64,000 nucleotides of DNA, taken from positions 1-64,000 of the forward strand of contig CAIXUG010000085.1 of assembly GCA_903922605.1 (NCBI GenBank). The letters run 5' to 3'. This document shows positions 1-64,000 of the stretch, piece by piece; the stretch's first letter is position 1; every line of letters starts with the position of its first letter. The translations under genes and the position numbers were made by a program. This DNA comes from an uncultured Verrucomicrobiota bacterium (lineage in GTDB: Bacteria > Verrucomicrobiota > Verrucomicrobiia > Limisphaerales > UBA9464). Under the pieces are notes generated by a model that was not told the origin of the DNA, did no database searches, and saw nothing but the letters and a program-made list of their open reading frames with translations.

Positions 1-81
1 ATGACCACCGGCCAGATCCCGGACCTCCTCCCCGCCAACTGGCTCAAAACACGCCAGACCAACCGGAGTTCCGCAGCGTAG
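1..81 (+). CDS. C-terminal end of an unidentified protein (partial)
   Basis: Frame 1 is open from the first base of the window to a TAG at 79-81. It encodes a 26-residue tail ending in ...RQTNRSSAA. The window starts at an ATG, but with only 26 codons visible this is more likely the end of an upstream gene than a complete one. No family can be recognised. A palindrome begins at its stop codon, which fits a gene end. It could also be meaningless sequence. Confidence 0.3.
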   Translation: MTTGQIPDLLPANWLKTRQTNRSSAA

Positions 82-107
82 ATGTCATAGCGCAATGCTA
101 TGACGTC
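81..107. repeat. 11-bp inverted repeat
   Basis: The arms GATGTCATAGC (81-91) and GCTATGACGTC (97-107) pair across a 5-base loop, with one G-T wobble. No T-run follows, so it is a weak terminator at best. It lies right at the stop of the partial upstream ORF and could be a transcript-end hairpin or a protein-binding palindrome. Confidence 0.5.
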
Positions 108-189
108 TATGCTTGCCTATGGTGCTTGGCGTGACGCTTACTCAAAAGCTACAACCTGACCGCTTCATTCTTCCGGAACGCCCCGAAAA

Positions 190-222
190 CAGAAAGGCCA
201 GACCTTGCGGTCCGGCCTTCTG
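190..222 (-). terminator. Rho-independent terminator of nrdJ
   Basis: Arms 190-204 and 209-222 form a GC-rich stem (one A/C mismatch) with a 4-base loop. Read on the minus strand, the stem is followed by TTTCTGTTTT, a usable U-tract. It lies 28 bases past the nrdJ stop. A T-poor tail on the plus side makes it mainly a minus-strand terminator. Confidence 0.75.
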
Positions 223-249
223 CGTTAGTTTCAGCTCACAACAAAAGAC

Positions 250-3366
<3,117 letters not shown>

Positions 3367-3722
3367 GGCTAGGTTTAGTTTGGGCGTTAAACTGCGGCGG
3401 ACTCACTTCGACGGGCACGTATCTGGGCGGATTCGGCTGACTTGGTGGACCTGAAATTTCAAAAAATGGCTTGAAAACACCGGCTTGGGAGATCTCAGGC
3501 AACCCATCCTGTTGTGGATGGGGAGACAAACTACCACCATAGCTTGTGTCTTCAAGATGAATTTCAGGAATCGTTACAAGTGTGTGAAGCTCAGGGGAAT
3601 TCTCCGAAAACTGGAGACGGCAGAATCGATGGGGGCGGTCGTTAGGCCGATCAGCATGAAGGCCGAAACGTCACTGGCGACGCAATTTTGCTGGCACTTA
3701 TCCACCGGCCATCCACCGCCAT
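3367..3722. promoter_or_regulatory. 356-bp nrdJ upstream region with a perfect hairpin
   Basis: No gene is visible here. It must hold the nrdJ promoter (minus strand) and the end of the MocR transcript. The clearest structure is a perfect 7-bp stem, CCCATCC (3503-3509) and GGATGGG (3516-3522), with a 6-base loop, 142-164 bases upstream of the nrdJ ATG. I looked for a cobalamin riboswitch (B12-box) and for a convincing NrdR box pair and found neither. Confidence 0.4.
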
Positions 3723-5198
3723 TTAACGGGCCAGCCGTTCGATGATCTGCCCGAGGCGGATCAGGCCTTTTTCGGCCCGTCCGTCGAAGGGCGCTCCGCC
3801 GGTCAGCCGGACGAAGTTCCGGTGCCCCTGCGTGGCGGAAAACACGGGGCCGGGAGCCACTATGATCTTCTCGGCCAGGGCCAGTTCGGTGAGCTCGAGC
3901 GCGTTCACTTTCGCGGCGAGTTCGACCCAGAGCACCCAGCCACCATTGGGCCGCGTGATCTTGGTGCCCGGCGGCAAATACTTGGCCACCGCCTGCCCGA
4001 ACTGGCGCAATTGTGTCGCGTAGGCCCGGCGAATTTTCCGGAGATGATGGTCGTAGCCGCCATTCGCCAGGAAGTCCGCGATGGCCAGTTGTGGCAGCGT
4101 GGTTGTGCCGGCGGAGGTGACAAACTTCAGCTCCAGGACTCGCTCGAAAAAGCGGCCCGGGGCCACCCAGCCGATGCGGTAGCCCGGCGCCAGGGTCTTG
4201 CCGAAGGAATCGCAGGTGAGCACCAGCCCCTGCCGGTCAAAGGCCTTCGCCACCTTCGGCCGCTCCTTGTCAAAGGTGATGTCGCCGAACACGTCGTCCT
4301 CGATCAGCGGAATGCCGCGCTTCGCCAGCATCTCGACCAGGGCGGCCTTCTTCCAGTCCGGCATGCAACTCCCGAGCGGATTGCTGTAGTTCAGCGCGAA
4401 GAGGCAGGCCTTCACGCGGCAGCCGTCGAGGCACTTTTCCAGCTCTTCGAGGCAGACGCCTTCGCGGGGCGAGGTCGGCACTTCGCAGGCCTTGAGGCCG
4501 AGCGTCTGGATGATCTGCAGAAATCCGTAAAAGGCGGGGGACTCGATCGCGACGGTGTCCCCGGGCACGGTGATGGCCCGCAGGCAGAGATAGATGGCCT
4601 CCTGGCAGCCTCCGGTGATGACGATCTCGTCCGGCGACAACGCGCAGCCGGCCTCCATCGCGCGCCGGGCGATCTGGGTGCGCAATTGGAGTTCCCCCTG
4701 CGGAAACGGGCACTGGTTCGCCGACGAGGAATGCCGCCGCGCCGCCGAACTGAGGCACCGGTTCAGGGCCGCGGTGGGCAGCAGGTCGGGGTTGGGACTG
4801 GCACTGCCGAAGTTGATCCAGCCGCCCTCCGTCCGCAGCGACGCCTGCTCCATGATCGGCGAATGCATGACCCGCATGACCAGGTCATTGATGTCCACGC
4901 GCCGGCTGCGGATCACAGGGCGGGACATGCCCGGTTCGGCCGGAAGCGAAAGGCTGCGGGGCCGGACATAATAACCAGACTGCGGGCGGGCCTCAATCAG
5001 GCCGCGGTTTTCCAGCAGCCGATAGGCCTGAAGAGCGGTCGCGATGCTCACCTTTTCCTGCTGGCTGACCCGGCGCACGGATGGGATGCGGTCGCCCGAA
5101 CGCAGTGTGCCGCACTCGATCAGCGCCGCCAGGCGGTACGCGAGCGACTGGTAGAGATGCTCGCCGACCGGCTCCGTCAGCGCTGGATTCGCCTTCAT
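3723..5198 (-). CDS. MocR-type GntR regulator with aminotransferase domain
   Basis: A GntR winged-helix DNA-binding region (about residues 10-80, with the typical run GDRIPSVRRVSQ) is fused to a fold-type I aminotransferase domain (about 110-490). The PLP lysine is in SFGKTLAPGYRIGW (about Lys334). MocR proteins sense PLP or amino-group ligands and control nearby transport or amino-acid genes; the target here is unknown. The open frame extends to a GTG at 5240, but that codon lies inside a palindrome probably used as operator, so the ATG at 5198 is preferred, giving 491 residues. The next gene upstream, a protein kinase, is divergent and could share the control region. Confidence 0.88.
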   Translation of the reverse strand: MKANPALTEPVGEHLYQSLAYRLAALIECGTLRSGDRIPSVRRVSQQEKVSIATALQAYRLLENRGLIEARPQSGYYVRPRSLSLPAEPGMSRPVIRSRRVDINDLVMRVMHSPIMEQASLRTEGGWINFGSASPNPDLLPTAALNRCLSSAARRHSSSANQCPFPQGELQLRTQIARRAMEAGCALSPDEIVITGGCQEAIYLCLRAITVPGDTVAIESPAFYGFLQIIQTLGLKACEVPTSPREGVCLEELEKCLDGCRVKACLFALNYSNPLGSCMPDWKKAALVEMLAKRGIPLIEDDVFGDITFDKERPKVAKAFDRQGLVLTCDSFGKTLAPGYRIGWVAPGRFFERVLELKFVTSAGTTTLPQLAIADFLANGGYDHHLRKIRRAYATQLRQFGQAVAKYLPPGTKITRPNGGWVLWVELAAKVNALELTELALAEKIIVAPGPVFSATQGHRNFVRLTGGAPFDGRAEKGLIRLGQIIERLAR

Positions 5199-5225
5199 GG
5201 AATGGGAAAGTGACCGGAACGCACT

Positions 5226-5296
5226 GACCGTTACAGTCACAGTTCACCAGACATACGACCAGCACAGTTTAAAAGCAGTCCGCGACTGTTACGGTC
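5226..5296. promoter_or_regulatory. Paired imperfect palindromes, likely MocR operator
   Basis: GACCGTTACAGTC (5226-5238) and GACTGTTACGGTC (5284-5296) are two copies of one 13-bp near-palindrome, GAC[C/T]GTTAC[A/G]GTC. Read on opposite strands they differ only at the central base. Their centres are 58 bp apart, and they lie just upstream of the proposed MocR start at 5198. Paired sites in front of the gene are the usual arrangement for autoregulated MocR proteins; that use here is inferred. Confidence 0.6.
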
Positions 5297-5697
5297 GGGC
5301 ATTCCCACCGGTGCCTCTGTGCAGGTGGCGGGCAATGGGCAAACTGGCGGCATGAAAATGATGCTGCCGACTCCACGAAGCTTGCCGAACCGGTCCTGCA
5401 CCCGGGTCCCGTGCGCGATCAAGGTTATCGAGCCCGAGCGACCAATGCCCCGGCCGCAGCCGTCCCGACTGGCCGCTTGGGCTGAGGACGAGCCGGGACT
5501 GGTTCTCGGATGGCAGCTTCTTTGGCTGGCAAGCTGGGCCGCCGTGCTGGAGTGCGTCCGTGAATGGCTGGGCGGTTAATCGGCCTACCCTCAGGGTCGC
5601 ACGTAGCCGCTTTGGCTTTACCATTCCACGAAAGACGGAGCTGAAGCGCGCGAAATTTCGTTGGAGCTCGCCGGTTGCGCCGCCAAACTGCCGTTGC
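5297..5697. other. Intergenic region between divergent MocR and kinase genes
   Basis: About 400 bases without a credible gene. A short plus-strand open frame (5319-5579) has no recognisable family and no plausible start context. The region probably carries the kinase promoter. The sequence is slightly more mixed in composition than the flanking genes. Nothing else stands out. Confidence 0.35.
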
Positions 5698-8600
5698 GTG
5701 AGTGACGCGACCACCAACCCCATCGCCCTGCCCTGTGCCTTTGGCGACTACGAGTTGCTGGAGGAGACGGGGCGCGGTGGCATGGGCGTGATCTACAAGG
5801 CGCGCCAGCGGGGGCTGGACCGCCTGTGCGCCATCAAGATGCTCAAGGGCGGGGCCCGTGCGGCTCACTGGGACGCGCAGCAGCTGCGTGAGGAAGCCAA
5901 GGCCGCTGCCAGCCTGGATCACCAGAACATCGTGGGCATCTACGAGGTCGGCGAGGAGGGCGGGCAGCTCTTCTTCTCGATGGAGTTCGTGGAGGGGCAG
6001 AACATCGGCGTCTTCGTTCGCAACCAGATTCTCTCGGCACAGAGGATTGCGACCTACGCCAAGAAAATCGCCGATGCCATTGCCTATGCCCACTCCCGGG
6101 GCGTGCTGCACTGCGATCTGAAACCGGCCAACATCCTCATCGACTACCGGGACGAGCCGCAGATCACCGATTTCGGGCTGAGCCGCCGGATCGGGCGCGA
6201 GATGCGTGCCGGCTCCGGCGGTTCCGATTCCACCACCGGGGCCGGGTCGCCGAATTTCATGGCGCCCGAACAGGCTTCGGCGCGATTCGGAAGCATCGGG
6301 CCGCGTACGGATGTGTTTGGGCTGGGCGCGACCCTTTATTACCTGCTGACCGACCGTCCGCCGTTCCGGGGTGAGACCTTCGCCGACACCGTCCATGCGG
6401 TGCAGAATCTCGACCCGGTGCGGCCCCGCGCGCTCCGTCCGGGTGTCCCCATCGACCTGGAGACCATCTGCCTCAAATGCCTCGAAAAACGGCCCAACCG
6501 GCGCTATCAGGATGTGCAGGAAGTGGCGGATGAGCTTGCCCGCTTCCTGCGGGACGAACCGATCCATGCGCGTCGCATCACGCGGATCGAGCGTGGGTGG
6601 CGTTGGGGCCGCCGGCACCCTTTGGTGGCGGGCTTCGGCGCCGCGACCTTGACCCTGCTGGCGGTCCTGGCCTTCGGCTCCACCCTGGCGACCTATCACA
6701 TCAACCTGGCTTTCAAAGCCGCCGAACGACAACGGATACGGGCCGAAGCCAGCGAACTGCTCATCCGTCGCAATCTCTACGCCGCCGACATGGCGCTGGC
6801 CTTTGAAGCGCTGGAGGCCGGCAACGATGCGAATGTGCGCGATATCCTGAACCGCCAGCGACCGGCGGCGGGGCAGCCGGATTTGCGCGGCTGGGAATGG
6901 CGCTTTCTCTGGGGACAGAGCCGCAGTGACGAGCTGGCGGAGTTCGGCCCGCACGAGGCGACCATCGCCCAGGCCTCCATGCTGCCCGGCGGTCAGCGGC
7001 TGCTGAGTTCCGACAATGCCGGGACGATGAAGCTGTGGGATCTGTCCACCCGTCGCGAACTGACGAACGCCACCCTGCGTGCGGCCGGTTACGCCCGCTT
7101 CGCGCTGAACCGGGCCGGGACGCTGGCCGCAATCGCAGATCAGTCTCCGGATGGTACCAACACGGTGGTGCGCCTGATCGACACCGCCACCTTGCATCAG
7201 CAGGCCGAACTGCCCCTGGCCGGAATCCTCACGGCGCAACATTTCGGACCGGATGAATCCACACTCTGGCTGGCCGGCATGGAAAGCGCGGTGGAAATCG
7301 AGCTGAAGGGCGGTAAAATTCGTCACCGACATTCGTTTCCGGCCGCTACGGAGACCATGTCCTTCGCCCTCTCCCCCGACGGGCGCCTGTTCGCCAGCGC
7401 CCAAGGCACCGGGACGATCCAGGTCCGGGAGACGGATACCGGCAAAACTGTCGCCTCGCTCCAGGTGCCGCGTCAGCACCCGCTCTACAATGGCACGGTC
7501 TTCGCGCTGGATTTTTCTCCGGATGGCCGGCTGCTCGCCGCGGGCGGCACTGACGGCGCGGCGCGCATCTGGGATTTCCGTTCGCAGGCGCCGGCAATCC
7601 TTCTGCCGGGGCACGCCGACGTGGTGATTGCCGTGAAATTTTCCCGCGACGGCCACTCGCTGGTCACCGCCGGCCGCGACCAGTTCATCAATGTTTGGGA
7701 CGTGCCTTCCCGCCAGTTGCGGACTCTGCTGAGGGGCAGCCGGGCTCCGCAGCTGGCGATCGAATTTCTGGGTGAGGCCGATCAGTTCGCCACGGGTGGG
7801 GGCGACCGCATCCTGCACCTGTGGTCAACCGAACAGTCGCGCACGAGGGTACGCGTGCAAACCAACTTTCCCGCCGGGACGGTGGGTTTGCAGATGTTTG
7901 CTGACCAGCGGCATCTGGCCGTGGTGCTGACCAACAATACCTTTCGCGTGCGGGAACTCGGCTCCGACGGTGACCTGGCTCTGCCGGAAGTGCCGACCAA
8001 TGCCTTTGGAGCGGCGGTCCATCTGCCCAGGGGCAACACCAATGGCCTGGGGGCGGTCTATCAGCCCGATGGCCGGATCACGGTCGTCTCCCTGCCCGAG
8101 CGCCGCATCCGCACATTGCAGGAGACCAATTGGCAGCCCCTGCCACCCGGCTTTGAGAATGCCTCGCTGGAGTTCACCCTGGACGGAAGCTGGCTCGCCC
8201 TCGCCGACCTGAACAACGGCGTACGGGTCTGGCGGACCGCTGATCTTGCGCCCGTGCTGAAAGTGCCCCTGCGCTCAAGATCCCTGGCGCTGTCACCGGA
8301 CGGGAAAAGGATTGCCGCGGCCACGCAGCAAGGACAGGTGCATCTCTTTGACCTTCCCGGCGGCCGGGAACTGACGCTACCAGGAGCCACCCCGCAGTTG
8401 CAGACGCTGATCTTCAGTCATCATGGACGGTATGTCGCCACGGCGGGTTTTGACGGAACCGTGCGCCTCTATGATACGACCTCGGGCCGGCTGCTCGCAG
8501 CGCTTCTCTCCCGCGCCGTCGGACAGATCAGCCTCGCCTTTTCAGCCAATGACACGCGACTCGCCGCCGGCAGCGTGGACGGCTTCTTCACCCTTTGGGA

Positions 8601-8760
8601 CGTGGATACCCGACGCGAGCTGGCCGCGTATCATGTCCAGTCGCAGCCTATCTTCTCCATCGTGTTCCAAGCCGATGAAACCATGGCGACCTTGGGCAGC
8701 AATGCCATTCGCTTCTGGCCCGCCCCGGCGCTGGCGGAAGCGGATGCCGGCGTGAACTGA
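5698..8760 (+). CDS. Membrane-bound serine/threonine protein kinase with C-terminal WD40 propeller
   Basis: Eukaryotic-type kinase domain (about residues 14-290) with glycine loop GRGGMGVIYKA, the ATP lysine in AIKML, catalytic loop HCDLKPAN (138-145), DFG at 158 and PNFMAPEQ in the activation segment. A single membrane helix follows (about 309-334), then a linker and a series of WD40 repeats to the end, often with LSPDG or FSPDG starts. The catalytic Arg of HRD is Cys139, making it a non-RD kinase. The frame is open to an ATG at 5560, but the extra 46 residues are basic and Cys-containing without family likeness, so the GTG at 5698 (1020 residues) is preferred. This architecture is typical of Planctomycetes and Verrucomicrobia; substrates are unknown. 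Confidence 0.9.
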   Translation: MSDATTNPIALPCAFGDYELLEETGRGGMGVIYKARQRGLDRLCAIKMLKGGARAAHWDAQQLREEAKAAASLDHQNIVGIYEVGEEGGQLFFSMEFVEGQNIGVFVRNQILSAQRIATYAKKIADAIAYAHSRGVLHCDLKPANILIDYRDEPQITDFGLSRRIGREMRAGSGGSDSTTGAGSPNFMAPEQASARFGSIGPRTDVFGLGATLYYLLTDRPPFRGETFADTVHAVQNLDPVRPRALRPGVPIDLETICLKCLEKRPNRRYQDVQEVADELARFLRDEPIHARRITRIERGWRWGRRHPLVAGFGAATLTLLAVLAFGSTLATYHINLAFKAAERQRIRAEASELLIRRNLYAADMALAFEALEAGNDANVRDILNRQRPAAGQPDLRGWEWRFLWGQSRSDELAEFGPHEATIAQASMLPGGQRLLSSDNAGTMKLWDLSTRRELTNATLRAAGYARFALNRAGTLAAIADQSPDGTNTVVRLIDTATLHQQAELPLAGILTAQHFGPDESTLWLAGMESAVEIELKGGKIRHRHSFPAATETMSFALSPDGRLFASAQGTGTIQVRETDTGKTVASLQVPRQHPLYNGTVFALDFSPDGRLLAAGGTDGAARIWDFRSQAPAILLPGHADVVIAVKFSRDGHSLVTAGRDQFINVWDVPSRQLRTLLRGSRAPQLAIEFLGEADQFATGGGDRILHLWSTEQSRTRVRVQTNFPAGTVGLQMFADQRHLAVVLTNNTFRVRELGSDGDLALPEVPTNAFGAAVHLPRGNTNGLGAVYQPDGRITVVSLPERRIRTLQETNWQPLPPGFENASLEFTLDGSWLALADLNNGVRVWRTADLAPVLKVPLRSRSLALSPDGKRIAAATQQGQVHLFDLPGGRELTLPGATPQLQTLIFSHHGRYVATAGFDGTVRLYDTTSGRLLAALLSRAVGQISLAFSANDTRLAAGSVDGFFTLWDVDTRRELAAYHVQSQPIFSIVFQADETMATLGSNAIRFWPAPALAEADAGVN

Positions 8761-8850
8761 TTCTCGGCTCGACCGTTGCGCCTGCGCCGAAAAATCATTC
8801 GCCGCGCTGGACGGGGTTCGGAATTCTGGCCCAAGCTCTAACGCCACCCG

Positions 8851-9924
8851 ATGCGAACTTCCGTTGCCCTGCTCCGACTGCTGCCACTTCTCCTGCTGCC
8901 CGTTTTGGGCTGCAAAAAAGGCGGCCCCGCTGGCGCGGCCGGCGGAGGCGAAGCATATGCCATACAGGTCGTGGCCGTTGCGGCCCGTCAGCAGGCCGTG
9001 AGCGAGACCGTTTCCCTCATTGGCTCCGTCACACCGAATGAATCCATTGAGGTGCTGTCCGAGGCCGACGGACTGGTGAAAGAGATTGGCTTCGCGGAAG
9101 GGCAGCATGTGGAGAAAGGTTCCCTCCTGGTCGCCCTCGAGGAGACAAAGCTGGCCGCCCAATTGGCCGAGGCGGAGGCCAACCTGCAGCTCGCCCGAAC
9201 CTCCTTCGAGCGCGTGAAGCAGCTGTTCAACGGCAAGCTCATTTCCCAGCAGGAATACGATCAGGCGGCCGGCTTCTTCGCGGTGAACGAGGCGGGCGTC
9301 AATCTCAAGCGCCGCCTGCTGCTGGATGCCCGGGTAACAGCACCGTTCGGGGGCACTACCGGCGCGCGGCGGATCAGCCCCGGCCAGGTCATCACCAAGA
9401 GCACACCGCTTACCGTGCTGGTGGATCTGGACACGGTGAAGGTCGAGATGAGTGTGCCGGAACGTTACCTGAGCCAGGTCGCCACCGGGCAGACATTGGA
9501 ATTCAAGGTCGCCGCCTATCCCAAGGATGTCTTCAAGGGCGAGGTATACTTCATCTCACCGCAGCTCAACGAAGGCACCCGTACGGCGCTCGTCAAGTCA
9601 CGCATCGCCAATGCCGATGGCCGGCTCAAAGGCGGCATGTTTGCGAACCTCGACCTGCGGCTGCAGCTGCGGGAGTCCGCGCTGGTCATCCCCGAGCCGG
9701 CCATCATCAACAACGGCGACACCACGATGGTCTTCGCCCTGAACAGCTCGAACATCGCCACGATGAAGCCGGTGAAGATCGGGCTGCGACTCGCCGGCAA
9801 AGCCGAGGTGCTGAGCGGCCTGACCGCCGGCGAAATGGTCGTGGTCGAAGGCGTGCAGAAGCTGCGTCCCGGGGCCTCGGTGAAGCTGGGCAGCGCGGAG
9901 GCAACGGCGCCTTATTTGAACTAG
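8851..9924 (+). CDS. RND efflux periplasmic adaptor lipoprotein (MFP/HlyD family)
   Basis: Bridges the inner-membrane RND pump encoded next to it to an outer-membrane channel. A lipoprotein signal peptide ends in LLPVLGC with the lipidated Cys at 21. The body shows the split lipoyl/barrel-sandwich halves around a short coiled coil (about 70-170), then the beta-barrel and membrane-proximal domains; 357 residues is normal. The pump gene starts 198 bases downstream. No TolC-type outer-membrane gene is in the window, so the channel must be elsewhere. ATG 8851 gives a complete signal peptide. Confidence 0.93.
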   Translation: MRTSVALLRLLPLLLLPVLGCKKGGPAGAAGGGEAYAIQVVAVAARQQAVSETVSLIGSVTPNESIEVLSEADGLVKEIGFAEGQHVEKGSLLVALEETKLAAQLAEAEANLQLARTSFERVKQLFNGKLISQQEYDQAAGFFAVNEAGVNLKRRLLLDARVTAPFGGTTGARRISPGQVITKSTPLTVLVDLDTVKVEMSVPERYLSQVATGQTLEFKVAAYPKDVFKGEVYFISPQLNEGTRTALVKSRIANADGRLKGGMFANLDLRLQLRESALVIPEPAIINNGDTTMVFALNSSNIATMKPVKIGLRLAGKAEVLSGLTAGEMVVVEGVQKLRPGASVKLGSAEATAPYLN

Positions 9925-10083
9925 CAGGGGTGCTGGGGAGATCAGTTTCGATGAGTTCGGAAATCATAGACAATTTTCTAAGAGAAGCGCCGGTCGAACA
10001 AAGACCGATCACGCGCCATTGGGTATCGGATGTTTATCAGCTGGGATACCCGGCTCGCGAGGACGCTCGCCCCACCCGCCGCT

Positions 10084-10118
10084 CGTCATTCGTAAATCGT
10101 AAATCGTAATTCGTAATT
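10084..10118. repeat. Heptanucleotide tandem repeat, five copies
   Basis: Units CGTCATT, CGTAAAT, CGTAAAT, CGTAATT, CGTAATT run without a gap from 10084 to 10118 and stop 4 bases before the pump start codon. The AT-rich units contrast with the GC-rich surroundings. The position means the array sits in the pump's translation initiation region. Confidence 0.85.
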
Positions 10119-10122
10119 CCCG

Positions 10123-13100
10123 ATGTTCCTTTCCAAGGTCTCCATCCAGCGGCCGATCCTCGCCACGATGCTGAATCTGGCATTGGTGCTCTTTGGTCTG
10201 ATCGGCCTTTCACGCCTGCCCGTGCGCGAGCTGCCGGACATCGATCCGCCCGTGGTCAGCGTGACAACGGTTTATCCGGGGGCCAACGCCCAGGTCGTGG
10301 AGACCGAGGTGTCGGAACGCCTTGAAGAGGCCATCAACAATATCGAGGGCATCAAGACGCTTTCGTCGCAGAGCCGCGAAGGCCTCAGTTCCATCACCGT
10401 CGAGTTCGACCTGTCGCGGGATGTCGACATCGCGGCCCAGGATGTGCGGGACCGCGTTTCGCGTGTGCGCGGGGCGCTGCCGCTCGACATCCGTGAACCG
10501 ATCGTCTCCAAGGCGGACTCCGACGCGCAGCCCATCATCTGGGTCGCGCTGAACAGCGACCGCTACTCGGCGCTCGACCTCACCACCCTGGCCGAACGGC
10601 AGATCAAGCCCCGCTTCCAGGGTGTGCCCGGCGTCTCCTCGATCACCATCGGCGGTGAGAAGCGTTTCGCGATGCGCCTGTGGCTGGACTCGGAAAAGAT
10701 GGCGGCGCGCAAAGTCACGGTGCTCGACGTGCAGCGCGCTTTGCAGCAGCAGAACATCGAGCTGCCCAGCGGACGGGTGGAAAACCTCGACCGTGAGATG
10801 ACCATCCTCACCCGTGGGGAGCTGAAAACCGCGGACGAATTCAACCGGCTGGTCGTCCGCGCCGACGGCACCACACTGGTCCGGATGCAGGACATCGGCC
10901 GGGCTGAGGCGGGTGTGGAGGACTACCACACTATCGCCCGCGCGATGGGCAAGACGTGCGTGTTTCTCGGAGTGGTCAAGCAGGCCAAGGCCAATACCGT
11001 CAGCGTCGCCCAGGCGATCAAAGCCCAGGTCGAGGCGCTGCGGCCGTCGTTGCCTCCCGGCATCGAGCTCACCAACTCCTACGACGCCAGCATCTACGTC
11101 GAACAGGCCATCAGCGAGGTCTGGGGGACGCTCGCGGTGGCGTTCGCCCTGGTGGTGCTGATCATCTTCGTGTTCCTACGGAATGTCCGTTCCACCTTCA
11201 TTCCGGCCATTGCGATCCCGGTGTCGCTCGTCGGCACGTTCGCCATTCTTTACCTCTTCGGTTACTCGGTGAACATCCTCACTATGCTGGCGTTGGTCCT
11301 CAGCATCGGGGTGGTCGTTGACGATGCCATCGTCGTGCTGGAGGCGATCTATCGGCATATCGAGGAAGGCATGCCGCCGATGCAGGCGTCCTTGAAGGCA
11401 ATGGAGGAGATCAGCTTTGCGGTCATCGCCATCACCATTTCGCTCATTGCGGTGTTCACCCCGCTCGCGTTCCTGAAGGGCACCACCGGACGCCTGTTTG
11501 TCGAGTTCGCGATGGCCGTCGCGGGCTCAGTCGCGATCTCCGCGTTCGTCGCCCTCACGCTCTCCCCCGCGCTGGCGGCACGGATGCTGAAACCGATTCA
11601 CCAGACCAAGCACGGGGCCCTCTTCAACTTCTTCGAACGGGTTTTTGACCGGATTTCCTCGCTCTACCTCGCCGGACTGAAGCCGTGTGTTCGCCTGGCG
11701 GCGGCGGTGATCCGCCCGGTCCGCGAGCTTCCCGGGCTTGCCCGCGTGGTGCTCGGCCTGGTGCTGGGAGTCGTGATCCTTCTGGGCTGCGTTGCCCCCA
11801 GCCTTCCCCTGTTTTTCGCGCTGGATCAGGAGTACCTGCCCCAGGAAGACAAGGGGCGGATGTTCGCGCTGGTGCTCACGCCCAACGGTTCGACCAGCGA
11901 ATTCACCGACCGCCAGCTGAAGAAGGCCGAGAAGATCATCGCCGAGACGCCGGAGGTGAAGAGCTACGGCGCGATTGTCGCACCGGGCTTCAACGGTCCC
12001 GGACAGTCGAGCTTCGGCATCATTTTCGTGACCTTCAAAGACAGATCCGAACGTCAGCGCGGAACGGAGGAGATCGTCAACGGGCCCGGCGGCATTGCGC
12101 AGCGCTTCTTCGCCGAGGTCGAGGGCGGCATCGCCATCGCGAACCTGCCCAAGGCCATCGAAGTCAGCTTCAACAGTTCGCCGTTCGAGCTGGTCCTCCA
12201 GAACCAGGATCTCGACGCCCTCAACACCACCGCGATTGCGATGGCCAACCGGCTGCGCGGACTCACCAACTCGGTGGGGCGCCCCTTGCTCACCAACGTC
12301 CGGGTCAGCTACGAGGTCAACAAGCCCGAACTGCGCGTCAACATCGACCGGAGCCGCGCCGCCTCGCTCGGCGTCAGCATCGAGGACATTTCACGCACCA
12401 TGCAGATCCTCTTCGGTGGGCTCGACCTCAGCCGGCTCAAGGTCGAGGGCAAGGAATACCTGGTGATGGCCCAGTTGGAACGCGCTTCCCGCCTCACGCC
12501 GACGGACCTTGATCGCATCTTCGTGCGCAACACCACAGGTGACCTGATCCAGCTCAGCAGTCTCGTCACCCGCAGCGAGGGGGCGGCTCCCAATGCGATC
12601 AACCACTATAGTCGTCTGCGCAGCGCCAGCATCACCGCATCGCCCGGCGCGGTGCCTATCGGGACGGTGGTGAAGCAGGTCGAACCGATCCTCGCTCAGG
12701 AACTGCCCGCCGGTTTCCTCCATGCCTGGGAAGGCGATGCCAAGAACCTCTCGGATGCCACGGGGGAATTCTGGCTGGTGCTCCTCTTCGCCTTTGCGAT
12801 CGTCTATATGACGCTGGCGGCGCAGTTCGAAAGCCTCGTCCATCCGTTCACCGTCATCCTTGCCGTGCCGCTCGCGGCGCTCGGAGCGGTCGGGGCCTTG
12901 TGGCTTCTCAACTTCGGAGGCAAGGCCGGCCTTTACCCGCCGATTCCGGCCATGAACATCAACCTCTTCAGTCAGATTGGCCTCGTGCTGCTGGTGGGCC
13001 TGGTGACCAAGAACTCGATCCTGCTGGTCGAATACGCGAACCAGCAGGTAGCCAAGGGCGTGGATATCCACACCGCCATCCAGGAAGCTGGCCGTGTCCG

Positions 13101-13353
13101 CCTGCGACCGATCCTGATGACGGCCCTGGCGACGATCACGGGAATCATGCCCATCGCCATCGGGTTTGGGGCGGGAGCGGAAAGCCGCCGTCCCATGGGT
13201 GTGGTTGTGGTCGGCGGGATGCTGACCAGCACCTTCCTCACGCTGTTTGTGATCCCGGTCGTGTACACGCTCTTCAGCGACCTCGCCGCGAAGGCCCATC
13301 GGAAGCAGCCGGAGCCCACGGTGATGCCGGAGGATGTGGTGGTGGTGAAATAG
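10123..13353 (+). CDS. RND multidrug efflux permease (AcrB/MexF-like, HAE1 family)
   Basis: Proton-driven inner-membrane pump exporting drugs or hydrophobic compounds with the adaptor encoded upstream. 1076 residues, with the usual plan: one N-terminal helix, a large periplasmic loop, six helices, a second loop and the last helices. Proton-relay Asp pair is in GVVVDDAIVVLEA (about 393-405), and the N-terminal signature is FLSKVSIQRPILATML. The permease motif LVTKNSILLVEYAN is near the C-terminus. Start is the ATG at 10123, directly after a heptamer repeat array. Confidence 0.96.
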   Translation: MFLSKVSIQRPILATMLNLALVLFGLIGLSRLPVRELPDIDPPVVSVTTVYPGANAQVVETEVSERLEEAINNIEGIKTLSSQSREGLSSITVEFDLSRDVDIAAQDVRDRVSRVRGALPLDIREPIVSKADSDAQPIIWVALNSDRYSALDLTTLAERQIKPRFQGVPGVSSITIGGEKRFAMRLWLDSEKMAARKVTVLDVQRALQQQNIELPSGRVENLDREMTILTRGELKTADEFNRLVVRADGTTLVRMQDIGRAEAGVEDYHTIARAMGKTCVFLGVVKQAKANTVSVAQAIKAQVEALRPSLPPGIELTNSYDASIYVEQAISEVWGTLAVAFALVVLIIFVFLRNVRSTFIPAIAIPVSLVGTFAILYLFGYSVNILTMLALVLSIGVVVDDAIVVLEAIYRHIEEGMPPMQASLKAMEEISFAVIAITISLIAVFTPLAFLKGTTGRLFVEFAMAVAGSVAISAFVALTLSPALAARMLKPIHQTKHGALFNFFERVFDRISSLYLAGLKPCVRLAAAVIRPVRELPGLARVVLGLVLGVVILLGCVAPSLPLFFALDQEYLPQEDKGRMFALVLTPNGSTSEFTDRQLKKAEKIIAETPEVKSYGAIVAPGFNGPGQSSFGIIFVTFKDRSERQRGTEEIVNGPGGIAQRFFAEVEGGIAIANLPKAIEVSFNSSPFELVLQNQDLDALNTTAIAMANRLRGLTNSVGRPLLTNVRVSYEVNKPELRVNIDRSRAASLGVSIEDISRTMQILFGGLDLSRLKVEGKEYLVMAQLERASRLTPTDLDRIFVRNTTGDLIQLSSLVTRSEGAAPNAINHYSRLRSASITASPGAVPIGTVVKQVEPILAQELPAGFLHAWEGDAKNLSDATGEFWLVLLFAFAIVYMTLAAQFESLVHPFTVILAVPLAALGAVGALWLLNFGGKAGLYPPIPAMNINLFSQIGLVLLVGLVTKNSILLVEYANQQVAKGVDIHTAIQEAGRVRLRPILMTALATITGIMPIAIGFGAGAESRRPMGVVVVGGMLTSTFLTLFVIPVVYTLFSDLAAKAHRKQPEPTVMPEDVVVVK

Positions 13354-13462
13354 GCGGCACAACTGAAATGTATTAAGAAACTGGCTTTCGCAAGCAACTA
13401 TTCCGCAGGGACAAGTCCGTTTTGGCATGTTACCTTTTGCATCAGATTCGTTTCCCAAGCTA

Positions 13463-14098
13463 ATGAACTCCGAACCTAAACATGACATTTTCGAACTGTG
13501 CGAGATGGAATATGCAAGTCTCCGCCAAGAGATTTGTCAGTCCATTGAGCTGCAACATCGAATTCTCCTAGCCGGATACGCCGCGGCCGGTCTGGTTTTT
13601 GGCTATGCCTCAGCCGTTAAGGAAGGTCCATTTTGGCCCACCCTGATTTGTATTCCATACATCCTGCTTGGGATGACAGCGTTATGGATTGTCGAGTGCA
13701 ACCGCATGGTTAGGGCCAGTTTCTACATTTGTTCCAACCTTTGGCCAACCTTGACTAAAGGACATAAGATTCCGATAGCAGATTTTGGATGGGAAAGATG
13801 GATACGGAATGAACAAACCGATCCACATCGCTTTTGCGCTCGGCAACACGAGGCTCAGTTCATTGTAGCCGTTGGACTTCCATTGGTGCTCTCAGGTATC
13901 TCTATTGTTATTGCTGCATATGCAGCTCATTTAAAGAATATGCACTATGGCCTATTTTTAGGCGCTGGCTTTGTCGCATTCTGTTTCTGGCCGCAAATTC
14001 TTAAGCACTTCTTTGCCATCTCAAAGCTATCAAATACGCAGCATCCTGAATCGTCAGAACGCCAAGACGAGGAGGAACTACCTAAGGCCTCTAATTGA
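13463..14098 (+). CDS. Orphan multi-pass membrane protein of low GC content
   Basis: No family recognised. The 211-residue product has a soluble N-terminus, two hydrophobic segments around residues 37-80, then two more around 135-185, and a charged Ser/Glu-rich C-terminal tail. Base composition and codon use are clearly more AT-rich than both neighbours (many TTT, AAA, ATT codons), suggesting recent acquisition. The open frame begins at 13427, but the ATG at 13463 (MNSEPKHDIFEL) gives a better N-terminus. Its stop overlaps the start of the next gene by 4 bases (TTGA). Confidence 0.65.
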   Translation: MNSEPKHDIFELCEMEYASLRQEICQSIELQHRILLAGYAAAGLVFGYASAVKEGPFWPTLICIPYILLGMTALWIVECNRMVRASFYICSNLWPTLTKGHKIPIADFGWERWIRNEQTDPHRFCARQHEAQFIVAVGLPLVLSGISIVIAAYAAHLKNMHYGLFLGAGFVAFCFWPQILKHFFAISKLSNTQHPESSERQDEEELPKASN

Positions 14099-14736
14099 GC
14101 CTCACCGAATACGCCCTGCTCGCCCTGAGCTCGCTGTTCGTGATCATTGATCCGGTCGCGACGGTCCCGGCATTTCTGGCGATGACCTCGCAAAACACCC
14201 CGGACGAACGGGTGAAAATGGCCCGGCTCGCCTGCACGGTGTGCGCGGCCCTGCTGCTGGTCTTCGCCGTGGCGGGACGGTGGATCTTCCACTATCTCGG
14301 CATCACCATCCCGGCGTTCCAGATGGCCGGCAGTGTGGTGCTCCTGCTTATCGCCCTCGACATGCTCAATGCCAAGCGTTCCCGCGTGCATGAGACACAG
14401 GAAGAAACCGACGCCGGCACCGTAAAGGATGACATCGCGGTGACCCCGCTCGCCGTCCCCATGCTGGCCGGGCCCGGTGCCATCTCGACGGTGGTGCTGC
14501 TCCAAGCGAAGGCGGACTCGTGGATGCTGCACGGAGTGCTCTTCGGGTGCATCCTGCTCGTGTGCTTCGCGAGCTATGTGATCCTGGCAATCGGCGCGCG
14601 GACCACGAAATGGATCAGCCCCATCGCGATGCGCATCACCACCCGCATCATGGGACTGCTGCTGGCGGCCATCGCGTTCCAGTTCCTGCTGAATGCGCTG
14701 AAGGAACTGAAACTGATCACCTTTCCGTCAGCATAA
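14095..14736 (+). CDS. MarC family integral membrane protein
   Basis: 213 residues with six predicted membrane helices and the MarC-type segments FVIIDPVATVPAFLAM near the N-terminus and PLAVPMLAGPGAISTV in the middle. MarC/YchE proteins are annotated as NAAT-type transporters, but their substrate is poorly defined. The start is a TTG overlapping the previous stop; a GAGGAGG sequence lies about 20 bases upstream. GC content returns to the local norm, in contrast to the preceding gene. Confidence 0.88.
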   Translation: MSLTEYALLALSSLFVIIDPVATVPAFLAMTSQNTPDERVKMARLACTVCAALLLVFAVAGRWIFHYLGITIPAFQMAGSVVLLLIALDMLNAKRSRVHETQEETDAGTVKDDIAVTPLAVPMLAGPGAISTVVLLQAKADSWMLHGVLFGCILLVCFASYVILAIGARTTKWISPIAMRITTRIMGLLLAAIAFQFLLNALKELKLITFPSA

Positions 14737-14766
14737 GGAACTGAAGCCGCGCTACCGGCTCCCCGT

Positions 14767-14794
14767 TTCATCCTTCATCCTTCCTAATTCATCC
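14767..14794. repeat. Heptanucleotide tandem repeat, four copies
   Basis: Units TTCATCC, TTCATCC, TTCCTAA, TTCATCC are contiguous in the short gap between the convergent MarC and glycosyltransferase genes. Same 7-base period as the arrays at 10084, 18679 and 47537, with a different unit sequence. Confidence 0.75.
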
Positions 14795-14803
14795 TTTTCG
14801 CGC

Positions 14804-15529
14804 TCACCTCCGCCCGTCGTACCAGATCGCGCATTCGTCCCGGTTGGACAGCATCTTCTTGGGGCGCAGCACCGTCCGGATCAGGAACACCACCGTCTCT
14901 CGGAACGAATAGAGTTTGGCTTTTCGCGCGGAGGTAAGCAGCGGATGCCGGTGGAGAATCACCACGCGCTTGCCCCGCTGCCGGGCCAGACGTTTGAGGC
15001 GTAATGTGAGGTCGAGTTCTTCCGCTGCGAAGAACTGGTTGGAGAAGCCGCCGATCTCCCGGAACGCCGCCGCCTCGACGAAGATGAACGACCCGGCCAG
15101 GTGCTTCGCCAGCCGGCTCCACGAGCACCAGAGGACCGCGAACAGGGCGTACCACCAGTTGGTCTGTTCAGTCCGCAAGGTGGAGCCCCCAGCCATAACC
15201 CGCCCGCTGGCGATGGCCTCAGCCATGTCGGCAAAGAGCTCGGGGGAGGGCTCCGAATCGGCATCCACGAACAGGATCCACTCGCCCGTCGCAGCGGCGG
15301 CACCGCAATTGCGGGCTCGCCCGATCTGGTTCACCGGTTCAAACACCACCACCGCCCCTGCCCCGCGTGCGATCTCGGCAGTACGGTCAGTGGAATTGTT
15401 GTCGCAGACGATGACCTCAGAATCCCACCCACGCTTGGCCAGGGATCCCCGGGCGATCTGGACCGCAGAAAGTGTGGCGGAGAGCAGTTTCTCCTCGTTG
15501 AAGGCGGGGATGACGATGGAGATTTTCAA
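14804..15529 (-). CDS. Family 2 glycosyltransferase
   Basis: GT-A fold transferase that uses a nucleotide-sugar donor; acceptor unknown. It opens with KISIVIPAFNEEKLL, has DNNSTDRT, and the metal-binding DADSEP (DXD-type) motif, then FAAEELDLTLRLK where the ED-type catalytic region is expected. A weakly hydrophobic C-terminal stretch suggests peripheral membrane contact. The frame is open to an ATG at 15589, but the family N-terminus begins exactly at the TTG at 15529, so 241 residues is preferred. It is monocistronic, convergent with marC and divergent from citrate synthase. Confidence 0.85.
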   Translation of the reverse strand: MKISIVIPAFNEEKLLSATLSAVQIARGSLAKRGWDSEVIVCDNNSTDRTAEIARGAGAVVVFEPVNQIGRARNCGAAAATGEWILFVDADSEPSPELFADMAEAIASGRVMAGGSTLRTEQTNWWYALFAVLWCSWSRLAKHLAGSFIFVEAAAFREIGGFSNQFFAAEELDLTLRLKRLARQRGKRVVILHRHPLLTSARKAKLYSFRETVVFLIRTVLRPKKMLSNRDECAIWYDGRR

Positions 15530-15689
15530 AACAGGGCGGCAGAAGTGTGACGGACGCGGCGTCCTTTGCCAAATCTTGGCTGGCGACATGCTTTAATGGG
15601 CCAGTTACCGGGAAATCCGTTGACGCTGGCTCGCAGCGGCCAACAGACTCCCGGCCGGTTTTTGTTCAATTGGGAATGATTTTCTAACG

Positions 15690-16844
15690 ATGACCCCGCC
15701 TGCCACCACCCCACCCGCCAGTCCATCCGCCGTCTCCAAAGGCCTCGAAGGCGTCATTGCCGCGCATACGCGACTGAGTGATGTGCGCGGTGACATCGGG
15801 CAGCTCATTTACTGCGGCTACGACATCGATGAGCTGGCCGGGAAGGTCAGCTACGAGGAGGTCGTCCACCTGCTCCATCACAACCATCTGCCGAATGAGA
15901 AGGAGCTGGCTCACTTAAAGACGGTGCTCGCCGGCTATCGTGAGATCCCCCAGGGCGTCGTCGAGCTGATCACCAAGCTCCCGAAGGACTGCCCGCCGAT
16001 GCACGCGCTTCGCACCGGCGTGAGCGCGCTCGGCTGCTACGACAGCATCGCCGACGATGACACGATGGATGCCCAGCGCCGCAAGGCGCAGCGGCTGATC
16101 GCGCAGATTCCGGTGGTGATGGCCTACTTCCACCGTTCCCGGCAGGGCCTCCCGCTGGTGCATCCCGACCCCAGCTTGGGCGAAGCCGCGAATTTCCTGT
16201 GGATGATCGACGGTGAAAAGCCGTCCGCCGAGAAGATCAACACGATGGACCTGTGCTACGTGCTCCACGCGGATCACGGCATGAACGCCTCGACCTTCAG
16301 CGCCCGCGTGACCATCGCGACACTCAGCGACATGTATTCGGCCATCACCACGGCCATTGGAACGCTCAAGGGGCCGCTGCACGGCGGGGCCAACGAGGGC
16401 GTCATCAAGATGCTTCAGGAGATCGGTTCGCTCGACAAGGTGGATGCCTATGTCGCCGACTGCCTCGCGCAAAAGCGCAAGATCATGGGCATCGGGCACC
16501 GGGTTTACAAAGTGCTGGACCCCCGCGCGCCACACCTTAAGCGCATGGCGCTGATCCTGAGCGCCGAGCTGGGCGATTCCAAATGGATCCAGATGTCGGA
16601 ACGGATCGCCGAACTCATGCTCAAGGAAAAGGGACTGAATGCGAACGTCGATTTCTACAGCGCCACGGTCTATTACAGCCTCGGCATTCCCACCGACCTG
16701 TTCACCCCGATCTTTGCCATCGCCCGCACCAGCGGCTGGACGGCACACGTCCTGGAGCAGCTGGCGGACAACCGCCTGATCCGCCCGCAGTCCGTCTATA
16801 CCGGGCCGGTCGGGCTGAAAGTCGTGCCGATCGCGCAGCGATGA
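15690..16844 (+). CDS. gltA: Citrate synthase
   Basis: Condenses oxaloacetate and acetyl-CoA to citrate, entry step of the TCA cycle. 384 residues, the length of the short type common in Gram-positives and archaea rather than the longer E. coli type. The expected catalytic triad is visible: His231 in GPLHGGANE, His270 in GIGHRVYK and Asp321 in NVDFYS. The N-terminal extension is Pro/Thr/Ser-rich. It heads a cluster with sucC and sucD, so TCA genes are grouped. The start ATG at 15690 follows an AT-rich stretch. A methylcitrate synthase role cannot be excluded by sequence alone, but context supports the TCA cycle. Confidence 0.93.
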   Translation: MTPPATTPPASPSAVSKGLEGVIAAHTRLSDVRGDIGQLIYCGYDIDELAGKVSYEEVVHLLHHNHLPNEKELAHLKTVLAGYREIPQGVVELITKLPKDCPPMHALRTGVSALGCYDSIADDDTMDAQRRKAQRLIAQIPVVMAYFHRSRQGLPLVHPDPSLGEAANFLWMIDGEKPSAEKINTMDLCYVLHADHGMNASTFSARVTIATLSDMYSAITTAIGTLKGPLHGGANEGVIKMLQEIGSLDKVDAYVADCLAQKRKIMGIGHRVYKVLDPRAPHLKRMALILSAELGDSKWIQMSERIAELMLKEKGLNANVDFYSATVYYSLGIPTDLFTPIFAIARTSGWTAHVLEQLADNRLIRPQSVYTGPVGLKVVPIAQR

Positions 16845-17080
16845 CCGGCCGCGAAGTGGAATCATGTCGGTGATGTCTGCACTGCCACGGACTACCGCCT
16901 TTGGCATGCCGCCACCGACCTTGCGCGGTACATCGACCGCAGCGGCATCGCCCAACCCGTTCAAAACCCTTTGTCGCGGCCAGCGCCCAAAGGCTGGACG
17001 CCGCCGTTCTGACGCTGGACAATCACTTTCACGACGTTACCAATCTGCCGGTCGTCATTTCACTGGACGATCTGCGCTGA
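16845..17080 (+). pseudogene. Frameshifted C-terminal remnant of a VapC-type PIN toxin
   Basis: Starting directly after the citrate synthase stop, frame 3 reads ...DYRLWHAATDLARYIDRSG IAQPVQN, like the second half of a VapC PIN-domain RNase. At about 16968-16972 the reading passes into another frame that continues FVAASAQRLDAAVLTLDN HFHDV...VVISLDDLR and stops at 17078-17080. Joined, the two halves give the usual PIN order (G-I/L-x-Q/D...AA-x-A-x-x-LDA-x-LT-x-D-x-HF). One missing base explains the break. The N-terminal half with the first catalytic Asp, and any vapB antitoxin, are absent. It is a decayed toxin-antitoxin fragment. Confidence 0.7.
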
Positions 17081-17089
17081 CCGACTTTC

Positions 17090-18274
17090 ATGAACATTCA
17101 CGAATACCAAGCCAAGGCCCTGCTCGAGAAATACGGGGTGCCCGTGCCCCGTGGTGCCGCCGCCACCACGCCCGAGGATTTCATCACCGCCCTCACCCGG
17201 CTCCCCGACGGCCCGACCATGGTGAAGTCGCAGATTCACGCGGGCGGACGCGGCAAGGGCACCTTCACCGACGGTTTCAAGGGCGGCGTGAAGTTCTGCA
17301 AGACCAAGGCGGACGCGAAGGAGATTGCCGGCAAGATGCTGGGCAACACCCTGGTCACCGCCCAGACCGGCCCGGCCGGCCGCAAGGTGCAGACGATCTA
17401 CTTCACCGTCGCGAGCGACATCAAAAAGGAATACTACCTCGCCATCCTGCTCGACCGCGCCACGTCGCGTCCGGTCATCGTCGCCTCGACCGAGGGCGGC
17501 GTGGAAATTGAGAAGGTCGCGCACGAAACGCCGGAGAAAATCCACAAGGTCCATGTCGATCCCGCCTATGGCCTCGCCGATTTCCAGGTGCGTGAGCTGA
17601 TCTTCAAGCTCGGCCTGAACCCGGTCGAGGCAAAGAACGCCGCCAAGCTGATCCGCGCCCTTTACACGATGTATTGGGAGACGGACGCGGCGATGATCGA
17701 GATCAACCCGCTCATCACCACACCGACCGACGAGGTGCTCGCGTTGGATGCCAAGGTGTCCTTCGACGACAATGCGCTTTACAGACACCCGCTCATCACC
17801 GGCCTGCGTGACCTGAACGAGGAGGACCCGAAGGAAATCGAGGCCTCCAAGCACTCGCTTAGCTACATCGCGCTCGACGGCAACATCGCCTGCCTTGTCA
17901 ACGGCGCGGGCCTGGCCATGAGCACGATGGACATCATCAAGCACTTTGGCGGCACGCCGGCCAACTTCCTCGACGTCGGGGGTGGCGCTTCCAAGGACCA
18001 GGTTGTCGCGGCCTTCAAGATCATTCTCGGAGACGCCAACGTGAAGGGCATCCTGGTGAACATCTTCGGCGGCATCATGGACTGCAACGTGATCGCCACC
18101 GGCATTGTGGAGGCGGTGAAGGAAGTCGGCCTGAAGCTGCCCCTGGTGGTACGCCTCGAAGGCAACAACGTCACGGCCGGCAAGGCCACACTCGCCAACT
18201 CCGGCCTAGCGCTGGTTTCCGGCGACACGATGGCGGATGCCGCCCAGAAGATCGTGAAGCTGGTCGCCGCCTAA
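17090..18274 (+). CDS. sucC: Succinate-CoA ligase (ADP-forming) subunit beta
   Basis: With SucD it converts succinyl-CoA to succinate with substrate-level phosphorylation in the TCA cycle. 394 residues, near the 388 of the E. coli protein. The N-terminal ATP-grasp fold starts [21 protein letters not shown][11 protein letters not shown] is present, and the C-terminal CoA-ligase domain includes [15 protein letters not shown]. It is followed not by sucD but by a VOC gene, with sucD 448 bases downstream. Start ATG 17090 is 9 bases after the vapC remnant. Confidence 0.96.
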
Positions 18275-18306
18275 TCCTTGGCGGGCCACGACGTCACTCC
18301 CGGCTT

Positions 18307-18684
18307 ATGCTCAAAGTCTCCGAAATCGCCTTCTCCTGCTATCCGGTCACGGACATGGCCCGGTCGCGCGCATTCTATGAGGGCGTACTCGGTCTGAAGG
18401 CCACCATGATCGTGGGCGAAGCCGGCGGCATGCAGTGGACGGAATATGACATCGGTGCCGGCACCCTTGCCATCGGAGTCGCCCCGGGCTGGATTACCAC
18501 CTCCGAGGGTTGCTGTGTGGCCCTCGAAATGGAGGATTTCGACGGAGCCATCGCCGAGCTCAAGGCCAAAAACGTGCCTTTCAAAATGGAAGCCTTTCCC
18601 ACACCCGTCTGCCACATGGCGTTCATCTTCGATCCCGACAAAAACGTCGTGTGCATCCACAAGCGCCACGCCGCGCCTCACTGA
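18307..18684 (+). CDS. VOC (glyoxalase/dioxygenase fold) protein
   Basis: 125 residues with two beta-alpha-beta-beta-beta modules of the vicinal oxygen chelate fold: it begins [25 protein letters not shown], and the second module ends [18 protein letters not shown]. Members include glyoxalases, methylmalonyl-CoA epimerases and resistance proteins. The location between the two succinyl-CoA ligase subunits is unexpected; an epimerase role was considered but the sequence looks more like generic glyoxalase-like proteins. Substrate unknown. Confidence 0.85.
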
Positions 18685-18713
18685 CCACTGATCACCGTTT
18701 TACTGACCACTCT
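18679..18713. repeat. Heptamer-period repeat between VOC gene and sucD
   Basis: CACTGAC, CACTGAT, CACCGTT are successive 7-base units, followed by a degenerate unit (TTACTGA) and CCACTCT; the sequence TACTGACCACT restates the unit. The array overlaps the VOC stop codon region and ends 10 bases before the sucD ATG. Same period as the other three arrays. Confidence 0.6.
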
Positions 18714-18722
18714 TTCCTTCCC

Positions 18723-19646
18723 ATGGCCATTCTCGTCACTCCTCAAACCAAGATTCTTGTCCAAGGCATCACCGGCGACTTCGGCGGTCGCCACGCCAAG
18801 CTCTCTCTGGATTACGGCACGCTGGTCGTGGCCGGCGTCACCCCGGGCAAGGGCGGCCAGTTCTTTGAGCACGCCGGCCACAAGGTCCCCATCTTCAACT
18901 CCGTGGCCGACGCCGCGCGCGAAACCGGCGCGACCGTATCGGCGATCTTCGTGCCGCCGCCGTTTGCAGGTGACGCCATTCTCGAAGGCGTCGCGGCCGG
19001 GCTGGAACTGGCCGTGGCCATCACCGAGGGCATTCCGGTCAAGGACATGATCCGCGTGAAGCGCGCCATGCAGGGCAGCAAGACCCGGCTGGTCGGCCCG
19101 AACTGCCCCGGCGTCGTGACGCCTGGCACCGGCGAAGGCTCCAAGGGCGGCTGCCGCATCGGCATCGCCCCCGGCTACATCCACAAGAAAGGCCGCGTGG
19201 GCGTCGTTTCGCGCTCCGGCACCCTGACCTACGAGGCTGTCTATCAGCTCACCGTCAAGGGCATCGGCCAGAGCACCTGCGTCGGCATCGGGGGTGATCC
19301 GGTCAACGGAACCTCGCATCTCGACGTCATCAAGCTCTTTAACGACGACCCCGAGACCGTCGGCATCATCATGATCGGCGAGATCGGCGGCAGCGCCGAA
19401 GTCGAAGCCGCCCGCTGGGTGAAGGCCCACTGCAAGAAGCCAGTTGCCGGCTTCATTGCCGGATCGACCGCCCCGGCCGGCCGCCGCATGGGGCACGCGG
19501 GTGCCGTCATCGGCGGTGCGGAAGATACCGCCGCCGCCAAGATTGCCGTTTTCAAGGAATGCGGCATCGAAGTTGCCGCCACTCCCAGTGACATGGCCGA
19601 CGCCCTCATCCGCGTGGCCCAGACCATGGGCGTGACGCTCTCCTGA
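18723..19646 (+). CDS. sucD: Succinate-CoA ligase subunit alpha
   Basis: Binds CoA and carries the phosphohistidine intermediate, seen here as His258 in [13 protein letters not shown]. The N-terminal Rossmann CoA-binding domain begins [20 protein letters not shown]; 307 residues, with small extensions relative to the E. coli protein (289). The open frame extends upstream through the VOC gene, but the ATG at 18723 is the true family start. A strong terminator lies 19 bases after the stop, so gltA-sucC-VOC-sucD may be one or two transcripts ending here. Confidence 0.95.
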
Positions 19647-19664
19647 GCCGTTCGGTTTCACCTC

Positions 19665-19692
19665 AGGCCGGGCTTTCCGCCCGGCCTTTTTC
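19665..19692 (+). terminator. Rho-independent terminator of sucD
   Basis: A perfect 9-bp stem AGGCCGGGC (19665-19673) with GCCCGGCCT (19679-19687), loop of 5, followed by TTTTTCT. It is the cleanest terminator in the window and ends the TCA-cycle block. Confidence 0.92.
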
Positions 19693-19765
19693 TCGCCGGA
19701 GAAAAGTTGGTGAAGCGGCGCGGCCAGATCGGAGTCGGCTTTAAGATCCCTAAATCCCAGAACGC

Positions 19766-20608
19766 ATGGCGCTCATTGACCAGCTCCTGAACCTGATCGG
19801 TTTGGTGCTCTGGCTTTCCTGGCACAGTGACGGACAGCCGGCACAGATCCGTGGGGCGGGCACACTGCTGTCCAATCTCAAGCCCGTGGAGACACGCCGG
19901 GCCCGTCGCTGGCTCTATCCGCTGGCCCTGGTGGTGCTGCTGGCCGTCCGGCCCCTGCTCTATGCGACCCTCGCTCCGGCGCTGGACTGGACTCCCACCC
20001 TGGCTCCCGGCCCGGTATCGCTGGCCTTTCGCGCGGATGATCCGAAGCGGCTGCTGGCCTTCTCGTTCCTCAGTTTCGCCTGGTGCCTGCTGCTGTTTCG
20101 GGCCGGCCTCATGCTGCTGGCCGCACTGGGCCGTCGCGAAGGCGATCCGGCCGGATTGTCACGCTGGGTCCGCGAGCTGGCAGGTTCCACCGCCCAATGG
20201 CCGCTGGCGGCAGTTCTGCTCGTTCCCATCCTGACCATGGCGATTGCCTGGATCATGATTACCCTGGGGCTGCGACAGATTGGCGTGCTGCCGCCGGAGC
20301 CGCTCATGATCGGCCGCCTCCTCGCCCAGTCGCTGGTGGTGGGGCTGGCCGTCTGGCTGCCGATACGGTGGCTGCTGGCCGCCTTGATGGTGCTCCGGCT
20401 CGTGCACGACTACGTCTATCTGGGTGAGCACTCGCTTTGGGAATTTGTCCGCAGCACAGGCGGACGTCTGCTGCGTCCCTTGGAATGGCTGCCCGCCCGT
20501 ATCGGGCGGTTCGATTTCACCCCCCTGATCGCCGCCGCGCTGGTGCTCGCCGTGGGCGAGGCCCTGAAAATCGTGCTCATTGAAGCCTACCAGTGGCTCG
20601 GCCGATGA
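19766..20608 (+). CDS. YggT-like integral membrane protein
   Basis: 280 residues with about five or six hydrophobic segments and two halves that resemble each other. The last half has the YggT-type order: a long helix, then LLRPLEWLPARIGRFDFTPL, then a final helix. YggT proteins have been linked to osmotic stress and membrane integrity, but their activity is unknown. The assignment is supported by the next gene, a YggU (DUF167) homologue that overlaps it by 4 bases; yggT-yggU is a conserved pair. ATG 19766 starts inside a hydrophobic N-terminus. Confidence 0.7.
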   Translation: MALIDQLLNLIGLVLWLSWHSDGQPAQIRGAGTLLSNLKPVETRRARRWLYPLALVVLLAVRPLLYATLAPALDWTPTLAPGPVSLAFRADDPKRLLAFSFLSFAWCLLLFRAGLMLLAALGRREGDPAGLSRWVRELAGSTAQWPLAAVLLVPILTMAIAWIMITLGLRQIGVLPPEPLMIGRLLAQSLVVGLAVWLPIRWLLAALMVLRLVHDYVYLGEHSLWEFVRSTGGRLLRPLEWLPARIGRFDFTPLIAAALVLAVGEALKIVLIEAYQWLGR

Positions 20609-20901
20609 ACCTTCCTCCCTGCCTGAGCGAACACGAGGGGGTGCTCTGGCTCAGTATCAAGGCCCAACCTCGTGCCCGTCGCAATGAGATTGCCGGCCTC
20701 CTGGGGAATGAATTGAAGATCCGGATCACGGCCCCGCCGGTCGATCACGCCGCCAATGAGGCGCTGACGGATTTCATCGCCACCACGCTGGGCTGCCCGC
20801 GCCGATCGGTGTCCCTGATCAGGGGGCAGACCTCACCCCACAAGGTCTTCCGCGTGGACGGCCTGAGTCTGGAGCTGGCAGCCAAACGCCTGGGATTTTA
20901 G
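20605..20901 (+). CDS. YggU/DUF167 family protein
   Basis: 98 residues of the small alpha/beta DUF167 fold: KAQPRARRNEIAG near the start, then ITAPPVDHAANEAL, and VSLIRGQTSPHK near the end are the typical family stretches. Function is unknown. The ATG at 20605 overlaps the stop of the upstream YggT-like gene (ATGA), indicating translational coupling; an in-frame GTG at 20593 is less likely. It is convergent with thiE, with only 7 bases between stops. Confidence 0.88.
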   Translation: MNLPPCLSEHEGVLWLSIKAQPRARRNEIAGLLGNELKIRITAPPVDHAANEALTDFIATTLGCPRRSVSLIRGQTSPHKVFRVDGLSLELAAKRLGF

Positions 20902-20908
20902 CGGCTTT

Positions 20909-21553
20909 CTAACTACCCGGCAGCCGACGTCGGAATTCATGGCAGGCCGCCACCACATCGGGCGCGTTGAGAATTGCCGAAACCACGCAGATGCGCGTCG
21001 CACCGGCCGCGAGCACGGCATCCAGATTGTTCAGATTGATTCCCCCGATGGCGAACCATGGCACCGTGATATTCGCCGCCGCCCAACGCACATATTCCAG
21101 CGTCACGGGAGCCGCTGTCGGTTTCGTGCCGGTCGCAAATACCGGCCCGATCGCGATGTAATCGGCGCCGGCCGCCAGGGCGCGCTTGGCCTGCTCGGGA
21201 GCATGCGTACTCAGACCGATCTCGGGGCGATGCCCGCCGACGTGGAACTGCGCGACGTGGGTATGGCCGGAATCGAAGAAATCCTCCTGCCCCAGATGAC
21301 AGACTTCCGCGCCTGTTTCGCAGGCGATGGCGAGATGATCGTTGATGACCAGGCGCACTCCCGCCGCGCGGGTGACCGGAAGGATGGCTTCCGCCAATCG
21401 GCGAACCTCGGACTCTGGGGCTCCCTTTGCCCGCAATTGAATCAGGTCGGAACCCCCTTCGCAGAGCTGATGGGTCAAGGCTGCCGGATCTCGACCGGCA
21501 AGGTAGGCGGTATCGACAAAGGTGTAGAGCCGGCACTCGGCGAGGGACTTCAT
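20909..21553 (-). CDS. thiE: Thiamine phosphate synthase
   Basis: Joins the thiazole phosphate and HMP-pyrophosphate moieties to thiamine phosphate. 214-residue TIM barrel with family motifs: LIQLRAKGAPE, LVINDHLAIA, VCHLGQEDF, GLSTHAPEQA, YIAIGPVFATGTKP and WFAIGGINLNN. No other thi gene or TPP riboswitch is nearby, so it stands alone. The 7-base gap to the convergent yggU gene leaves no room for a separate terminator. Confidence 0.93.
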   Translation of the reverse strand: MKSLAECRLYTFVDTAYLAGRDPAALTHQLCEGGSDLIQLRAKGAPESEVRRLAEAILPVTRAAGVRLVINDHLAIACETGAEVCHLGQEDFFDSGHTHVAQFHVGGHRPEIGLSTHAPEQAKRALAAGADYIAIGPVFATGTKPTAAPVTLEYVRWAAANITVPWFAIGGINLNNLDAVLAAGATRICVVSAILNAPDVVAACHEFRRRLPGS

Positions 21554-21650
21554 CTTCGGCGCTAGAAGAAGATCGAATCAGCCGACCTGTCGAGCCTGAC
21601 CAAGCAGGCGACGGAATGGCATCCGCCGCGGGAACGGCAGCAGGCTGGGA

Positions 21651-22514
21651 TCACTTAAGCTGGGTGGCATGATCACGCAGCCACTGGTGATCGACTTTGC
21701 TGACCTCCTGCAAACCACCACCTACATGCACGTGCCAGGGGCCGTTCTCGGCGTCTTTACGCTTGGTGAATCCGGCGTCTTTCCAACGGTGCGATTCCGC
21801 GTGGCCGTCCAGGTAGGAAAAGACCGATCCCTGGCCATGAATGTCGTTGGGGACGTGGTAGATGTAGTTTCCGGTCATGTTGATCCCGAAAAACGGCCGG
21901 CACACACTGTAGGCATGCATATCCACGAACATATAGATGTCCGCCGGTGCCGAGGAGTCTGACATTTTATTGAAAATGCGCCATTTCCCCTTGGGGTCGC
22001 CCTGATCGTTGTACGAGTCACCGGTCCATGCGACGAATGAGTTGAGGCTGTAGCTCCGATATACCGGATCCTTTTGGCCCTGGGAATTTAGCAGTTTTCG
22101 CGTTTCTCCGGGACATACAAAAGATCCCTTGACCCCCATGTACGGTGCGAGCAGTCCCAATTTTTTTGAGGTCAGAAAGGCGGAGGCCGTCGCGCTGACC
22201 AGCTGGTTCTGCTCCCGCCCCTCGACCCAGTACTGGGGAACGAAGCCTGCTGGAGCGGTCGGGTTGCCATTGGCATCGAGGACAAGCGCGTCTGTCCCAT
22301 GGCCGTTGGGGACGATGGCGTCATGAAAATCAGTGGCGTAAACGAACGTGGCCGTCATGAATTGCTTCAGATTGCTCAGGCATGCCACCCCACCGGCCTT
22401 CTGCTTCGCCTTGGCGAGCGCCGGCAGGAGCATCCCCGCCAGGATCGCGATGATCGCAATGACCACGAGAAGCTCAATGAGCGTGAAGCCGGGCACTCTA
22501 GGGCGGATTTTCAT
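21651..22514 (-). CDS. Type II secretion/type IV pilin-like pseudopilin with long C-terminal domain
   Basis: The prepilin leader ends in a G before FTLIELLVVIAIIAIL (cleavage after PG in RVPGFTLIE, at about residue 9), the standard class III signal for PilD. The helix then runs into LLPALAKAKQKA and a long globular domain with repeated Trp/Tyr and a His-rich C-terminus. Such proteins are present in dozens of copies in Verrucomicrobia and Planctomycetes. The open frame starts at 22544, but the ATG at 22514 gives a normal short leader. Role in secretion or adhesion is inferred; no other pilus gene is in the window. Confidence 0.85.
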   Translation of the reverse strand: MKIRPRVPGFTLIELLVVIAIIAILAGMLLPALAKAKQKAGGVACLSNLKQFMTATFVYATDFHDAIVPNGHGTDALVLDANGNPTAPAGFVPQYWVEGREQNQLVSATASAFLTSKKLGLLAPYMGVKGSFVCPGETRKLLNSQGQKDPVYRSYSLNSFVAWTGDSYNDQGDPKGKWRIFNKMSDSSAPADIYMFVDMHAYSVCRPFFGINMTGNYIYHVPNDIHGQGSVFSYLDGHAESHRWKDAGFTKRKDAENGPWHVHVGGGLQEVSKVDHQWLRDHATQLK

Positions 22515-22559
22515 TTGAATTACTGTTGGTGGACCGCCAAACACTAACCCGGATTCCCC

Positions 22560-22871
22560 TCAAGACAACTCTGAAAGCAGCGCTTCCATTTCGGCCAGCG
22601 GGCCCTCGTGATGCTGAGCAATCGCCAGATCCCGGGCGCGCTGAAAGGCGGTCATAGCCGCAGCCCGGTCCCCGAGTTCCAGATCGCACTTGCCGAGCAG
22701 AATTTGCACGACCATCCAGTCCGGCTTCTTTTCGAGGGCAAGCTGGAGGTGCAACTTGGCTTCCATGAATTCTCCCCGATCAAACAGGGCCCGCCCCAGG
22801 CTGTAGCGGGCCAGTTCATTTTGCGGGTGCTGCGCCACCATCTGGCGCTGACGGGCTAGCGGGTCGGTCAT
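22560..22871 (-). CDS. Small TPR-repeat protein
   Basis: 103 residues consisting almost entirely of tetratricopeptide helices: a repeat around LARYSLGRALFDRGEFMEAK, another around VQILLGKCDLELGDRAAA. The N-terminus (MTDPLARQRQMVAQHPQNE) also looks like half a TPR. Probably a protein-protein interaction module. It lies downstream of murJ with a 36-base gap, so the two may be co-transcribed. No signal peptide or membrane segment is seen. Confidence 0.78.
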   Translation of the reverse strand: MTDPLARQRQMVAQHPQNELARYSLGRALFDRGEFMEAKLHLQLALEKKPDWMVVQILLGKCDLELGDRAAAMTAFQRARDLAIAQHHEGPLAEMEALLSELS

Positions 22872-22907
22872 GTTAAGGAGAGATCATAGCGCGCAGGAAT
22901 ACCGGCG

Positions 22908-24482
22908 TCATTTCTCGGTCGCCGGCGGTTTCTGGAAACGGCCCCGCACAAGGCCAAGGATTTCGTGCGCCTGCGGAAGCTTCAGCCATAGCGCCAGGGT
23001 CAGGTAAACCACTCCGGCCAAGCCCATGGGCACAAAGACCGCCCCCAGCTGCCGGGCCAGATGGGCATGTCCCAGCCAACGTTCCCAGAGCGCATGGCTG
23101 CCCCAGGCCGTCGCACCGGCCAGGACGGCCGACCCGGACACGGCGATGACGTTGGGAAGGAACTCGCGCAGGCTGAACTTCGGCAGCGCCCGCTTGAGCG
23201 CATAGAACAGCAGCGCGCTGTTGGTCGCCGCGCTGATGGTGTTGGCCAGCCCCATGCCACCCTGCCGCATCAGGTAAATCAGGGGCACGGCCAGCGTGAG
23301 ATTGATCACCAGGCAGAGCAGCGAGATTCGCATGGGTGTCCGCGTGTCGCCCAAGGCGTAAAAGGCCCGCGCAAGGATGTTGTTCACCGAGTAGGCGACC
23401 AGCCCCGGTGCCAGAAACACCAGCGCAAAACTGGCCCGGGCGGTGGAATCTGCGGTGAATTTGCCGTGCTCGAAAAGCAGCCGCATGATCGGCGTCGCCA
23501 GCATGACCAGCAGCACGCAGGCGAGGCCGTTGATGAACAGAACCTGCCGCAGCCCTTCCCCCAGTGCGGCGCGAAACTCGGGGAACTTCTTTTCGGCGGC
23601 CAGATGGCTCAGCTCCGTCAGCAGATACGTCGCGAGGGAAACGCCCACCACCCCTTGTGGAAGCTCCATCAGGCGCACCGCGTAGTTGAAGGAGGCCACG
23701 ATGTGCGGGTCCACATTGAGCGCAAAGGTCTGCGTCAGCAGCACATTGATCTGGTAGGCGGCTACCCCGATGGTTGCCGGTGCCATCTTTTGCACGACCT
23801 GCCGCACGGTCGGGTCGCGCCACGGGGTCACCCACCGCCAGCGGAACCCCTCCCGGTGCAAGGCCGGCAGCTGAAAGACGGCCTGCAAAAGGCCCGCAAT
23901 CACCAATCCTACTGCCAGTCCAAAAACCTGATCCACCAGCAGGGGCCCAAACAGCGGGGCCAGGAACCACACGGACCCGATCATCACCACGTTGAGCACC
24001 GTCGCCCCGATAGCCGGCAGAAAATAATGGCCGCGCGCGTTCAACATCCCGATGAACACCGCCGCGATGCAGACGAGGCCGACGTACGGAAACATCACCC
24101 GCAGGAGGCGCAGGATGAGCAGGGTATGCACCTCGAGGGACAGAAATTTCAGGGCCAGCGTCAGTCCCAGCAGGGTCAGCATGACGAGCCCCGCGCTGAC
24201 CACTGCCAGCCCGGAAAGCACCGCCGACGCCCCGCGCCACATCGATTCCTCCCCCTCGTTGACCTCCTTCTGCTTGAAGATGGGGATAAAGGCCGCCGTG
24301 AGCGCGCCTTCGCCCAGCAGCCGCCGGAACAGGTTCGGAATGCCCAGTGCATAAAGGAACGCGCTGGCAATCGCGCTGTCGCCCATGAACGCGGCATAGA
24401 CCGATTCCCGGGTAAAACCGAGCACACGACTGATCAGCGTGGCGGCGCCGACCGAACCGGATGACTTCAGCAAACGTGACAT
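22908..24482 (-). CDS. murJ: Lipid II flippase MurJ
   Basis: Moves lipid II across the inner membrane for peptidoglycan synthesis. 524 residues with about 14 membrane helices; the family N-terminus is SRVLGFTRESVYAAFMG, followed by FRRLLGEGALTAAFIPIF, both conserved in MurJ. The open frame reaches 24560, but those extra residues are Pro/Arg-rich and the ATG at 24482 (MSRLLKSSG) is the family start. Peptidoglycan synthesis fits the amidase found at 39.7 kb. The divergent upstream gap carries the inverted hexamer array. Confidence 0.94.
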   Translation of the reverse strand: MSRLLKSSGSVGAATLISRVLGFTRESVYAAFMGDSAIASAFLYALGIPNLFRRLLGEGALTAAFIPIFKQKEVNEGEESMWRGASAVLSGLAVVSAGLVMLTLLGLTLALKFLSLEVHTLLILRLLRVMFPYVGLVCIAAVFIGMLNARGHYFLPAIGATVLNVVMIGSVWFLAPLFGPLLVDQVFGLAVGLVIAGLLQAVFQLPALHREGFRWRWVTPWRDPTVRQVVQKMAPATIGVAAYQINVLLTQTFALNVDPHIVASFNYAVRLMELPQGVVGVSLATYLLTELSHLAAEKKFPEFRAALGEGLRQVLFINGLACVLLVMLATPIMRLLFEHGKFTADSTARASFALVFLAPGLVAYSVNNILARAFYALGDTRTPMRISLLCLVINLTLAVPLIYLMRQGGMGLANTISAATNSALLFYALKRALPKFSLREFLPNVIAVSGSAVLAGATAWGSHALWERWLGHAHLARQLGAVFVPMGLAGVVYLTLALWLKLPQAHEILGLVRGRFQKPPATEK

Positions 24483-24579
24483 GAGCCGCGGAGAATCCCG
24501 CCTGCGCGGCCAAGGGCAAGGCAAAGGGTGAGCCCTCGTGCGGAAACGCGGGGTGCCCATGTTCTCGTCGTCGCCCTCT

Positions 24580-24657
24580 TAATCCTAATCTTACTCGTAA
24601 TCGTAATCCGGCGAAGCAGAGTGATTATGATTATGATTAAGATTAGGATTACGATTA
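24580..24657. repeat. Inverted array of hexamer repeats
   Basis: The left arm has five units TAATCC, TAATCT, TACTCG, TAATCG, TAATCC (24580-24609). After a 12-base spacer (24610-24621) six units of the form NGATTA follow (24622-24657). The two arrays are reverse complements, so the transcript could fold into one long stem. It sits between the divergent murJ and yicC genes and is more AT-rich than its surroundings. Confidence 0.9.
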
Positions 24658-24772
24658 TGACGGAAACATCGCGACCGAGTTCGCTCCCGAATGTGTGTCG
24701 CGCTACAAAAGCCGCCGGTCAGCATCGGGAAAAATCATCGCCGCTGGCGGTATCCTCACCCATCCTTCGCCC

Positions 24773-25648
24773 ATGCGATCCATGACCGGCTACGGCCGGG
24801 GTGAACATTCCATTGAAGGCACCAAGGCGACCGTTGAGCTGAAGGCGGTGAACCGCAAGCAGGCGGAAGTCGTGCTGCGCATTCCGCGTGAACTGGAAGC
24901 CTTGGAAGCGCGCATCCGCGAAGAGGTCAACAAGACTGTCGCCCGCGGGCGCGTCGAGGTTCAGATTTCCCTGGAACAGCCGGGAGCCACGGCAGCAGCC
25001 AAGATCAATCGCGATCTGGCCGCCGCCTACACCGAGGAATTGCGCGGCCTCGTCCGGCAACTCAGGCTGGCCGGTGACGTGACGCTCGATGCGCTCATGC
25101 GCTGCCCCGGGGTGATTGAGATGAACAGTGAAGCGCCCCAGGCCGAAGCCTTCTGGCCCCTCATTGAGCCGGCGCTGCGCGGCGCCTTGGCGGCCTTCAA
25201 CGGCATGCGGGATCGCGAGGGTGCCGCCATGGCGGCGGATCTGGCCCTGCGCATCGCCAACCTGGACGCCGCCGTCTCCCGCGTGCGCGTCCACTCGCCC
25301 GAAGTGCTGAAACGCTTCCGTGAACAGCTGCTGCAGCGCATCAAAATCGCCGGACTGGAAAATGTTTCCGCCGAGGACGAACGAGTGATCAAGGAGGTCG
25401 TGTTCTTCTCCGACCGCTCGGACATTTCGGAGGAACTGGCGCGGCTGGAAAGCCACTTCACGCAGTTCGAGGATTGCCGGAAGTCCGCCGAACCCGTCGG
25501 CCGTAAGCTGGATTTCCTGGCCCAGGAAATGAACCGCGAAATCAACACCATCGGCTCCAAGGCCAATGACGCGCTGATTTCCGCCGACGTGGTGCTTCTG
25601 AAAACAGAGCTGGAACGCTTCCGAGAGCAGGCGCAGAACGTCGAATGA
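24773..25648 (+). CDS. YicC family protein (stress-induced endoribonuclease family)
   Basis: 291 residues starting RSMTGYGRGEHSIEG, the conserved YicC N-terminus, and ending with the DUF1732 block EMNREINTIGSKANDALIS. Members have been reported as endoribonucleases in E. coli and Bacillus; the substrate here is unknown. It is 1 base upstream of gmk, a conserved yicC-gmk arrangement. ATG 24773 is preferred over an earlier in-frame ATG at 24695 because the family starts here. Confidence 0.9.
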   Translation: MRSMTGYGRGEHSIEGTKATVELKAVNRKQAEVVLRIPRELEALEARIREEVNKTVARGRVEVQISLEQPGATAAAKINRDLAAAYTEELRGLVRQLRLAGDVTLDALMRCPGVIEMNSEAPQAEAFWPLIEPALRGALAAFNGMRDREGAAMAADLALRIANLDAAVSRVRVHSPEVLKRFREQLLQRIKIAGLENVSAEDERVIKEVVFFSDRSDISEELARLESHFTQFEDCRKSAEPVGRKLDFLAQEMNREINTIGSKANDALISADVVLLKTELERFREQAQNVE

Positions 25649-25649
25649 C

Positions 25650-26264
25650 ATGAGCTCGCCGATCGTTTTCCTGATCTCAGCCCCGTCCGGTGCCGGCAAG
25701 ACCACCGTCTGCCAGGCCCTGCTGGCGGCAAACCCTAACCTGCGGCGCGTGGTGACCAGCACCACCCGGCCAGCACGCCCGGGTGAGCGGCACGGCTTGG
25801 ACTATCACTTTTTCAGCCCCGAAGAATTCGCCCGCCGGCTCGCTGCCGGCGAATTCCTCGAGCACGCCAGCGTTTATGACCGTTCCTACGGCACGCTGAA
25901 ATCGTCGGTGCTCGAACTGCTCGCGGCCGGTCATGATGTCCTGCTCAACATCGACGTTCAGGGCGCCGCTTCCGTGCGGCAGGTGGCCGCCAGCGACCCC
26001 GTGCTTGGTCGGGCCCTGGTGACAGTGTTTCTCACCCCGGAAACGCTCGCCGAGCTGGAATCCCGCCTGCGCGGTCGCGGCTCAGACCCGGAGGAAGTCA
26101 TCGCCCGACGGTTGGCCGAGGCGAAGAGCGAGGCCGGCCGCTGGGGTGAATTCGACTATCTGGTGGTCAGCAGCACGCGCGCGGAAGATTCCCGGCGGAT
26201 GCAAGCGATCTACGACACGGAGCGGCTGCGGAGCGCTCGGGCGGAATTTGCGCTGATTCCCTGA
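25650..26264 (+). CDS. gmk: Guanylate kinase
   Basis: Phosphorylates GMP to GDP with ATP. 204 residues with the P-loop SAPSGAGKTTV and the GMP-binding stretch TTRPARPGERHGLDYHFF, then YGTLKSSV. Immediately follows yicC and precedes a coaC homologue, the usual order yicC-gmk-(rpoZ)-coaBC; the small rpoZ gene for the omega subunit is not visible in the 79-base gap. Confidence 0.96.
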   Translation: MSSPIVFLISAPSGAGKTTVCQALLAANPNLRRVVTSTTRPARPGERHGLDYHFFSPEEFARRLAAGEFLEHASVYDRSYGTLKSSVLELLAAGHDVLLNIDVQGAASVRQVAASDPVLGRALVTVFLTPETLAELESRLRGRGSDPEEVIARRLAEAKSEAGRWGEFDYLVVSSTRAEDSRRMQAIYDTERLRSARAEFALIP

Positions 26265-26343
26265 AGCCGACCGGCAGACGCTTTGGAAGTCTTGGCGCAA
26301 CCATGTATGTTCACCGCCAGCCGCCTGTGATTAAGGTTCACAC

Positions 26344-26892
26344 ATGAGCAGTCCGAAAAACATCGTGCTGGGGGTCACCGGCTCCATCGCCGCGCACAAG
26401 GCGATTGACCTGGCCAGCCAGCTCACCAAGGCCGGGGCCAACGTGAATGTCGTGCTGACGGCCGACGCGCAGAAGTTCGTAACCACGCTCGGCTTCAAGA
26501 CCCTTTCGCGGAACCCGGTCGTGACCGATCTCTACGACGAGGAGGAAGGCTGGAAACCGACCCATATCCGTCTGGCCGACGAGGCGGACCTGCTGCTGAT
26601 TGCACCGGCCACGGCCAACAGCCTCGCGAAATTCGCCCACGGACTGGCCGATGACGCGTTGTCCTGCATCACCCTGGCCCTGAACCCCAAGGCGCGGGTG
26701 CTGGTAGCCCCGGCGATGAATGGCAAGATGTGGCTGCACCCCGCCACGCAGGCCAACGTGGCGACCCTGAAGGCCCGCGGCGCGGAATTCATCGGGCCAG
26801 AGGAAGGCCTGCTTTCCTGCGGCTATGAAGGCATTGGCCGCCTCTGGCCCGTCGAACAGATCGCCGCCCACGCGTTGTCGCTGCTGGCCTGA
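26344..26892 (+). CDS. coaC: Stand-alone CoaC: phosphopantothenoylcysteine decarboxylase (flavoprotein)
   Basis: Decarboxylates 4'-phosphopantothenoylcysteine in CoA synthesis using FMN. Only the CoaC half of the usual CoaBC fusion is encoded (182 residues). Visible motifs are GVTGSIAAHKA, the FMN/substrate loop PATANSLAKFAHGLADD, and PAMNGKMW, the PXMNXXMW signature of CoaC. The CoaB ligase domain is missing; the next gene is a sensor kinase, so CoaB must lie elsewhere. A related UbiX or LanD-type flavoprotein is less likely given the PAMNGKMW motif. Confidence 0.85.
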   Translation: MSSPKNIVLGVTGSIAAHKAIDLASQLTKAGANVNVVLTADAQKFVTTLGFKTLSRNPVVTDLYDEEEGWKPTHIRLADEADLLLIAPATANSLAKFAHGLADDALSCITLALNPKARVLVAPAMNGKMWLHPATQANVATLKARGAEFIGPEEGLLSCGYEGIGRLWPVEQIAAHALSLLA

Positions 26893-26925
26893 AGGTCGGC
26901 ACGGAAACTGCCATATCGGCTCCAC

Positions 26926-28350
26926 ATGTCTTTCGCCAAAACCTGGACCACCACCCGCCAAATGCTGGCCCGGTGGCGTCGATTGGCGAACTCGCCGCCG
27001 CCAGATGAGGCGGTGTTTCTGCAGCGGGTGCGCTTCGTGGAGCGTGGCGTGACGCTTCCGGTGAAGGCGGTGATGCTGCTCCTGCTGGTTTACTTCCTGT
27101 TCTTCGCCCACTGGTTCGTGAACCTGACTCCGCCGCGGGAGGACGCCTTGAACGGCCTGCGGAACTTCTTTCTCGTCTATCTGGCCCTCAATGTGGGCAC
27201 GGGGATCATGCTCTGGGGTATGGACGAGATTTCGCCCCGGCTGCTGGAACGGGCCGTTTACAGCATGGCGATCCTCGATGGCGCGGTGCTGGCGGCTCTG
27301 ACCCTGGTGACCGGCGGCTTCGACAGCGCGCTCTATTACGTCTTCATCGGGCTGATCATCCGCAACGCGGCGATCATTCCACATGCGGATGTCCAGATCG
27401 TGGTCAATCTGACGGTCAGCGTTTGCTATGTCATTGCGGGCCTGCTGGATGTGGCCCTGGAAAAAATGGAGCAGCAGGTCGTCCGTACCGTGGGACGCGG
27501 CGGTTTGGGAGAGGGCTGGTCCGAGGTGCCCACGCAGATATCGGCCGAATCGCTGCTCCTACGGGTGCTGCTGCTCCTGCTGATGACGCTCTGCTGCTAC
27601 GGCATCCAGATGCTGATCGACCGTCAACGGGAAAAGGAGATTGAAGAGCGCGAATTTGCCCTCAAAGAGCATCAGCTGGCAGCGGCGGGCCGGTTGGCGG
27701 CGGAGATCGCGCACCAATTGAAGAATCCGCTGGGGATCATCAACAACGCGGCCTACACGCTTCAAAAAACGGTCAAGGAAGGGAAAACCATCACCCAGCA
27801 AATCGCCATCATCCGCGAGGAGGTGGACCGCTCGGACCGGATCATCACGGAGCTGATGGGGTACGCCCGGCTGGCCGAGGGCAAAGTCGAGCGTGTGCTG
27901 ATCACCGAAGAGCTGGATCACGCATTGACGCTGGTGCTGCCAGAAGGCGCTAAATTCGACATTCAGGTCCATCGCGATTACGATCTCGGCCTGCCGCCTC
28001 TGCTCGGTCAGCGCGGACATTTTTCCGAGATCTTCACCAACCTCCTGACCAATGCGCGAGAGGCGATGGATGGACGTGGGGATCTGTTTGTCTCAGCGCA
28101 TGCCGGTCCCGATTTGTCCGTGGAAATCATGATCCGCGACACCGGCCCGGGCATCCCGGTCGACAAGCTGAAGCAGATTTTTGAACCTTACTTTACCACC
28201 AAGGCGAAAGGCACCGGCCTGGGTCTCGCCATCGTACGGCACAATACCGATCTTTACGGCGGCACGGTTTCCGTGGAATCGCAGCTTGGCAAGGGTACCA
28301 CCTTTACCATCAAGCTGCCCGTCCGCTCACTGATGCGACTTCGAAAATGA
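26926..28350 (+). CDS. Membrane sensor histidine kinase (NtrB-like)
   Basis: An N-terminal sensor region with several membrane helices (about residues 45-235) ends in a dimerisation helix and the phospho-acceptor His263 in AEIAHQLKNPLG, followed by an ATPase domain with NLLTNAREAM (N-box), DTGPGIP (G1) and GTGLGLAI (G2). The sensed signal is unknown; the periplasmic loops are short. It overlaps the downstream sigma-54 response-regulator gene by 4 bases (ATGA), so they form one two-component system. It sits 33 bases after coaC. Confidence 0.92.
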   Translation: MSFAKTWTTTRQMLARWRRLANSPPPDEAVFLQRVRFVERGVTLPVKAVMLLLLVYFLFFAHWFVNLTPPREDALNGLRNFFLVYLALNVGTGIMLWGMDEISPRLLERAVYSMAILDGAVLAALTLVTGGFDSALYYVFIGLIIRNAAIIPHADVQIVVNLTVSVCYVIAGLLDVALEKMEQQVVRTVGRGGLGEGWSEVPTQISAESLLLRVLLLLLMTLCCYGIQMLIDRQREKEIEEREFALKEHQLAAAGRLAAEIAHQLKNPLGIINNAAYTLQKTVKEGKTITQQIAIIREEVDRSDRIITELMGYARLAEGKVERVLITEELDHALTLVLPEGAKFDIQVHRDYDLGLPPLLGQRGHFSEIFTNLLTNAREAMDGRGDLFVSAHAGPDLSVEIMIRDTGPGIPVDKLKQIFEPYFTTKAKGTGLGLAIVRHNTDLYGGTVSVESQLGKGTTFTIKLPVRSLMRLRK

Positions 28351-29771
28351 AACTGCCACCCCTCCTCGTCGTGGACGACGAAAAGAACATGCGCCTCTCC
28401 CTCGAAACGGTGCTCCGGGCGGAAGGGCACGAGGTGCGCCTCGCCGAATCCGCCGAGGCCGCCCTGAAACTGCTGTCCGAGGAAGAGCTGTTCATGGTCA
28501 TCACCGACGCCCGTCTCGGCGGCATGAGCGGCTACGAATTCCTCAAGGAGGCTGCCAAACGCAAGCCCGGCCTGCCCATCCTGATGATGACCGCCTACGC
28601 CACGCCCAAGCTGGCCGTCGAGGCGATCAAGAACGGCGCCATCGATTATCTGGCCAAGCCATTTGACCCGGATGAGCTGATCCACGCCGTGGCCCGCTGC
28701 GCCGAACGGCATCAGCTGCTGGCCGAAAACGCCGCCCTCAAGGCCCGTGCCGGCGAAGCCTACCGGATCGAGCACATCATCGGCGACGCCCCCAAAGTCC
28801 GGGAGCTCCGCCAGCTCATCCAGACAGTCGCCCCGACGGATGCCACCGTGCTCATCCTGGGTGAGAGCGGTACGGGCAAGGAGCTGATCGCCGGGGCGCT
28901 TCACTCCCTCAGCAAGCGCGCCGGCCAGACATATGTGCGCCTGAATTGCGCCGCCATTCCTGAGACCTTGTTGGAAAGCGAGCTGTTCGGTTACGAAAAG
29001 GGCGCCTTCACCGGGGCGCACCGGACCAAACGTGGCTACGTCGAGGAGGCCGACGGCGGCACCATCTTCCTGGATGAAATCGGGGACATGAGCCGGCCTT
29101 TGCAGGCAAAGCTGTTACGCTTCCTGGAGGACGGCTCATTCACCCGCGTTGGCGGCACGCAGGAACTGCGGGTCAACGTCCGCCTCATCGCGGCCACGAA
29201 CAAGAACATCGTCGATGCCATCCTGAAGAACGAGTTCCGTGAAGACCTCTTCCACCGCCTGAACGTGATGCAATTTCGGCCGCCGCCGCTGCGTGAGCGC
29301 GGCCCGGATATCCTGCTGCTGGCGAACCACTTCCTGCGGCAGTTCTGCCTGCGACTCGGGCGGAACATCCGGACGATCAGTGAACCGGCCCAGTCGGCGC
29401 TGCTGGCTCATTCGTGGCCCGGCAACGTCCGCGAACTGCGCAATGTCATCGAGCGGGCGGTCATCCTAGAAACGGCGGAGGAAATCCGGCCCGCCAGCCT
29501 GCCCGATTTCGAGGTTGAGTCACGCCTGCGTCAGGGAGACCTGCCAGCATCCGGCACTGTAGCCGCCGGAGCCGGCTCTCCGGCTCCGGGATCCCTGAGC
29601 GAAGCGCTGGTGCAATTCGAACGGGATTTGATCCTGGCGGCGATCCAGCGCAGCGGGGGCAATCTGACGCGTGCCGCCAGTCAGCTCGACCTCTCACGTC
29701 ACGCTTTGCGCTACCGGATGAGCCGGCTCAACTTGCAGGTGGACGGCGGCGTTGACGACGAAGGTGCGTAA
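28347..29771 (+). CDS. Sigma-54-dependent response regulator (NtrC family)
   Basis: Receiver domain with the phospho-Asp at 54 (VITDARLGGMSG), AAA+ domain with the Walker A GESGTGKEL, the sigma-54 contact loop GAFTGA at 219-224 and the R-finger region, and a C-terminal Fis-type HTH (NLTRAASQLDLSRHALRYRM). Activates transcription at sigma-54 promoters in response to the kinase encoded upstream. A Gly/Ala/Pro linker near residues 408-416 is encoded by a GC-rich palindrome (29566-29589). Its end overlaps or abuts the next gene, which leads into hpnD/hpnK. Confidence 0.94.
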   Translation: MKLPPLLVVDDEKNMRLSLETVLRAEGHEVRLAESAEAALKLLSEEELFMVITDARLGGMSGYEFLKEAAKRKPGLPILMMTAYATPKLAVEAIKNGAIDYLAKPFDPDELIHAVARCAERHQLLAENAALKARAGEAYRIEHIIGDAPKVRELRQLIQTVAPTDATVLILGESGTGKELIAGALHSLSKRAGQTYVRLNCAAIPETLLESELFGYEKGAFTGAHRTKRGYVEEADGGTIFLDEIGDMSRPLQAKLLRFLEDGSFTRVGGTQELRVNVRLIAATNKNIVDAILKNEFREDLFHRLNVMQFRPPPLRERGPDILLLANHFLRQFCLRLGRNIRTISEPAQSALLAHSWPGNVRELRNVIERAVILETAEEIRPASLPDFEVESRLRQGDLPASGTVAAGAGSPAPGSLSEALVQFERDLILAAIQRSGGNLTRAASQLDLSRHALRYRMSRLNLQVDGGVDDEGA

Positions 29772-29817
29772 GGGTCATACTTTCACGTCAATGTTGCCCT
29801 TAGGACATAACTTGTTG

Positions 29818-30153
29818 ATGGCGGCTGCGGATAATGGGCCTCTCCTGCCCAGCTCGCTGGACGGTTCCTCACGCCAGGTACTGGGGGGAGTGATTCCTGT
29901 GGTTGCGGCGATGCTGGTGCTCGTCTGCCTCCTCGTGGGCTGGGCCGTATTTTTGCGCAAACCGCAGGGACGACGCGAGCGGGGCCGCCTGATTGAGTCG
30001 AAGCCTAAACCCCCTGCCCCTCAGGATTCCGGGTCCAAATCCGGTCGGCGCCGTCGCCGTCGCGAGAAAAAGCGCCCCCGCAATCCCACGCTTGCTGAAA
30101 CTGGTGGACTGCCCCCGCTCGGTGCCGGAGATTCGGGTTCCCCGCCCCTGTGA
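29818..30153 (+). CDS. Small single-pass membrane protein with Arg-rich tail
   Basis: No family recognised with certainty. One membrane helix (VIPVVAAMLVLVCLLVGWAVF) is followed by a basic cytoplasmic tail containing a run of six Arg and PRNPTLAETGGLPPL. Translation start is uncertain: the frame is open to a TTG at 29752; ATGs at 29791 and 29818 are options, and an AGGA 12 bases before 29818 favours that one (111 residues). Its stop overlaps the hpnD GTG by 3 bases (GTGA), so it is translationally coupled to squalene synthesis. Confidence 0.6.
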   Translation: MAAADNGPLLPSSLDGSSRQVLGGVIPVVAAMLVLVCLLVGWAVFLRKPQGRRERGRLIESKPKPPAPQDSGSKSGRRRRRREKKRPRNPTLAETGGLPPLGAGDSGSPPL

Positions 30154-31022
30154 GCACCGAGGTCAGCGACCAGATCACCCAGAAGAGTGCCTCCAACCTG
30201 GCGTTGGCATTTATGGTTCTGCCACGCCATAAGCGGGCCGCCATGATTACCCTCTACGCGTTTTGCAGGAAGGTGGACGATGTGGCTGACGAAGAATCCG
30301 TGGCGGTCGACGAGCGGCGTCTTCAACTGGCTGCCTGGCGTGCGGACATCCGGCGTGCCTGTGAAGGGGGCAAAACCGAGTTCGCGGTGAACCGGGAACT
30401 CCAGCCCTTCATTTCCGAATTCCGCCTGCCTTTCAGCCTCTTCGACGAGCTGATCCGGGGGGTCGAAATGGACCTCGACCAGACCCGGTACCCCGATTAC
30501 GAGGCCTTGGAAGCCTATTGCTACCGGGTCGCCTCGGTCGTGGGGCTGCTCAGTGTGGAAATCTTTGGCTACTCCGACGCCCGTTGCCGCGACTATGCCG
30601 ACGCCCTGGGCAAGGCGCTGCAACTGACCAACATCCTGCGCGACATCGGCAACGATGCCGCCCGCGGGCGCATTTACGTGCCCCAGACGGAGCTGAAACG
30701 CTTCGGTGTGTCGGAACACGAGATTCTCCAGAACCAGCCTTCGGAACGCTTTCAGAAGCTGGCCGCCAGCCTGGCCGCCCGCGCCCGTGAATTTTATTCC
30801 CGTGCCCGCTCCGTCCTGCCCCCCGGTGACCGACGGTCGATGGTCGCCGCCGAGCTGATGGGCACCGTTTACTGGCGGCTTCTGCGCAAACTGGAAACCA
30901 ATGGATTTCCCGTGCTGGCTCCCGAACCGACCCGCCTGAGCAAGCTCCAAAAAGGTCTGCTCATCCTGCTGGCGTGGGGTGGGGTCAAAACCGGGATTCC
31001 CCTCGTGCGATATGGTGTTTGA
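30150..31022 (+). CDS. hpnD: Presqualene diphosphate synthase HpnD (squalene/phytoene synthase family)
   Basis: Head-to-head condensation of two farnesyl diphosphates to presqualene diphosphate in the HpnCDE route to squalene. 290 residues; both Asp-rich Mg-diphosphate motifs are present: KVDDVADE and LRDIGNDAARGR, plus LYAFCRK and QLTNILRD. No HpnC or HpnE gene is nearby. Starts GTG 30150, overlapping the previous stop by 3 bases, and its end overlaps hpnK by 11 bases. Phytoene synthase activity is the alternative. Confidence 0.88.
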   Translation: MSTEVSDQITQKSASNLALAFMVLPRHKRAAMITLYAFCRKVDDVADEESVAVDERRLQLAAWRADIRRACEGGKTEFAVNRELQPFISEFRLPFSLFDELIRGVEMDLDQTRYPDYEALEAYCYRVASVVGLLSVEIFGYSDARCRDYADALGKALQLTNILRDIGNDAARGRIYVPQTELKRFGVSEHEILQNQPSERFQKLAASLAARAREFYSRARSVLPPGDRRSMVAAELMGTVYWRLLRKLETNGFPVLAPEPTRLSKLQKGLLILLAWGGVKTGIPLVRYGV

Positions 31023-31851
31023 GCCTTTTGACCCGCGCATCCGCGTGATCGTGAATGCCGATGATTTCGGCATTTCCCACGGGGCGAACCGGGCCATCGT
31101 CAAGGCGCACCGGGAAGGCATCCTGACCTCCGCCAGCCTCATGGTGAATGGCGATGCGGCCAACAACGCCCTTTCGCTCGCGCGGGAAGTCCCCACCCTC
31201 GCCATCGGCCTGCACCTGACACTCGTCAACGGGAAATCCACCCTGAAGCCCAGCGAGATCATCGGTGTGGTGAACCAGCGTTTCGAATTCGACGAATCGC
31301 CCATCCGCGCCGGACTCCGCTACTTCTTCAACCGGGACCTCGACCATTTCCTGAAGCAGGAGATCGACGCCCAGTTCCGCGAGTTCCGCACGGCCGGCCT
31401 GCAGCTCGACCATGTGAACGGTCATCTCCATTTCCACCTGCACCCGACGATCTTCGCGCACATCAAGCGCCACTACCGGACTTGGGGTATCACGACGATG
31501 CGGCTGACACGGGAACCGCTGCTGATCAACCTGCGGCTGGCCTTCGGCCATTATTTCTACCGGCTCAGCCACGCCTTCATCTTCGACCAGCTTTCCTCCC
31601 ATGCGGCCGAGTCCTTGGAACGGCGCGACATCCGGCATACCGACTACACCTTTGGCCTGCTGCAGAACAGCCGCCTGACCGAGAAGTATCTGCTGCGCCT
31701 GCTGGAAAATCTGTGGCCGGGGACCTTCGAAATCTTCTGCCACCCGGACGAGGACGAGCACGAGCATGAGCTGGCCGCCCTGACCAGCCCGAAAGTCAAG
31801 GAACTCATCCGCCAGCGCGGCATCGAACTCATCCGCTACTCCGATCTTTGA
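31012..31851 (+). CDS. hpnK: HpnK-like YdjC/ChbG carbohydrate deacetylase
   Basis: 279 residues opening RVIVNADDFGISHGAN, the YdjC metal-binding Asp pair, then HREGILTSASLMVNGDAAN and LAIGLHLTLVNG (His). A later HVNGHLHFHLHP supplies further metal ligands. HpnK removes the acetyl group from N-acetylglucosaminyl-bacteriohopanetetrol after HpnI action; no hpnI or hpnJ is visible, so the actual substrate here is uncertain. Start ATG 31012 lies inside the end of hpnD. Confidence 0.85.
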   Translation: MVFEPFDPRIRVIVNADDFGISHGANRAIVKAHREGILTSASLMVNGDAANNALSLAREVPTLAIGLHLTLVNGKSTLKPSEIIGVVNQRFEFDESPIRAGLRYFFNRDLDHFLKQEIDAQFREFRTAGLQLDHVNGHLHFHLHPTIFAHIKRHYRTWGITTMRLTREPLLINLRLAFGHYFYRLSHAFIFDQLSSHAAESLERRDIRHTDYTFGLLQNSRLTEKYLLRLLENLWPGTFEIFCHPDEDEHEHELAALTSPKVKELIRQRGIELIRYSDL

Positions 31852-31852
31852 C

Positions 31853-32293
31853 ATGATCCGTCTCCTTCTCGTTCTACTGGCCGGCCTGGTGTTGGAGGCC
31901 ATTGGTGTCGTGCTGCTGAGCAAGGGCATCAAGGAAATCGGGGACATGGCCCAGGTGAGCGTAGGCGAGATCGTCCGCCTGATCGGTCGCGGGGCCACAA
32001 ACCGGAATGTCCTGGTGGGCGTCGCCTTTGAGGCGGCCTTCTTTGGCGTGCTCCTGTACCTGCTGTCGCGAGGCGATGTCAGTTTCGTCTGGCCGTTGAC
32101 CGCGCTCAGCTTTGTCATGACCACACTGGCCGCCAGATTCGTCCTGCACGAACCCGTCAGCGGCCTCCGCTGGTTGGGCGTGCTGCTGATCATCCTCGGC
32201 GCGGGAGTGATCGTGTACACCGAGAAGCTGAAAGAACGGCAGGAACGGCAGGCCCGCGCGGCTGCCGCCACCAACGCCGTTCCCGCCCCCTGA
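31853..32293 (+). CDS. Small DMT-superfamily (EamA-like) transporter
   Basis: 146 residues with four membrane helices, the size of a small multidrug resistance protein or a half-EamA, with the characteristic helix LARGD...VWPLTALSFVMTTLAARFVLHEP (as read, LLSRGDVSFVWPLTALS) and a charged C-terminal tail. It starts 1 base after the hpnK stop, so is the last gene of the run. Its position suggests a role in exporting or flipping a hopanoid/isoprenoid or glycan product; this is inference. Confidence 0.75.
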   Translation: MIRLLLVLLAGLVLEAIGVVLLSKGIKEIGDMAQVSVGEIVRLIGRGATNRNVLVGVAFEAAFFGVLLYLLSRGDVSFVWPLTALSFVMTTLAARFVLHEPVSGLRWLGVLLIILGAGVIVYTEKLKERQERQARAAAATNAVPAP

Positions 32294-32332
32294 GATCACG
32301 GCCGTCGCTTGGGCATGGGTCCGGCTAAGCTC

Positions 32333-33121
32333 TCACTCCTCCGCTTCACCTTCGGCGGGCAACCACGGCCGGAACTTCTCCAGCAGCAGCCGCAGCCGTC
32401 GGGGATTGGCCGGATCGGCGGAGCTTCCCTCGCGAACGCCGCGCTTCGGATTCTCCAGCGCGATTTCCAGCGCGTTTACCAGCACCGCAACATCCCCTTC
32501 AGCCGGCGTGAACTCCGCCTTGGGCTGCTGCTCCAGCTTCATCGCGCAGCGGGCGAAATCGAGCAGCTGCGAACACGGCTCCAGACAGGGGATGACCGAC
32601 TTCGCCTCTACCGCGTCCGGAGTTAGTCCCGGAACGGTCCACAGGCGGCGGCGCAGGCAAAACCGTGAATCGCAGCAGGCAATGGTTGCTTGGGCAGCCA
32701 ACGCATCCGGCAGGATTTGGGTGATGCGATACAGACCTGTCTGGCGCGCAGCCAAGTCTCGGTACGACGTGATGGGTGGCGTCGGCGACTGCGCGGCATA
32801 CCAATCGGCCAGCGCCCCGGGATAAAGCTGCCGGAGCGCCGACTCCAATTCTTGTGCATCCCGCGCAACGCAGCGCCAACCCCGCCGCAGATTGGGCGCC
32901 GCCTTGTTCGGCCGGAAATCCGCTTCAGCCGTTGACTGGGCCAGTGCCCGGAGCGCCGCAATATCCGTCAGAAGAAGATCGGTATCGGAAGCCGACGAGT
33001 CCGCAACATGCCGCAGGCCGAATCCGCCGTGGTGTGGAGTGATCCAGACCTGGGCCAGGGTGCAACCCTGGCCGATCTGGGCCACAAACGCGTGCAGTGC
33101 TGGATTTGGAAAACCGGCCAT
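32333..33121 (-). CDS. DR2241-like putative iron-sulfur protein
   Basis: 262 residues, soluble, no signal. The N-terminus matches nothing I can name; the C-terminal half has a Cys pattern (CCDSRFCLRRRLW, then IPCLEPC) that resembles the 4Fe-4S binding region reported for the Deinococcus DR2241 family (associated with CbiX-type proteins). The assignment is by motif memory only. It is convergent with the hpn run and separated by 40 bases. The long gap to the lactonase downstream (33122-33220) suggests its own promoter. Confidence 0.5.
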   Translation of the reverse strand: MAGFPNPALHAFVAQIGQGCTLAQVWITPHHGGFGLRHVADSSASDTDLLLTDIAALRALAQSTAEADFRPNKAAPNLRRGWRCVARDAQELESALRQLYPGALADWYAAQSPTPPITSYRDLAARQTGLYRITQILPDALAAQATIACCDSRFCLRRRLWTVPGLTPDAVEAKSVIPCLEPCSQLLDFARCAMKLEQQPKAEFTPAEGDVAVLVNALEIALENPKRGVREGSSADPANPRRLRLLLEKFRPWLPAEGEAEE

Positions 33122-33220
33122 GGCGGACAGGGTATCGCAGGCGGTGAAGCGGGCGAATGGGATTTCGCGTCGGACTCCGTCCGGGCGAACCGATGTACCA
33201 AAGCCTGCCGGGCACCACGC

Positions 33221-34378
33221 TCAGTGGCTGGCCACGAAACGCACGCAAACCGGCGCGCCCACATCCAGCTTCTGCCCGGTGGGAGTCAAATGGCCGGTGT
33301 CGGCATTGACGGCGTAGATGAAAATGGAGTCGGAACCCTGGTTCTCCGCCCAAAGCCACTTGCCGGACGGATCGAAGTTGAAGTTGCGGGGCGTTTTCCC
33401 CTGCGTGGAAACATGCTCGACGACGCTCAGGCCGCCCTTGCCATCCGTGCGAAACACCGTGATCGAGTCGTGCCCGCGGTTCGATACGTACACGAACTTC
33501 CCGTTGGGATGCATCCGCACCTCCGCCGTGGTGCTGTCTCCTTTGAAATCGGCCGGCAGTGTCGGGGCGGTATGGGCCGGCATCAGCGAGCCCTTCGCCG
33601 CATCATAGCTGAAACTCGTCAGGGTGCTCTGCATCTCCCCGTTCACGAACGCAAATTTACCGTCGGGCGACCAGGCGAAGTGCCGCGGACCGGCTCCCGG
33701 TGCCAGCCGGGCAAACGGTGGCTGATGGGCCGTGAGCGTGGCTTTGGCCGCATCCAGGTCATAGATCATGACCTTGTCCATGCCGAGGTCGCACACAAAG
33801 ACGAGGCGGTTGTCGGGCGACAGATTGGCCGAGTGGGCGTGTGCCTCCTTCTGCCGCTGCGGGTTCACACTCGACCCGGTGTGCTGGATGAAGCTGGCGT
33901 GCGGCTGAAGCGAGCCGTCGGCCGCAATCGGGAAGGACACCACGCTTCCGCCCCCGTAATTGGCCGCCAGCAGGGTGCGCCCGGTCGCGTCCACGTTCAC
34001 GTTGCAGGGCCCGCCACCCACCGTGGATTGGGCATTGAGTTCGGTGAGCTTGCCCGAGGCCGTATCAATGCCGTAGGCGGTCACATAACCGCCGGGCTGC
34101 CCCTTCCACTGGTCCGTTTCATTGGCCGCGTAGAGGTGTTTCCCATCGGGATGCACCGCCAGAAAGGTCGGGTTCTGCGTGGTCGCCACGAGTCCCAGCG
34201 GCTCCGCCTTTCCGGTGTCGGAATCGAACCGGTAGGCATAGATGCCATCGCTCTTCGGCCCGGTGTAGGTACCGACGTAGGCAATGAACTTGTCAGCGTG
34301 GGCGGAGAACGAAAGTACAACGGCAGGCACAAGCGCAGAAGCGAACCGAACAATGCGGACGATGGAACGGGGATTCAT
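33221..34378 (-). CDS. Secreted lactonase-family beta-propeller (6-phosphogluconolactonase type)
   Basis: 385 residues: a signal peptide (MNPRSIVRIVRFASALVPAV up to about residue 28), then a seven-bladed propeller with YVGTYTGPKSDGIYAYRFDS at the start and ANYGGGSV, HPNGKFVYVSNRG, WSPDGKFAFV blades. This family (Pgl type) includes cytoplasmic 6-phosphogluconolactonase; the signal peptide here argues for a secreted sugar-lactonase or carbohydrate-binding role. The frame is open to 34396, but the ATG at 34378 starts the signal peptide. Confidence 0.85.
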   Translation of the reverse strand: MNPRSIVRIVRFASALVPAVVLSFSAHADKFIAYVGTYTGPKSDGIYAYRFDSDTGKAEPLGLVATTQNPTFLAVHPDGKHLYAANETDQWKGQPGGYVTAYGIDTASGKLTELNAQSTVGGGPCNVNVDATGRTLLAANYGGGSVVSFPIAADGSLQPHASFIQHTGSSVNPQRQKEAHAHSANLSPDNRLVFVCDLGMDKVMIYDLDAAKATLTAHQPPFARLAPGAGPRHFAWSPDGKFAFVNGEMQSTLTSFSYDAAKGSLMPAHTAPTLPADFKGDSTTAEVRMHPNGKFVYVSNRGHDSITVFRTDGKGGLSVVEHVSTQGKTPRNFNFDPSGKWLWAENQGSDSIFIYAVNADTGHLTPTGQKLDVGAPVCVRFVASH

Positions 34379-34441
34379 GCGCCGAAGAGCAGACACCGCC
34401 TGACGCTGCTGGTGAAGGAATTTCGCGAGCGGCGAGCGCGA

Positions 34442-34553
34442 AGCAGGGGAGAAAGGGCGCAGGGGTGCAGGGGAGAAGCAGTGAGCCAGTGAGTGGGAAA
34501 TGAGCGGGAGGGAGCATAGGTGTGTTGCCCCACTGCGCCCTTTCTCCCCTGCT
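34442..34553. repeat. Perfect 21-bp inverted repeat with 70-bp loop
   Basis: AGCAGGGGAGAAAGGGCGCA[G] at 34442-34462 is repeated exactly in inverted form at 34533-34553. The 70-base interior is purine-rich (CAGTGAGC CAGTGAGT type short repeats). It lies between the glcD-like gene end and the lactonase start on the minus strand. It might work as a terminator or be a mobile palindromic element. Confidence 0.85.
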
Positions 34554-34573
34554 CAAGCACGACCAGCCGAGAA

Positions 34574-35950
34574 TCAGCCCAGAAATTTTCCTGGGTTCAG
34601 AATGCCATGCGGGTCCAGCGCTCGCTTGACCGTCTGATGCAGCGCCTGCGCTTCCGCCGAAACGGCGTCCGGCCACCAGGGCTGCTTGGCCAGGCCGACG
34701 CCGTGTTCACCGGTGATCGCCCCGCCCAGCGCCAACACCCCGTGAAAGAGTTCGTCCAACGCCGCCTCGCTGCGGGCGCGTTGCGCGGGATCCTTGTCAT
34801 CCACCATCAGGTTGACATGGATGTTGCCGTCGCCCGCATGGCCAAAGCACGCAACTTGGATGCCGTGCTTCTTTTGCAATGCCGCAGCGAAGCTGAACAG
34901 TTCTTCCAGCCGTCCGCGGGGCACGACGATGTCCTCGTTCAGTTTGGTCAGCCCCGTGTCCCGCAGCGCATAACTGAACTGCCGCCGCAGTTGCCAGAGC
35001 TGCTCGCAGCCCTCGGTGCCGAAACCCTTGTCCACAAAGATCGGCTTAAACTCCTTGAGCACCCCGGCCAGCACGCGCAACTCAGCCCGCACGCTGCGCT
35101 CCTGACCATCCAGCTCGATGATCATGTGCGCGTTGCAGCCGGAGAGCCGGGTCGAGCCCGTGCGTTTGCGAGCCGCCGCGAGCGTGAAAGCATCCGCCAG
35201 CTCCAGCGCGCTGGGCAGGAAGCCGGCAGCAAAGACCGCCCGGATCGCCCGGGTGGCAAACTTCATGTCACTGAAACCAACTCCCAGGCACGCGCGGAAC
35301 GGCGGCAACGGGATCAGCTTCAACGTCGCCTCCGTCACGACTCCCAGCAGCCCTTCGCTGCCCACAAACAGCCGGTGCAGATCGAAGCCGGTCTTGTTCT
35401 TGTGCGTGCGCCCCCCGAGCCGGACGACAGTTCCGTCCGCCAGCACCACTTGCAGGCCGAGCACGTAATCGCGGGTGACGCCGTACTTCAGGCAGCGCGG
35501 GCCGCCGGCGTTGGTGGCGATGTTACCCCCCAGCGAACACTCCGCCCGGCTGGCCGGATCGGGTGGGTAATAAAGCCCCCGCTTCTCCACTTCCTCCTGC
35601 AACTTGGCCGTGATGACTCCGGGCTGAACCACCGCGACGAAGTCAGCCCCGGCGATTTCCAAAATCTGGTTCATCCGCGCGAGCGACAGGGCAATGCCCC
35701 CCTGGCTGGGGACGCAACCGCCGACATAACCGTGCCCCGCGCCACGCGGCGTGACCGGAATCTGCCGCTGGTTGGCAAACGCTAGGACGCAGGCCACCGA
35801 CGCGACATCACGCGGTAAGGCCACGGCCTCGGGCAGATGGCTGGCAAACCATTTGTCCCCGCTGTGGGCCTTGAGGATGGCGGGATCGAAACTGAGTTCG
35901 TCCGGGGCCAGCTGTTTCGCCAGCGGACGGAAAAGGGTCGGCACTTTCAT
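34574..35950 (-). CDS. FAD-linked oxidase, glycolate oxidase GlcD/D-lactate dehydrogenase type
   Basis: 458 residues with an N-terminal FAD_binding_4 domain (PRGAGHGYVGGC, GGNIATNAGG) and the FAD-oxidase C-terminal domain with CFGHAGDGNIHVNLM and the terminal NPGKFLG motif. Oxidises a 2-hydroxy acid such as glycolate or D-lactate. It overlaps the upstream DUF2007 gene by 4 bases. No GlcE/GlcF (FAD or Fe-S partner) is nearby, so it may be a single-subunit D-lactate dehydrogenase-like enzyme. Its substrate is not certain. Confidence 0.9.
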   Translation of the reverse strand: MKVPTLFRPLAKQLAPDELSFDPAILKAHSGDKWFASHLPEAVALPRDVASVACVLAFANQRQIPVTPRGAGHGYVGGCVPSQGGIALSLARMNQILEIAGADFVAVVQPGVITAKLQEEVEKRGLYYPPDPASRAECSLGGNIATNAGGPRCLKYGVTRDYVLGLQVVLADGTVVRLGGRTHKNKTGFDLHRLFVGSEGLLGVVTEATLKLIPLPPFRACLGVGFSDMKFATRAIRAVFAAGFLPSALELADAFTLAAARKRTGSTRLSGCNAHMIIELDGQERSVRAELRVLAGVLKEFKPIFVDKGFGTEGCEQLWQLRRQFSYALRDTGLTKLNEDIVVPRGRLEELFSFAAALQKKHGIQVACFGHAGDGNIHVNLMVDDKDPAQRARSEAALDELFHGVLALGGAITGEHGVGLAKQPWWPDAVSAEAQALHQTVKRALDPHGILNPGKFLG

Positions 35951-36177
35951 GGCACTTCGGAGCCCGCCTCATCACTGCCCAGCAAGGCCCGGGCATCCTC
36001 GGCCTGGTCGGCCGGCACCTGGATGCGAATGCCACCCACCGTAGCCGGGAAGCCCTCGATCACTCCGGAGTATTCGCTATGGCGCAGCACCGCGAAGCCG
36101 GCGGACTCCAACCGGGCGGACGCCAGGTCGGCCTCGGCCGCGTTGAAGAAGCGCGCAACAGTTACCAATTCCATCAA
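35947..36177 (-). CDS. DUF2007 family protein
   Basis: 76-residue soluble protein with MELVTVARFFNAAEADLASA at the start and VGGIRIQVPADQAEDARALL at the end, the pattern of DUF2007 (putative signal-transducing) proteins. Its stop overlaps the glcD-like start (ATGA), so the two are co-translated. Function is unknown. The ATG at 36174 (second Met) is an equally likely start. Confidence 0.78.
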   Translation of the reverse strand: MMELVTVARFFNAAEADLASARLESAGFAVLRHSEYSGVIEGFPATVGGIRIQVPADQAEDARALLGSDEAGSEVP

Positions 36178-36332
36178 GGCAACGTGCCGCCCGAGAATGG
36201 GCGCTTCAACCGAAAATGCGGTCCGGGGAGGTGGAAAAATATCCCGCAGTTCCCACGTTCACTTTGCGGCCCAATCGTTTTACTCTGGCGACAGTCAATT
36301 CAACACGATCTCTAGCTCCTATCGTCGCCGTC

Positions 36333-37022
36333 ATGAGCCTCGTCGTTTATCAGCTGCCTCACAGCCCCTACTGCCTGCCCATCACGCGCGCCCTGGCCGC
36401 GCTGAAAGTGGGGTTTGAGGTGGTCAACCTCTCCAAGGCCGACCGCAGCGAGGTCATCCGGCTCACCAACGGCGCCCACTACCAAGTGCCGGTGCTCGCG
36501 CATGGTGATTCCCCGCAAAACTGCCGGCTGGTCCACGAGGGCAGCGAAGGCGAGCCCGACGGCCTCGACGTGGCCCGGTACGTTGAACGCCTGTGGGGTG
36601 CTGGCCGCCTGTTCCCGCAGCCATTGGAGGGCCTGCAATCCCTGCTTGTGCCGCACATCGAGGGCGAACTGGAAGGGGTGATGTTCAAGCTCACGGACAT
36701 CCATTATGTCCCCGCCATCGCCGACCTGGTGGAGCGGACGATCACGATCCGGCACAAGGAGCGGCGCTATGGGCGTGGCTGCCTGGACCAGTGGCGGGCG
36801 AATCGCGAGGCGCTCTTTGCACAGGCTGGCGCCTTGCTGGTTCCGTTTGAGCAGATGTTGTTCAGCCAGCCGTTTCTGCTGGGAAACCAGCCGGTTTATA
36901 CCGACTTCGCGCTGTTCGGCGTGCTCGCCAACCTGACTTTCAATGATTGGAATCCCTTCCCGCCCAGTCTGCCCCGTTTGGCCGACTGGTTCGCGCGCAT
37001 GAAAGTCTTCTGCTATCCGTGA
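36333..37022 (+). CDS. Glutathione S-transferase family protein
   Basis: 229 residues with an N-terminal thioredoxin-fold region (LPHSPYCLPITRALAAL, the SPYC site resembles redoxin-type active sites) and a C-terminal helical domain including GNQPVYTDFALFGVLANL. A GST or omega-type/GrxA-like enzyme; substrate unknown. The open frame extends upstream, but the ATG at 36333 (MSLVVYQL) gives the normal N-terminus. Divergent from the DUF2007 gene. Confidence 0.85.
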   Translation: MSLVVYQLPHSPYCLPITRALAALKVGFEVVNLSKADRSEVIRLTNGAHYQVPVLAHGDSPQNCRLVHEGSEGEPDGLDVARYVERLWGAGRLFPQPLEGLQSLLVPHIEGELEGVMFKLTDIHYVPAIADLVERTITIRHKERRYGRGCLDQWRANREALFAQAGALLVPFEQMLFSQPFLLGNQPVYTDFALFGVLANLTFNDWNPFPPSLPRLADWFARMKVFCYP

Positions 37023-37067
37023 TCCCCTCTCCAAGGCATCGCCTCTGACTCCAACTTCAACATCACC

Positions 37068-38201
37068 ATGAGCGAACCCGTTCCCCCGCCTCTGCCCATC
37101 CCGTCCGCGACGGCACAGCAGAAGTTCCACTGCCCCAGTTGCGGCGCGGAGGCGACCTGGAATCCGGCCAAGCAGGCGCTGGTCTGCGGCTTCTGCGGCA
37201 CCGAATCACCCGCGCAGCTTGACCAGACGCCGGGCAATGATGCCGTGATCAAGGAGCACGATCTCGTCGCGGCGTTGCGCGGAATGGATGGCGACCGGGG
37301 CTGGCAGGCCGAGCGCGTGGAGGTGCGTTGCCAGAGCTGTCAGGCGATCTCGGTTTTTGACCCGGCGCGGGTCGGCCAGAGGTGCGACTTCTGCGGCTCT
37401 TCGGCGCTCGTGCCTTACGAGGAGGTCAAGGAAGCCTTCCGCCCCGAGAGCCTGCTGCCCTTCAAGCTCAGCGATTCACAGGTGCGCGACGCCGTGCGCG
37501 AATGGTACGGCCGACGGTTCTGGGCTCCTCGTGCGCTCGGCAGCCGCGCGATGACGGACCAGCTCAAGGGCATCTACGTCCCGTACTGGACGTTTGACGC
37601 GCAGACACAGGCGAGCTGGCAGGCCGAGAGCGGCTACTATTATTACGAGACGGAATTTTACACCGACAGCAACGGCCGTGAGCAAACCCGCGAGGTCCAG
37701 CGCACCCGCTGGGAACCGAGCTGGGGCGAGCTTTCCCATTTCTTCGACGATGAACTGGTGTGCGCGTCGAAGGGCGTCGACCACGATCTGCTGGACGAGG
37801 TGGAAAACTACCCGACCAAGGAACTCGTCCCGTATCAGGCCGGTTTCCTCGCCGGCTGGGTCGTGGAGCGCTACCAGATCGACCTCGTCGCCGCCGCGCA
37901 GCGCAGCCGCGAGGTCATGACCGCAAAGCTCGAACAGCTTTGCGCCAGCCAGGTGCCCGGGGACACGCACCGGAATTTGCAGGTCAGCGCCAACTGGTCC
38001 GGACAGACCTTCAAGCACATCCTCACGCCGGTCTGGCTGCTGACCTATGACTACCACGGCAAGAGCTTTCAGGTGGTCGTGAACGGTTACACGGGAGCCA
38101 TCGCGGGCCGCTATCCGAAGAGCTGGGTAAAGATTTTCTTCGCGGTGCTTCTGGTTCTGGCCTTCGTCGCCATGGTGATTTTCTTCGGGCACCGCCATTG
38201 A
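37068..38201 (+). CDS. Zinc-ribbon membrane protein
   Basis: 377 residues with two zinc-ribbon-like Cys clusters: CPSCG with CGFCG (residues about 22-48) and CQSC with CDFCG (about 87-108). A long middle region (VPYWTFDAQTQASW and a Tyr-rich stretch) and a C-terminal membrane helix (IFFAVLLVLAFVAMVIFFG) follow. Such TFIIB-type zinc-ribbon membrane proteins are common in Verrucomicrobia and Bacteroidetes; function unknown. It starts 45 bases after the GST gene, probably co-transcribed. Confidence 0.82.
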   Translation: MSEPVPPPLPIPSATAQQKFHCPSCGAEATWNPAKQALVCGFCGTESPAQLDQTPGNDAVIKEHDLVAALRGMDGDRGWQAERVEVRCQSCQAISVFDPARVGQRCDFCGSSALVPYEEVKEAFRPESLLPFKLSDSQVRDAVREWYGRRFWAPRALGSRAMTDQLKGIYVPYWTFDAQTQASWQAESGYYYYETEFYTDSNGREQTREVQRTRWEPSWGELSHFFDDELVCASKGVDHDLLDEVENYPTKELVPYQAGFLAGWVVERYQIDLVAAAQRSREVMTAKLEQLCASQVPGDTHRNLQVSANWSGQTFKHILTPVWLLTYDYHGKSFQVVVNGYTGAIAGRYPKSWVKIFFAVLLVLAFVAMVIFFGHRH

Positions 38202-38224
38202 GCAGCCGAAGCCGAATCACCCAC

Positions 38225-39583
38225 ATGAATCTTGTCCGACTCGGCTGTCTCATGCTCGCGTTGGCCGGATTGGCTCATGCCGCCGACTCCAAAGGGGGCA
38301 AATTCGCCTTTCCGCTACACGCCAGCGCCAATCATCGTTTTTTGGAAGACAGCGCGGGACACCCGTTCCTCTACGTTGCCGACACGCCGTGGCATTTGCT
38401 GACGCAACTCACTCCGGATGAAGCCGAGCACTATCTGGCCGAACGCTCTGCTCAGGGGTTCACCGCGATTCAGCTCCAACTAGTGCCGGAAGGTGCCGAC
38501 GGCGGGGTCACAAACCGTCTGGGCGAACCAATTTTCCTCCAGCCTTACGACCTCGCCACACTGAACGAGAAATACCTCGCGCACGTTGAACGCATTTTGC
38601 GCCAGGCCGAGCAGCACGGCCTGTTGGTGGCCATGAACCCCGTCTGGCTCGGCTGTTGTGACGGCGGTTGGCGCGATGTGCTGAAGACTAACGGCGTCGC
38701 CAAGTGCGGTGCCTATGGCGAACAGCTGGGGCGGCGTTTTGCCGCGAACCCGAACCTGCTCTGGCTCGATGGCGGTGACCGTGATCCGGGCCCGTGGTTG
38801 GAATTCGTCCGTGCCATCGCCGAAGGTGTGAAAGCCAACGCCCCCGCCCAGCTCCACACTGCCCATCCCAGCTCCACCCATTCGGCGCTGGATGTGTATG
38901 CCGGCGAGCCGTGGCTCGATGTCAACGCCACCTACACCTACTCGACCGACCACGTCGGCGCCTGGACGAAGCAGTTTCATGTCTATCAGCGCGCGCGCCT
39001 GGACTTTCTCCGGGAACCGGTCACCCCGTTTTTCCTGATCGAATCCACCTACGAGCTGGAGCACCACGCCTCGCCGCAGAAAGTCCGCCGACAGGCGTGG
39101 TGGAGCGTGCTCAGCGGGGCCTTCGGCACGGCGCTGGGCAATGGAAAGATCTGGCCGCTTCGGGACGGCTGGGAACGCGAGCTGAAGTCGCCGGGCACCC
39201 GCGACCATGCGGTACTTGCCGCGTTCCTGCGGGCGCGCCCATGGTGGGAACTCACGCCGGACTTCGGGCACCAGGTGCTCACCGCCGGTTTCGGGACATT
39301 CAACGACACCAGCGAACCGGGCGGCGACGATTATGCCACCGCGATGTTCGGGGCGAACCGTGGCCTGCTGCTTGCCTACCTGCCAACCCCGCGCAAGGTG
39401 ACGGTGGACCTTGCAAAGTTTCGTGCTCCCGTACACGTCCGCTGGCTGGACCCAACTTCGGGCAAGATCACCGACGCCCCGGGCTCACCCGAGGCCAATC
39501 TCGGTCCCGACGATTTTACACCGCCCGAACACAACGCGACGGGGGATGCCGATTGGGTGCTGGTGGTCGAGGCCACGAAGTAG
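38225..39583 (+). CDS. Secreted DUF4038 glycoside hydrolase (GH140 apiosidase-like)
   Basis: 452 residues: signal peptide MNLVRLGCLMLALAGLAHAA, then a TIM-barrel domain with FLYVADTPWHLLTQLTPDEA, and later WWSVLSGAFGTALGNGKIW, the DUF4038 pattern; the C-terminal beta domain (LLAYLPTPRKVTVDL...RWLDPTSG) matches the putative collagen-binding/beta-sandwich domain often attached. Family members cleave apiose-containing or arabinan-type pectic chains. Start ATG 38225 gives the signal peptide; the ORF extends to 38198. Possibly co-transcribed with the preceding zinc-ribbon gene. Confidence 0.86.
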   Translation: MNLVRLGCLMLALAGLAHAADSKGGKFAFPLHASANHRFLEDSAGHPFLYVADTPWHLLTQLTPDEAEHYLAERSAQGFTAIQLQLVPEGADGGVTNRLGEPIFLQPYDLATLNEKYLAHVERILRQAEQHGLLVAMNPVWLGCCDGGWRDVLKTNGVAKCGAYGEQLGRRFAANPNLLWLDGGDRDPGPWLEFVRAIAEGVKANAPAQLHTAHPSSTHSALDVYAGEPWLDVNATYTYSTDHVGAWTKQFHVYQRARLDFLREPVTPFFLIESTYELEHHASPQKVRRQAWWSVLSGAFGTALGNGKIWPLRDGWERELKSPGTRDHAVLAAFLRARPWWELTPDFGHQVLTAGFGTFNDTSEPGGDDYATAMFGANRGLLLAYLPTPRKVTVDLAKFRAPVHVRWLDPTSGKITDAPGSPEANLGPDDFTPPEHNATGDADWVLVVEATK

Positions 39584-39590
39584 CCGCCGG

Positions 39591-39725
39591 AGTAGGCCGG
39601 GCTGCCAGCCCGGCAAGTACAGCGGGCTGCCAGCCCGCTGAAAGCCCTGCTGGAACAGCTACTGCGGAAGCCTTCGCCGTGCTGGCAGCCCGTCATACCG
39701 TGTCGGGCCAGCGGCCCGACCTACT
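39591..39725. repeat. Nested-palindrome intergenic element (copy 1)
   Basis: Begins AGTAGGCC (39591-39598) and ends GACCTACT (39718-39725), nearly inverted ends. Inside are perfect palindromes CCGGGCTG-C-CAGCCCGG (39597-39613), AGCGGGCTG-C-CAGCCCGCT (39621-39639) and GTCGGGCC-AGC-GGCCCGAC (39702-39720). The same architecture and the same last palindrome occur at 58923-59042. It fills the space between the DUF4038 stop and the convergent amidase stop. Confidence 0.88.
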
Positions 39726-39748
39726 GCCGCCAAGGGTTCGGCACTCCG

Positions 39749-40762
39749 CTACTCCGGTTGGCCGCGTTCGACCATCCGCTTGTACGACAGGATGCCATCC
39801 ACAATCGCCGAGGCGTAGCGTGACCGGCCGGTCTCGGAGTAAATCCTGCGGGCATCATCCGTGTTGGTCATGAAACCGCCCTCAATCAGAACGGCCGGCA
39901 TCGTGGCCAGAGTCAGTTCGCGGAAACGGGCCCGGCGTACGCCGCGATCGGCGAGGTCCACCTCCCGCCGAACCGCGCGATGGAGCTCATAAGCAAGGCA
40001 AAGATTTTCGCGGTCATTGCGGTTGCCTGGCAGGTATCCGGCGCTGTTGCCACCCCGATCATTGGTGGAGCTGGCACCGGCGGGTGTCAGGCAGAAGGTC
40101 TCCACCCCTTGGGCTTCGCCACCGCTGGGTGAGCAGTTGTAATGCAGGCTGACAAACATGTCGGCTCCGCGCGTCCTGGCGATGGCCGGGCGGTCATCCA
40201 GCGTCACGAACTTGTCCGTGTCGCGGATCATCACCACTTTCAAACCGGCCCGCTTCAGCTGGCGCTCCACTTCGAGCGCGAGCTGCAATGTGTAGATCTT
40301 TTCCTGGCGAGTTCCCTCGATATTGCCGGGGTCTTTGCCGCCATGCCCCGCATTGATGGCGATGGTGGTGATCTTCTTTTTCGGATCGCTCCGGGGAGGA
40401 TTCAGGAGCGGACGCAGTGTGGAATCCTCATCGTATTGGGCAAAGTAGAGATGATCGCCGCCGCGCAAAATGGAATACGAGAGCCACACCGTCACCCCGT
40501 CCATCTCCACGCGCTTGGTGTCGGCCTTGAACAGCAGCCGCGACCAGCGGTTGGAGACCAGCAGCTCGCCTGAACGGGCATTCCAATGGGAAACAAACCC
40601 GTTCACTGCCGCCCACGTGCCCAGGTCGGAATAAATCCGTCCGTTGAGAATCGTTTTCGACGTCCGGCTGCTGGAAGGGCTTTTGGCAGGCGCGGGCTTG
40701 GCAACCGCATTCGCAGTCACCAGCAAACATCCGATCAGCAACCCCAGCCAGACACGAACCAT
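39749..40762 (-). CDS. N-acetylmuramoyl-L-alanine amidase (Amidase_3)
   Basis: Cleaves the amide bond between MurNAc and the peptide stem of peptidoglycan; periplasmic. 337 residues: signal peptide MVRVWLGLLIGCLLVTANAVA, an N-terminal beta-rich region resembling AMIN-type domains, and the catalytic domain with AINAGHGGKDPGNIEG (Zn His, Glu), FVSLHYN (Zn His) and VLIEGGFMTN (catalytic Glu). The open frame runs from 40822, but ATG 40762 starts the signal peptide. Confidence 0.93.
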   Translation of the reverse strand: MVRVWLGLLIGCLLVTANAVAKPAPAKSPSSSRTSKTILNGRIYSDLGTWAAVNGFVSHWNARSGELLVSNRWSRLLFKADTKRVEMDGVTVWLSYSILRGGDHLYFAQYDEDSTLRPLLNPPRSDPKKKITTIAINAGHGGKDPGNIEGTRQEKIYTLQLALEVERQLKRAGLKVVMIRDTDKFVTLDDRPAIARTRGADMFVSLHYNCSPSGGEAQGVETFCLTPAGASSTNDRGGNSAGYLPGNRNDRENLCLAYELHRAVRREVDLADRGVRRARFRELTLATMPAVLIEGGFMTNTDDARRIYSETGRSRYASAIVDGILSYKRMVERGQPE

Positions 40763-40811
40763 GTGCGGCGGACTGTGACGATGGTGGAACGAAAAGGGCA
40801 AGCGAGGCAGT

Positions 40812-41153
40812 TCAGGTGGCATTGCGTCGCGTGCGAGGAGCCGAAGCGGCCAGATTGCCCCAGGCCGCCTTCATGGCCGCGCGCACCTGAGCAACGCGCA
40901 CGGACGGCAAATGGACATTCGTTGAACCCTGACGGCCCCAGGCTCCTTTCACCGGCTGGAACATGGGAGCGGCCTTTGCTACAAAGTCCGCCTGCTGTTT
41001 CGGGGTGAGCTTGATCATGCCCCAGTGTTCGTCGGGATAACCCAGCGTGGCGAAGATTTTGCCGCCGACACGAAAATCCGGATGGTTCATGTGCGCGGAC
41101 TCAACCGCTTCCGGCAGCGCCAGAGCAAGGCGGCGGAATGCGTCAGAGGTCAT
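40812..41153 (-). CDS. MmcQ/YjbR family DNA-binding-like protein
   Basis: 113 residues with the YjbR fold pattern: MTSDAFRRLALALPEAVESAHMNHPDFRV, FATLGYPDEHWG and KLTPKQQADFV, then the C-terminal VHLPSVRVAQVRAAMKAAW. Family function unknown; structurally resembles CyaY. The ATG at 41153 is the family start, not the longer frame from 41303. Confidence 0.87.
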   Translation of the reverse strand: MTSDAFRRLALALPEAVESAHMNHPDFRVGGKIFATLGYPDEHWGMIKLTPKQQADFVAKAAPMFQPVKGAWGRQGSTNVHLPSVRVAQVRAAMKAAWGNLAASAPRTRRNAT

Positions 41154-41212
41154 GGGGCAGAACAGGACGTGGCCTTCGCCGATAATGCAGGGATGACGGC
41201 GAGGCGTCCGTG

Positions 41213-42526
41213 TTACTCGCTTCGCTTGCCACCGAACGCATACAGGTTTTTCGCGGTACGGATGAAAACCTGACCCTGCGCAACCGTCACGCTGCTCTTG
41301 CACGGACCTTCGCCGTCGAACATACAGGTTCCGAGGACTTTGAACTCATCACCCGCATCCACCACGCTGGCCATGCCGTCTTCACTGACCACGTAGATTT
41401 TACCGTCGGCTCCCGTAGGTGAGCCCCAGATCGGTCCGCTGCCCGCCAGTTTGCCGCTCCACTTCTTCTCCCCGGTCTTGGGATCGAGACGGGTGATGAC
41501 ACGCTTGTTGCCGTCGAGGACGAACAGCTTCCCGTCATAAACCAGCGGTGTGCTCCAGTCGGTCGGGTTCTCCGAGAAACGCCAGGCGACGTGGGTGTCA
41601 GTGACGTTGCCCTTGCCGCCGTCCTTGAAGGCGACGACCGGCTGGCCCTTGGGTCCGCTGGCGTAGATCAGCCCGTCATAGGCCACCGGCGAGGTGACGA
41701 TACGATACCAGTCATCCCGCTTCTCGTAGAGCCGCGCACGCCAGAGTTCGGCGCCATCTTTCAGGCTGTGACCGCTGACATGGTCGCCGCCAACGACGAT
41801 CAGCTCTTCGCCGTTCTTGCCAACATAGGGAATTGGCGTCGCGTAGGACTCGTGCGATTCCTTCGTCGAATCCGTCTCGCGGACGTGCTTCCAGAGGGTC
41901 TTGCCCGTCGCCGGGTCGAGCGACAACAGGAAGGATTCGCGCTGCGCCTTGCCATCGAAAAGCGGATAGTCGGGCGGCAGCTCGTCGCGCTGCAGTACGG
42001 GGATGATCAATTGACCCTCGATGAGCAGCGGACTGGAGCCAAAAAGCCACATGATGCCGAAGCTGCCGTAATCCTTCCCGAGGTTCCGGCGCCACAGCTC
42101 CTTGCCCTCAAAGTCAAACGCCACCAGATCCCCGGTGCCATAAAGCGCGATGACCCGCTTGCCATCCGTCACCGGGGACGGCGCGGCCATGTTGTTCCGG
42201 CCGACTTCCTTGTCGCCGACCGCCACTGTCTGCGACCAGAGCGGCTTGCCGCTGCTGCGGTCAAAGCACAGCAGATTGAGCTGCTTTTGCGCGTCGGCAC
42301 TGCTGACGAACACGTGATTGCCCCAGACGACTGGCGTGGCGCCGCTTTTCCCCGGTAGGGCGGCCACCCAAGTGGCATCCTCCTTGGCGAAGGAGGCCGG
42401 GAGGCCGGTCGCCTTGGTCGAGCCGTTGAAGTTGGGTCCGCGCCACTGCGGCCAGTTTTCACCGCTGGCAGCCAGTGCCGCAGTTCCGCATGCAAGGGCG
42501 GCAAGGAGGGATGCGATTTGCTTCAT
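41213..42526 (-). CDS. Secreted PQQ-binding-like beta-propeller protein
   Basis: 437 residues: signal peptide MKQIASLLAALACGTAALAA, then a WPQWRGPNFNG start and repeated blades with W/G turns. This outer-surface propeller family is very frequent in Verrucomicrobia and Planctomycetes; annotations as serine/threonine kinase-like or pyrroloquinoline-quinone repeat proteins are only structural. There is no sign of a PQQ cofactor gene nearby. Role unknown. Confidence 0.88.
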   Translation of the reverse strand: MKQIASLLAALACGTAALAASGENWPQWRGPNFNGSTKATGLPASFAKEDATWVAALPGKSGATPVVWGNHVFVSSADAQKQLNLLCFDRSSGKPLWSQTVAVGDKEVGRNNMAAPSPVTDGKRVIALYGTGDLVAFDFEGKELWRRNLGKDYGSFGIMWLFGSSPLLIEGQLIIPVLQRDELPPDYPLFDGKAQRESFLLSLDPATGKTLWKHVRETDSTKESHESYATPIPYVGKNGEELIVVGGDHVSGHSLKDGAELWRARLYEKRDDWYRIVTSPVAYDGLIYASGPKGQPVVAFKDGGKGNVTDTHVAWRFSENPTDWSTPLVYDGKLFVLDGNKRVITRLDPKTGEKKWSGKLAGSGPIWGSPTGADGKIYVVSEDGMASVVDAGDEFKVLGTCMFDGEGPCKSSVTVAQGQVFIRTAKNLYAFGGKRSE

Positions 42527-42620
42527 GGTCTGGCAGGATTGACTACCCGGCTACAGACCAAAACAAAAGCGGGGAATTCAAACGGCCCTGTTCCAAATCG
42601 CGAGGGGATCATCTCTCCCG

Positions 42621-43070
42621 TCACCGCCTTCGGGGCCGGCGCGTGTCGGACACGAAGGCATTTGCGACCTGCCGCACCTCACGAACCTCCGCGCCCGCCA
42701 GCAGTACTTCGACAATGTCGAAGCGCCATTTCACCCGGCGGTCGTCCAGTTTCCGCAAATACGCCTCGGCGGTGAGCGAAAGCAGGCGGCGTTTGCGCGC
42801 ATCCACGGCCGCCGCCGGCCGCGTCCATTCCTCGGATGAGCGCGTCTTTACCTCAACGAACACGAGGCAATCGCCGTCGCGGAACACCAAGTCGATCTCC
42901 CCGTGTTCTGAACGGAAATTCGCCGTGAGGAACTTCAGCCCCTGAGCTTGCAGGTACGTCTTCGCCGCAAGCTCCCCTAGCCTGCCCCGCCGCAGATGCT
43001 CCGGCTCGGCCTTACGCCCAAAGCACGCTTTCAGTTTTGCGATCAGGCTCACCCGGCCCAAATCCAACAC
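42621..43070 (-). CDS. YraN/UPF0102 nuclease-like protein
   Basis: 149 residues with the YraN pattern GRLGELAAKTYLQAQGLKFL, FRSEHGEIDLVF and FVEVKTRSSEEW (E...D...E-x-K restriction-nuclease-like core). Family role unclear. Next to the PQQ-type protein but with a 94-base gap, so not obviously co-transcribed. rnhB, often adjacent to yraN, is about 4 kb away in the same direction. Confidence 0.9.
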   Translation of the reverse strand: MLDLGRVSLIAKLKACFGRKAEPEHLRRGRLGELAAKTYLQAQGLKFLTANFRSEHGEIDLVFRDGDCLVFVEVKTRSSEEWTRPAAAVDARKRRLLSLTAEAYLRKLDDRRVKWRFDIVEVLLAGAEVREVRQVANAFVSDTRRPRRR

Positions 43071-43319
43071 AGGCCGGTGCGGAAGACAAACCCGGACACC
43101 ACCTTCGCCGCGCCTTCACTGCCAGCGGTACCGGGACTTTTGGTTCGTTCGTGTTTTTGTCACGGTAACGTTCGTCAGGCGTAATGGCGGCTTCCCGCAT
43201 GATCGGCCATCATCCTCACCGCCTCGGCCGACGCGGCAATCGTCCGTCTGAATATGGTGGGAGCCCTTTAGTCCCATTCCCTTTCGGAATTCGATGCGGC
43301 ACAGTAACTTTCTCCTGGC

Positions 43320-45611
43320 ATGATACAGTTCAGAACGCTCCTTCAGGCCGCAGCGGCGCTGGCTTTTTCCGGTTTCATGGCGGTCGCCGTGGCTCAGACC
43401 GTGTCGATTCCTGACCCCGGTCTGAACGCGGCCGTTCGCGAGGCTCTGCAAAAGCCCACCGGGCCCCTGACTCAGCAAGACCTGCTGAACCTGACGGTTT
43501 TGAACGCCCATGACCGCAACATCAGCAGTCTTGCCGGGCTGGAAGCGGCCAGCAATTTGAACACACTGCTGCTGCATGGAAATCAGGTCCACAGCATCGA
43601 CCTCTCCACGTGGATGAATCTGGCGGCGCTCGATCTGGGCGACAATTCCCTGACCAACGTGACCCTGCCGAACGGCATGACGAACCTGTTCTCGCTGCTT
43701 CTCCCCGACAATGGGTTGACCCAGCTCACCCTGCCGGCCGACCTGAGCCGGCTGGAAGAGCTGAATCTGAACAACAATGACCTCGTGAGTTTTGAGCTGC
43801 CGTCCACGCTCACCGGATTGGGCACGCTCGACCTCGGATTCAATGCCCTCACCAATTTCTTGCTGCCCGCCGGGTTGACCAATCTGGATCTGCTCCGGTT
43901 GAGCGGCAATTCCCTCACGAATGTCACAGTGCCGGCGGATCTGAATCGCCTGACCGAGCTTTACCTCGACGAAAACGAGCTATCGAGTTTCACGCTGCCA
44001 ACGGGGGTGACGAACCTGCATGTGCTCGAGCTTTTCTTCAACCAGCTCACGAACCTCAATCTCCCTTCCGATCAGCAGAATCTGATCGAACTGGACCTGG
44101 ATAACAACCAGTTCACCAGCCTCAGCCTGCCCGGAAGTCTGACCGGCTTGGCCTTTCTCCACCTGCGCTCGAATCAGCTGACCGAATTCACCCTGCCCGA
44201 TGGCCTGAAGGCATTGAGCTCGCTCGACCTGGGCGAGAATCAGCTTCGCACCGTCAGTTTGCCGCCGGGCATGGGCCACCTGAACCTCCTCCGTCTTTCC
44301 GGCAACACCAACCTCACCAGCCTCGTTCTCCCGGTGGGCCTGACCAACCTGTCCTCGCTTTTTCTGCGCTCCAATGGCCTGACCAACCTCACGTTGCCGT
44401 CCGATCTCAACCAGCTGCTGGACTTGGATGCACTGGGGAACCAACTCAGCAGTTTCATCGTACCTCCGGGGCTGGACGGGCTGACTAACCTCATTCTGAG
44501 CGGGAATCAGCTGACCAACCTGACGCTGCCCCCGGACCTCACGCATCTGACTTCGGTGGTTCTGAACGGCAATCCGCTGACGCAGCTCGTCCTGTCGGAA
44601 CCTGAGGCAGCCAACGTGGCCGAAACGATCGCGGCGCTGCAGGGACTGGGCATCCCGGTGTATGTCTACCCGCTGATGATCCAGCTCCAGAAGCAGCAAC
44701 GCCTGGAAGGCGGCACGTTCCGGTTCGCGATCACCGGGCCGCCGGGTGATTACAGGGTCTTCGGCTCCACCAATCTCGTGGAATGGAGTGAGCTGGCGGT
44801 CTCGTCCAACCCGCTCGGCAGCATCTTTGTCACGGACACAACGGCCCAGGTCTCACCGCAAAAGTATTACCGGGTGCAGCCGCTAACCGTGCCGGCAAAC
44901 ATGGTGTTCATCGCGCCGAACACGTTCACAATGGGCAGCCCCGACAGCGAAGCAGGGCATGAGGGAGATGAAGGCCCGCAGATGGTCGTGACGCTCAGTC
45001 ATGGCTTCTGGATCGGGAAATATCCGGTGACGCAAGGCGAGTACCTGGCCGTCACCGGTGAAAATCCCAGTGGATTTCCCGGAGATTTGAACCGGCCAGT
45101 GGAAAGCGTCTCCTTCTTCGCGGCCTCCAATTATTGCGCGCAACTCACCCTGCAGGATCAGTCGGCGGGGCGTATCCCGCCCGGCACCCATTATCGGCTG
45201 CCGACCGAAGCGGAGTGGGAATGCGCGGCCCGCGCAGGCACCTCGACGCGTTTCTATTACGGTGACGATCCGGGCCTGAGCAGCCTGTCCAACTATGCCT
45301 GGTTTGGCGCCCACGATGGCGCCACGACGCATCCGGTCGGCCTGAAGCTGCCCAATGCCCGGGGCCTGTATGACATGGAAGGAAATGTCTGGGAATGGTG
45401 TCAGGACTGGTACGGCAATTATCCGGGCGGATCCGTAACCGATCCCTCAGGGCCTGCTTCGAGTCCGGTCGGGTGGAAAGTGATTCGGGGCGGTGCCTGG
45501 GAGGCCTCCGAGCTCGATTGCCGCTCCGCCAGCCGTAACATTGAGGGAGCCAGCCCGTTCATCAGCGATTTCATCATCGGCTTCCGGGTGGTGCTCGTCA
45601 CGGATCACTGA
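43320..45611 (+). CDS. Secreted leucine-rich-repeat protein with C-terminal SUMF1-type domain
   Basis: 763 residues: signal peptide (MIQFRTLLQAAAALAFSGFM to about residue 26), then roughly 17 leucine-rich repeats of about 23 residues (LPxgLtxLxxLxLxxNxLtxLt), a linker, and from about residue 528 a formylglycine-generating-enzyme-like (FGE/SUMF1) domain: FIAPNTFTMGSPDSEAGHEG, KYPVTQGEYLAVTG, YRLPTEAEWECAARAG, GNVWEWCQDWYG and RGGAWEASELDCRSASRN. The enzyme-like domain probably serves for binding or scaffold rather than sulfatase maturation. The repeat DNA is also repetitive at the nucleotide level. It stands alone, with terminal convergence to an ADP-ribosylglycohydrolase. Confidence 0.88.
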   Translation: MIQFRTLLQAAAALAFSGFMAVAVAQTVSIPDPGLNAAVREALQKPTGPLTQQDLLNLTVLNAHDRNISSLAGLEAASNLNTLLLHGNQVHSIDLSTWMNLAALDLGDNSLTNVTLPNGMTNLFSLLLPDNGLTQLTLPADLSRLEELNLNNNDLVSFELPSTLTGLGTLDLGFNALTNFLLPAGLTNLDLLRLSGNSLTNVTVPADLNRLTELYLDENELSSFTLPTGVTNLHVLELFFNQLTNLNLPSDQQNLIELDLDNNQFTSLSLPGSLTGLAFLHLRSNQLTEFTLPDGLKALSSLDLGENQLRTVSLPPGMGHLNLLRLSGNTNLTSLVLPVGLTNLSSLFLRSNGLTNLTLPSDLNQLLDLDALGNQLSSFIVPPGLDGLTNLILSGNQLTNLTLPPDLTHLTSVVLNGNPLTQLVLSEPEAANVAETIAALQGLGIPVYVYPLMIQLQKQQRLEGGTFRFAITGPPGDYRVFGSTNLVEWSELAVSSNPLGSIFVTDTTAQVSPQKYYRVQPLTVPANMVFIAPNTFTMGSPDSEAGHEGDEGPQMVVTLSHGFWIGKYPVTQGEYLAVTGENPSGFPGDLNRPVESVSFFAASNYCAQLTLQDQSAGRIPPGTHYRLPTEAEWECAARAGTSTRFYYGDDPGLSSLSNYAWFGAHDGATTHPVGLKLPNARGLYDMEGNVWEWCQDWYGNYPGGSVTDPSGPASSPVGWKVIRGGAWEASELDCRSASRNIEGASPFISDFIIGFRVVLVTDH

Positions 45612-45717
45612 GAGACTGGAAGCAGTCAAAAGGTACGTCGCGGCCGGCGGTCCATTCGGCCCCTCGGCTTTTTCGTAAGGCTGCCGTCCCGCACAGCCGA
45701 TTGGCAATCACGCCGCC

Positions 45718-46818
45718 TTAGTATGGCGGAAGCAATCGCCGGAACCCATGCAGCAAGACCACACCCAAGAATAAGAGGTTTCGGAGCACAACAGCCGGCC
45801 AGAAACTCCGCACGGAACCCAACGCCTTATCCGAATTGCCCTGTTGGGAAAGCCGGATCGCCAGAACTCGGATGAACGAGACCGATCTCGGCCATTCGTG
45901 GATACTGTTTACCCACTCGCTCGGAACTCCCCCGCCCCCTGCCACCGCCCCCGCCAGCGCGCCCACAACGGCTCCCACCGTGTCTGTGTCTCCCCCGCAT
46001 TCGAGTGCGGCAATCAGAGCGCCGCGAAAGTCTCGGGGATGTCGCAGCCAGCCGTAGATCGCCACCGGGACCACGTGGAGAGAGTAGCCGGTAACTCCCC
46101 TTTCCAAACCGAGCTCCGAAACAAACTCGGCTACGGTCAACCTCGACGCTAGCGCAGTCTCCATTTTTGAGACGAGGTCCCTCCATTCTTCCTCTCTCGA
46201 TAGCGTTCGCAGCGCCTCCATAACCTCCCAGGGTTCCGGCTGCCCTTGGGTATGGACCACGAGTGCCACGCACTCAGAGACGGCGTGGGCGGCTACCTCG
46301 GCCTGCCAGCTCCGGTGGGTCAATGTGGATGAGGCCGAGACAAAGTCGCGGCGCCGAAGCGCATCCGTGGAAAAGCATGCACCGAGGATGGCACACCGCA
46401 TCGCCGGCCCGGAGCCGGCCGACCTGACCGCCGCTCTGCGGGCCGGAAACCCGAGCCAAAGTTTTATGCAAGCCCTCGCAGTGGCGAAACCCACCCCGGC
46501 AGGCAGAGCCGCGAACCACCAGCGGAGCTTCCAAGCAAGCGCTCGCTGGAATGCCTCAGCGTTGACCGGCTGGGCAAGCACGCTTTGAGCGACCAGGAGC
46601 GTATGTTCCGTGTCGTCGCTGACCATTCCCCAAGCGCCCATGAACCGCATTCGCCATTCTCCGGACCAAAACTTCCTGATCCGTTTGGGGGTGAGATTTT
46701 CTGCCGGGAGCCCGAGCGCATCACCAACGGCCGTTCCGAGCAACACCCCTTCCAATTGATCGGCGGTGATTGACCGAGTCGCACCAGTGGTTCCGCGCGA
46801 GTGGCGAGCTTGAGGCAT
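45718..46818 (-). CDS. ADP-ribosylglycohydrolase family protein
   Basis: 366 residues of the DraG/ARH family: LEGVLLGTAVGDALGLPAENL at the start, the first metal-binding acidic motif VSDDTEHTLLV, and the second one GGDTDTVGAVVGAL near the C-terminus. Removes ADP-ribose from proteins or nucleic acids; target unknown. A hydrophobic C-terminal segment (SFWPAVVLRNLLFLGVVLLHG) may anchor it to the membrane, unusual for the family. ATG 46818 chosen; the extended frame overlaps rnhB. It lies 17 bases downstream of rnhB, likely one operon. Confidence 0.88.
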   Translation of the reverse strand: MPQARHSRGTTGATRSITADQLEGVLLGTAVGDALGLPAENLTPKRIRKFWSGEWRMRFMGAWGMVSDDTEHTLLVAQSVLAQPVNAEAFQRALAWKLRWWFAALPAGVGFATARACIKLWLGFPARRAAVRSAGSGPAMRCAILGACFSTDALRRRDFVSASSTLTHRSWQAEVAAHAVSECVALVVHTQGQPEPWEVMEALRTLSREEEWRDLVSKMETALASRLTVAEFVSELGLERGVTGYSLHVVPVAIYGWLRHPRDFRGALIAALECGGDTDTVGAVVGALAGAVAGGGGVPSEWVNSIHEWPRSVSFIRVLAIRLSQQGNSDKALGSVRSFWPAVVLRNLLFLGVVLLHGFRRLLPPY

Positions 46819-46835
46819 TGGGGTCCGGGTCTCGC

Positions 46836-47489
46836 TCACGCGGGAAACAGCTCCGGTTCCGGCTGTTTCAACGGCGCGAAGCTGCGCCGGTGGATCGGGC
46901 ACGGGCCCAGCGTCGCCAGTGCCGCCAGATGTTCCGGCGTGCCGTAGCCCTTGTGCCGGGCAAAGCCGTACTCCGGCCAAGTGGCGTCAGCGACCACCAT
47001 CAGGCGGTCACGGGTGACTTTGGCGAGTACGCTGGCGGCGGCGATGGAGTAGCTGCGGGCGTCCCCCTTCACCAGAGGCAGCTGCGGCACCGTGAGCGAC
47101 TTCACCCGCAGACCGTCCACCAACGCATGTTGCGTACGCAATGGGCGCAGCGCTTCGTTCATTGCCCGATGCGTCGCCTGCAGGATGTTGATCGCGTCGA
47201 TCACCTCTACTCCGACGATGGCCACGGCGTGCTCGACTGCTTCGCATTGGGTCAGCAGGTCAAAGAACCGTTCCCGTTGGAACTCGGTTAGCTGCTTTGA
47301 GTCGTTAAGCTCCCTCAGCCCGAAAGGCATGCCTGCGGCAAACCATGCGCTTGGAAAAATCACCGCCGCCGCGACCACCGGGCCTGCCAGCGGTCCGCGA
47401 CCGGCCTCGTCCACGCCGGCCAGACGCGTCAGGCCGGTCGCGAACAGCTCGCGCTCATGCCGGAAGCGGTCTTCATAACTGGCGGTCAC
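46836..47489 (-). CDS. rnhB: Ribonuclease HII
   Basis: Cuts RNA in RNA-DNA hybrids, including single ribonucleotides. 217 residues; RNase HII signature GVDEAGRGPLAGPVVAAAV (Asp27-Glu28), LNDSKQL, and DGL...KGDARSYSIAAASVLAKVTRDR, HKGYGTPEH. The open frame extends to 47624, but the added residues are translated heptamer repeat. GTG at 47489 is preferred. Followed 17 bases on by an ADP-ribosylglycohydrolase gene. Confidence 0.92.
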   Translation of the reverse strand: MTASYEDRFRHERELFATGLTRLAGVDEAGRGPLAGPVVAAAVIFPSAWFAAGMPFGLRELNDSKQLTEFQRERFFDLLTQCEAVEHAVAIVGVEVIDAINILQATHRAMNEALRPLRTQHALVDGLRVKSLTVPQLPLVKGDARSYSIAAASVLAKVTRDRLMVVADATWPEYGFARHKGYGTPEHLAALATLGPCPIHRRSFAPLKQPEPELFPA

Positions 47490-47536
47490 CGCCGAACAAT
47501 TCCAGAGCGCGAAGCACACGCAATCCTGAAGCGGAA

Positions 47537-47592
47537 GGAGACAGGAGACACGAGACGCGAGGTGGGAGTCAGGAGCAGGGAGTTGGGAGGTG
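47537..47592. repeat. Heptanucleotide tandem repeat, eight copies
   Basis: Eight contiguous 7-base units, GGAGACA, GGAGACA, CGAGACG, CGAGGTG, GGAGTCA, GGAGCAG, GGAGTTG, GGAGGTG (consensus GGAGNNN). They lie in the divergent gap between rnhB and the TPR membrane gene, and are mostly purines on the plus strand. The longest of the four heptamer arrays. Confidence 0.9.
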
Positions 47593-47724
47593 GCGGACTT
47601 GTAGGCGCCGAATTCCACCGACAAAGGACCATTTCGACGGCTATCCCAAAGGTGGTGTACCTCTCTCGGGCGGCAAATGAGGCTTGTGTTTTGGCCTTCC
47701 GCCCGAAATATCGCGGCCTCTTTT

Positions 47725-48429
47725 ATGAGTTCATCGACCGTTTCGCCGTCACCCGCCGCCCCGGAAAAACAGGGGCCAGAATTCGATTTCCTGACCTGGT
47801 TCGAGCTTTACAAGAAGGCCATTGCCATCGTGCTGGCGGCCGTGGTGGCGGCCGTGCTCGCCTTCATGATCATGAACTGGCGGCATGGGCAGAGCGAAGC
47901 CGAGGGCGGCCGCGCGCTGCACACCGCCACGGCAACCGAAAGCGCGATCAACAGCCAGGCGCTGCTCCAGGTGGCGGCGGCCCACGCCGGCACGCACGCG
48001 GCGGAACGCGCCCGCCTGCTGGCCGGCGGCCAGCTCTTTGCCGAGGGCAAGTATGCGGAGGCGCAGTCCGAATTTGCGAAGTTCACCGCCGACTATGCGG
48101 CCAGTCCGCTCGTGCCCACCGCTGAGCTGGGTGTCGCCAGCGCCCTCGACGCCCAGAACAAGACCACCGAGGCCATCGCCGCCTACGACCACGTGATCTC
48201 CACCTATCGGACTGACGCCGTAGCCAACCAGGCCCGGCTGGCCAAGGCCCGGCTCCACGAGGCCGCCAATCAGCCCGCCCAGGCTCTCGCCCTATACGAC
48301 GAAGCCCTCAAGGATACGGCGTCCCTGTCCCGTGAAACTGCGGTGCTTTCCCGCGCCCGCCTTCTTCAGCAGCACCCGGAGCTGGAGAAGCCCCCGACGA
48401 CCAACGCAGTTGCGGTCCCGGCCAAATGA
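47725..48429 (+). CDS. Membrane-anchored TPR protein (YfgM-like)
   Basis: 234 residues: a cytoplasmic Ser/Pro-rich stretch, one membrane helix (IAIVLAAVVAAVLAFMIM, about residues 31-50), then TPR-like helices ALLQVAAAHAG, FAEGKYAEAQSEFAKF, AYDHVISTY and ALYDEALKDT. Resembles YfgM/ancillary SecYEG-interacting or TPR-21 domain proteins. The ATG at 47725 gives a sensible N-terminus; the frame is open from 47677. Followed by a terminator, then UDP-glucose dehydrogenase. Confidence 0.82.
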   Translation: MSSSTVSPSPAAPEKQGPEFDFLTWFELYKKAIAIVLAAVVAAVLAFMIMNWRHGQSEAEGGRALHTATATESAINSQALLQVAAAHAGTHAAERARLLAGGQLFAEGKYAEAQSEFAKFTADYAASPLVPTAELGVASALDAQNKTTEAIAAYDHVISTYRTDAVANQARLAKARLHEAANQPAQALALYDEALKDTASLSRETAVLSRARLLQQHPELEKPPTTNAVAVPAK

Positions 48430-48458
48430 ACCGGCCGTCCTGAATTGAACTTTCACCC

Positions 48459-48491
48459 CCAACGGCGGTCTATGACCGCCGTTGTTTGTTT
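48459..48491 (+). terminator. Rho-independent terminator downstream of the YfgM-like gene
   Basis: CAACGGCGGTC (48460-48470) pairs perfectly with GACCGCCGTTG (48474-48484), 3-base loop TAT, followed by TTTGTTT. It closes the TPR gene transcript 8 bases before the start of the next gene, so UDP-glucose dehydrogenase needs a promoter inside this small gap or readthrough. Confidence 0.9.
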
Positions 48492-48499
48492 AGCTACCC

Positions 48500-49798
48500 A
48501 TGAAAATTACGATCATTGGAACCGGATACGTTGGTCTCGTCACAGGCGCGTGTTTCGCCGAAGTCGGCCACACGGTTACCTGTGTGGATGCCGACCCAAA
48601 AAAGGTGGCCCTGCTTCAGGCCGGTGGCATCCCCATCTATGAGCCGGGTCTGGACGACGTAGTGCGCCGCAATGTCGCCGCCGGCCGGTTGCTGTTCACG
48701 CAATCCACCGGCGAAGGCGTCGCAAATTCCGAGGTCATCTTCATCGCGGTGCCCACGCCGCCGCAGCCCGACGGCTCGGTGGACATGAGCTACATCGAGT
48801 CGGTCGCCCGCGAGGTCGCCGGCCATCTCACCGCCTACCGCATCATCGTGGACAAGAGCACGGTGCCGGTGAAGACCGGCGAGAAGGTCACGGAGACCAT
48901 CAAGCGCTACCGCAAAACCAGCGTGGATTTTGATGTCGTGAGCAATCCGGAGTTCCTGCGTGAGGGCTTCGCGGTCGAGGACCTGATGAAGCCGGACCGC
49001 GTCGTCATCGGCGTCAGCAGCCAGCGTCCGGTAGCGGCCATGAAGGAGATTTACAGCCCCTTCAACGCGCCGATCATCGTCACCGACACGAACTCCGCCG
49101 AGCTGATCAAGCACGCCGCCAATTCCTTCCTCGCGCTCAAAATCTCGTACGCCAACGCGCTCTCCGTCATCTGCGAGGCCGCCGGCGCCAACGTGCAGGA
49201 GGTCACCCGCGGCATGGGCCTGGACAACCGCATCGGCACCCGCTTCCTCCAGGCGAGTCTCGGCTTTGGCGGGTCGTGCTTTCCGAAGGATCTTTCGGCG
49301 TTCATCCACATTTCCGAGGAACTGGGCTACGATTTCCAACTGCTCAAGGAGGTCCAGCGCATCAACGCCGACCAGATGGCGCGCTTCGTGAAGAAGATCC
49401 AGGACAACCTCTGGGTGCTCCGCGACAAGCGCATCGGCGTGCTCGGTCTCGCCTTCAAGCAGAACACCGACGACGTCCGCACCTCGCCCGCCATTGACCT
49501 CTGCCAGCGGCTCCTCAAGGAAGGCGCGAAGCTGCGCGTGTACGATCCGCAGGCGATGGAGAAGGCGAAGGCGCTGCTGCCCGAATCGGATTCGGTGGAG
49601 TACGTCGCCAGCATGGACGCCGTGACCGAGGGCATTGACGCGCTGGCCATCGCAACCGAATGGCCGCAGTTCACCAAGCTCGACCTCGCGCGCGCCCGCA
49701 AGTCCATGCGCACGCCGATCATCTTCGACGGCCGAAACCTGTTCGACCCGGCGGAGATGGAGAAGCTCGGTTTCATCTATAAGAGCATCGGACGCTGA
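48500..49798 (+). CDS. ugd: UDP-glucose 6-dehydrogenase
   Basis: Oxidises UDP-glucose twice to UDP-glucuronate for capsule, exopolysaccharide or lipid A modification. 432 residues; Rossmann motif IGTGYVGLVTGACFAEVGH, NPEFLREG, catalytic Cys260 in GFGGSCFPKD, and LGLAFKQNTDDVRTSPA. Starts ATG 48500. Followed 39 bases later by mutT. The close homologue GDP-mannose dehydrogenase is less likely given the order of motifs. Confidence 0.95.
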   Translation: MKITIIGTGYVGLVTGACFAEVGHTVTCVDADPKKVALLQAGGIPIYEPGLDDVVRRNVAAGRLLFTQSTGEGVANSEVIFIAVPTPPQPDGSVDMSYIESVAREVAGHLTAYRIIVDKSTVPVKTGEKVTETIKRYRKTSVDFDVVSNPEFLREGFAVEDLMKPDRVVIGVSSQRPVAAMKEIYSPFNAPIIVTDTNSAELIKHAANSFLALKISYANALSVICEAAGANVQEVTRGMGLDNRIGTRFLQASLGFGGSCFPKDLSAFIHISEELGYDFQLLKEVQRINADQMARFVKKIQDNLWVLRDKRIGVLGLAFKQNTDDVRTSPAIDLCQRLLKEGAKLRVYDPQAMEKAKALLPESDSVEYVASMDAVTEGIDALAIATEWPQFTKLDLARARKSMRTPIIFDGRNLFDPAEMEKLGFIYKSIGR

Positions 49799-49837
49799 TC
49801 GCCATCCAGCCGGAAACCGCACCACGAGTCCAAGGCT

Positions 49838-50293
49838 GTGAGCGACTTTCCCTGCCCCATTCAATCTCCGCCCGCCGCCAGCGTCGTCATTGACGTGGCG
49901 GCGGGCCTCATTTTTCGGAACGGCAAGCTGCTCATCACCCAGCGCAAGGCTGGCTCGCACTTGGCCGGTCTGTGGGAATTTCCCGGCGGCAAGCGTGAAC
50001 CGGGCGAAAGCTGGGACGACTGCCTCCGACGCGAGTTACGCGAGGAACTGGCAGTCGATGTCGCTGTGGGCCGCCTGTTCAACGAGGTGACCCACTCCTA
50101 TCCGGAAAAGACGGTTCACCTGCGCTTTTACGTCTGTTCGCTGATCACGGGTGAGCCGGAGCCCATCGACTGCGCAGCCTTAGCCTGGGTCACGGCGGTG
50201 GAATTGAAGCAGTATCAGTTTCCAGCGGCGGATGCCACACTCCTAGCAATAATGCCCGCTGCCGCGGAATTTTCTCGCAGTACCACGGACTGA
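49838..50293 (+). CDS. mutT: NUDIX hydrolase, MutT-like (8-oxo-dGTP diphosphatase)
   Basis: Probably hydrolyses oxidised dGTP. 151 residues with the Nudix box GGKREPGESWDDCLRRELRE-EL (Gx5Ex7REUxEEx). The last Gly of the consensus box is replaced by Ala. The start AAGLIFRNGKLLITQRK and LAGLWEFPGGK are typical of MutT/A-type. Start GTG at 49838. It is 39 bases downstream of ugd; co-transcription possible. Confidence 0.85.
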   Translation: MSDFPCPIQSPPAASVVIDVAAGLIFRNGKLLITQRKAGSHLAGLWEFPGGKREPGESWDDCLRRELREELAVDVAVGRLFNEVTHSYPEKTVHLRFYVCSLITGEPEPIDCAALAWVTAVELKQYQFPAADATLLAIMPAAAEFSRSTTD

Positions 50294-50330
50294 ACCGGGC
50301 GCTTCACGGCTGCTCAAGCCACGCCACGAA

Positions 50331-50471
50331 GTCCGCGAGGTTTTGGAGTGCGGTAGCCCTCTACCGCTTTGGTCGGGGTGCGGGTAAGAGGCAGTCAGAC
50401 TTCAGCCTATCGCCAATCTCTCCAGCGGCCGAAAACGGCAGAGGACTGCCGTACTCCAAGACGCTCCGCGA
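50331..50471. repeat. Long imperfect inverted-repeat element
   Basis: A left arm (50331-50375) and right arm (50427-50471) of about 45 bases pair with only scattered mismatches; each arm also contains a smaller hairpin (CGGTAG...CTACCG near 50351-50366 and CGGCA...TGCCG near 50436-50451). The spacer is about 50 bases. It fills the space between mutT and the convergent glnQ gene. A REP/MITE-like non-coding element is the best reading. Confidence 0.85.
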
Positions 50472-50524
50472 CTCTGCCACTGCTTTTTACAGTCCGCCTG
50501 TAAGGGAGAAATGTGCCCTGGCAA

Positions 50525-51262
50525 TCAGCCCCGAACCTTGCGCAGAAAATCCCGCGTCCGCTCGTGCGTCGGCGCGTTGAAAATGGCCTCGGGCGTGCCC
50601 GACTCAGCGACGCGCCCCTGATGGAGGAACACCACTTGGTCCGCCACCTCGCGGGCCAGCTGCATGTCGTGGGTGACGACGAGCATGGTCATCCCCTCCT
50701 CCGCCAGTTGTCGCAGCACACTCCGGACCTCATCGCGCAACTCCGGGTCGAGCGCACTGGTCGGCTCATCCAGCAGCAGCAGCTGGGGCCGCATCGCCAG
50801 CGCCCGCGCGATCGCGACGCGCTGCTGTTGGCCCCCGGAGAGCTGGCCAGGCAGATGATCGGCCCGCGCAGAAAGGTCCACCTTGGCGAGCAGGTCCCGC
50901 GCGCGGGCCTCGGCCTCGGCGCGGGGCTCTCGCAGGATGTGCAATGGCCCTTCCATCACGTTTTCCAGCGCCGTGCGGTGCGGAAACAGGTGGAACTGCT
51001 GGAACACCATTCCCGCCCGCAGGCGGAGCTGGCGCTGCTGTTCGGTGGTGGCGGCGCGGCCACCTTCCAACGTCAGATCGCCAATGGTGATGCGCCCCGT
51101 GTCGTGCGTCTCGAGCTGGTTGAGGCAGCGCAGGAACGTGCTCTTGCCACAGCCGCTCGGGCCGATCAGCGCGACGGTTTCGCCCGCGGCCTGGCGGTGA
51201 TCCAGACCATCCAGCACACGGGTGGAACCAAAGCTCTTGGTCAGGGCCTCAACGGTGATCAC
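50525..51262 (-). CDS. glnQ: Polar amino-acid ABC transporter ATP-binding protein
   Basis: 245-residue ABC ATPase: Walker [11 protein letters not shown]-loop [11 protein letters not shown], signature [17 protein letters not shown], Walker [15 protein letters not shown], and H-loop [11 protein letters not shown]. Matches the GlnQ/ArtP/HisP class. The gene overlaps the permease-substrate binding fusion by 14 bases, so they are one operon and probably one transporter. Confidence 0.92.
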
Positions 51263-52790
51263 GATTCATCCTCCTTTCGATCTGACGGGCGCCGAGCGAC
51301 GCGAGATAGCTCATCACAAAATAAATGGCGGCGGTCATCAGCCCCATGCCGATGTAGTCACCCGAGTCGATCGCGCGGATCTGGTACTCCTTGGTGAGCT
51401 CGACCAGGGCGATGACGGACACGATGGATGAGTCCTTGAACATCGCGATGAAGTCGTTGGTCACGCTCGGCAGGCTGATGCGCAATGCCTGCGGCAGGAT
51501 CACCCGCCGGATGGCCAGCGCGCGGGTCATGCCCAGCGCGAGCGCCGCTTCGGTCTGGCCACGCGGCACGGCCTGCAAGCCGGCGCGATAATTCTCCGCC
51601 TCGGTCGCCGCGTAGTTCAGCCCGAGCGAAACCACGGCGGCCACACCGGCGGACAACTTCAACCCAAGCTGCTGCGCGAGGCCGAAGTAGATGAAGTAGA
51701 TCTGCAACAGCAGCGGCGTGCCGCGAAAGACCTCGATGTAGGCGATCGACAGCCAGCGCACCGGCGCGGGTCCGTACATGCGAAACAACGCCAGGGCCAG
51801 TCCCCAGACCACCGCCAGCACCATGCCGGCACAGGTAATCCAAATGGTGGTCACCGAGGCGCGGAGCAAAAGCGGCAGGTAGGTCCGCCAATCACGCAGG
51901 GCCGAGTGCTGTGTCTGGGCGATGACGCTGTCGTCCGCTTTCCAGTCACGCAGCGCCATCTGCTCGGGCGACCACAGTGCATACTTGGTATAGATGCGCT
52001 CCAGCGTTCCATCCACGATCAGCGCTCCAATGGCCTCATTGATCTTCGCCAGCAGCAGCGGGTCTTCGCGCCGGACTCCAACCGCGTAGTAGCCAGGAGC
52101 AAAAGGTTTCCCGGCCAGCTTGAGCTTCGTGTTCCCCACGAGGTTGACCTGAGCGATGGGCGAATCCGTCAGCACGGCATCGAGGCGGCCGACCTCCAAG
52201 TCGCGGAAATAGTTCACGTTATCCTGATAGACCTTCGCTTCGATCCCGCCATGGCGTTCCACCAGATGATGGGAGCCCGAGGCGGAGAGCACGCCCACCG
52301 CCCTGCCCCGCAAATCATCGAGCGAAGTGAAGTTCGTCGCTTCCGCCCGCACCACGAGCTGCTGGCCGAAGATGAAATAGGGGCGGCTCATGGCCAGCTT
52401 GCCCAGATTCTCCGGCGAGCGTTCCAAGCCGGCGATGATCACGTCGAACTTCGTGCCGTCGCCGAGCGCGGGGACGAGCATGTCCCAGTTGTTCTGGACG
52501 AACTCGGACTTCACACCCAGCCGACCGGCCAATGCCTCGGCAAATTCCACCTCGAAACCGATGAGGCGGTCAGCGTGATCAGGGTCGTGGTAGATGTAGG
52601 GGGCACCGCCCTCGGCGTCGTTACCCCAGCGCAGGACTCCCCGCTGGCGCAGCTCGGAAAGATCGGCTCGGGCCGGCAACAACGGCAGGCTGAACAGAGC
52701 GATCAGGGCGAGGTGGAGACACCGCCATCTGCGGTGAAAACTCCAGTGGGACCGGCGGCCAGAGGCGACCGCGAGACCGGCAATTTGCAC
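51249..52790 (-). CDS. Amino-acid ABC transporter substrate-binding/permease fusion (GlnP type)
   Basis: 513 residues. N-terminal signal/anchor (ALIALFSLPLLPARA), then a periplasmic type substrate-binding domain (about residues 45-270; GVLRWGNDAEGGAPYIY, FDVIIAGLERS) and from about 300 a permease with the EAA loop AALALGMTRALAIRRVILPQA. This two-in-one arrangement is known for GlnPQ of Gram-positive bacteria. Start is a GTG at 52790. Imported amino acid likely polar (glutamine/glutamate); not certain. Confidence 0.92.
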   Translation of the reverse strand: MQIAGLAVASGRRSHWSFHRRWRCLHLALIALFSLPLLPARADLSELRQRGVLRWGNDAEGGAPYIYHDPDHADRLIGFEVEFAEALAGRLGVKSEFVQNNWDMLVPALGDGTKFDVIIAGLERSPENLGKLAMSRPYFIFGQQLVVRAEATNFTSLDDLRGRAVGVLSASGSHHLVERHGGIEAKVYQDNVNYFRDLEVGRLDAVLTDSPIAQVNLVGNTKLKLAGKPFAPGYYAVGVRREDPLLLAKINEAIGALIVDGTLERIYTKYALWSPEQMALRDWKADDSVIAQTQHSALRDWRTYLPLLLRASVTTIWITCAGMVLAVVWGLALALFRMYGPAPVRWLSIAYIEVFRGTPLLLQIYFIYFGLAQQLGLKLSAGVAAVVSLGLNYAATEAENYRAGLQAVPRGQTEAALALGMTRALAIRRVILPQALRISLPSVTNDFIAMFKDSSIVSVIALVELTKEYQIRAIDSGDYIGMGLMTAAIYFVMSYLASLGARQIERRMNRDHR

Positions 52791-52892
52791 AGGTCGCGAT
52801 AAGCGGTCAGCGCCCGCAAATCACAAGCATAATTTGCAGACAATCTGTGGCATCCGATTTGACGCTGCCATTTCCTCCCGCAACCTCCGCCC

Positions 52893-53573
52893 GTGCCTGC
52901 CTCGCCCATCCTTGAAGCCCGCGCACTGACCAAGACCTATGGCCGCGCCGACGCACCGCTCACGGTGCTGCGTGACGTCAGCTTTTCGCTCGCCGCAGGT
53001 GACACCCTGGCCATCGTCGGGCCCAGCGGCAGCGGCAAAACCACCCTGCTCGGCCTCTGTGCCGGACTCGACCGGGCTACCACCGGTTCGGTCACTTTGG
53101 CGGGACAAGAACTGGGCGCGCTCGATGAGGACGCCCGGGCGTTGGTTCGCAATGCCTCCGTGGGCTTCATCTTCCAGAATTTCCAACTGCTCGCGACGCT
53201 CACCGCCTTGGAGAACGTGCTCATCCCGCTGGAATTGCGCGGCCAGAACTCCTCACAGAAAACCGCGGAAGAACTGCTGGCCCGGGTCGGGTTGGGGGAT
53301 CGGCTGCATCACTATCCGGCGCAGCTCAGCGGTGGTGAACAGCAGCGCGTTGCGCTGGCGCGGGCGTTTGTGAACCGGCCGCAAATTCTCTTCGCCGATG
53401 AGCCGACCGGAAACCTCGATGGCGACACGGCGCAGCTTGTGGTGGACATGCTCTTCGAACTGAACGCCGCCGCCGGCACCGCATTGGTGCTGGTCACCCA
53501 CGACCTGGAACTGGCCAGGCGCTGCCGTCACATCCTGCGGCTGAAGAATGGTGCGGTCATAGAGCAGTCTTAA
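52893..53573 (+). CDS. ABC ATPase of the LolD/MacB/YbbA class
   Basis: 226 residues: GPSGSGKTTLLGLCAGLD (Walker A), FIFQNFQLLATLTALENV, LSGGEQQRVALARAFVNRP, ILFADEPTGNLDGDT. It belongs to the class that powers FtsX-fold permeases (lipoprotein export or MacB-type). No permease gene follows; the next gene is convergent. The start is a GTG at 52893. Partner permease must be elsewhere or the gene is orphaned. Confidence 0.9.
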   Translation: MPASPILEARALTKTYGRADAPLTVLRDVSFSLAAGDTLAIVGPSGSGKTTLLGLCAGLDRATTGSVTLAGQELGALDEDARALVRNASVGFIFQNFQLLATLTALENVLIPLELRGQNSSQKTAEELLARVGLGDRLHHYPAQLSGGEQQRVALARAFVNRPQILFADEPTGNLDGDTAQLVVDMLFELNAAAGTALVLVTHDLELARRCRHILRLKNGAVIEQS

Positions 53574-53615
53574 ACTGCCCCGCTCCCGGGAGAACCGGCT
53601 ACAGGCGAATCTGGC

Positions 53616-55817
53616 TCAGCTCACCGCGTCGGCGGTCGGCGGGCGCAAGCTCTTGTCGGTGGGATGCGTGCCAACGTCACCACGCAGTACGGTTGTGCGG
53701 GCAAAAGTGACATCGGCAGCGCGCTGGTCATCACCGGCCGAGCTGATGGCCACGACTGGCAGCTTGAATTCGCCATCCGGCAGGGCGAAGCGGAAGGAGA
53801 ATGAGCCATCGTCGCGCAGCTTCACCGGGCGTCCGCCAATGGTCACGCGCGCGTCGCGTTCGGTGCTGCCGTAGAGAATCACTTCCGCGTTTACCTTGAA
53901 CCAGAAGTTGCGGGCCGAGGCAGGCGGCTGCGTTGAAACAGATTCACTGCTCGGCAGGGCTTCCACCGTCAGCTCCGGCCCCCCGGCCGTCGGACCGAGC
54001 CTGGCCCCACCGGGCAAGATCACGTGTTCGCCCACCAACTCCGTGAGTTCGCCGGAATTGCCCACGCCGGACTGGGAAAGCGCCCTCCAGACCAGCGCGG
54101 TAAGCTGCGCGGCCTTGGCCAGGTCCGGCAGTGAGAGCAACGGGAAACCGGAGCTGGGGACTGCCGCTGCATCCGCCGGGAGGCGGCGCAGCACGTCGGG
54201 AGTAACCGGCTCCGGAGCCACGGTCGCCAGGGTCACTTCGGTATCCATGGACACGGCATCGGCGGGGGTCGCCACGGGCTGGCTCACGGCGAGCCCCTGC
54301 CAGGAGCCGTCCTTGGCCTCGAAACCCACTTCGGCAACATACTTGGTCGCGGGCATCAGCACGGGCACAAAACGATGCGACACGCCCAGCGGCAGGAGCT
54401 GATCGTTGGCCAGCCAGGCTCCCGGCATCTCCACCCACACGCGCAGCCGCCAAGTGCCTTGGTGATCGGCGGCGTAGGCGGCCAAAGCCGGCACATCGAA
54501 ATTCCAATGCGCGCAAAGATCAAAGGGATCACGGGCCACCAGCCATAGGGAGCCGGCACCCGGGAACGGGACCGCAAACTTCGGTTCAGCGGCGGCCGTC
54601 CACACCGGTTTGGATTCCGCCTTTACGATTGCGGCAACCGACGCAGGCGGCACTCCGGGCGGCTGCGAATTGGCCGCAGTTGGGGTGGGCGTCGCGACGG
54701 GGGATACTGCGGGAGCTGAGCCAGGCAGTTTCACCGGGTGATCGCCTTCCAGCAGGATTGGCGGAATGGGCGGGATCATGATTGTCGGTGCTGAGGAGAA
54801 TAGATTGGCATGTAAGGTGGCCGTCTGAGCGGCTGCCTTCATAGGCGGCTGCGGTGTGATCATTTCCTCCGGAAGGGCGATCACACTCGCCACTACGCTC
54901 ACTGGCACTCGAGTGGCAGGCTTCTTTACCACTGCTGACCGGCTGACAGCGTTGCCCTTAACCGGAGATTTTGTCGGCTTAACCGCGGAAACCGGAGATG
55001 ACACTGGAGACACGGCAACTTCGGGCTTTGGCGCCTCCTTCGTTGGTTTCGGGAGTGGCACAGGCGCAGCCGGGCTCGCGAGACCCGGTGTTATTGACAC
55101 GGTTTCACTCTTCGCCTCGGTCTTAAGTTTGGCAGGTTCAACCCTGGCAGGAGCTAGCACCTTGGTTTCTGCTGGCGTGGTCGTTTTGGGCCTATCCGGC
55201 ATCGCTTGGGGAGCCGGATGAGGTGTCAAAGGAATCGAGGTTGCCGGTTTTTCAGTCTCAGATTTCTGCGCAGCCTTGACCGTTGCCTTGGGCTTGACCG
55301 ATTGAGTTTTAGCAGTCGCAGCCGATGGCGGTGTGGCTGCAGGAACTTTGGCGGGCGCAGTCATGGCCGAGCTCGCGACCGATGACTTAGCTGCCGCAGA
55401 CGGTTCCATTTCTTTGGCTTTGAGCGGTTCAACTTTTGCGACAGTTGCCACCGCCGCGGTTCCGGCTGCGCTTACTTTGGGTACCTTCTTTGCCGCTTTT
55501 GTTGGCACCGATTTGACAGGTTTGGCGGTGGGCGCAGCCAGAATTTCCGTCTTCGCCGGAGCACTGGCCACGGGTGCAGGCATTTTCGCCGGTTTGGCGA
55601 GGGCCACCGCCTCTTTCGTCTCGCTGACGGCCGGAGCTGCTTTTGCCTTGGGCTGGGCTTGGGCCACCTTGGCTTCGGTCTGGGGGAGCGTGGGAGGAGT
55701 CGACGGCGCGGCCTTGACGGTTTTCTTGGCGGGTCGGGTTACCGGAGTGGCGGCGGGGGAACTGGGTTTGGGGCCAGGGCCAGAAGCCGGCGAACCCGGT
55801 TTGGACGGAGTCTTCAC
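53616..55817 (-). CDS. DUF4912 protein with long Ala/Pro/Lys-rich N-terminal region
   Basis: 733 residues when started at the GTG at 55817 (VKTPSKPGSP). Residues 1 to about 420 are low-complexity, rich in Ala, Pro, Lys and Thr with KPAK, PAKVPAATPP, and AATP repeats, reminiscent of histone H1-like tails. From about 435 the DUF4912 domain is seen: SLWLVARDPFDLCAHWNF, RLRVWVEMPG, then NFWFKVNAEVILYGSTERDA and VTIGGRPVKLRDDGSFSFRF. DUF4912 is unknown in function and common in Verrucomicrobia. The frame is open to 55985 (ATG), but this overlaps the divergent DsrE gene. Start is uncertain. Confidence 0.75.
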   Translation of the reverse strand: MKTPSKPGSPASGPGPKPSSPAATPVTRPAKKTVKAAPSTPPTLPQTEAKVAQAQPKAKAAPAVSETKEAVALAKPAKMPAPVASAPAKTEILAAPTAKPVKSVPTKAAKKVPKVSAAGTAAVATVAKVEPLKAKEMEPSAAAKSSVASSAMTAPAKVPAATPPSAATAKTQSVKPKATVKAAQKSETEKPATSIPLTPHPAPQAMPDRPKTTTPAETKVLAPARVEPAKLKTEAKSETVSITPGLASPAAPVPLPKPTKEAPKPEVAVSPVSSPVSAVKPTKSPVKGNAVSRSAVVKKPATRVPVSVVASVIALPEEMITPQPPMKAAAQTATLHANLFSSAPTIMIPPIPPILLEGDHPVKLPGSAPAVSPVATPTPTAANSQPPGVPPASVAAIVKAESKPVWTAAAEPKFAVPFPGAGSLWLVARDPFDLCAHWNFDVPALAAYAADHQGTWRLRVWVEMPGAWLANDQLLPLGVSHRFVPVLMPATKYVAEVGFEAKDGSWQGLAVSQPVATPADAVSMDTEVTLATVAPEPVTPDVLRRLPADAAAVPSSGFPLLSLPDLAKAAQLTALVWRALSQSGVGNSGELTELVGEHVILPGGARLGPTAGGPELTVEALPSSESVSTQPPASARNFWFKVNAEVILYGSTERDARVTIGGRPVKLRDDGSFSFRFALPDGEFKLPVVAISSAGDDQRAADVTFARTTVLRGDVGTHPTDKSLRPPTADAVS

Positions 55818-55916
55818 CGGGGCGGAGAGTCGGCGGTCTGCGCGCCGGGTGCAACGGTTTTGCAATGTCGATTGCGGCTTGGAGCAGGACCAACCAGCGG
55901 CTATCTCTGGTGCATC

Positions 55917-56234
55917 GTGTCGCTGAGAGGAAAAAAACTGGGCGTGCTGCTTTCGGGAAAACCGGAGGCGGCACCGTTCACGCACGGGGTGAAGTTTGCG
56001 GCGGCAGCGCTCGCGGCCGGTTGCGATGTCTATCTTTATTGCATCGACGACGCGGTGTCAGGCGTGACCCGCGCCGATCTTCAGGCCTTGCGCGGCCAGG
56101 GCCTCAAACTCTACGCCTGCGCCTACGGTGCCCACCGGCGGGCAATCCCGGTGAACGCCGCCGCCGCCTTCGCGGGACTGACCGTCGTCAGCGATCTCGT
56201 GGCGGGGACGGAGCGCTTCGTGAGCTTCAACTGA
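55917..56234 (+). CDS. DsrE/TusD-like sulfurtransferase subunit
   Basis: 105 residues with GKKLGVLLSGKPEAAPFTHG, then FAAAALAAGCDVYLYCIDDAV and the active-site region LKLYACAYGAHRRAIPVN. Cys68 aligns with the sulfur-accepting Cys of TusD/DsrE (Cys78 of E. coli TusD). Acts in sulfur relay, either tRNA 2-thiolation or dissimilatory sulfur metabolism. Starts at a GTG; overlapping upstream frames are shadows. Followed by a DsrF-like gene after 1 base. Confidence 0.82.
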   Translation: MSLRGKKLGVLLSGKPEAAPFTHGVKFAAAALAAGCDVYLYCIDDAVSGVTRADLQALRGQGLKLYACAYGAHRRAIPVNAAAAFAGLTVVSDLVAGTERFVSFN

Positions 56235-56235
56235 C

Positions 56236-56586
56236 ATGAACCCCCGTCTGCTCCTGCTCGTCTCCAGCGATCCGCGCACCAGTGCGCGCCCGGCGGAAGC
56301 CATCCGCATCGCCGCCGGTGTGGGCACTTGGAAAAAGACGGACGTGACGCTGTATCTGCAAGGGCCCGCTGTGCTCGCCCTCGGCGAATGGGTGGACGAA
56401 CTGGTGGACGAGGACAATTTCACGCGCTACCTGCCCATCGTCGGTGAATTTGGCCGTCCCATCTACGTGCAGCGTGGGTCCAAGGAGCTGGCCGACCTCG
56501 GCGATACCACCCACGTTTTTGAGGAAATTGACGGCACGCGGCTCGCCGAGCTGGCGGCACAGTCCAACTACGTCCTCCGCTTCTGA
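56236..56586 (+). CDS. DsrF/TusC-like protein
   Basis: 116 residues of the DsrE fold: LLLLVSSDPRTSARPAEAIRIA, then DVTLYLQGPAVLALGEWVDEL, similar to TusC/DsrF. It has no Cys at all, as is allowed for this subunit since the sulfur-accepting Cys sits in DsrE. It starts 1 base after the DsrE stop and is 2 bases upstream of a third small gene. Confidence 0.7.
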   Translation: MNPRLLLLVSSDPRTSARPAEAIRIAAGVGTWKKTDVTLYLQGPAVLALGEWVDELVDEDNFTRYLPIVGEFGRPIYVQRGSKELADLGDTTHVFEEIDGTRLAELAAQSNYVLRF

Positions 56587-56588
56587 CC

Positions 56589-56768
56589 ATGCCCAAGCAG
56601 CTTCACATCCTCACGCAGCCCGCCGATGAACTCGCCCGCAGCCTGATCAAGGAACAGCGCAAATCACCGGAATGCGAAGTCGAGGTCGTGGACCTGACGC
56701 TGCCGGAGCCGGATTACACGGCGCTGGTGGAAAAGGTGTTCGCAGCCGATTCGGTCGCGACTTGGTAA
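56589..56768 (+). CDS. Small DsrH/TusB-like protein (59 residues)
   Basis: MPKQLHILTQPADELARSLI at the start resembles the LHTLNKSP region of TusB/DsrH, and the end ...VATW is similar to the short C-terminus of DsrH. It is shorter than typical TusB (about 95 residues). It begins 2 bases after the DsrF-like stop and ends 20 bases before the convergent SPFH gene. Assignment is by context and the N-terminal motif only. Confidence 0.6.
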   Translation: MPKQLHILTQPADELARSLIKEQRKSPECEVEVVDLTLPEPDYTALVEKVFAADSVATW

Positions 56769-56788
56769 TTCCCCGCGACGGACCAGAT

Positions 56789-57757
56789 TCAGGAGGTATA
56801 AAACGTCGGTGGTGGCGTGACGGGCGGCGATACCGTGGCCGTCTTCGGAGCCGGCGACAGGGTATTTGGCGTCGCCTGGGCGGCCATCAGCTGCGCAAGC
56901 AGCGGCGAGGAAGGGGGCATGAGCGTCACCCGACCTTCGGAGTGCAGGATCTTTTGCGTCTCCAGCACGGCGAACAGGGCAGTGGCCACTTCCGCGTCCT
57001 GGGAAATCTTGTCCAAGGCGGCCCCCACGATGTGAGGGCGCATGGCGCTGGCCTTGGCAAACTCCACCGCCGCCTGCCGGTCCGCCGTGCTGGTGATGAT
57101 GCTGACCTGGTTGGCGCCGTCCTGCTTGATCGCGGAGGTCACCTGCCGGAGCCGGTTCACCACCTTGCTCTCGATCTGCTTGATCATGGCGACATCGCGG
57201 AAGTGAACCTTCCGGATGTACACGGAGCCGAGCTTGTAGCCCCACTCATGCGACTTGGGTGAAACTTCCGCCCGCACCGTGCTGCTCATGGCGTGGCGGT
57301 TGATCAGCATGTCGGCCAGTGGCAGGTTGCTGAGGCAGCGCACGGTCGAGTTGCTCACATTGGCCGCCAGCGAGCCGCGCGGATCGGTGTTCTTGAAGAG
57401 GTAGGACACCGGATCGCTGATGAACATCTCGTACCAGATGCCGATGCCCATGGGCGCGCCTTCCTCGGAGTTCACGGGCTGGCTGCGGAGGTATTCCTGG
57501 TCCAGCCGCATGTCGAGGACGTGGCGGGTGCCCATCCAGTTCACGATCAGGGCGCGCCAGCCCATCCGGGTGATCAGGAAGTGCAGGCCCGGCTCGTCAA
57601 TGGTGGCCACCACCTTGCCGAAGAGCATGTACACGAAGCAGCGGCGCTCCGGCACGACTGCGTAGAGCCCCAACAGACGGGCCAGCACCAGCAGCGCGGG
57701 CATGATGACAAATCCGGCGAAAAAGGTGACGCCGGCGGCGATCAGGAAGGGAATCAT
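56789..57757 (-). CDS. SPFH/band-7 family membrane protein
   Basis: 322 residues with N-terminal membrane segment (MIPFLIAAGVTFFAGFVIMPALLVL), then the SPFH domain: PERRCFVYMLFGKVVATIDEPGLHF, and a C-terminal coiled stretch with AIKQDGANQVSIITS, followed by a Pro/Thr-rich tail. Flotillin/HflK-like membrane-domain scaffolding protein. Overlaps the partner SPFH gene by 4 bases, so they form a pair like HflK-HflC, though they are not that pair by sequence. Confidence 0.85.
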   Translation of the reverse strand: MIPFLIAAGVTFFAGFVIMPALLVLARLLGLYAVVPERRCFVYMLFGKVVATIDEPGLHFLITRMGWRALIVNWMGTRHVLDMRLDQEYLRSQPVNSEEGAPMGIGIWYEMFISDPVSYLFKNTDPRGSLAANVSNSTVRCLSNLPLADMLINRHAMSSTVRAEVSPKSHEWGYKLGSVYIRKVHFRDVAMIKQIESKVVNRLRQVTSAIKQDGANQVSIITSTADRQAAVEFAKASAMRPHIVGAALDKISQDAEVATALFAVLETQKILHSEGRVTLMPPSSPLLAQLMAAQATPNTLSPAPKTATVSPPVTPPPTFYTS

Positions 57758-58755
57758 AGCTTGGCCTCCACAAAGATTTTCTGAGCCTTGTCGAACAGCG
57801 ACAGGCGGACGTTGCGAACGTAGGCGGCCAGCACACCGGAACCGCTGCGCTTCAGCTCGCCGAGCTGTTCGGCCTGGCGCATCAGCGGCTCGACCTCCGC
57901 CTGGGCGCGCAGCGTCTCGATTTCCACCGCCCGGCGTGACTGGACGATCTTCTGATCCGCCCCGGCCTGGGCCAGACTGATGTCGGACGACACCTGGTTA
58001 TACGCGGTGTTGATGGCTGCCAGCGCCGACTCGACCTCCGGCGGCGGGTCAATCCCGGTGATCAGCGAGGCGTCCAGCACCATGCCGTAGCGCGCCGCCG
58101 AGGAGCGGCATTCCCGGTCCATGTGCTCGTTGAGGTCGCGCATGTTCTTGCGGATGTCATTGATGGAGATGCCGGTCACGATCGTGGCATCCGGCCCACC
58201 AATCGCCGGGACTGCGACCGCCAACGTGGACGGATGCGGCGCCTCAAAGTTGGCGATACGCTCACGGAGCACCGAGACGAAGTAGCCCATGACGTGGGCG
58301 ATCGGGCGCTTCACACCAAAGAGATACGCATAGAGATTCCGCTCCGAAACGCGGTAGCGGATCTGGCCGGTAAGGCCGGTGTTCAGCTGATCCTTGGTGA
58401 CCGCCTCCAGGATCGTGCCGCGACCGTTGGCCGAGACGTCCATCGGGTCCCAGGCCATGTTTACGGTCTCCGTGGCGATGGAGACCTTGTAAACCCGCTC
58501 CCAGGGCCAGCGGAAGTACGGCCCGCCCGGCGGAATGACGCGCACTTGTGGATACGTGTAGCGCAGCTTTTCGTCGGCGGTGAGCGGTTCGGAAATAGGA
58601 TCGTCCGCCGTCGTCTGCTCGCCCACCCGCTGGGCGCGGCCAAAGCTCGTTTTCACGGCGCGCTCGTTCTGGTTGACCGTGTAGAGGCCAGCCACGACGT
58701 AGCGGACGAGAAACCAAGCCACGAACCCGAAGAGACAGCCGGCAAGGATATTCAT
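57754..58755 (-). CDS. SPFH-domain (HflK-like) membrane protein
   Basis: 333 residues: N-terminal helix (MNILAGCLFGFVAWFLVRYV), then SPFH domain VNQNERAVKTSFGRAQ, ending in an alpha-helical region with SSDISLAQAGADQKIVQSRR and EIETLRAQAEVEPLMRQAEQ. ATG 58755 preferred over the longer ORF starting 58815. Overlaps the next SPFH gene by 4 bases. Together they may form a hetero-oligomeric membrane microdomain scaffold or protease regulator. Confidence 0.85.
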   Translation of the reverse strand: MNILAGCLFGFVAWFLVRYVVAGLYTVNQNERAVKTSFGRAQRVGEQTTADDPISEPLTADEKLRYTYPQVRVIPPGGPYFRWPWERVYKVSIATETVNMAWDPMDVSANGRGTILEAVTKDQLNTGLTGQIRYRVSERNLYAYLFGVKRPIAHVMGYFVSVLRERIANFEAPHPSTLAVAVPAIGGPDATIVTGISINDIRKNMRDLNEHMDRECRSSAARYGMVLDASLITGIDPPPEVESALAAINTAYNQVSSDISLAQAGADQKIVQSRRAVEIETLRAQAEVEPLMRQAEQLGELKRSGSGVLAAYVRNVRLSLFDKAQKIFVEAKL

Positions 58756-58922
58756 AATTGGACGGACGCTTGTTACTCCCATCGGAGGATGCCCCCAAGT
58801 GGAATCTCCCGACATCTGTGTAACCGGGTCCCAGCTCCAAGGTAACAGAGAACCGGGCAGTGTATCAGCTTGCTCGAATTCCCATTTGGCAAGGACAGCG
58901 CGCTGGGCGTCGTCTCTACCGC

Positions 58923-59042
58923 AGTAGGTCAGGCTGCCAGCCTGACAGGTATGGCGGGCTGGCAGCCCGCCGATAGCGACCGCGCAGTGCCCGACGGGCT
59001 GGAAGCCCGCCGTACGGTGTCGGGCCAGCGGCCCGACCTACT
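58923..59042. repeat. Nested-palindrome intergenic element (copy 2)
   Basis: Perfect ends AGTAGGTC (58923-58930) and GACCTACT (59035-59042). Inside: GTCAGGCTG-C-CAGCCTGAC (58928-58946), GGCGGGCTG-G-CAGCCCGCC (58953-58971), CGGGCT-GGA-AGCCCG (58995-59009) and GTCGGGCC-AGC-GGCCCGAC (59019-59037). The last palindrome and outer ends match copy 1. The element ends 1 base before the stop codon of the downstream hybrid kinase (which begins at 59044 on the minus strand). Confidence 0.9.
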
Positions 59043-59043
59043 A

Positions 59044-61071
59044 TCAGGCCAGGACGGCGCGCAATTTCTCACGGAGCAGTTCGGCGGTGAAGGGCTTCTG
59101 CAGAAACCCGGCCAGCCCGCGTCCCAGGAAACGCTGCAAGGCCTCCTGCTCGCTGAAGCCGCTCATGAGCACCACCCGCATCTCCGGCTTGATCGCCCGG
59201 ATACGCCGGAAGGCCTCCTCGCCATCCATCATGGGCATGGTGAGATCCAGCAGGACCATTGCGATGCGCTCCTGATGCTGCTGGAACAGCCCGAGCGCCT
59301 CGGCTCCATTGCGGGCCTGAAGCACCTCGAACCCGAGGAACTCCATCATTTTCACGGCGATGCCGCGGACCGAATCGTCATCGTCCACCACGAGAGCGAG
59401 GCCGGAACCGCGCCAGCCGGAAGTCTCGTGGGCAGCGGCATGGCTTTCCTCGTCGCTTCGGGTGGAGACGGGCAGCAGCACCTTGAAGGTCGTTCCCTTG
59501 CCCGCCTCACTGTACACCTTCACCCCGCCCCGATGCCCACGGATGATGCCGAGGACGGCGGCCAACCCCAGACCGCGCCCGGTAAACTTCGTGCTGAAGA
59601 ACGGCTCGAAGATGCGTCCCAGTTTGTCGGGCGGAATGCCGCAGCCATTGTCACCCACCTCCAGAAACACGTAATCACCCACCGCCAATTCCGGCGTACC
59701 CAGGGTGTGGTCCAGATAATTGCGGTCCGCGAGCAACCGGCCGGTCTGGATCCGGATGACCCCGGCTTTTCCTTCCAGGGCTTCCGAGGCGTTGATGACC
59801 AGATTCATGACGATCTGGCGGAGTTGGCTGGCATCGGCCTTCACCCGGGGGAGCTGTTCCGCCAGCTCATAGGAAAGCACGGCCGACTTGCTGATCGAGC
59901 TTTGCAGCAGGAACACGGATTCCCGCACCAGAAGGCTCAGATCAATGGGTTCGACTACGAACCGCCCCTTCCCCGCGTAGGCCAGGAGCTGATGGCACAA
60001 ATCGCCTGCCTGCATGGCCGCCTGCTGGATCTGGTCCAGATGCCCCGCCAACTGCGAGGCCGGGTCCATCTGCATCCTGGCCAGCGAAGCATTGCCCACC
60101 ACTCCGGTGAGCAGGTTGTTGAAGTCATGGGCAATCCCGCCGGCCAGCACGCCAAGGCTCTCCAGCTTCTGCGTTTCCAGCATTTTGCGCTCGATCAGCT
60201 GGCGCTCGGTCTCCGCCTGCTTGCGCGTCGTGATGTCGATAAACGCCCCGACCGCGCCCCGGATCTTCTTTTCGCCATCACGCAGGGGGGCGGCGTATGC
60301 CAGCAGGTGCAGCACGCTGCCGTCTTCGAAGCGCACCTCTTCCTCCATGTCCCGGATGACCTCATCATTGGCGGCGGCCAGCTGCATGGGCAGCTGATCG
60401 GGCGGCACCAGCTCGCCCGCCACATAGACCTGAAAATGTTTCGGCACTTCGGCACGTCCGGCGGAGAGGGAAACGTTGCCCCCTTCCGAAGAACGCAGGA
60501 GCCGGTGCAGCGCGGTGTTGGCACGGATGTGCCGGCATTCCCGGTCGGAAGCGATGCCGATGCCGACCGGCAGGACGTTCAGCAGCGTTTCCAGCTCCTC
60601 GACCCGGTGCTGAAGGGCGGCGTTAAGATGTCGGACCTCCTCCTCGGCCCACTTGCGCTCCTCGACCTCGGATCGCAGCTCCTCATTGAGCCGCATCGCG
60701 CCGGGCAGCGCCATGGCGCGCGGCAGCACCCGCACCACCGCCACGACCGTGGTCCAGGCAGCAACCCCGGCAAACAGCTTGATCAGGGCGGAAAACCGGT
60801 ACCACGGCTGCCAGAACAGGCTGGCATCCACCAGAAATAACAGGCCGCAGACGAGGATGAAGGTCGCAAACAACCAGTAAAGGCGCGGGAAATACAGGTC
60901 ACGGCGGCGGATGACGTAGCAGAGAATGCAGGCTGCCATCGCCATGAAGGCGCCAAAAAGCAGCAGATCCGCTCCGACCTGGACCCAGCCATGCGTCTTG
61001 GTCCACGCAGGCCCATGCCACGGCGGCGTGAACCCGTCGGTGCCAAGCAGTTCACTGGAAAGAGCCATCAT
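59044..61071 (-). CDS. Hybrid histidine kinase with ethylene-receptor-like membrane domain
   Basis: 675 residues: three membrane helices (about residues 30-55, 65-85 and 95-118), a coiled linker, a PAS domain (about 160-285), HisKA with His315 in GGIAHDFNNLLTG, HATPase with NLVINASEALEG and DNGCGIP, and a C-terminal receiver with Asp609 in LLDLTMPMMDG. The first 120 residues align with plant and cyanobacterial ethylene receptors: Asp35, Ile72 and Cys75 match ETR1 Asp25, Ile62 and Cys65 with a constant offset of 10, and the third helix ends VLPRAM like ETR1 IIPDLL. However, the copper-binding His (ETR1 His69) is Phe79, and Tyr32 is Phe42. The signal is unknown. Transcribed divergently from the kinase at 61346. 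Confidence 0.9.
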   Translation of the reverse strand: MMALSSELLGTDGFTPPWHGPAWTKTHGWVQVGADLLLFGAFMAMAACILCYVIRRRDLYFPRLYWLFATFILVCGLLFLVDASLFWQPWYRFSALIKLFAGVAAWTTVVAVVRVLPRAMALPGAMRLNEELRSEVEERKWAEEEVRHLNAALQHRVEELETLLNVLPVGIGIASDRECRHIRANTALHRLLRSSEGGNVSLSAGRAEVPKHFQVYVAGELVPPDQLPMQLAAANDEVIRDMEEEVRFEDGSVLHLLAYAAPLRDGEKKIRGAVGAFIDITTRKQAETERQLIERKMLETQKLESLGVLAGGIAHDFNNLLTGVVGNASLARMQMDPASQLAGHLDQIQQAAMQAGDLCHQLLAYAGKGRFVVEPIDLSLLVRESVFLLQSSISKSAVLSYELAEQLPRVKADASQLRQIVMNLVINASEALEGKAGVIRIQTGRLLADRNYLDHTLGTPELAVGDYVFLEVGDNGCGIPPDKLGRIFEPFFSTKFTGRGLGLAAVLGIIRGHRGGVKVYSEAGKGTTFKVLLPVSTRSDEESHAAAHETSGWRGSGLALVVDDDDSVRGIAVKMMEFLGFEVLQARNGAEALGLFQQHQERIAMVLLDLTMPMMDGEEAFRRIRAIKPEMRVVLMSGFSEQEALQRFLGRGLAGFLQKPFTAELLREKLRAVLA

Positions 61072-61263
61072 GACAGATTGGGCTGTGGATGGACCGCCTC
61101 ATACCGCAGGCGCTATCTGTTATCAGGCCCATCTGCCCGTTGCCGATTTATAATGGAAATCTTCATCACCGCAGCACAAAAGAAAAGGCTACCGGGGAAC
61201 CTGAAAACGCAAAGGTGAGACTTGCCCTCCCAGCCGGTCTCACAGCGGCACTCCCGTCCTAAA

Positions 61264-61345
61264 TCACCACATCGGCAAAATCGGGTGAAACTGAAGCAAA
61301 TCGGGGGATTTGCCTATGTCTCCCGTTTCCCCTACCAAGTAGGCG
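61264..61345 (+). promoter_or_regulatory. Hairpin-rich leader of the downstream kinase
   Basis: Three consecutive hairpins are visible: TCGG-GTGAAA-CTGA (61281-61294), GCAAATC-GGGG-GATTTGC (61296-61313) and CCTAC-CAA-GTAGG (61331-61343), the last ending 2 bases before the ATG at 61346. GGCAAA, GCAAA and CCTA segments recall parts of the c-di-GMP-I (GEMM) riboswitch, but the conserved core does not match well. It may be a translational control element; identity is not established. Confidence 0.4.
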
Positions 61346-64000
61346 ATGGCCGAGGACAAATGTCCCACAAAGCCGCACCCCGGCATTGCCGCGTGCCGGC
61401 TGCGGGCATTGCCTTTGATCTTAACCCTTCTGGCCGCAACGGTTGCACCGGCAAGGGCCGTCGAAACGCCGCCCCTCCTGACCAATGTTCTCCAAGTTCT
61501 GCGGCTGCGCGCTGGCGAAGCCAGAGCCGGCTTTCCCGTGCGCCTGGAAGGAGTGGTGACCTATTCCTCGAAGGAGATGCGCCTTGCGTTTGTTCAGGAC
61601 GCCACAGGAGGGGTGCCGGTGGAAAACAACTCTGACCTGGCGTTGGAATTTGGCCAGCAGGTCGCGCTGGAGGGACGCACCGATCGCGGACTTTTTGCCC
61701 CGGTGATCCGGCAGGTCGTTTCCAAATCGCTCGGGCCAGGCGACCTGCCCCCACCCCGGCATCCCACAGCGGACGAGCTGCAAACCGGCCGAGTGGACAG
61801 CCAGTGGTGCGAGATCGAAGGCACGGTCCGCTCGGTTTCCTACGAACCCGGCTCGCTGACTCTTGAGCTTTCCGTGGAGAACCGGCGCTTGCAGGCCGTG
61901 TGCCGGCATGGGCAGGAGGTCAACCCTGAAGATTGGGTCGAGGCACGGGTCCGGGTTCGGGGCGTTGCCGGCTCCCACTTCAACGGCCGGCAGCAGTTCG
62001 TCGGCCCCCTGCTGCTGGTGCCCAACCTAGGGCAAATCAGCGTGCTGCAATTGCCCCGGGGCAACCCGTTTCTATTGCCGGTCACGACTTTGGGTGACAT
62101 CGGCCGTTATCTTTCGCAGCACACACCCGGTGAGCGCATCCATGTACAGGGGGCGGTCACCCTCTTCGTGCCCGGACACGCACTCTATGTTCAGGACCAG
62201 ACCGGGTCCATCGAGGTCCGCACCACGCAGCGGACCCCCTTGGAAACGGGCGACCGGGTGGACGTCATCGGCTTTTACCAGCAGGAGAAGAACTCCATCG
62301 TGATCGAGGACGGCAACTTCCGCCGCCTCGGCAACGGGGCGCCTCTGATCGCCAGGGCCGCCGCGCCCGCCGATTTGCATGACGGACGGCTCGAATCGGA
62401 ACTGGTCACCATCGAAGCCACGCTCCAAGGCTCACAACGCGCCACCACCTCGCAACTGCTCCTGCTGCAGACGGACGCTTCCGTCTTCAACGCCCGGCTC
62501 TACGGCACCAACGCCTTGGCGGAAATGGCGGCCGGCAGCCGGGTGAAAGCCACCGGCATCTTCCATTCCACGGCCAATTCACTGCTCCCCGGACTTTCGT
62601 TTGAGCTGCTGTTGCGCTCTCCGGCCGATGTGGAGGTGGTTTCCTCCCCGTCCTGGTGGGATAGCAGGCACATCCTCTGGGTCACTGCGGGCATATTGCT
62701 GCTGGGCGTCCTGATCCTTATACGGGCAGTGGAGCTTGCCCGCACGAATGCCCGGCTGGAACAGCGGGTCAGCAAGCGCACCGGGGAGCTGCAAAAGGCC
62801 AAAGAATCCGCCGAGACGGCCAATGAGGCCAAGAGCGAGTTTCTCGCCACCATGAGCCATGAGATCCGCACGCCGATGAACGCCATCATCGGCATGAGCG
62901 GGCTGCTGCTCGACACTCCGCTCAATGCCGAGCAGAAGGAATTCACCGAGACGGTGCGCGGCAGCGCCGAAGCCCTCCTCGCCATCATCAACGAGATCCT
63001 CGACTTCTCCAAGATTGAGGCCGGTAAGCTGACGTTTGAAACGGTGGATTTCGACCTGCGTGAAGTGGTGGAAACGACCATGGAACTGCTCGCCGGTGCC
63101 ACCGCCAACAGGCAGATCGAACTTGCCTGCCTGATCGATGACGGGGTTCCCACCCGCTTGCGCGGCGATCCCGGGCGCCTGCGGCAGATCCTGCTCAACC
63201 TGACCGGCAACGCCGTGAAGTTCACCCGGCACGGCGAGGTGTTTGTCCGGGTCAGCCTCGAGGGCGGAAGCGAAACGGATGCCCTGCTCCGCTTTGAGAT
63301 CAAAGACACCGGCATCGGCATCCCCGCCGAGGCGCAGGCGCGGCTCTTCCAGCCCTTCAGCCAGGCGGACGGCTCGACCACCCGGAAGTATGGCGGCACC
63401 GGGCTCGGGCTGGTGATCTCCCGGCGTCTCGCGGAGATGATGCACGGCCAGATCGGCTTCCAGAGCGAACCCGGACGCGGCTCGCTCTTCTGGTTCACCG
63501 CGCGGCTGTCTCGGCAGCTGCAGGGCCCCACCCCTGCGGCCGCCCGGAACTTCGAAAACGTTCACACCCTGATTGTGGACGACAACGCCACGAACCGCGC
63601 CATCCTCGAACGCCAGCTGGCCTCCTGGCACATGCCGACGGAGAGTGCGGCGACGGCCACCGAAGCGTTGTTGCGGCTGCGCGAGGCCAGTGCCGCCGGA
63701 CAGCCGTTCCGCCTGGCCCTGCTCGACATGGAGATGCCGTACATGGACGGCCTGACCCTCGCGGAAGCCATCCGGAGTGACAGCACCATCACCGCGCCGC
63801 GGATGATATTGCAGACGTCCGTTTGCGACCGGACGCAGCCCGCCGACATCCGGCGTGCCGGCATCGCCGCCTGCGTGACCAAGCCGGTCCGGTTGTCCGA
63901 CCTGGGCGACTGCATCGACCGCGTGCTCAAGTCCAACGGCAGCGCCACATCCGCGGAACCAACGGCAACCCGCGCCCGCCCGGCCACTCCCGCCAAAGCG
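61346..64000 (+). CDS. Hybrid sensor histidine kinase, truncated by window end
   Basis: 885 residues visible, open to the last base. Starts with ATG 61346; signal sequence [18 protein letters not shown] (about 22-39). A large extracytoplasmic region (40-440) has several OB-fold-like beta modules ([21 protein letters not shown] and [20 protein letters not shown], both ending in LFVQD/LYVQD-type strands). A membrane helix at 443-462 and coiled coil follow, then HisKA with His505 in [14 protein letters not shown], HATPase ([17 protein letters not shown]) and one receiver with Asp794 ([11 protein letters not shown]). More receivers or an Hpt domain may follow outside the window. Signal unknown. 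Confidence 0.9.

Follow-up and report, generated by a model that had tools for sequence, protein, structure and literature searches.

The window analyzed here, a stretch of 64,000 nucleotides from an uncultured Verrucomicrobiota bacterium, encodes a hybrid histidine kinase of 675 amino acids (59044 to 61071, minus strand) in which the N-terminal membrane domain is of the type found in the plant ethylene receptor ETR1, with most of the residues of the ethylene/copper site replaced. Judging from the sequences compared, we consider it somewhat more probable than its alternatives together (roughly 55%) that binding of Cu(I) and ethylene has been lost, that the three-helix scaffold has been kept as an anchor and transmitter, and that input probably arrives via the PAS domain. 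The homology of the domain, its residue pattern, the restricted distribution of the form in the searched genomes and the constraint on the kinase are direct observations. The protein would thus offer a natural experiment separating scaffold and transmission, which look kept, from ligand binding, which looks lost, in an ethylene-receptor domain.

All five domains of the protein scored above their Pfam cutoffs, in the order ETR1_N (residues 27 to 122), linker, PAS_4 (164 to 285), HisKA (309 to 366), HATPase_c (413 to 536), and receiver (560 to 670). The ETR1_N match (PF25487) reached 74.8 bits (E value of 6.7e-21) against a curated cutoff of 27, which is far beyond chance and marks it, by profile score, as a genuine member, in agreement with an earlier note on this DNA that had placed an ETR1-type three-helix domain at the N terminus. 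A six-frame profile search located the domain, with its altered pocket and retained scaffold, at 60706 to 60993 (minus strand, 79.6 bits), and the kinase was the sole ETR1_N match in the window genome at an E value of 0.001. When a better-matching sensor family was sought by profile search, as the note had proposed, Pfam gave none over the membrane region at E values up to 1, and the best 25 of 146 NCBIfam matches were kinase or regulator models, with no rival sensor family among them. The hallmarks of a hybrid kinase were all found by Pfam and motif position, including the HisKA histidine (HDFNN, 315), the HATPase boxes (DNGCGI, 474, and GRGLGLA, 498), and the receiver aspartate and lysine (LLDLTMP, 607, and QKPF, 658). 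AlphaFold2 predicted helices at residues 25 to 55, 63 to 85, and 89 to 119, followed by a signaling helix at 123 to 166, i.e., the three membrane helices plus signaling helix of PF25487, in a model of moderate confidence (mean pLDDT of 72, pTM of 0.46, four-row alignment) in which membrane insertion is itself a prediction. The same helix layout was predicted for the His-bearing domain L007 of a Gemmataceae genome (G631). In a comparison of folds with the PDB, none of the 166 matches had an E value of ≤0.001.

The residues of the site were initially compared with the ETR1 sequence and 125 other domains, those below 60 bits being left out. Alignment confirmed what the earlier note had read, namely that Asp35, Ile72, and Cys75 are kept and that Phe42 and Phe79 stand for Tyr32 and His69. 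Its constant offset of 10 relative to ETR1 applies in helices 1 and 2 but gives way to 7 in helix 3 (Lys98 = Lys91 and Pro117 = Pro110). Together with Lys98, the retained residues are the counterparts of ETR1 Asp25, Ile62, Cys65, and Lys91, and so both members of the Asp25-Lys91 pair, which is tied to receptor output, are present. The site loss is wider than had been noticed, since Ile35, Pro36, Thr94, and Ser98 of ETR1 are also replaced (by Met45, Ala46, Ala101, and Ala105), and at the positions of the bacterial Cys20 and His31, which precede helix 1, the window protein has Gly and Gln. The Gln says little, because ETR1 also has Gln there. Among the seven residues required for ethylene binding (D25, Y32, I35, P36, I62, C65, and H69), only three have counterparts in the window domain (D35, I72, and C75) and four are replaced, so that the full set of a functional ethylene receptor is absent. 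This fits the idea of a diverged domain that has lost most of its copper/ethylene site and apparently kept its scaffold. Of the two Cu(I) ligands, Cys65 is retained as Cys75 and His69 has become Phe79, both in the window and in the second genome of the genus that carries the kinase (G004).

According to PMC11819568, seven is the number of residues required for ethylene binding, mutation of Asp25 abolishes binding by ETR1, and ETR1 D25, C65, H69, and K91 correspond to D35, C75, H79, and K98 of the Azospirillum brasilense receptor AzoEtr1. As described in PMC6586836, Ile35, Pro36, Ile62, Cys65, and His69 are essential, binding being lost on their mutation, Ser98 has a moderate effect on binding, and Thr94 matters for transmission of the signal but has no role in binding. 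A search of open-access PubMed Central found no paper on ETR1-type variants lacking His69; natural variants of the Asp are mentioned in a 2026 review (PMC13012798).

The Phe at codon 79 (60835 to 60837, minus strand) is encoded by TTT in the window and by TTC in G004; His occupies this place in 152 of the 160 other full-length domains. The Phe is unlikely to stem from a single read error, because at least two base changes are needed to turn a His codon into TTT or TTC, and we rejected sequencing or assembly error altogether, as G004 has the same residues, the same SPFH neighbors, and 93% nucleotide identity over the gene. Another peculiarity is the Cys48-Ile-Leu-Cys51 motif in helix 1 (60919 to 60930, minus strand), which is rare in other domains: Cys48 was seen in none of 163 and Cys51 in three, and both are present in G004.

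To place these replacements within the family, we assembled a final set of 166 rows, consisting of two from the window, one from G004, and 163 others; 160 of the latter span the full domain. Identical domain sequences were entered once and domains below 30 bits were excluded; the partial L057, L206, and one L141 piece are outside the 160, no row came from the weak matches G143, G294, G320, G1173, and G1170, and G001 was set aside. The published seven residues are well preserved in these 160 domains, all seven being kept in 114, six in 31, five in 4, and four in 4, i.e., at least four in 153. The remaining seven rows keep two or fewer and all belong to a single family, f51. The same seven rows and L065 (from G310) are the eight without His; L065 has Tyr at this place and is otherwise complete for the seven, with six kept. 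The exchanges of Tyr for Phe and Ile for Met are mild and occur in other rows as well. An ETR1_N match alone should not be equated with annotation as an ethylene receptor, as 8 of the 160 lack the His.

A second count was based on 30 columns in which conservation among the 160 others reaches 80% or more, a choice made independently of the window. The window and G004 differ from the conserved residue at 13 of these columns, the same ones in both (Cys20, His31, Ser34, Ile38, Tyr42, Ile45, Pro46, Leu49, His79, Thr101, Ala102, Ser105, and Leu112), against a median of 2 in the others, and the columns kept include Asp35, Phe68, Phe71, Ile72, Cys75, Gly76, Trp87, Tyr91, Lys98, Thr108, and Pro117. Nine of the 160 (the seven f51 rows, L078, and L142) reach 13 departures or more as well, and a high degree of divergence is thus not peculiar to the window. 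What sets the window apart, although it does not diverge the most, is where its changes fall: at Cys20, His31, Tyr42, Ile45, Pro46, His79, Thr101, and Ser105, along with the five other columns named, while the columns listed as kept stay. The counts of 0 of 8 pocket and 15 of 15 scaffold positions follow from the choice of positions, which were picked after seeing the window differences (the scaffold list including three of the seven binding residues), and the published-seven and 30-column counts are the fair ones.

The altered form has a narrow distribution. A search with the window's own domain across 320 genomes of the order gave matches in 21, one of which (G001, a weak match in a congener) turned out on reading to be false, being another kind of membrane protein that lies next to a glutamyl-tRNA-reductase-like frame. 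Phe at the place of the His was found only in the window genome (G000) and its congener G004 among these matches, that of G146 being partial. Within the genus, the full protein is present in two of eight genomes, some of the others being incomplete (down to 54%), and the neighboring SPFH gene in five of eight; simple gene calls gave no such kinase beside the SPFH gene in G006 and G007. ETR1_N domains themselves are patchy, occurring in 4 of 58 near relatives (a count that includes the window genome), 51 of 384 genomes of a class sample, 42 of 392 of the phylum sample of L007, 39 of 239 of the order sample of G200, and 13 of 83 of the family of G296, and none of the domains fetched from the latter four samples was of the window's His-less type. 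The expectation of a diverged sensor family in Verrucomicrobiota, which would have the form common to several genera, was not borne out: among the 320 order genomes it occurs in one genus, in no other readable domain, and the nearest kinases have both Tyr and His. Phe79 is shared by the window and G004, as far as conservation among homologues goes, but His is the rule in the full-length others. The sequences point to a real loss of most of the site residues, probably a lineage-specific loss giving an ethylene-blind offshoot of two related species rather than a widespread family.

In a quick tree of 127 rows with the pocket columns removed, the window and G004 formed a pair (SH-aLRT of 100) on a stem of 0.79, the median end branch being 0.3. 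The pair, which represents one shared loss event, was nested in a group of ten rows (support of 89), the remaining eight of which retain the His, inside a 73-row clade (99). Only this nested position is used here, as the columns are few for so many rows. The nearest kinases by core identity are G142 (54%), Gemmataceae G631 (48%), and G235 (44%), all three with Tyr and His. Among these three, the membrane domain is 6 to 10 points more similar than the core (57 versus 51%, 52 versus 45%, and 51 versus 41%), whereas between the window and each of them (G142, G631, and G235, respectively) it is from 4 points lower to equal (51 versus 54%, 44 versus 48%, and 44 versus 44%).

The comparison between the window and G004 goes in the same direction, with 10 differences in residues 1 to 122 and 18 in the other 553. 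The dN/dS ratio was 0.40 within residues 1 to 122 (bootstrap range of 0.14 to 1.08), a value inflated by the lower dS there (0.10 versus 0.23 outside), and 0.07 outside (0.04 to 0.11); in 999 bootstraps, the inside value exceeded the outside one 99.8% of the time. For the linker-PAS, kinase core, and receiver it was 0.06 to 0.09, and for the whole gene 0.10. The ratio of change in the membrane domain to the rest was 2.25 for the window pair, the highest of 47 overlapping pairs (window pair included, pairs below 65% identity outside the membrane domain excluded) and followed by 1.65, on three changes; the window pair also tops a second list of pairs, restricted to domains of at least 60 bits. 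Fisher's test of membrane domain versus rest gave a P value of 0.02 for residues 1 to 122 and 0.15 for 27 to 122. The likely interpretation is that the sensor is relaxed or diverging while the kinase behind it stays constrained, with modest support for a fast membrane domain. With kinase core and receiver intact and constrained, the protein probably still signals.

Downstream from the kinase are two SPFH/Band 7 proteins (PF01145), one of 353 amino acids (57754 to 58815, minus strand, 54.1 bits) and one of 322 (56789 to 57757, minus strand, 46.3 bits) that overlaps the first by 4 bases. The order of kinase and SPFH is the same in G004, with a gap of 63 bp; palindromic repeats lie between the two genes in the window (58855 to 59043) and are absent in G004. 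Upstream, a second, divergent hybrid histidine kinase starts at 61346 (plus strand) and runs past the window end at 64000 to contig position 64420 (1,024 amino acids). G004 lacks a counterpart of the region from 61385 to 64088 at this place, and only pieces of the 3' end of the second kinase remain there. None of these scanned neighbors (two SPFH proteins and one hybrid kinase) gives a pointer to a ligand. ARAGORN called a tRNA-Ser antisense inside the kinase gene (60455 to 60548, plus strand), probably falsely, since there is no Rfam match there; an RNA element was rejected, as Rfam had no match in the whole interval from 58000 to 62500, and no sigma-70 promoter was found in 60900 to 61500. 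A role in defense was discarded (kinase and both SPFH proteins without PADLOC match), as was carriage by plasmids, the 127-amino-acid domain having no plasmid match at an E value of 0.001. The whole kinase matched 4,153 plasmid records, 4 of them with at least 80% coverage, and the matches listed (8) start at residue 148 or later.

In the scenario that we favor, the ancestor would have been a bacterial hybrid kinase of the ethylene-receptor type with a copper site that was dismantled in one genus, leaving a protein that most likely binds neither Cu(I) nor ethylene. The three-helix domain would stay as membrane anchor, dimer scaffold, and transmitter; the presence of Asp35 and Lys98, of the packing aromatics, and of the Cys-Gly of helix 2 suggests that the scaffold is retained. 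Even so, the Asp-Lys pair is not indispensable, because the nearest kinase by core, G142, has Asn at the place of Lys98. Input would probably have been taken over by the PAS domain (or by a membrane or SPFH partner), and output would pass through the protein's own receiver into a phosphorelay. A hybrid kinase at another locus of the window genome (G000:C47:46020-48824) is 47% identical to the window kinase from residue 99 on (linker, PAS, kinase, and receiver) and has a different, by eye CHASE-like, sensor in front, so a change of input would be ordinary for such a kinase body.

The same replacements might instead reflect a repurposed membrane sensor, in which the pocket, emptied and now more hydrophobic, takes up some other small hydrophobic molecule, or Cys48/Cys51 and Cys75 sense redox state or a soft metal, driving the kinase. 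We hold this, the most attractive of the alternatives, to be possible but rather unlikely. Preservation of the scaffold columns and of the helix 2 Cys would fit, as would the new Cys pair (Cys48 in 0 and Cys51 in 3 of the 163 others) being found in both the window and G004, the maintenance of Phe79 across a synonymous TTT/TTC change, and the whole-gene dN/dS. On the other hand, the membrane domain seems to have changed rapidly from one genome to the other, as would be expected if constraint were relaxed, and the scanned neighbors suggest no ligand. A single joint site of Cys48, Cys51, and Cys75 is doubtful, as hairpin geometry would put the new pair deeper, nearer the cytoplasmic side, than Cys75. 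A truly neofunctionalised fold, either with a Cys48-x-x-Cys51 thiol site acting with Cys75 as a redox or soft-metal switch or with a Phe-lined pocket holding another hydrophobic volatile, appears improbable from the sequence, and we know of no ETR1-type domain shown to have a natural ligand other than ethylene.

The fast membrane domain could also be taken for decay, the late stage of the loss of a receptor whose gene was not found in the other six genus genomes. The presence of the full protein in only two of eight genomes, some of the others being incomplete, is consistent with this, and so is the mostly missing neighboring hybrid kinase in G004. However, the frame and the kinase and receiver motifs are intact in both genomes and dN/dS remains at 0.06 to 0.09 outside the sensor, making it improbable that the whole protein is on its way out. 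Continued binding of Cu(I) and ethylene at an altered site, in which a substitute ligand would join Cys75 and Asp35, is the least credible reading. Both residues are kept, and in the simulations described in PMC6586836 the copper of ETR1 is held on Cys65, with infrequent contact to Asp25, but four of the seven necessary residues are replaced, Phe occupies the place of His69, and the Thr94 and Ser98 counterparts are gone.

Among described receptors, AzoEtr1 resembles the window kinase in having ETR1-type helices followed by PAS and histidine kinase and in D35, C75, and K98, but it has all seven residues, including H79, binds ethylene, and uses a separate response regulator gene, according to PMC11819568, whereas the window protein has three of seven and its own receiver. 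Arabidopsis ETR1 (PMC6586836) shares the domain family, the Asp25, Ile62, Cys65, and Lys91 counterparts, and the hybrid kinase with receiver. It has GAF where the window has PAS, and its His69, Tyr32, Ile35, Pro36, Thr94, and Ser98 are those replaced in the window. The domains of G142 (L211), G235 (L148), and G631 (L007) are joined to HisKA, HATPase, and receiver as in the window (44 to 51% membrane and 44 to 54% core identity), with a PAS in the first two and no PAS match in G631, and unlike the window they keep the Tyr32, Ile35, Pro36, His69, Thr94, and Ser98 counterparts. Comparing the window with the His-bearing G142 and G235 could reveal which residues are needed for signaling without ethylene.

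The f51 group (L080, L081, L082, L202, L203, L208, and L209), seven domains from six genomes of another family of the class, matches ETR1_N and lacks the His like the window. Unlike the window, these rows also lack the Asp and Tyr and lose scaffold positions (9 to 11 of 15 remaining), with Cys75 in four of seven. They have an extra N-terminal hydrophobic stretch (by eye), and the three placed in the tree fall elsewhere than the window, on long branches; from their sequences, they look like a separate loss. Both f51 proteins scanned have HisKA and no HATPase match at an E value of 0.01, followed by the receiver, and L202 ends before the receiver, so that f51 may represent proteins that combine a histidine domain with a receiver and lack their own ATPase domain, which would be unusual.

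A different combination was found in G045, a genome of the window's own order. One frame of 1,508 amino acids (G045:C679, L210:2409-6932, minus strand) joins a heavy-metal-associated (HMA) domain and a CPC-type P-type ATPase, probably for copper, to ETR1_N, PAS, HisKA, and HATPase. Pfam shows one HMA stretch; the His is kept, and Asn stands at the place of Asp25. The ATPase phosphorylation motif was found in no other ETR1_N frame of an interim set of fetched loci, and this single instance comes from a genome listed with 6% contamination. The plant protein RAN1 passes copper toward ethylene receptors, as described in PMC12643061 and PMC6656775, and the union of a pump and an ethylene-receptor-type kinase in one protein echoes plant RAN1 and ETR1.
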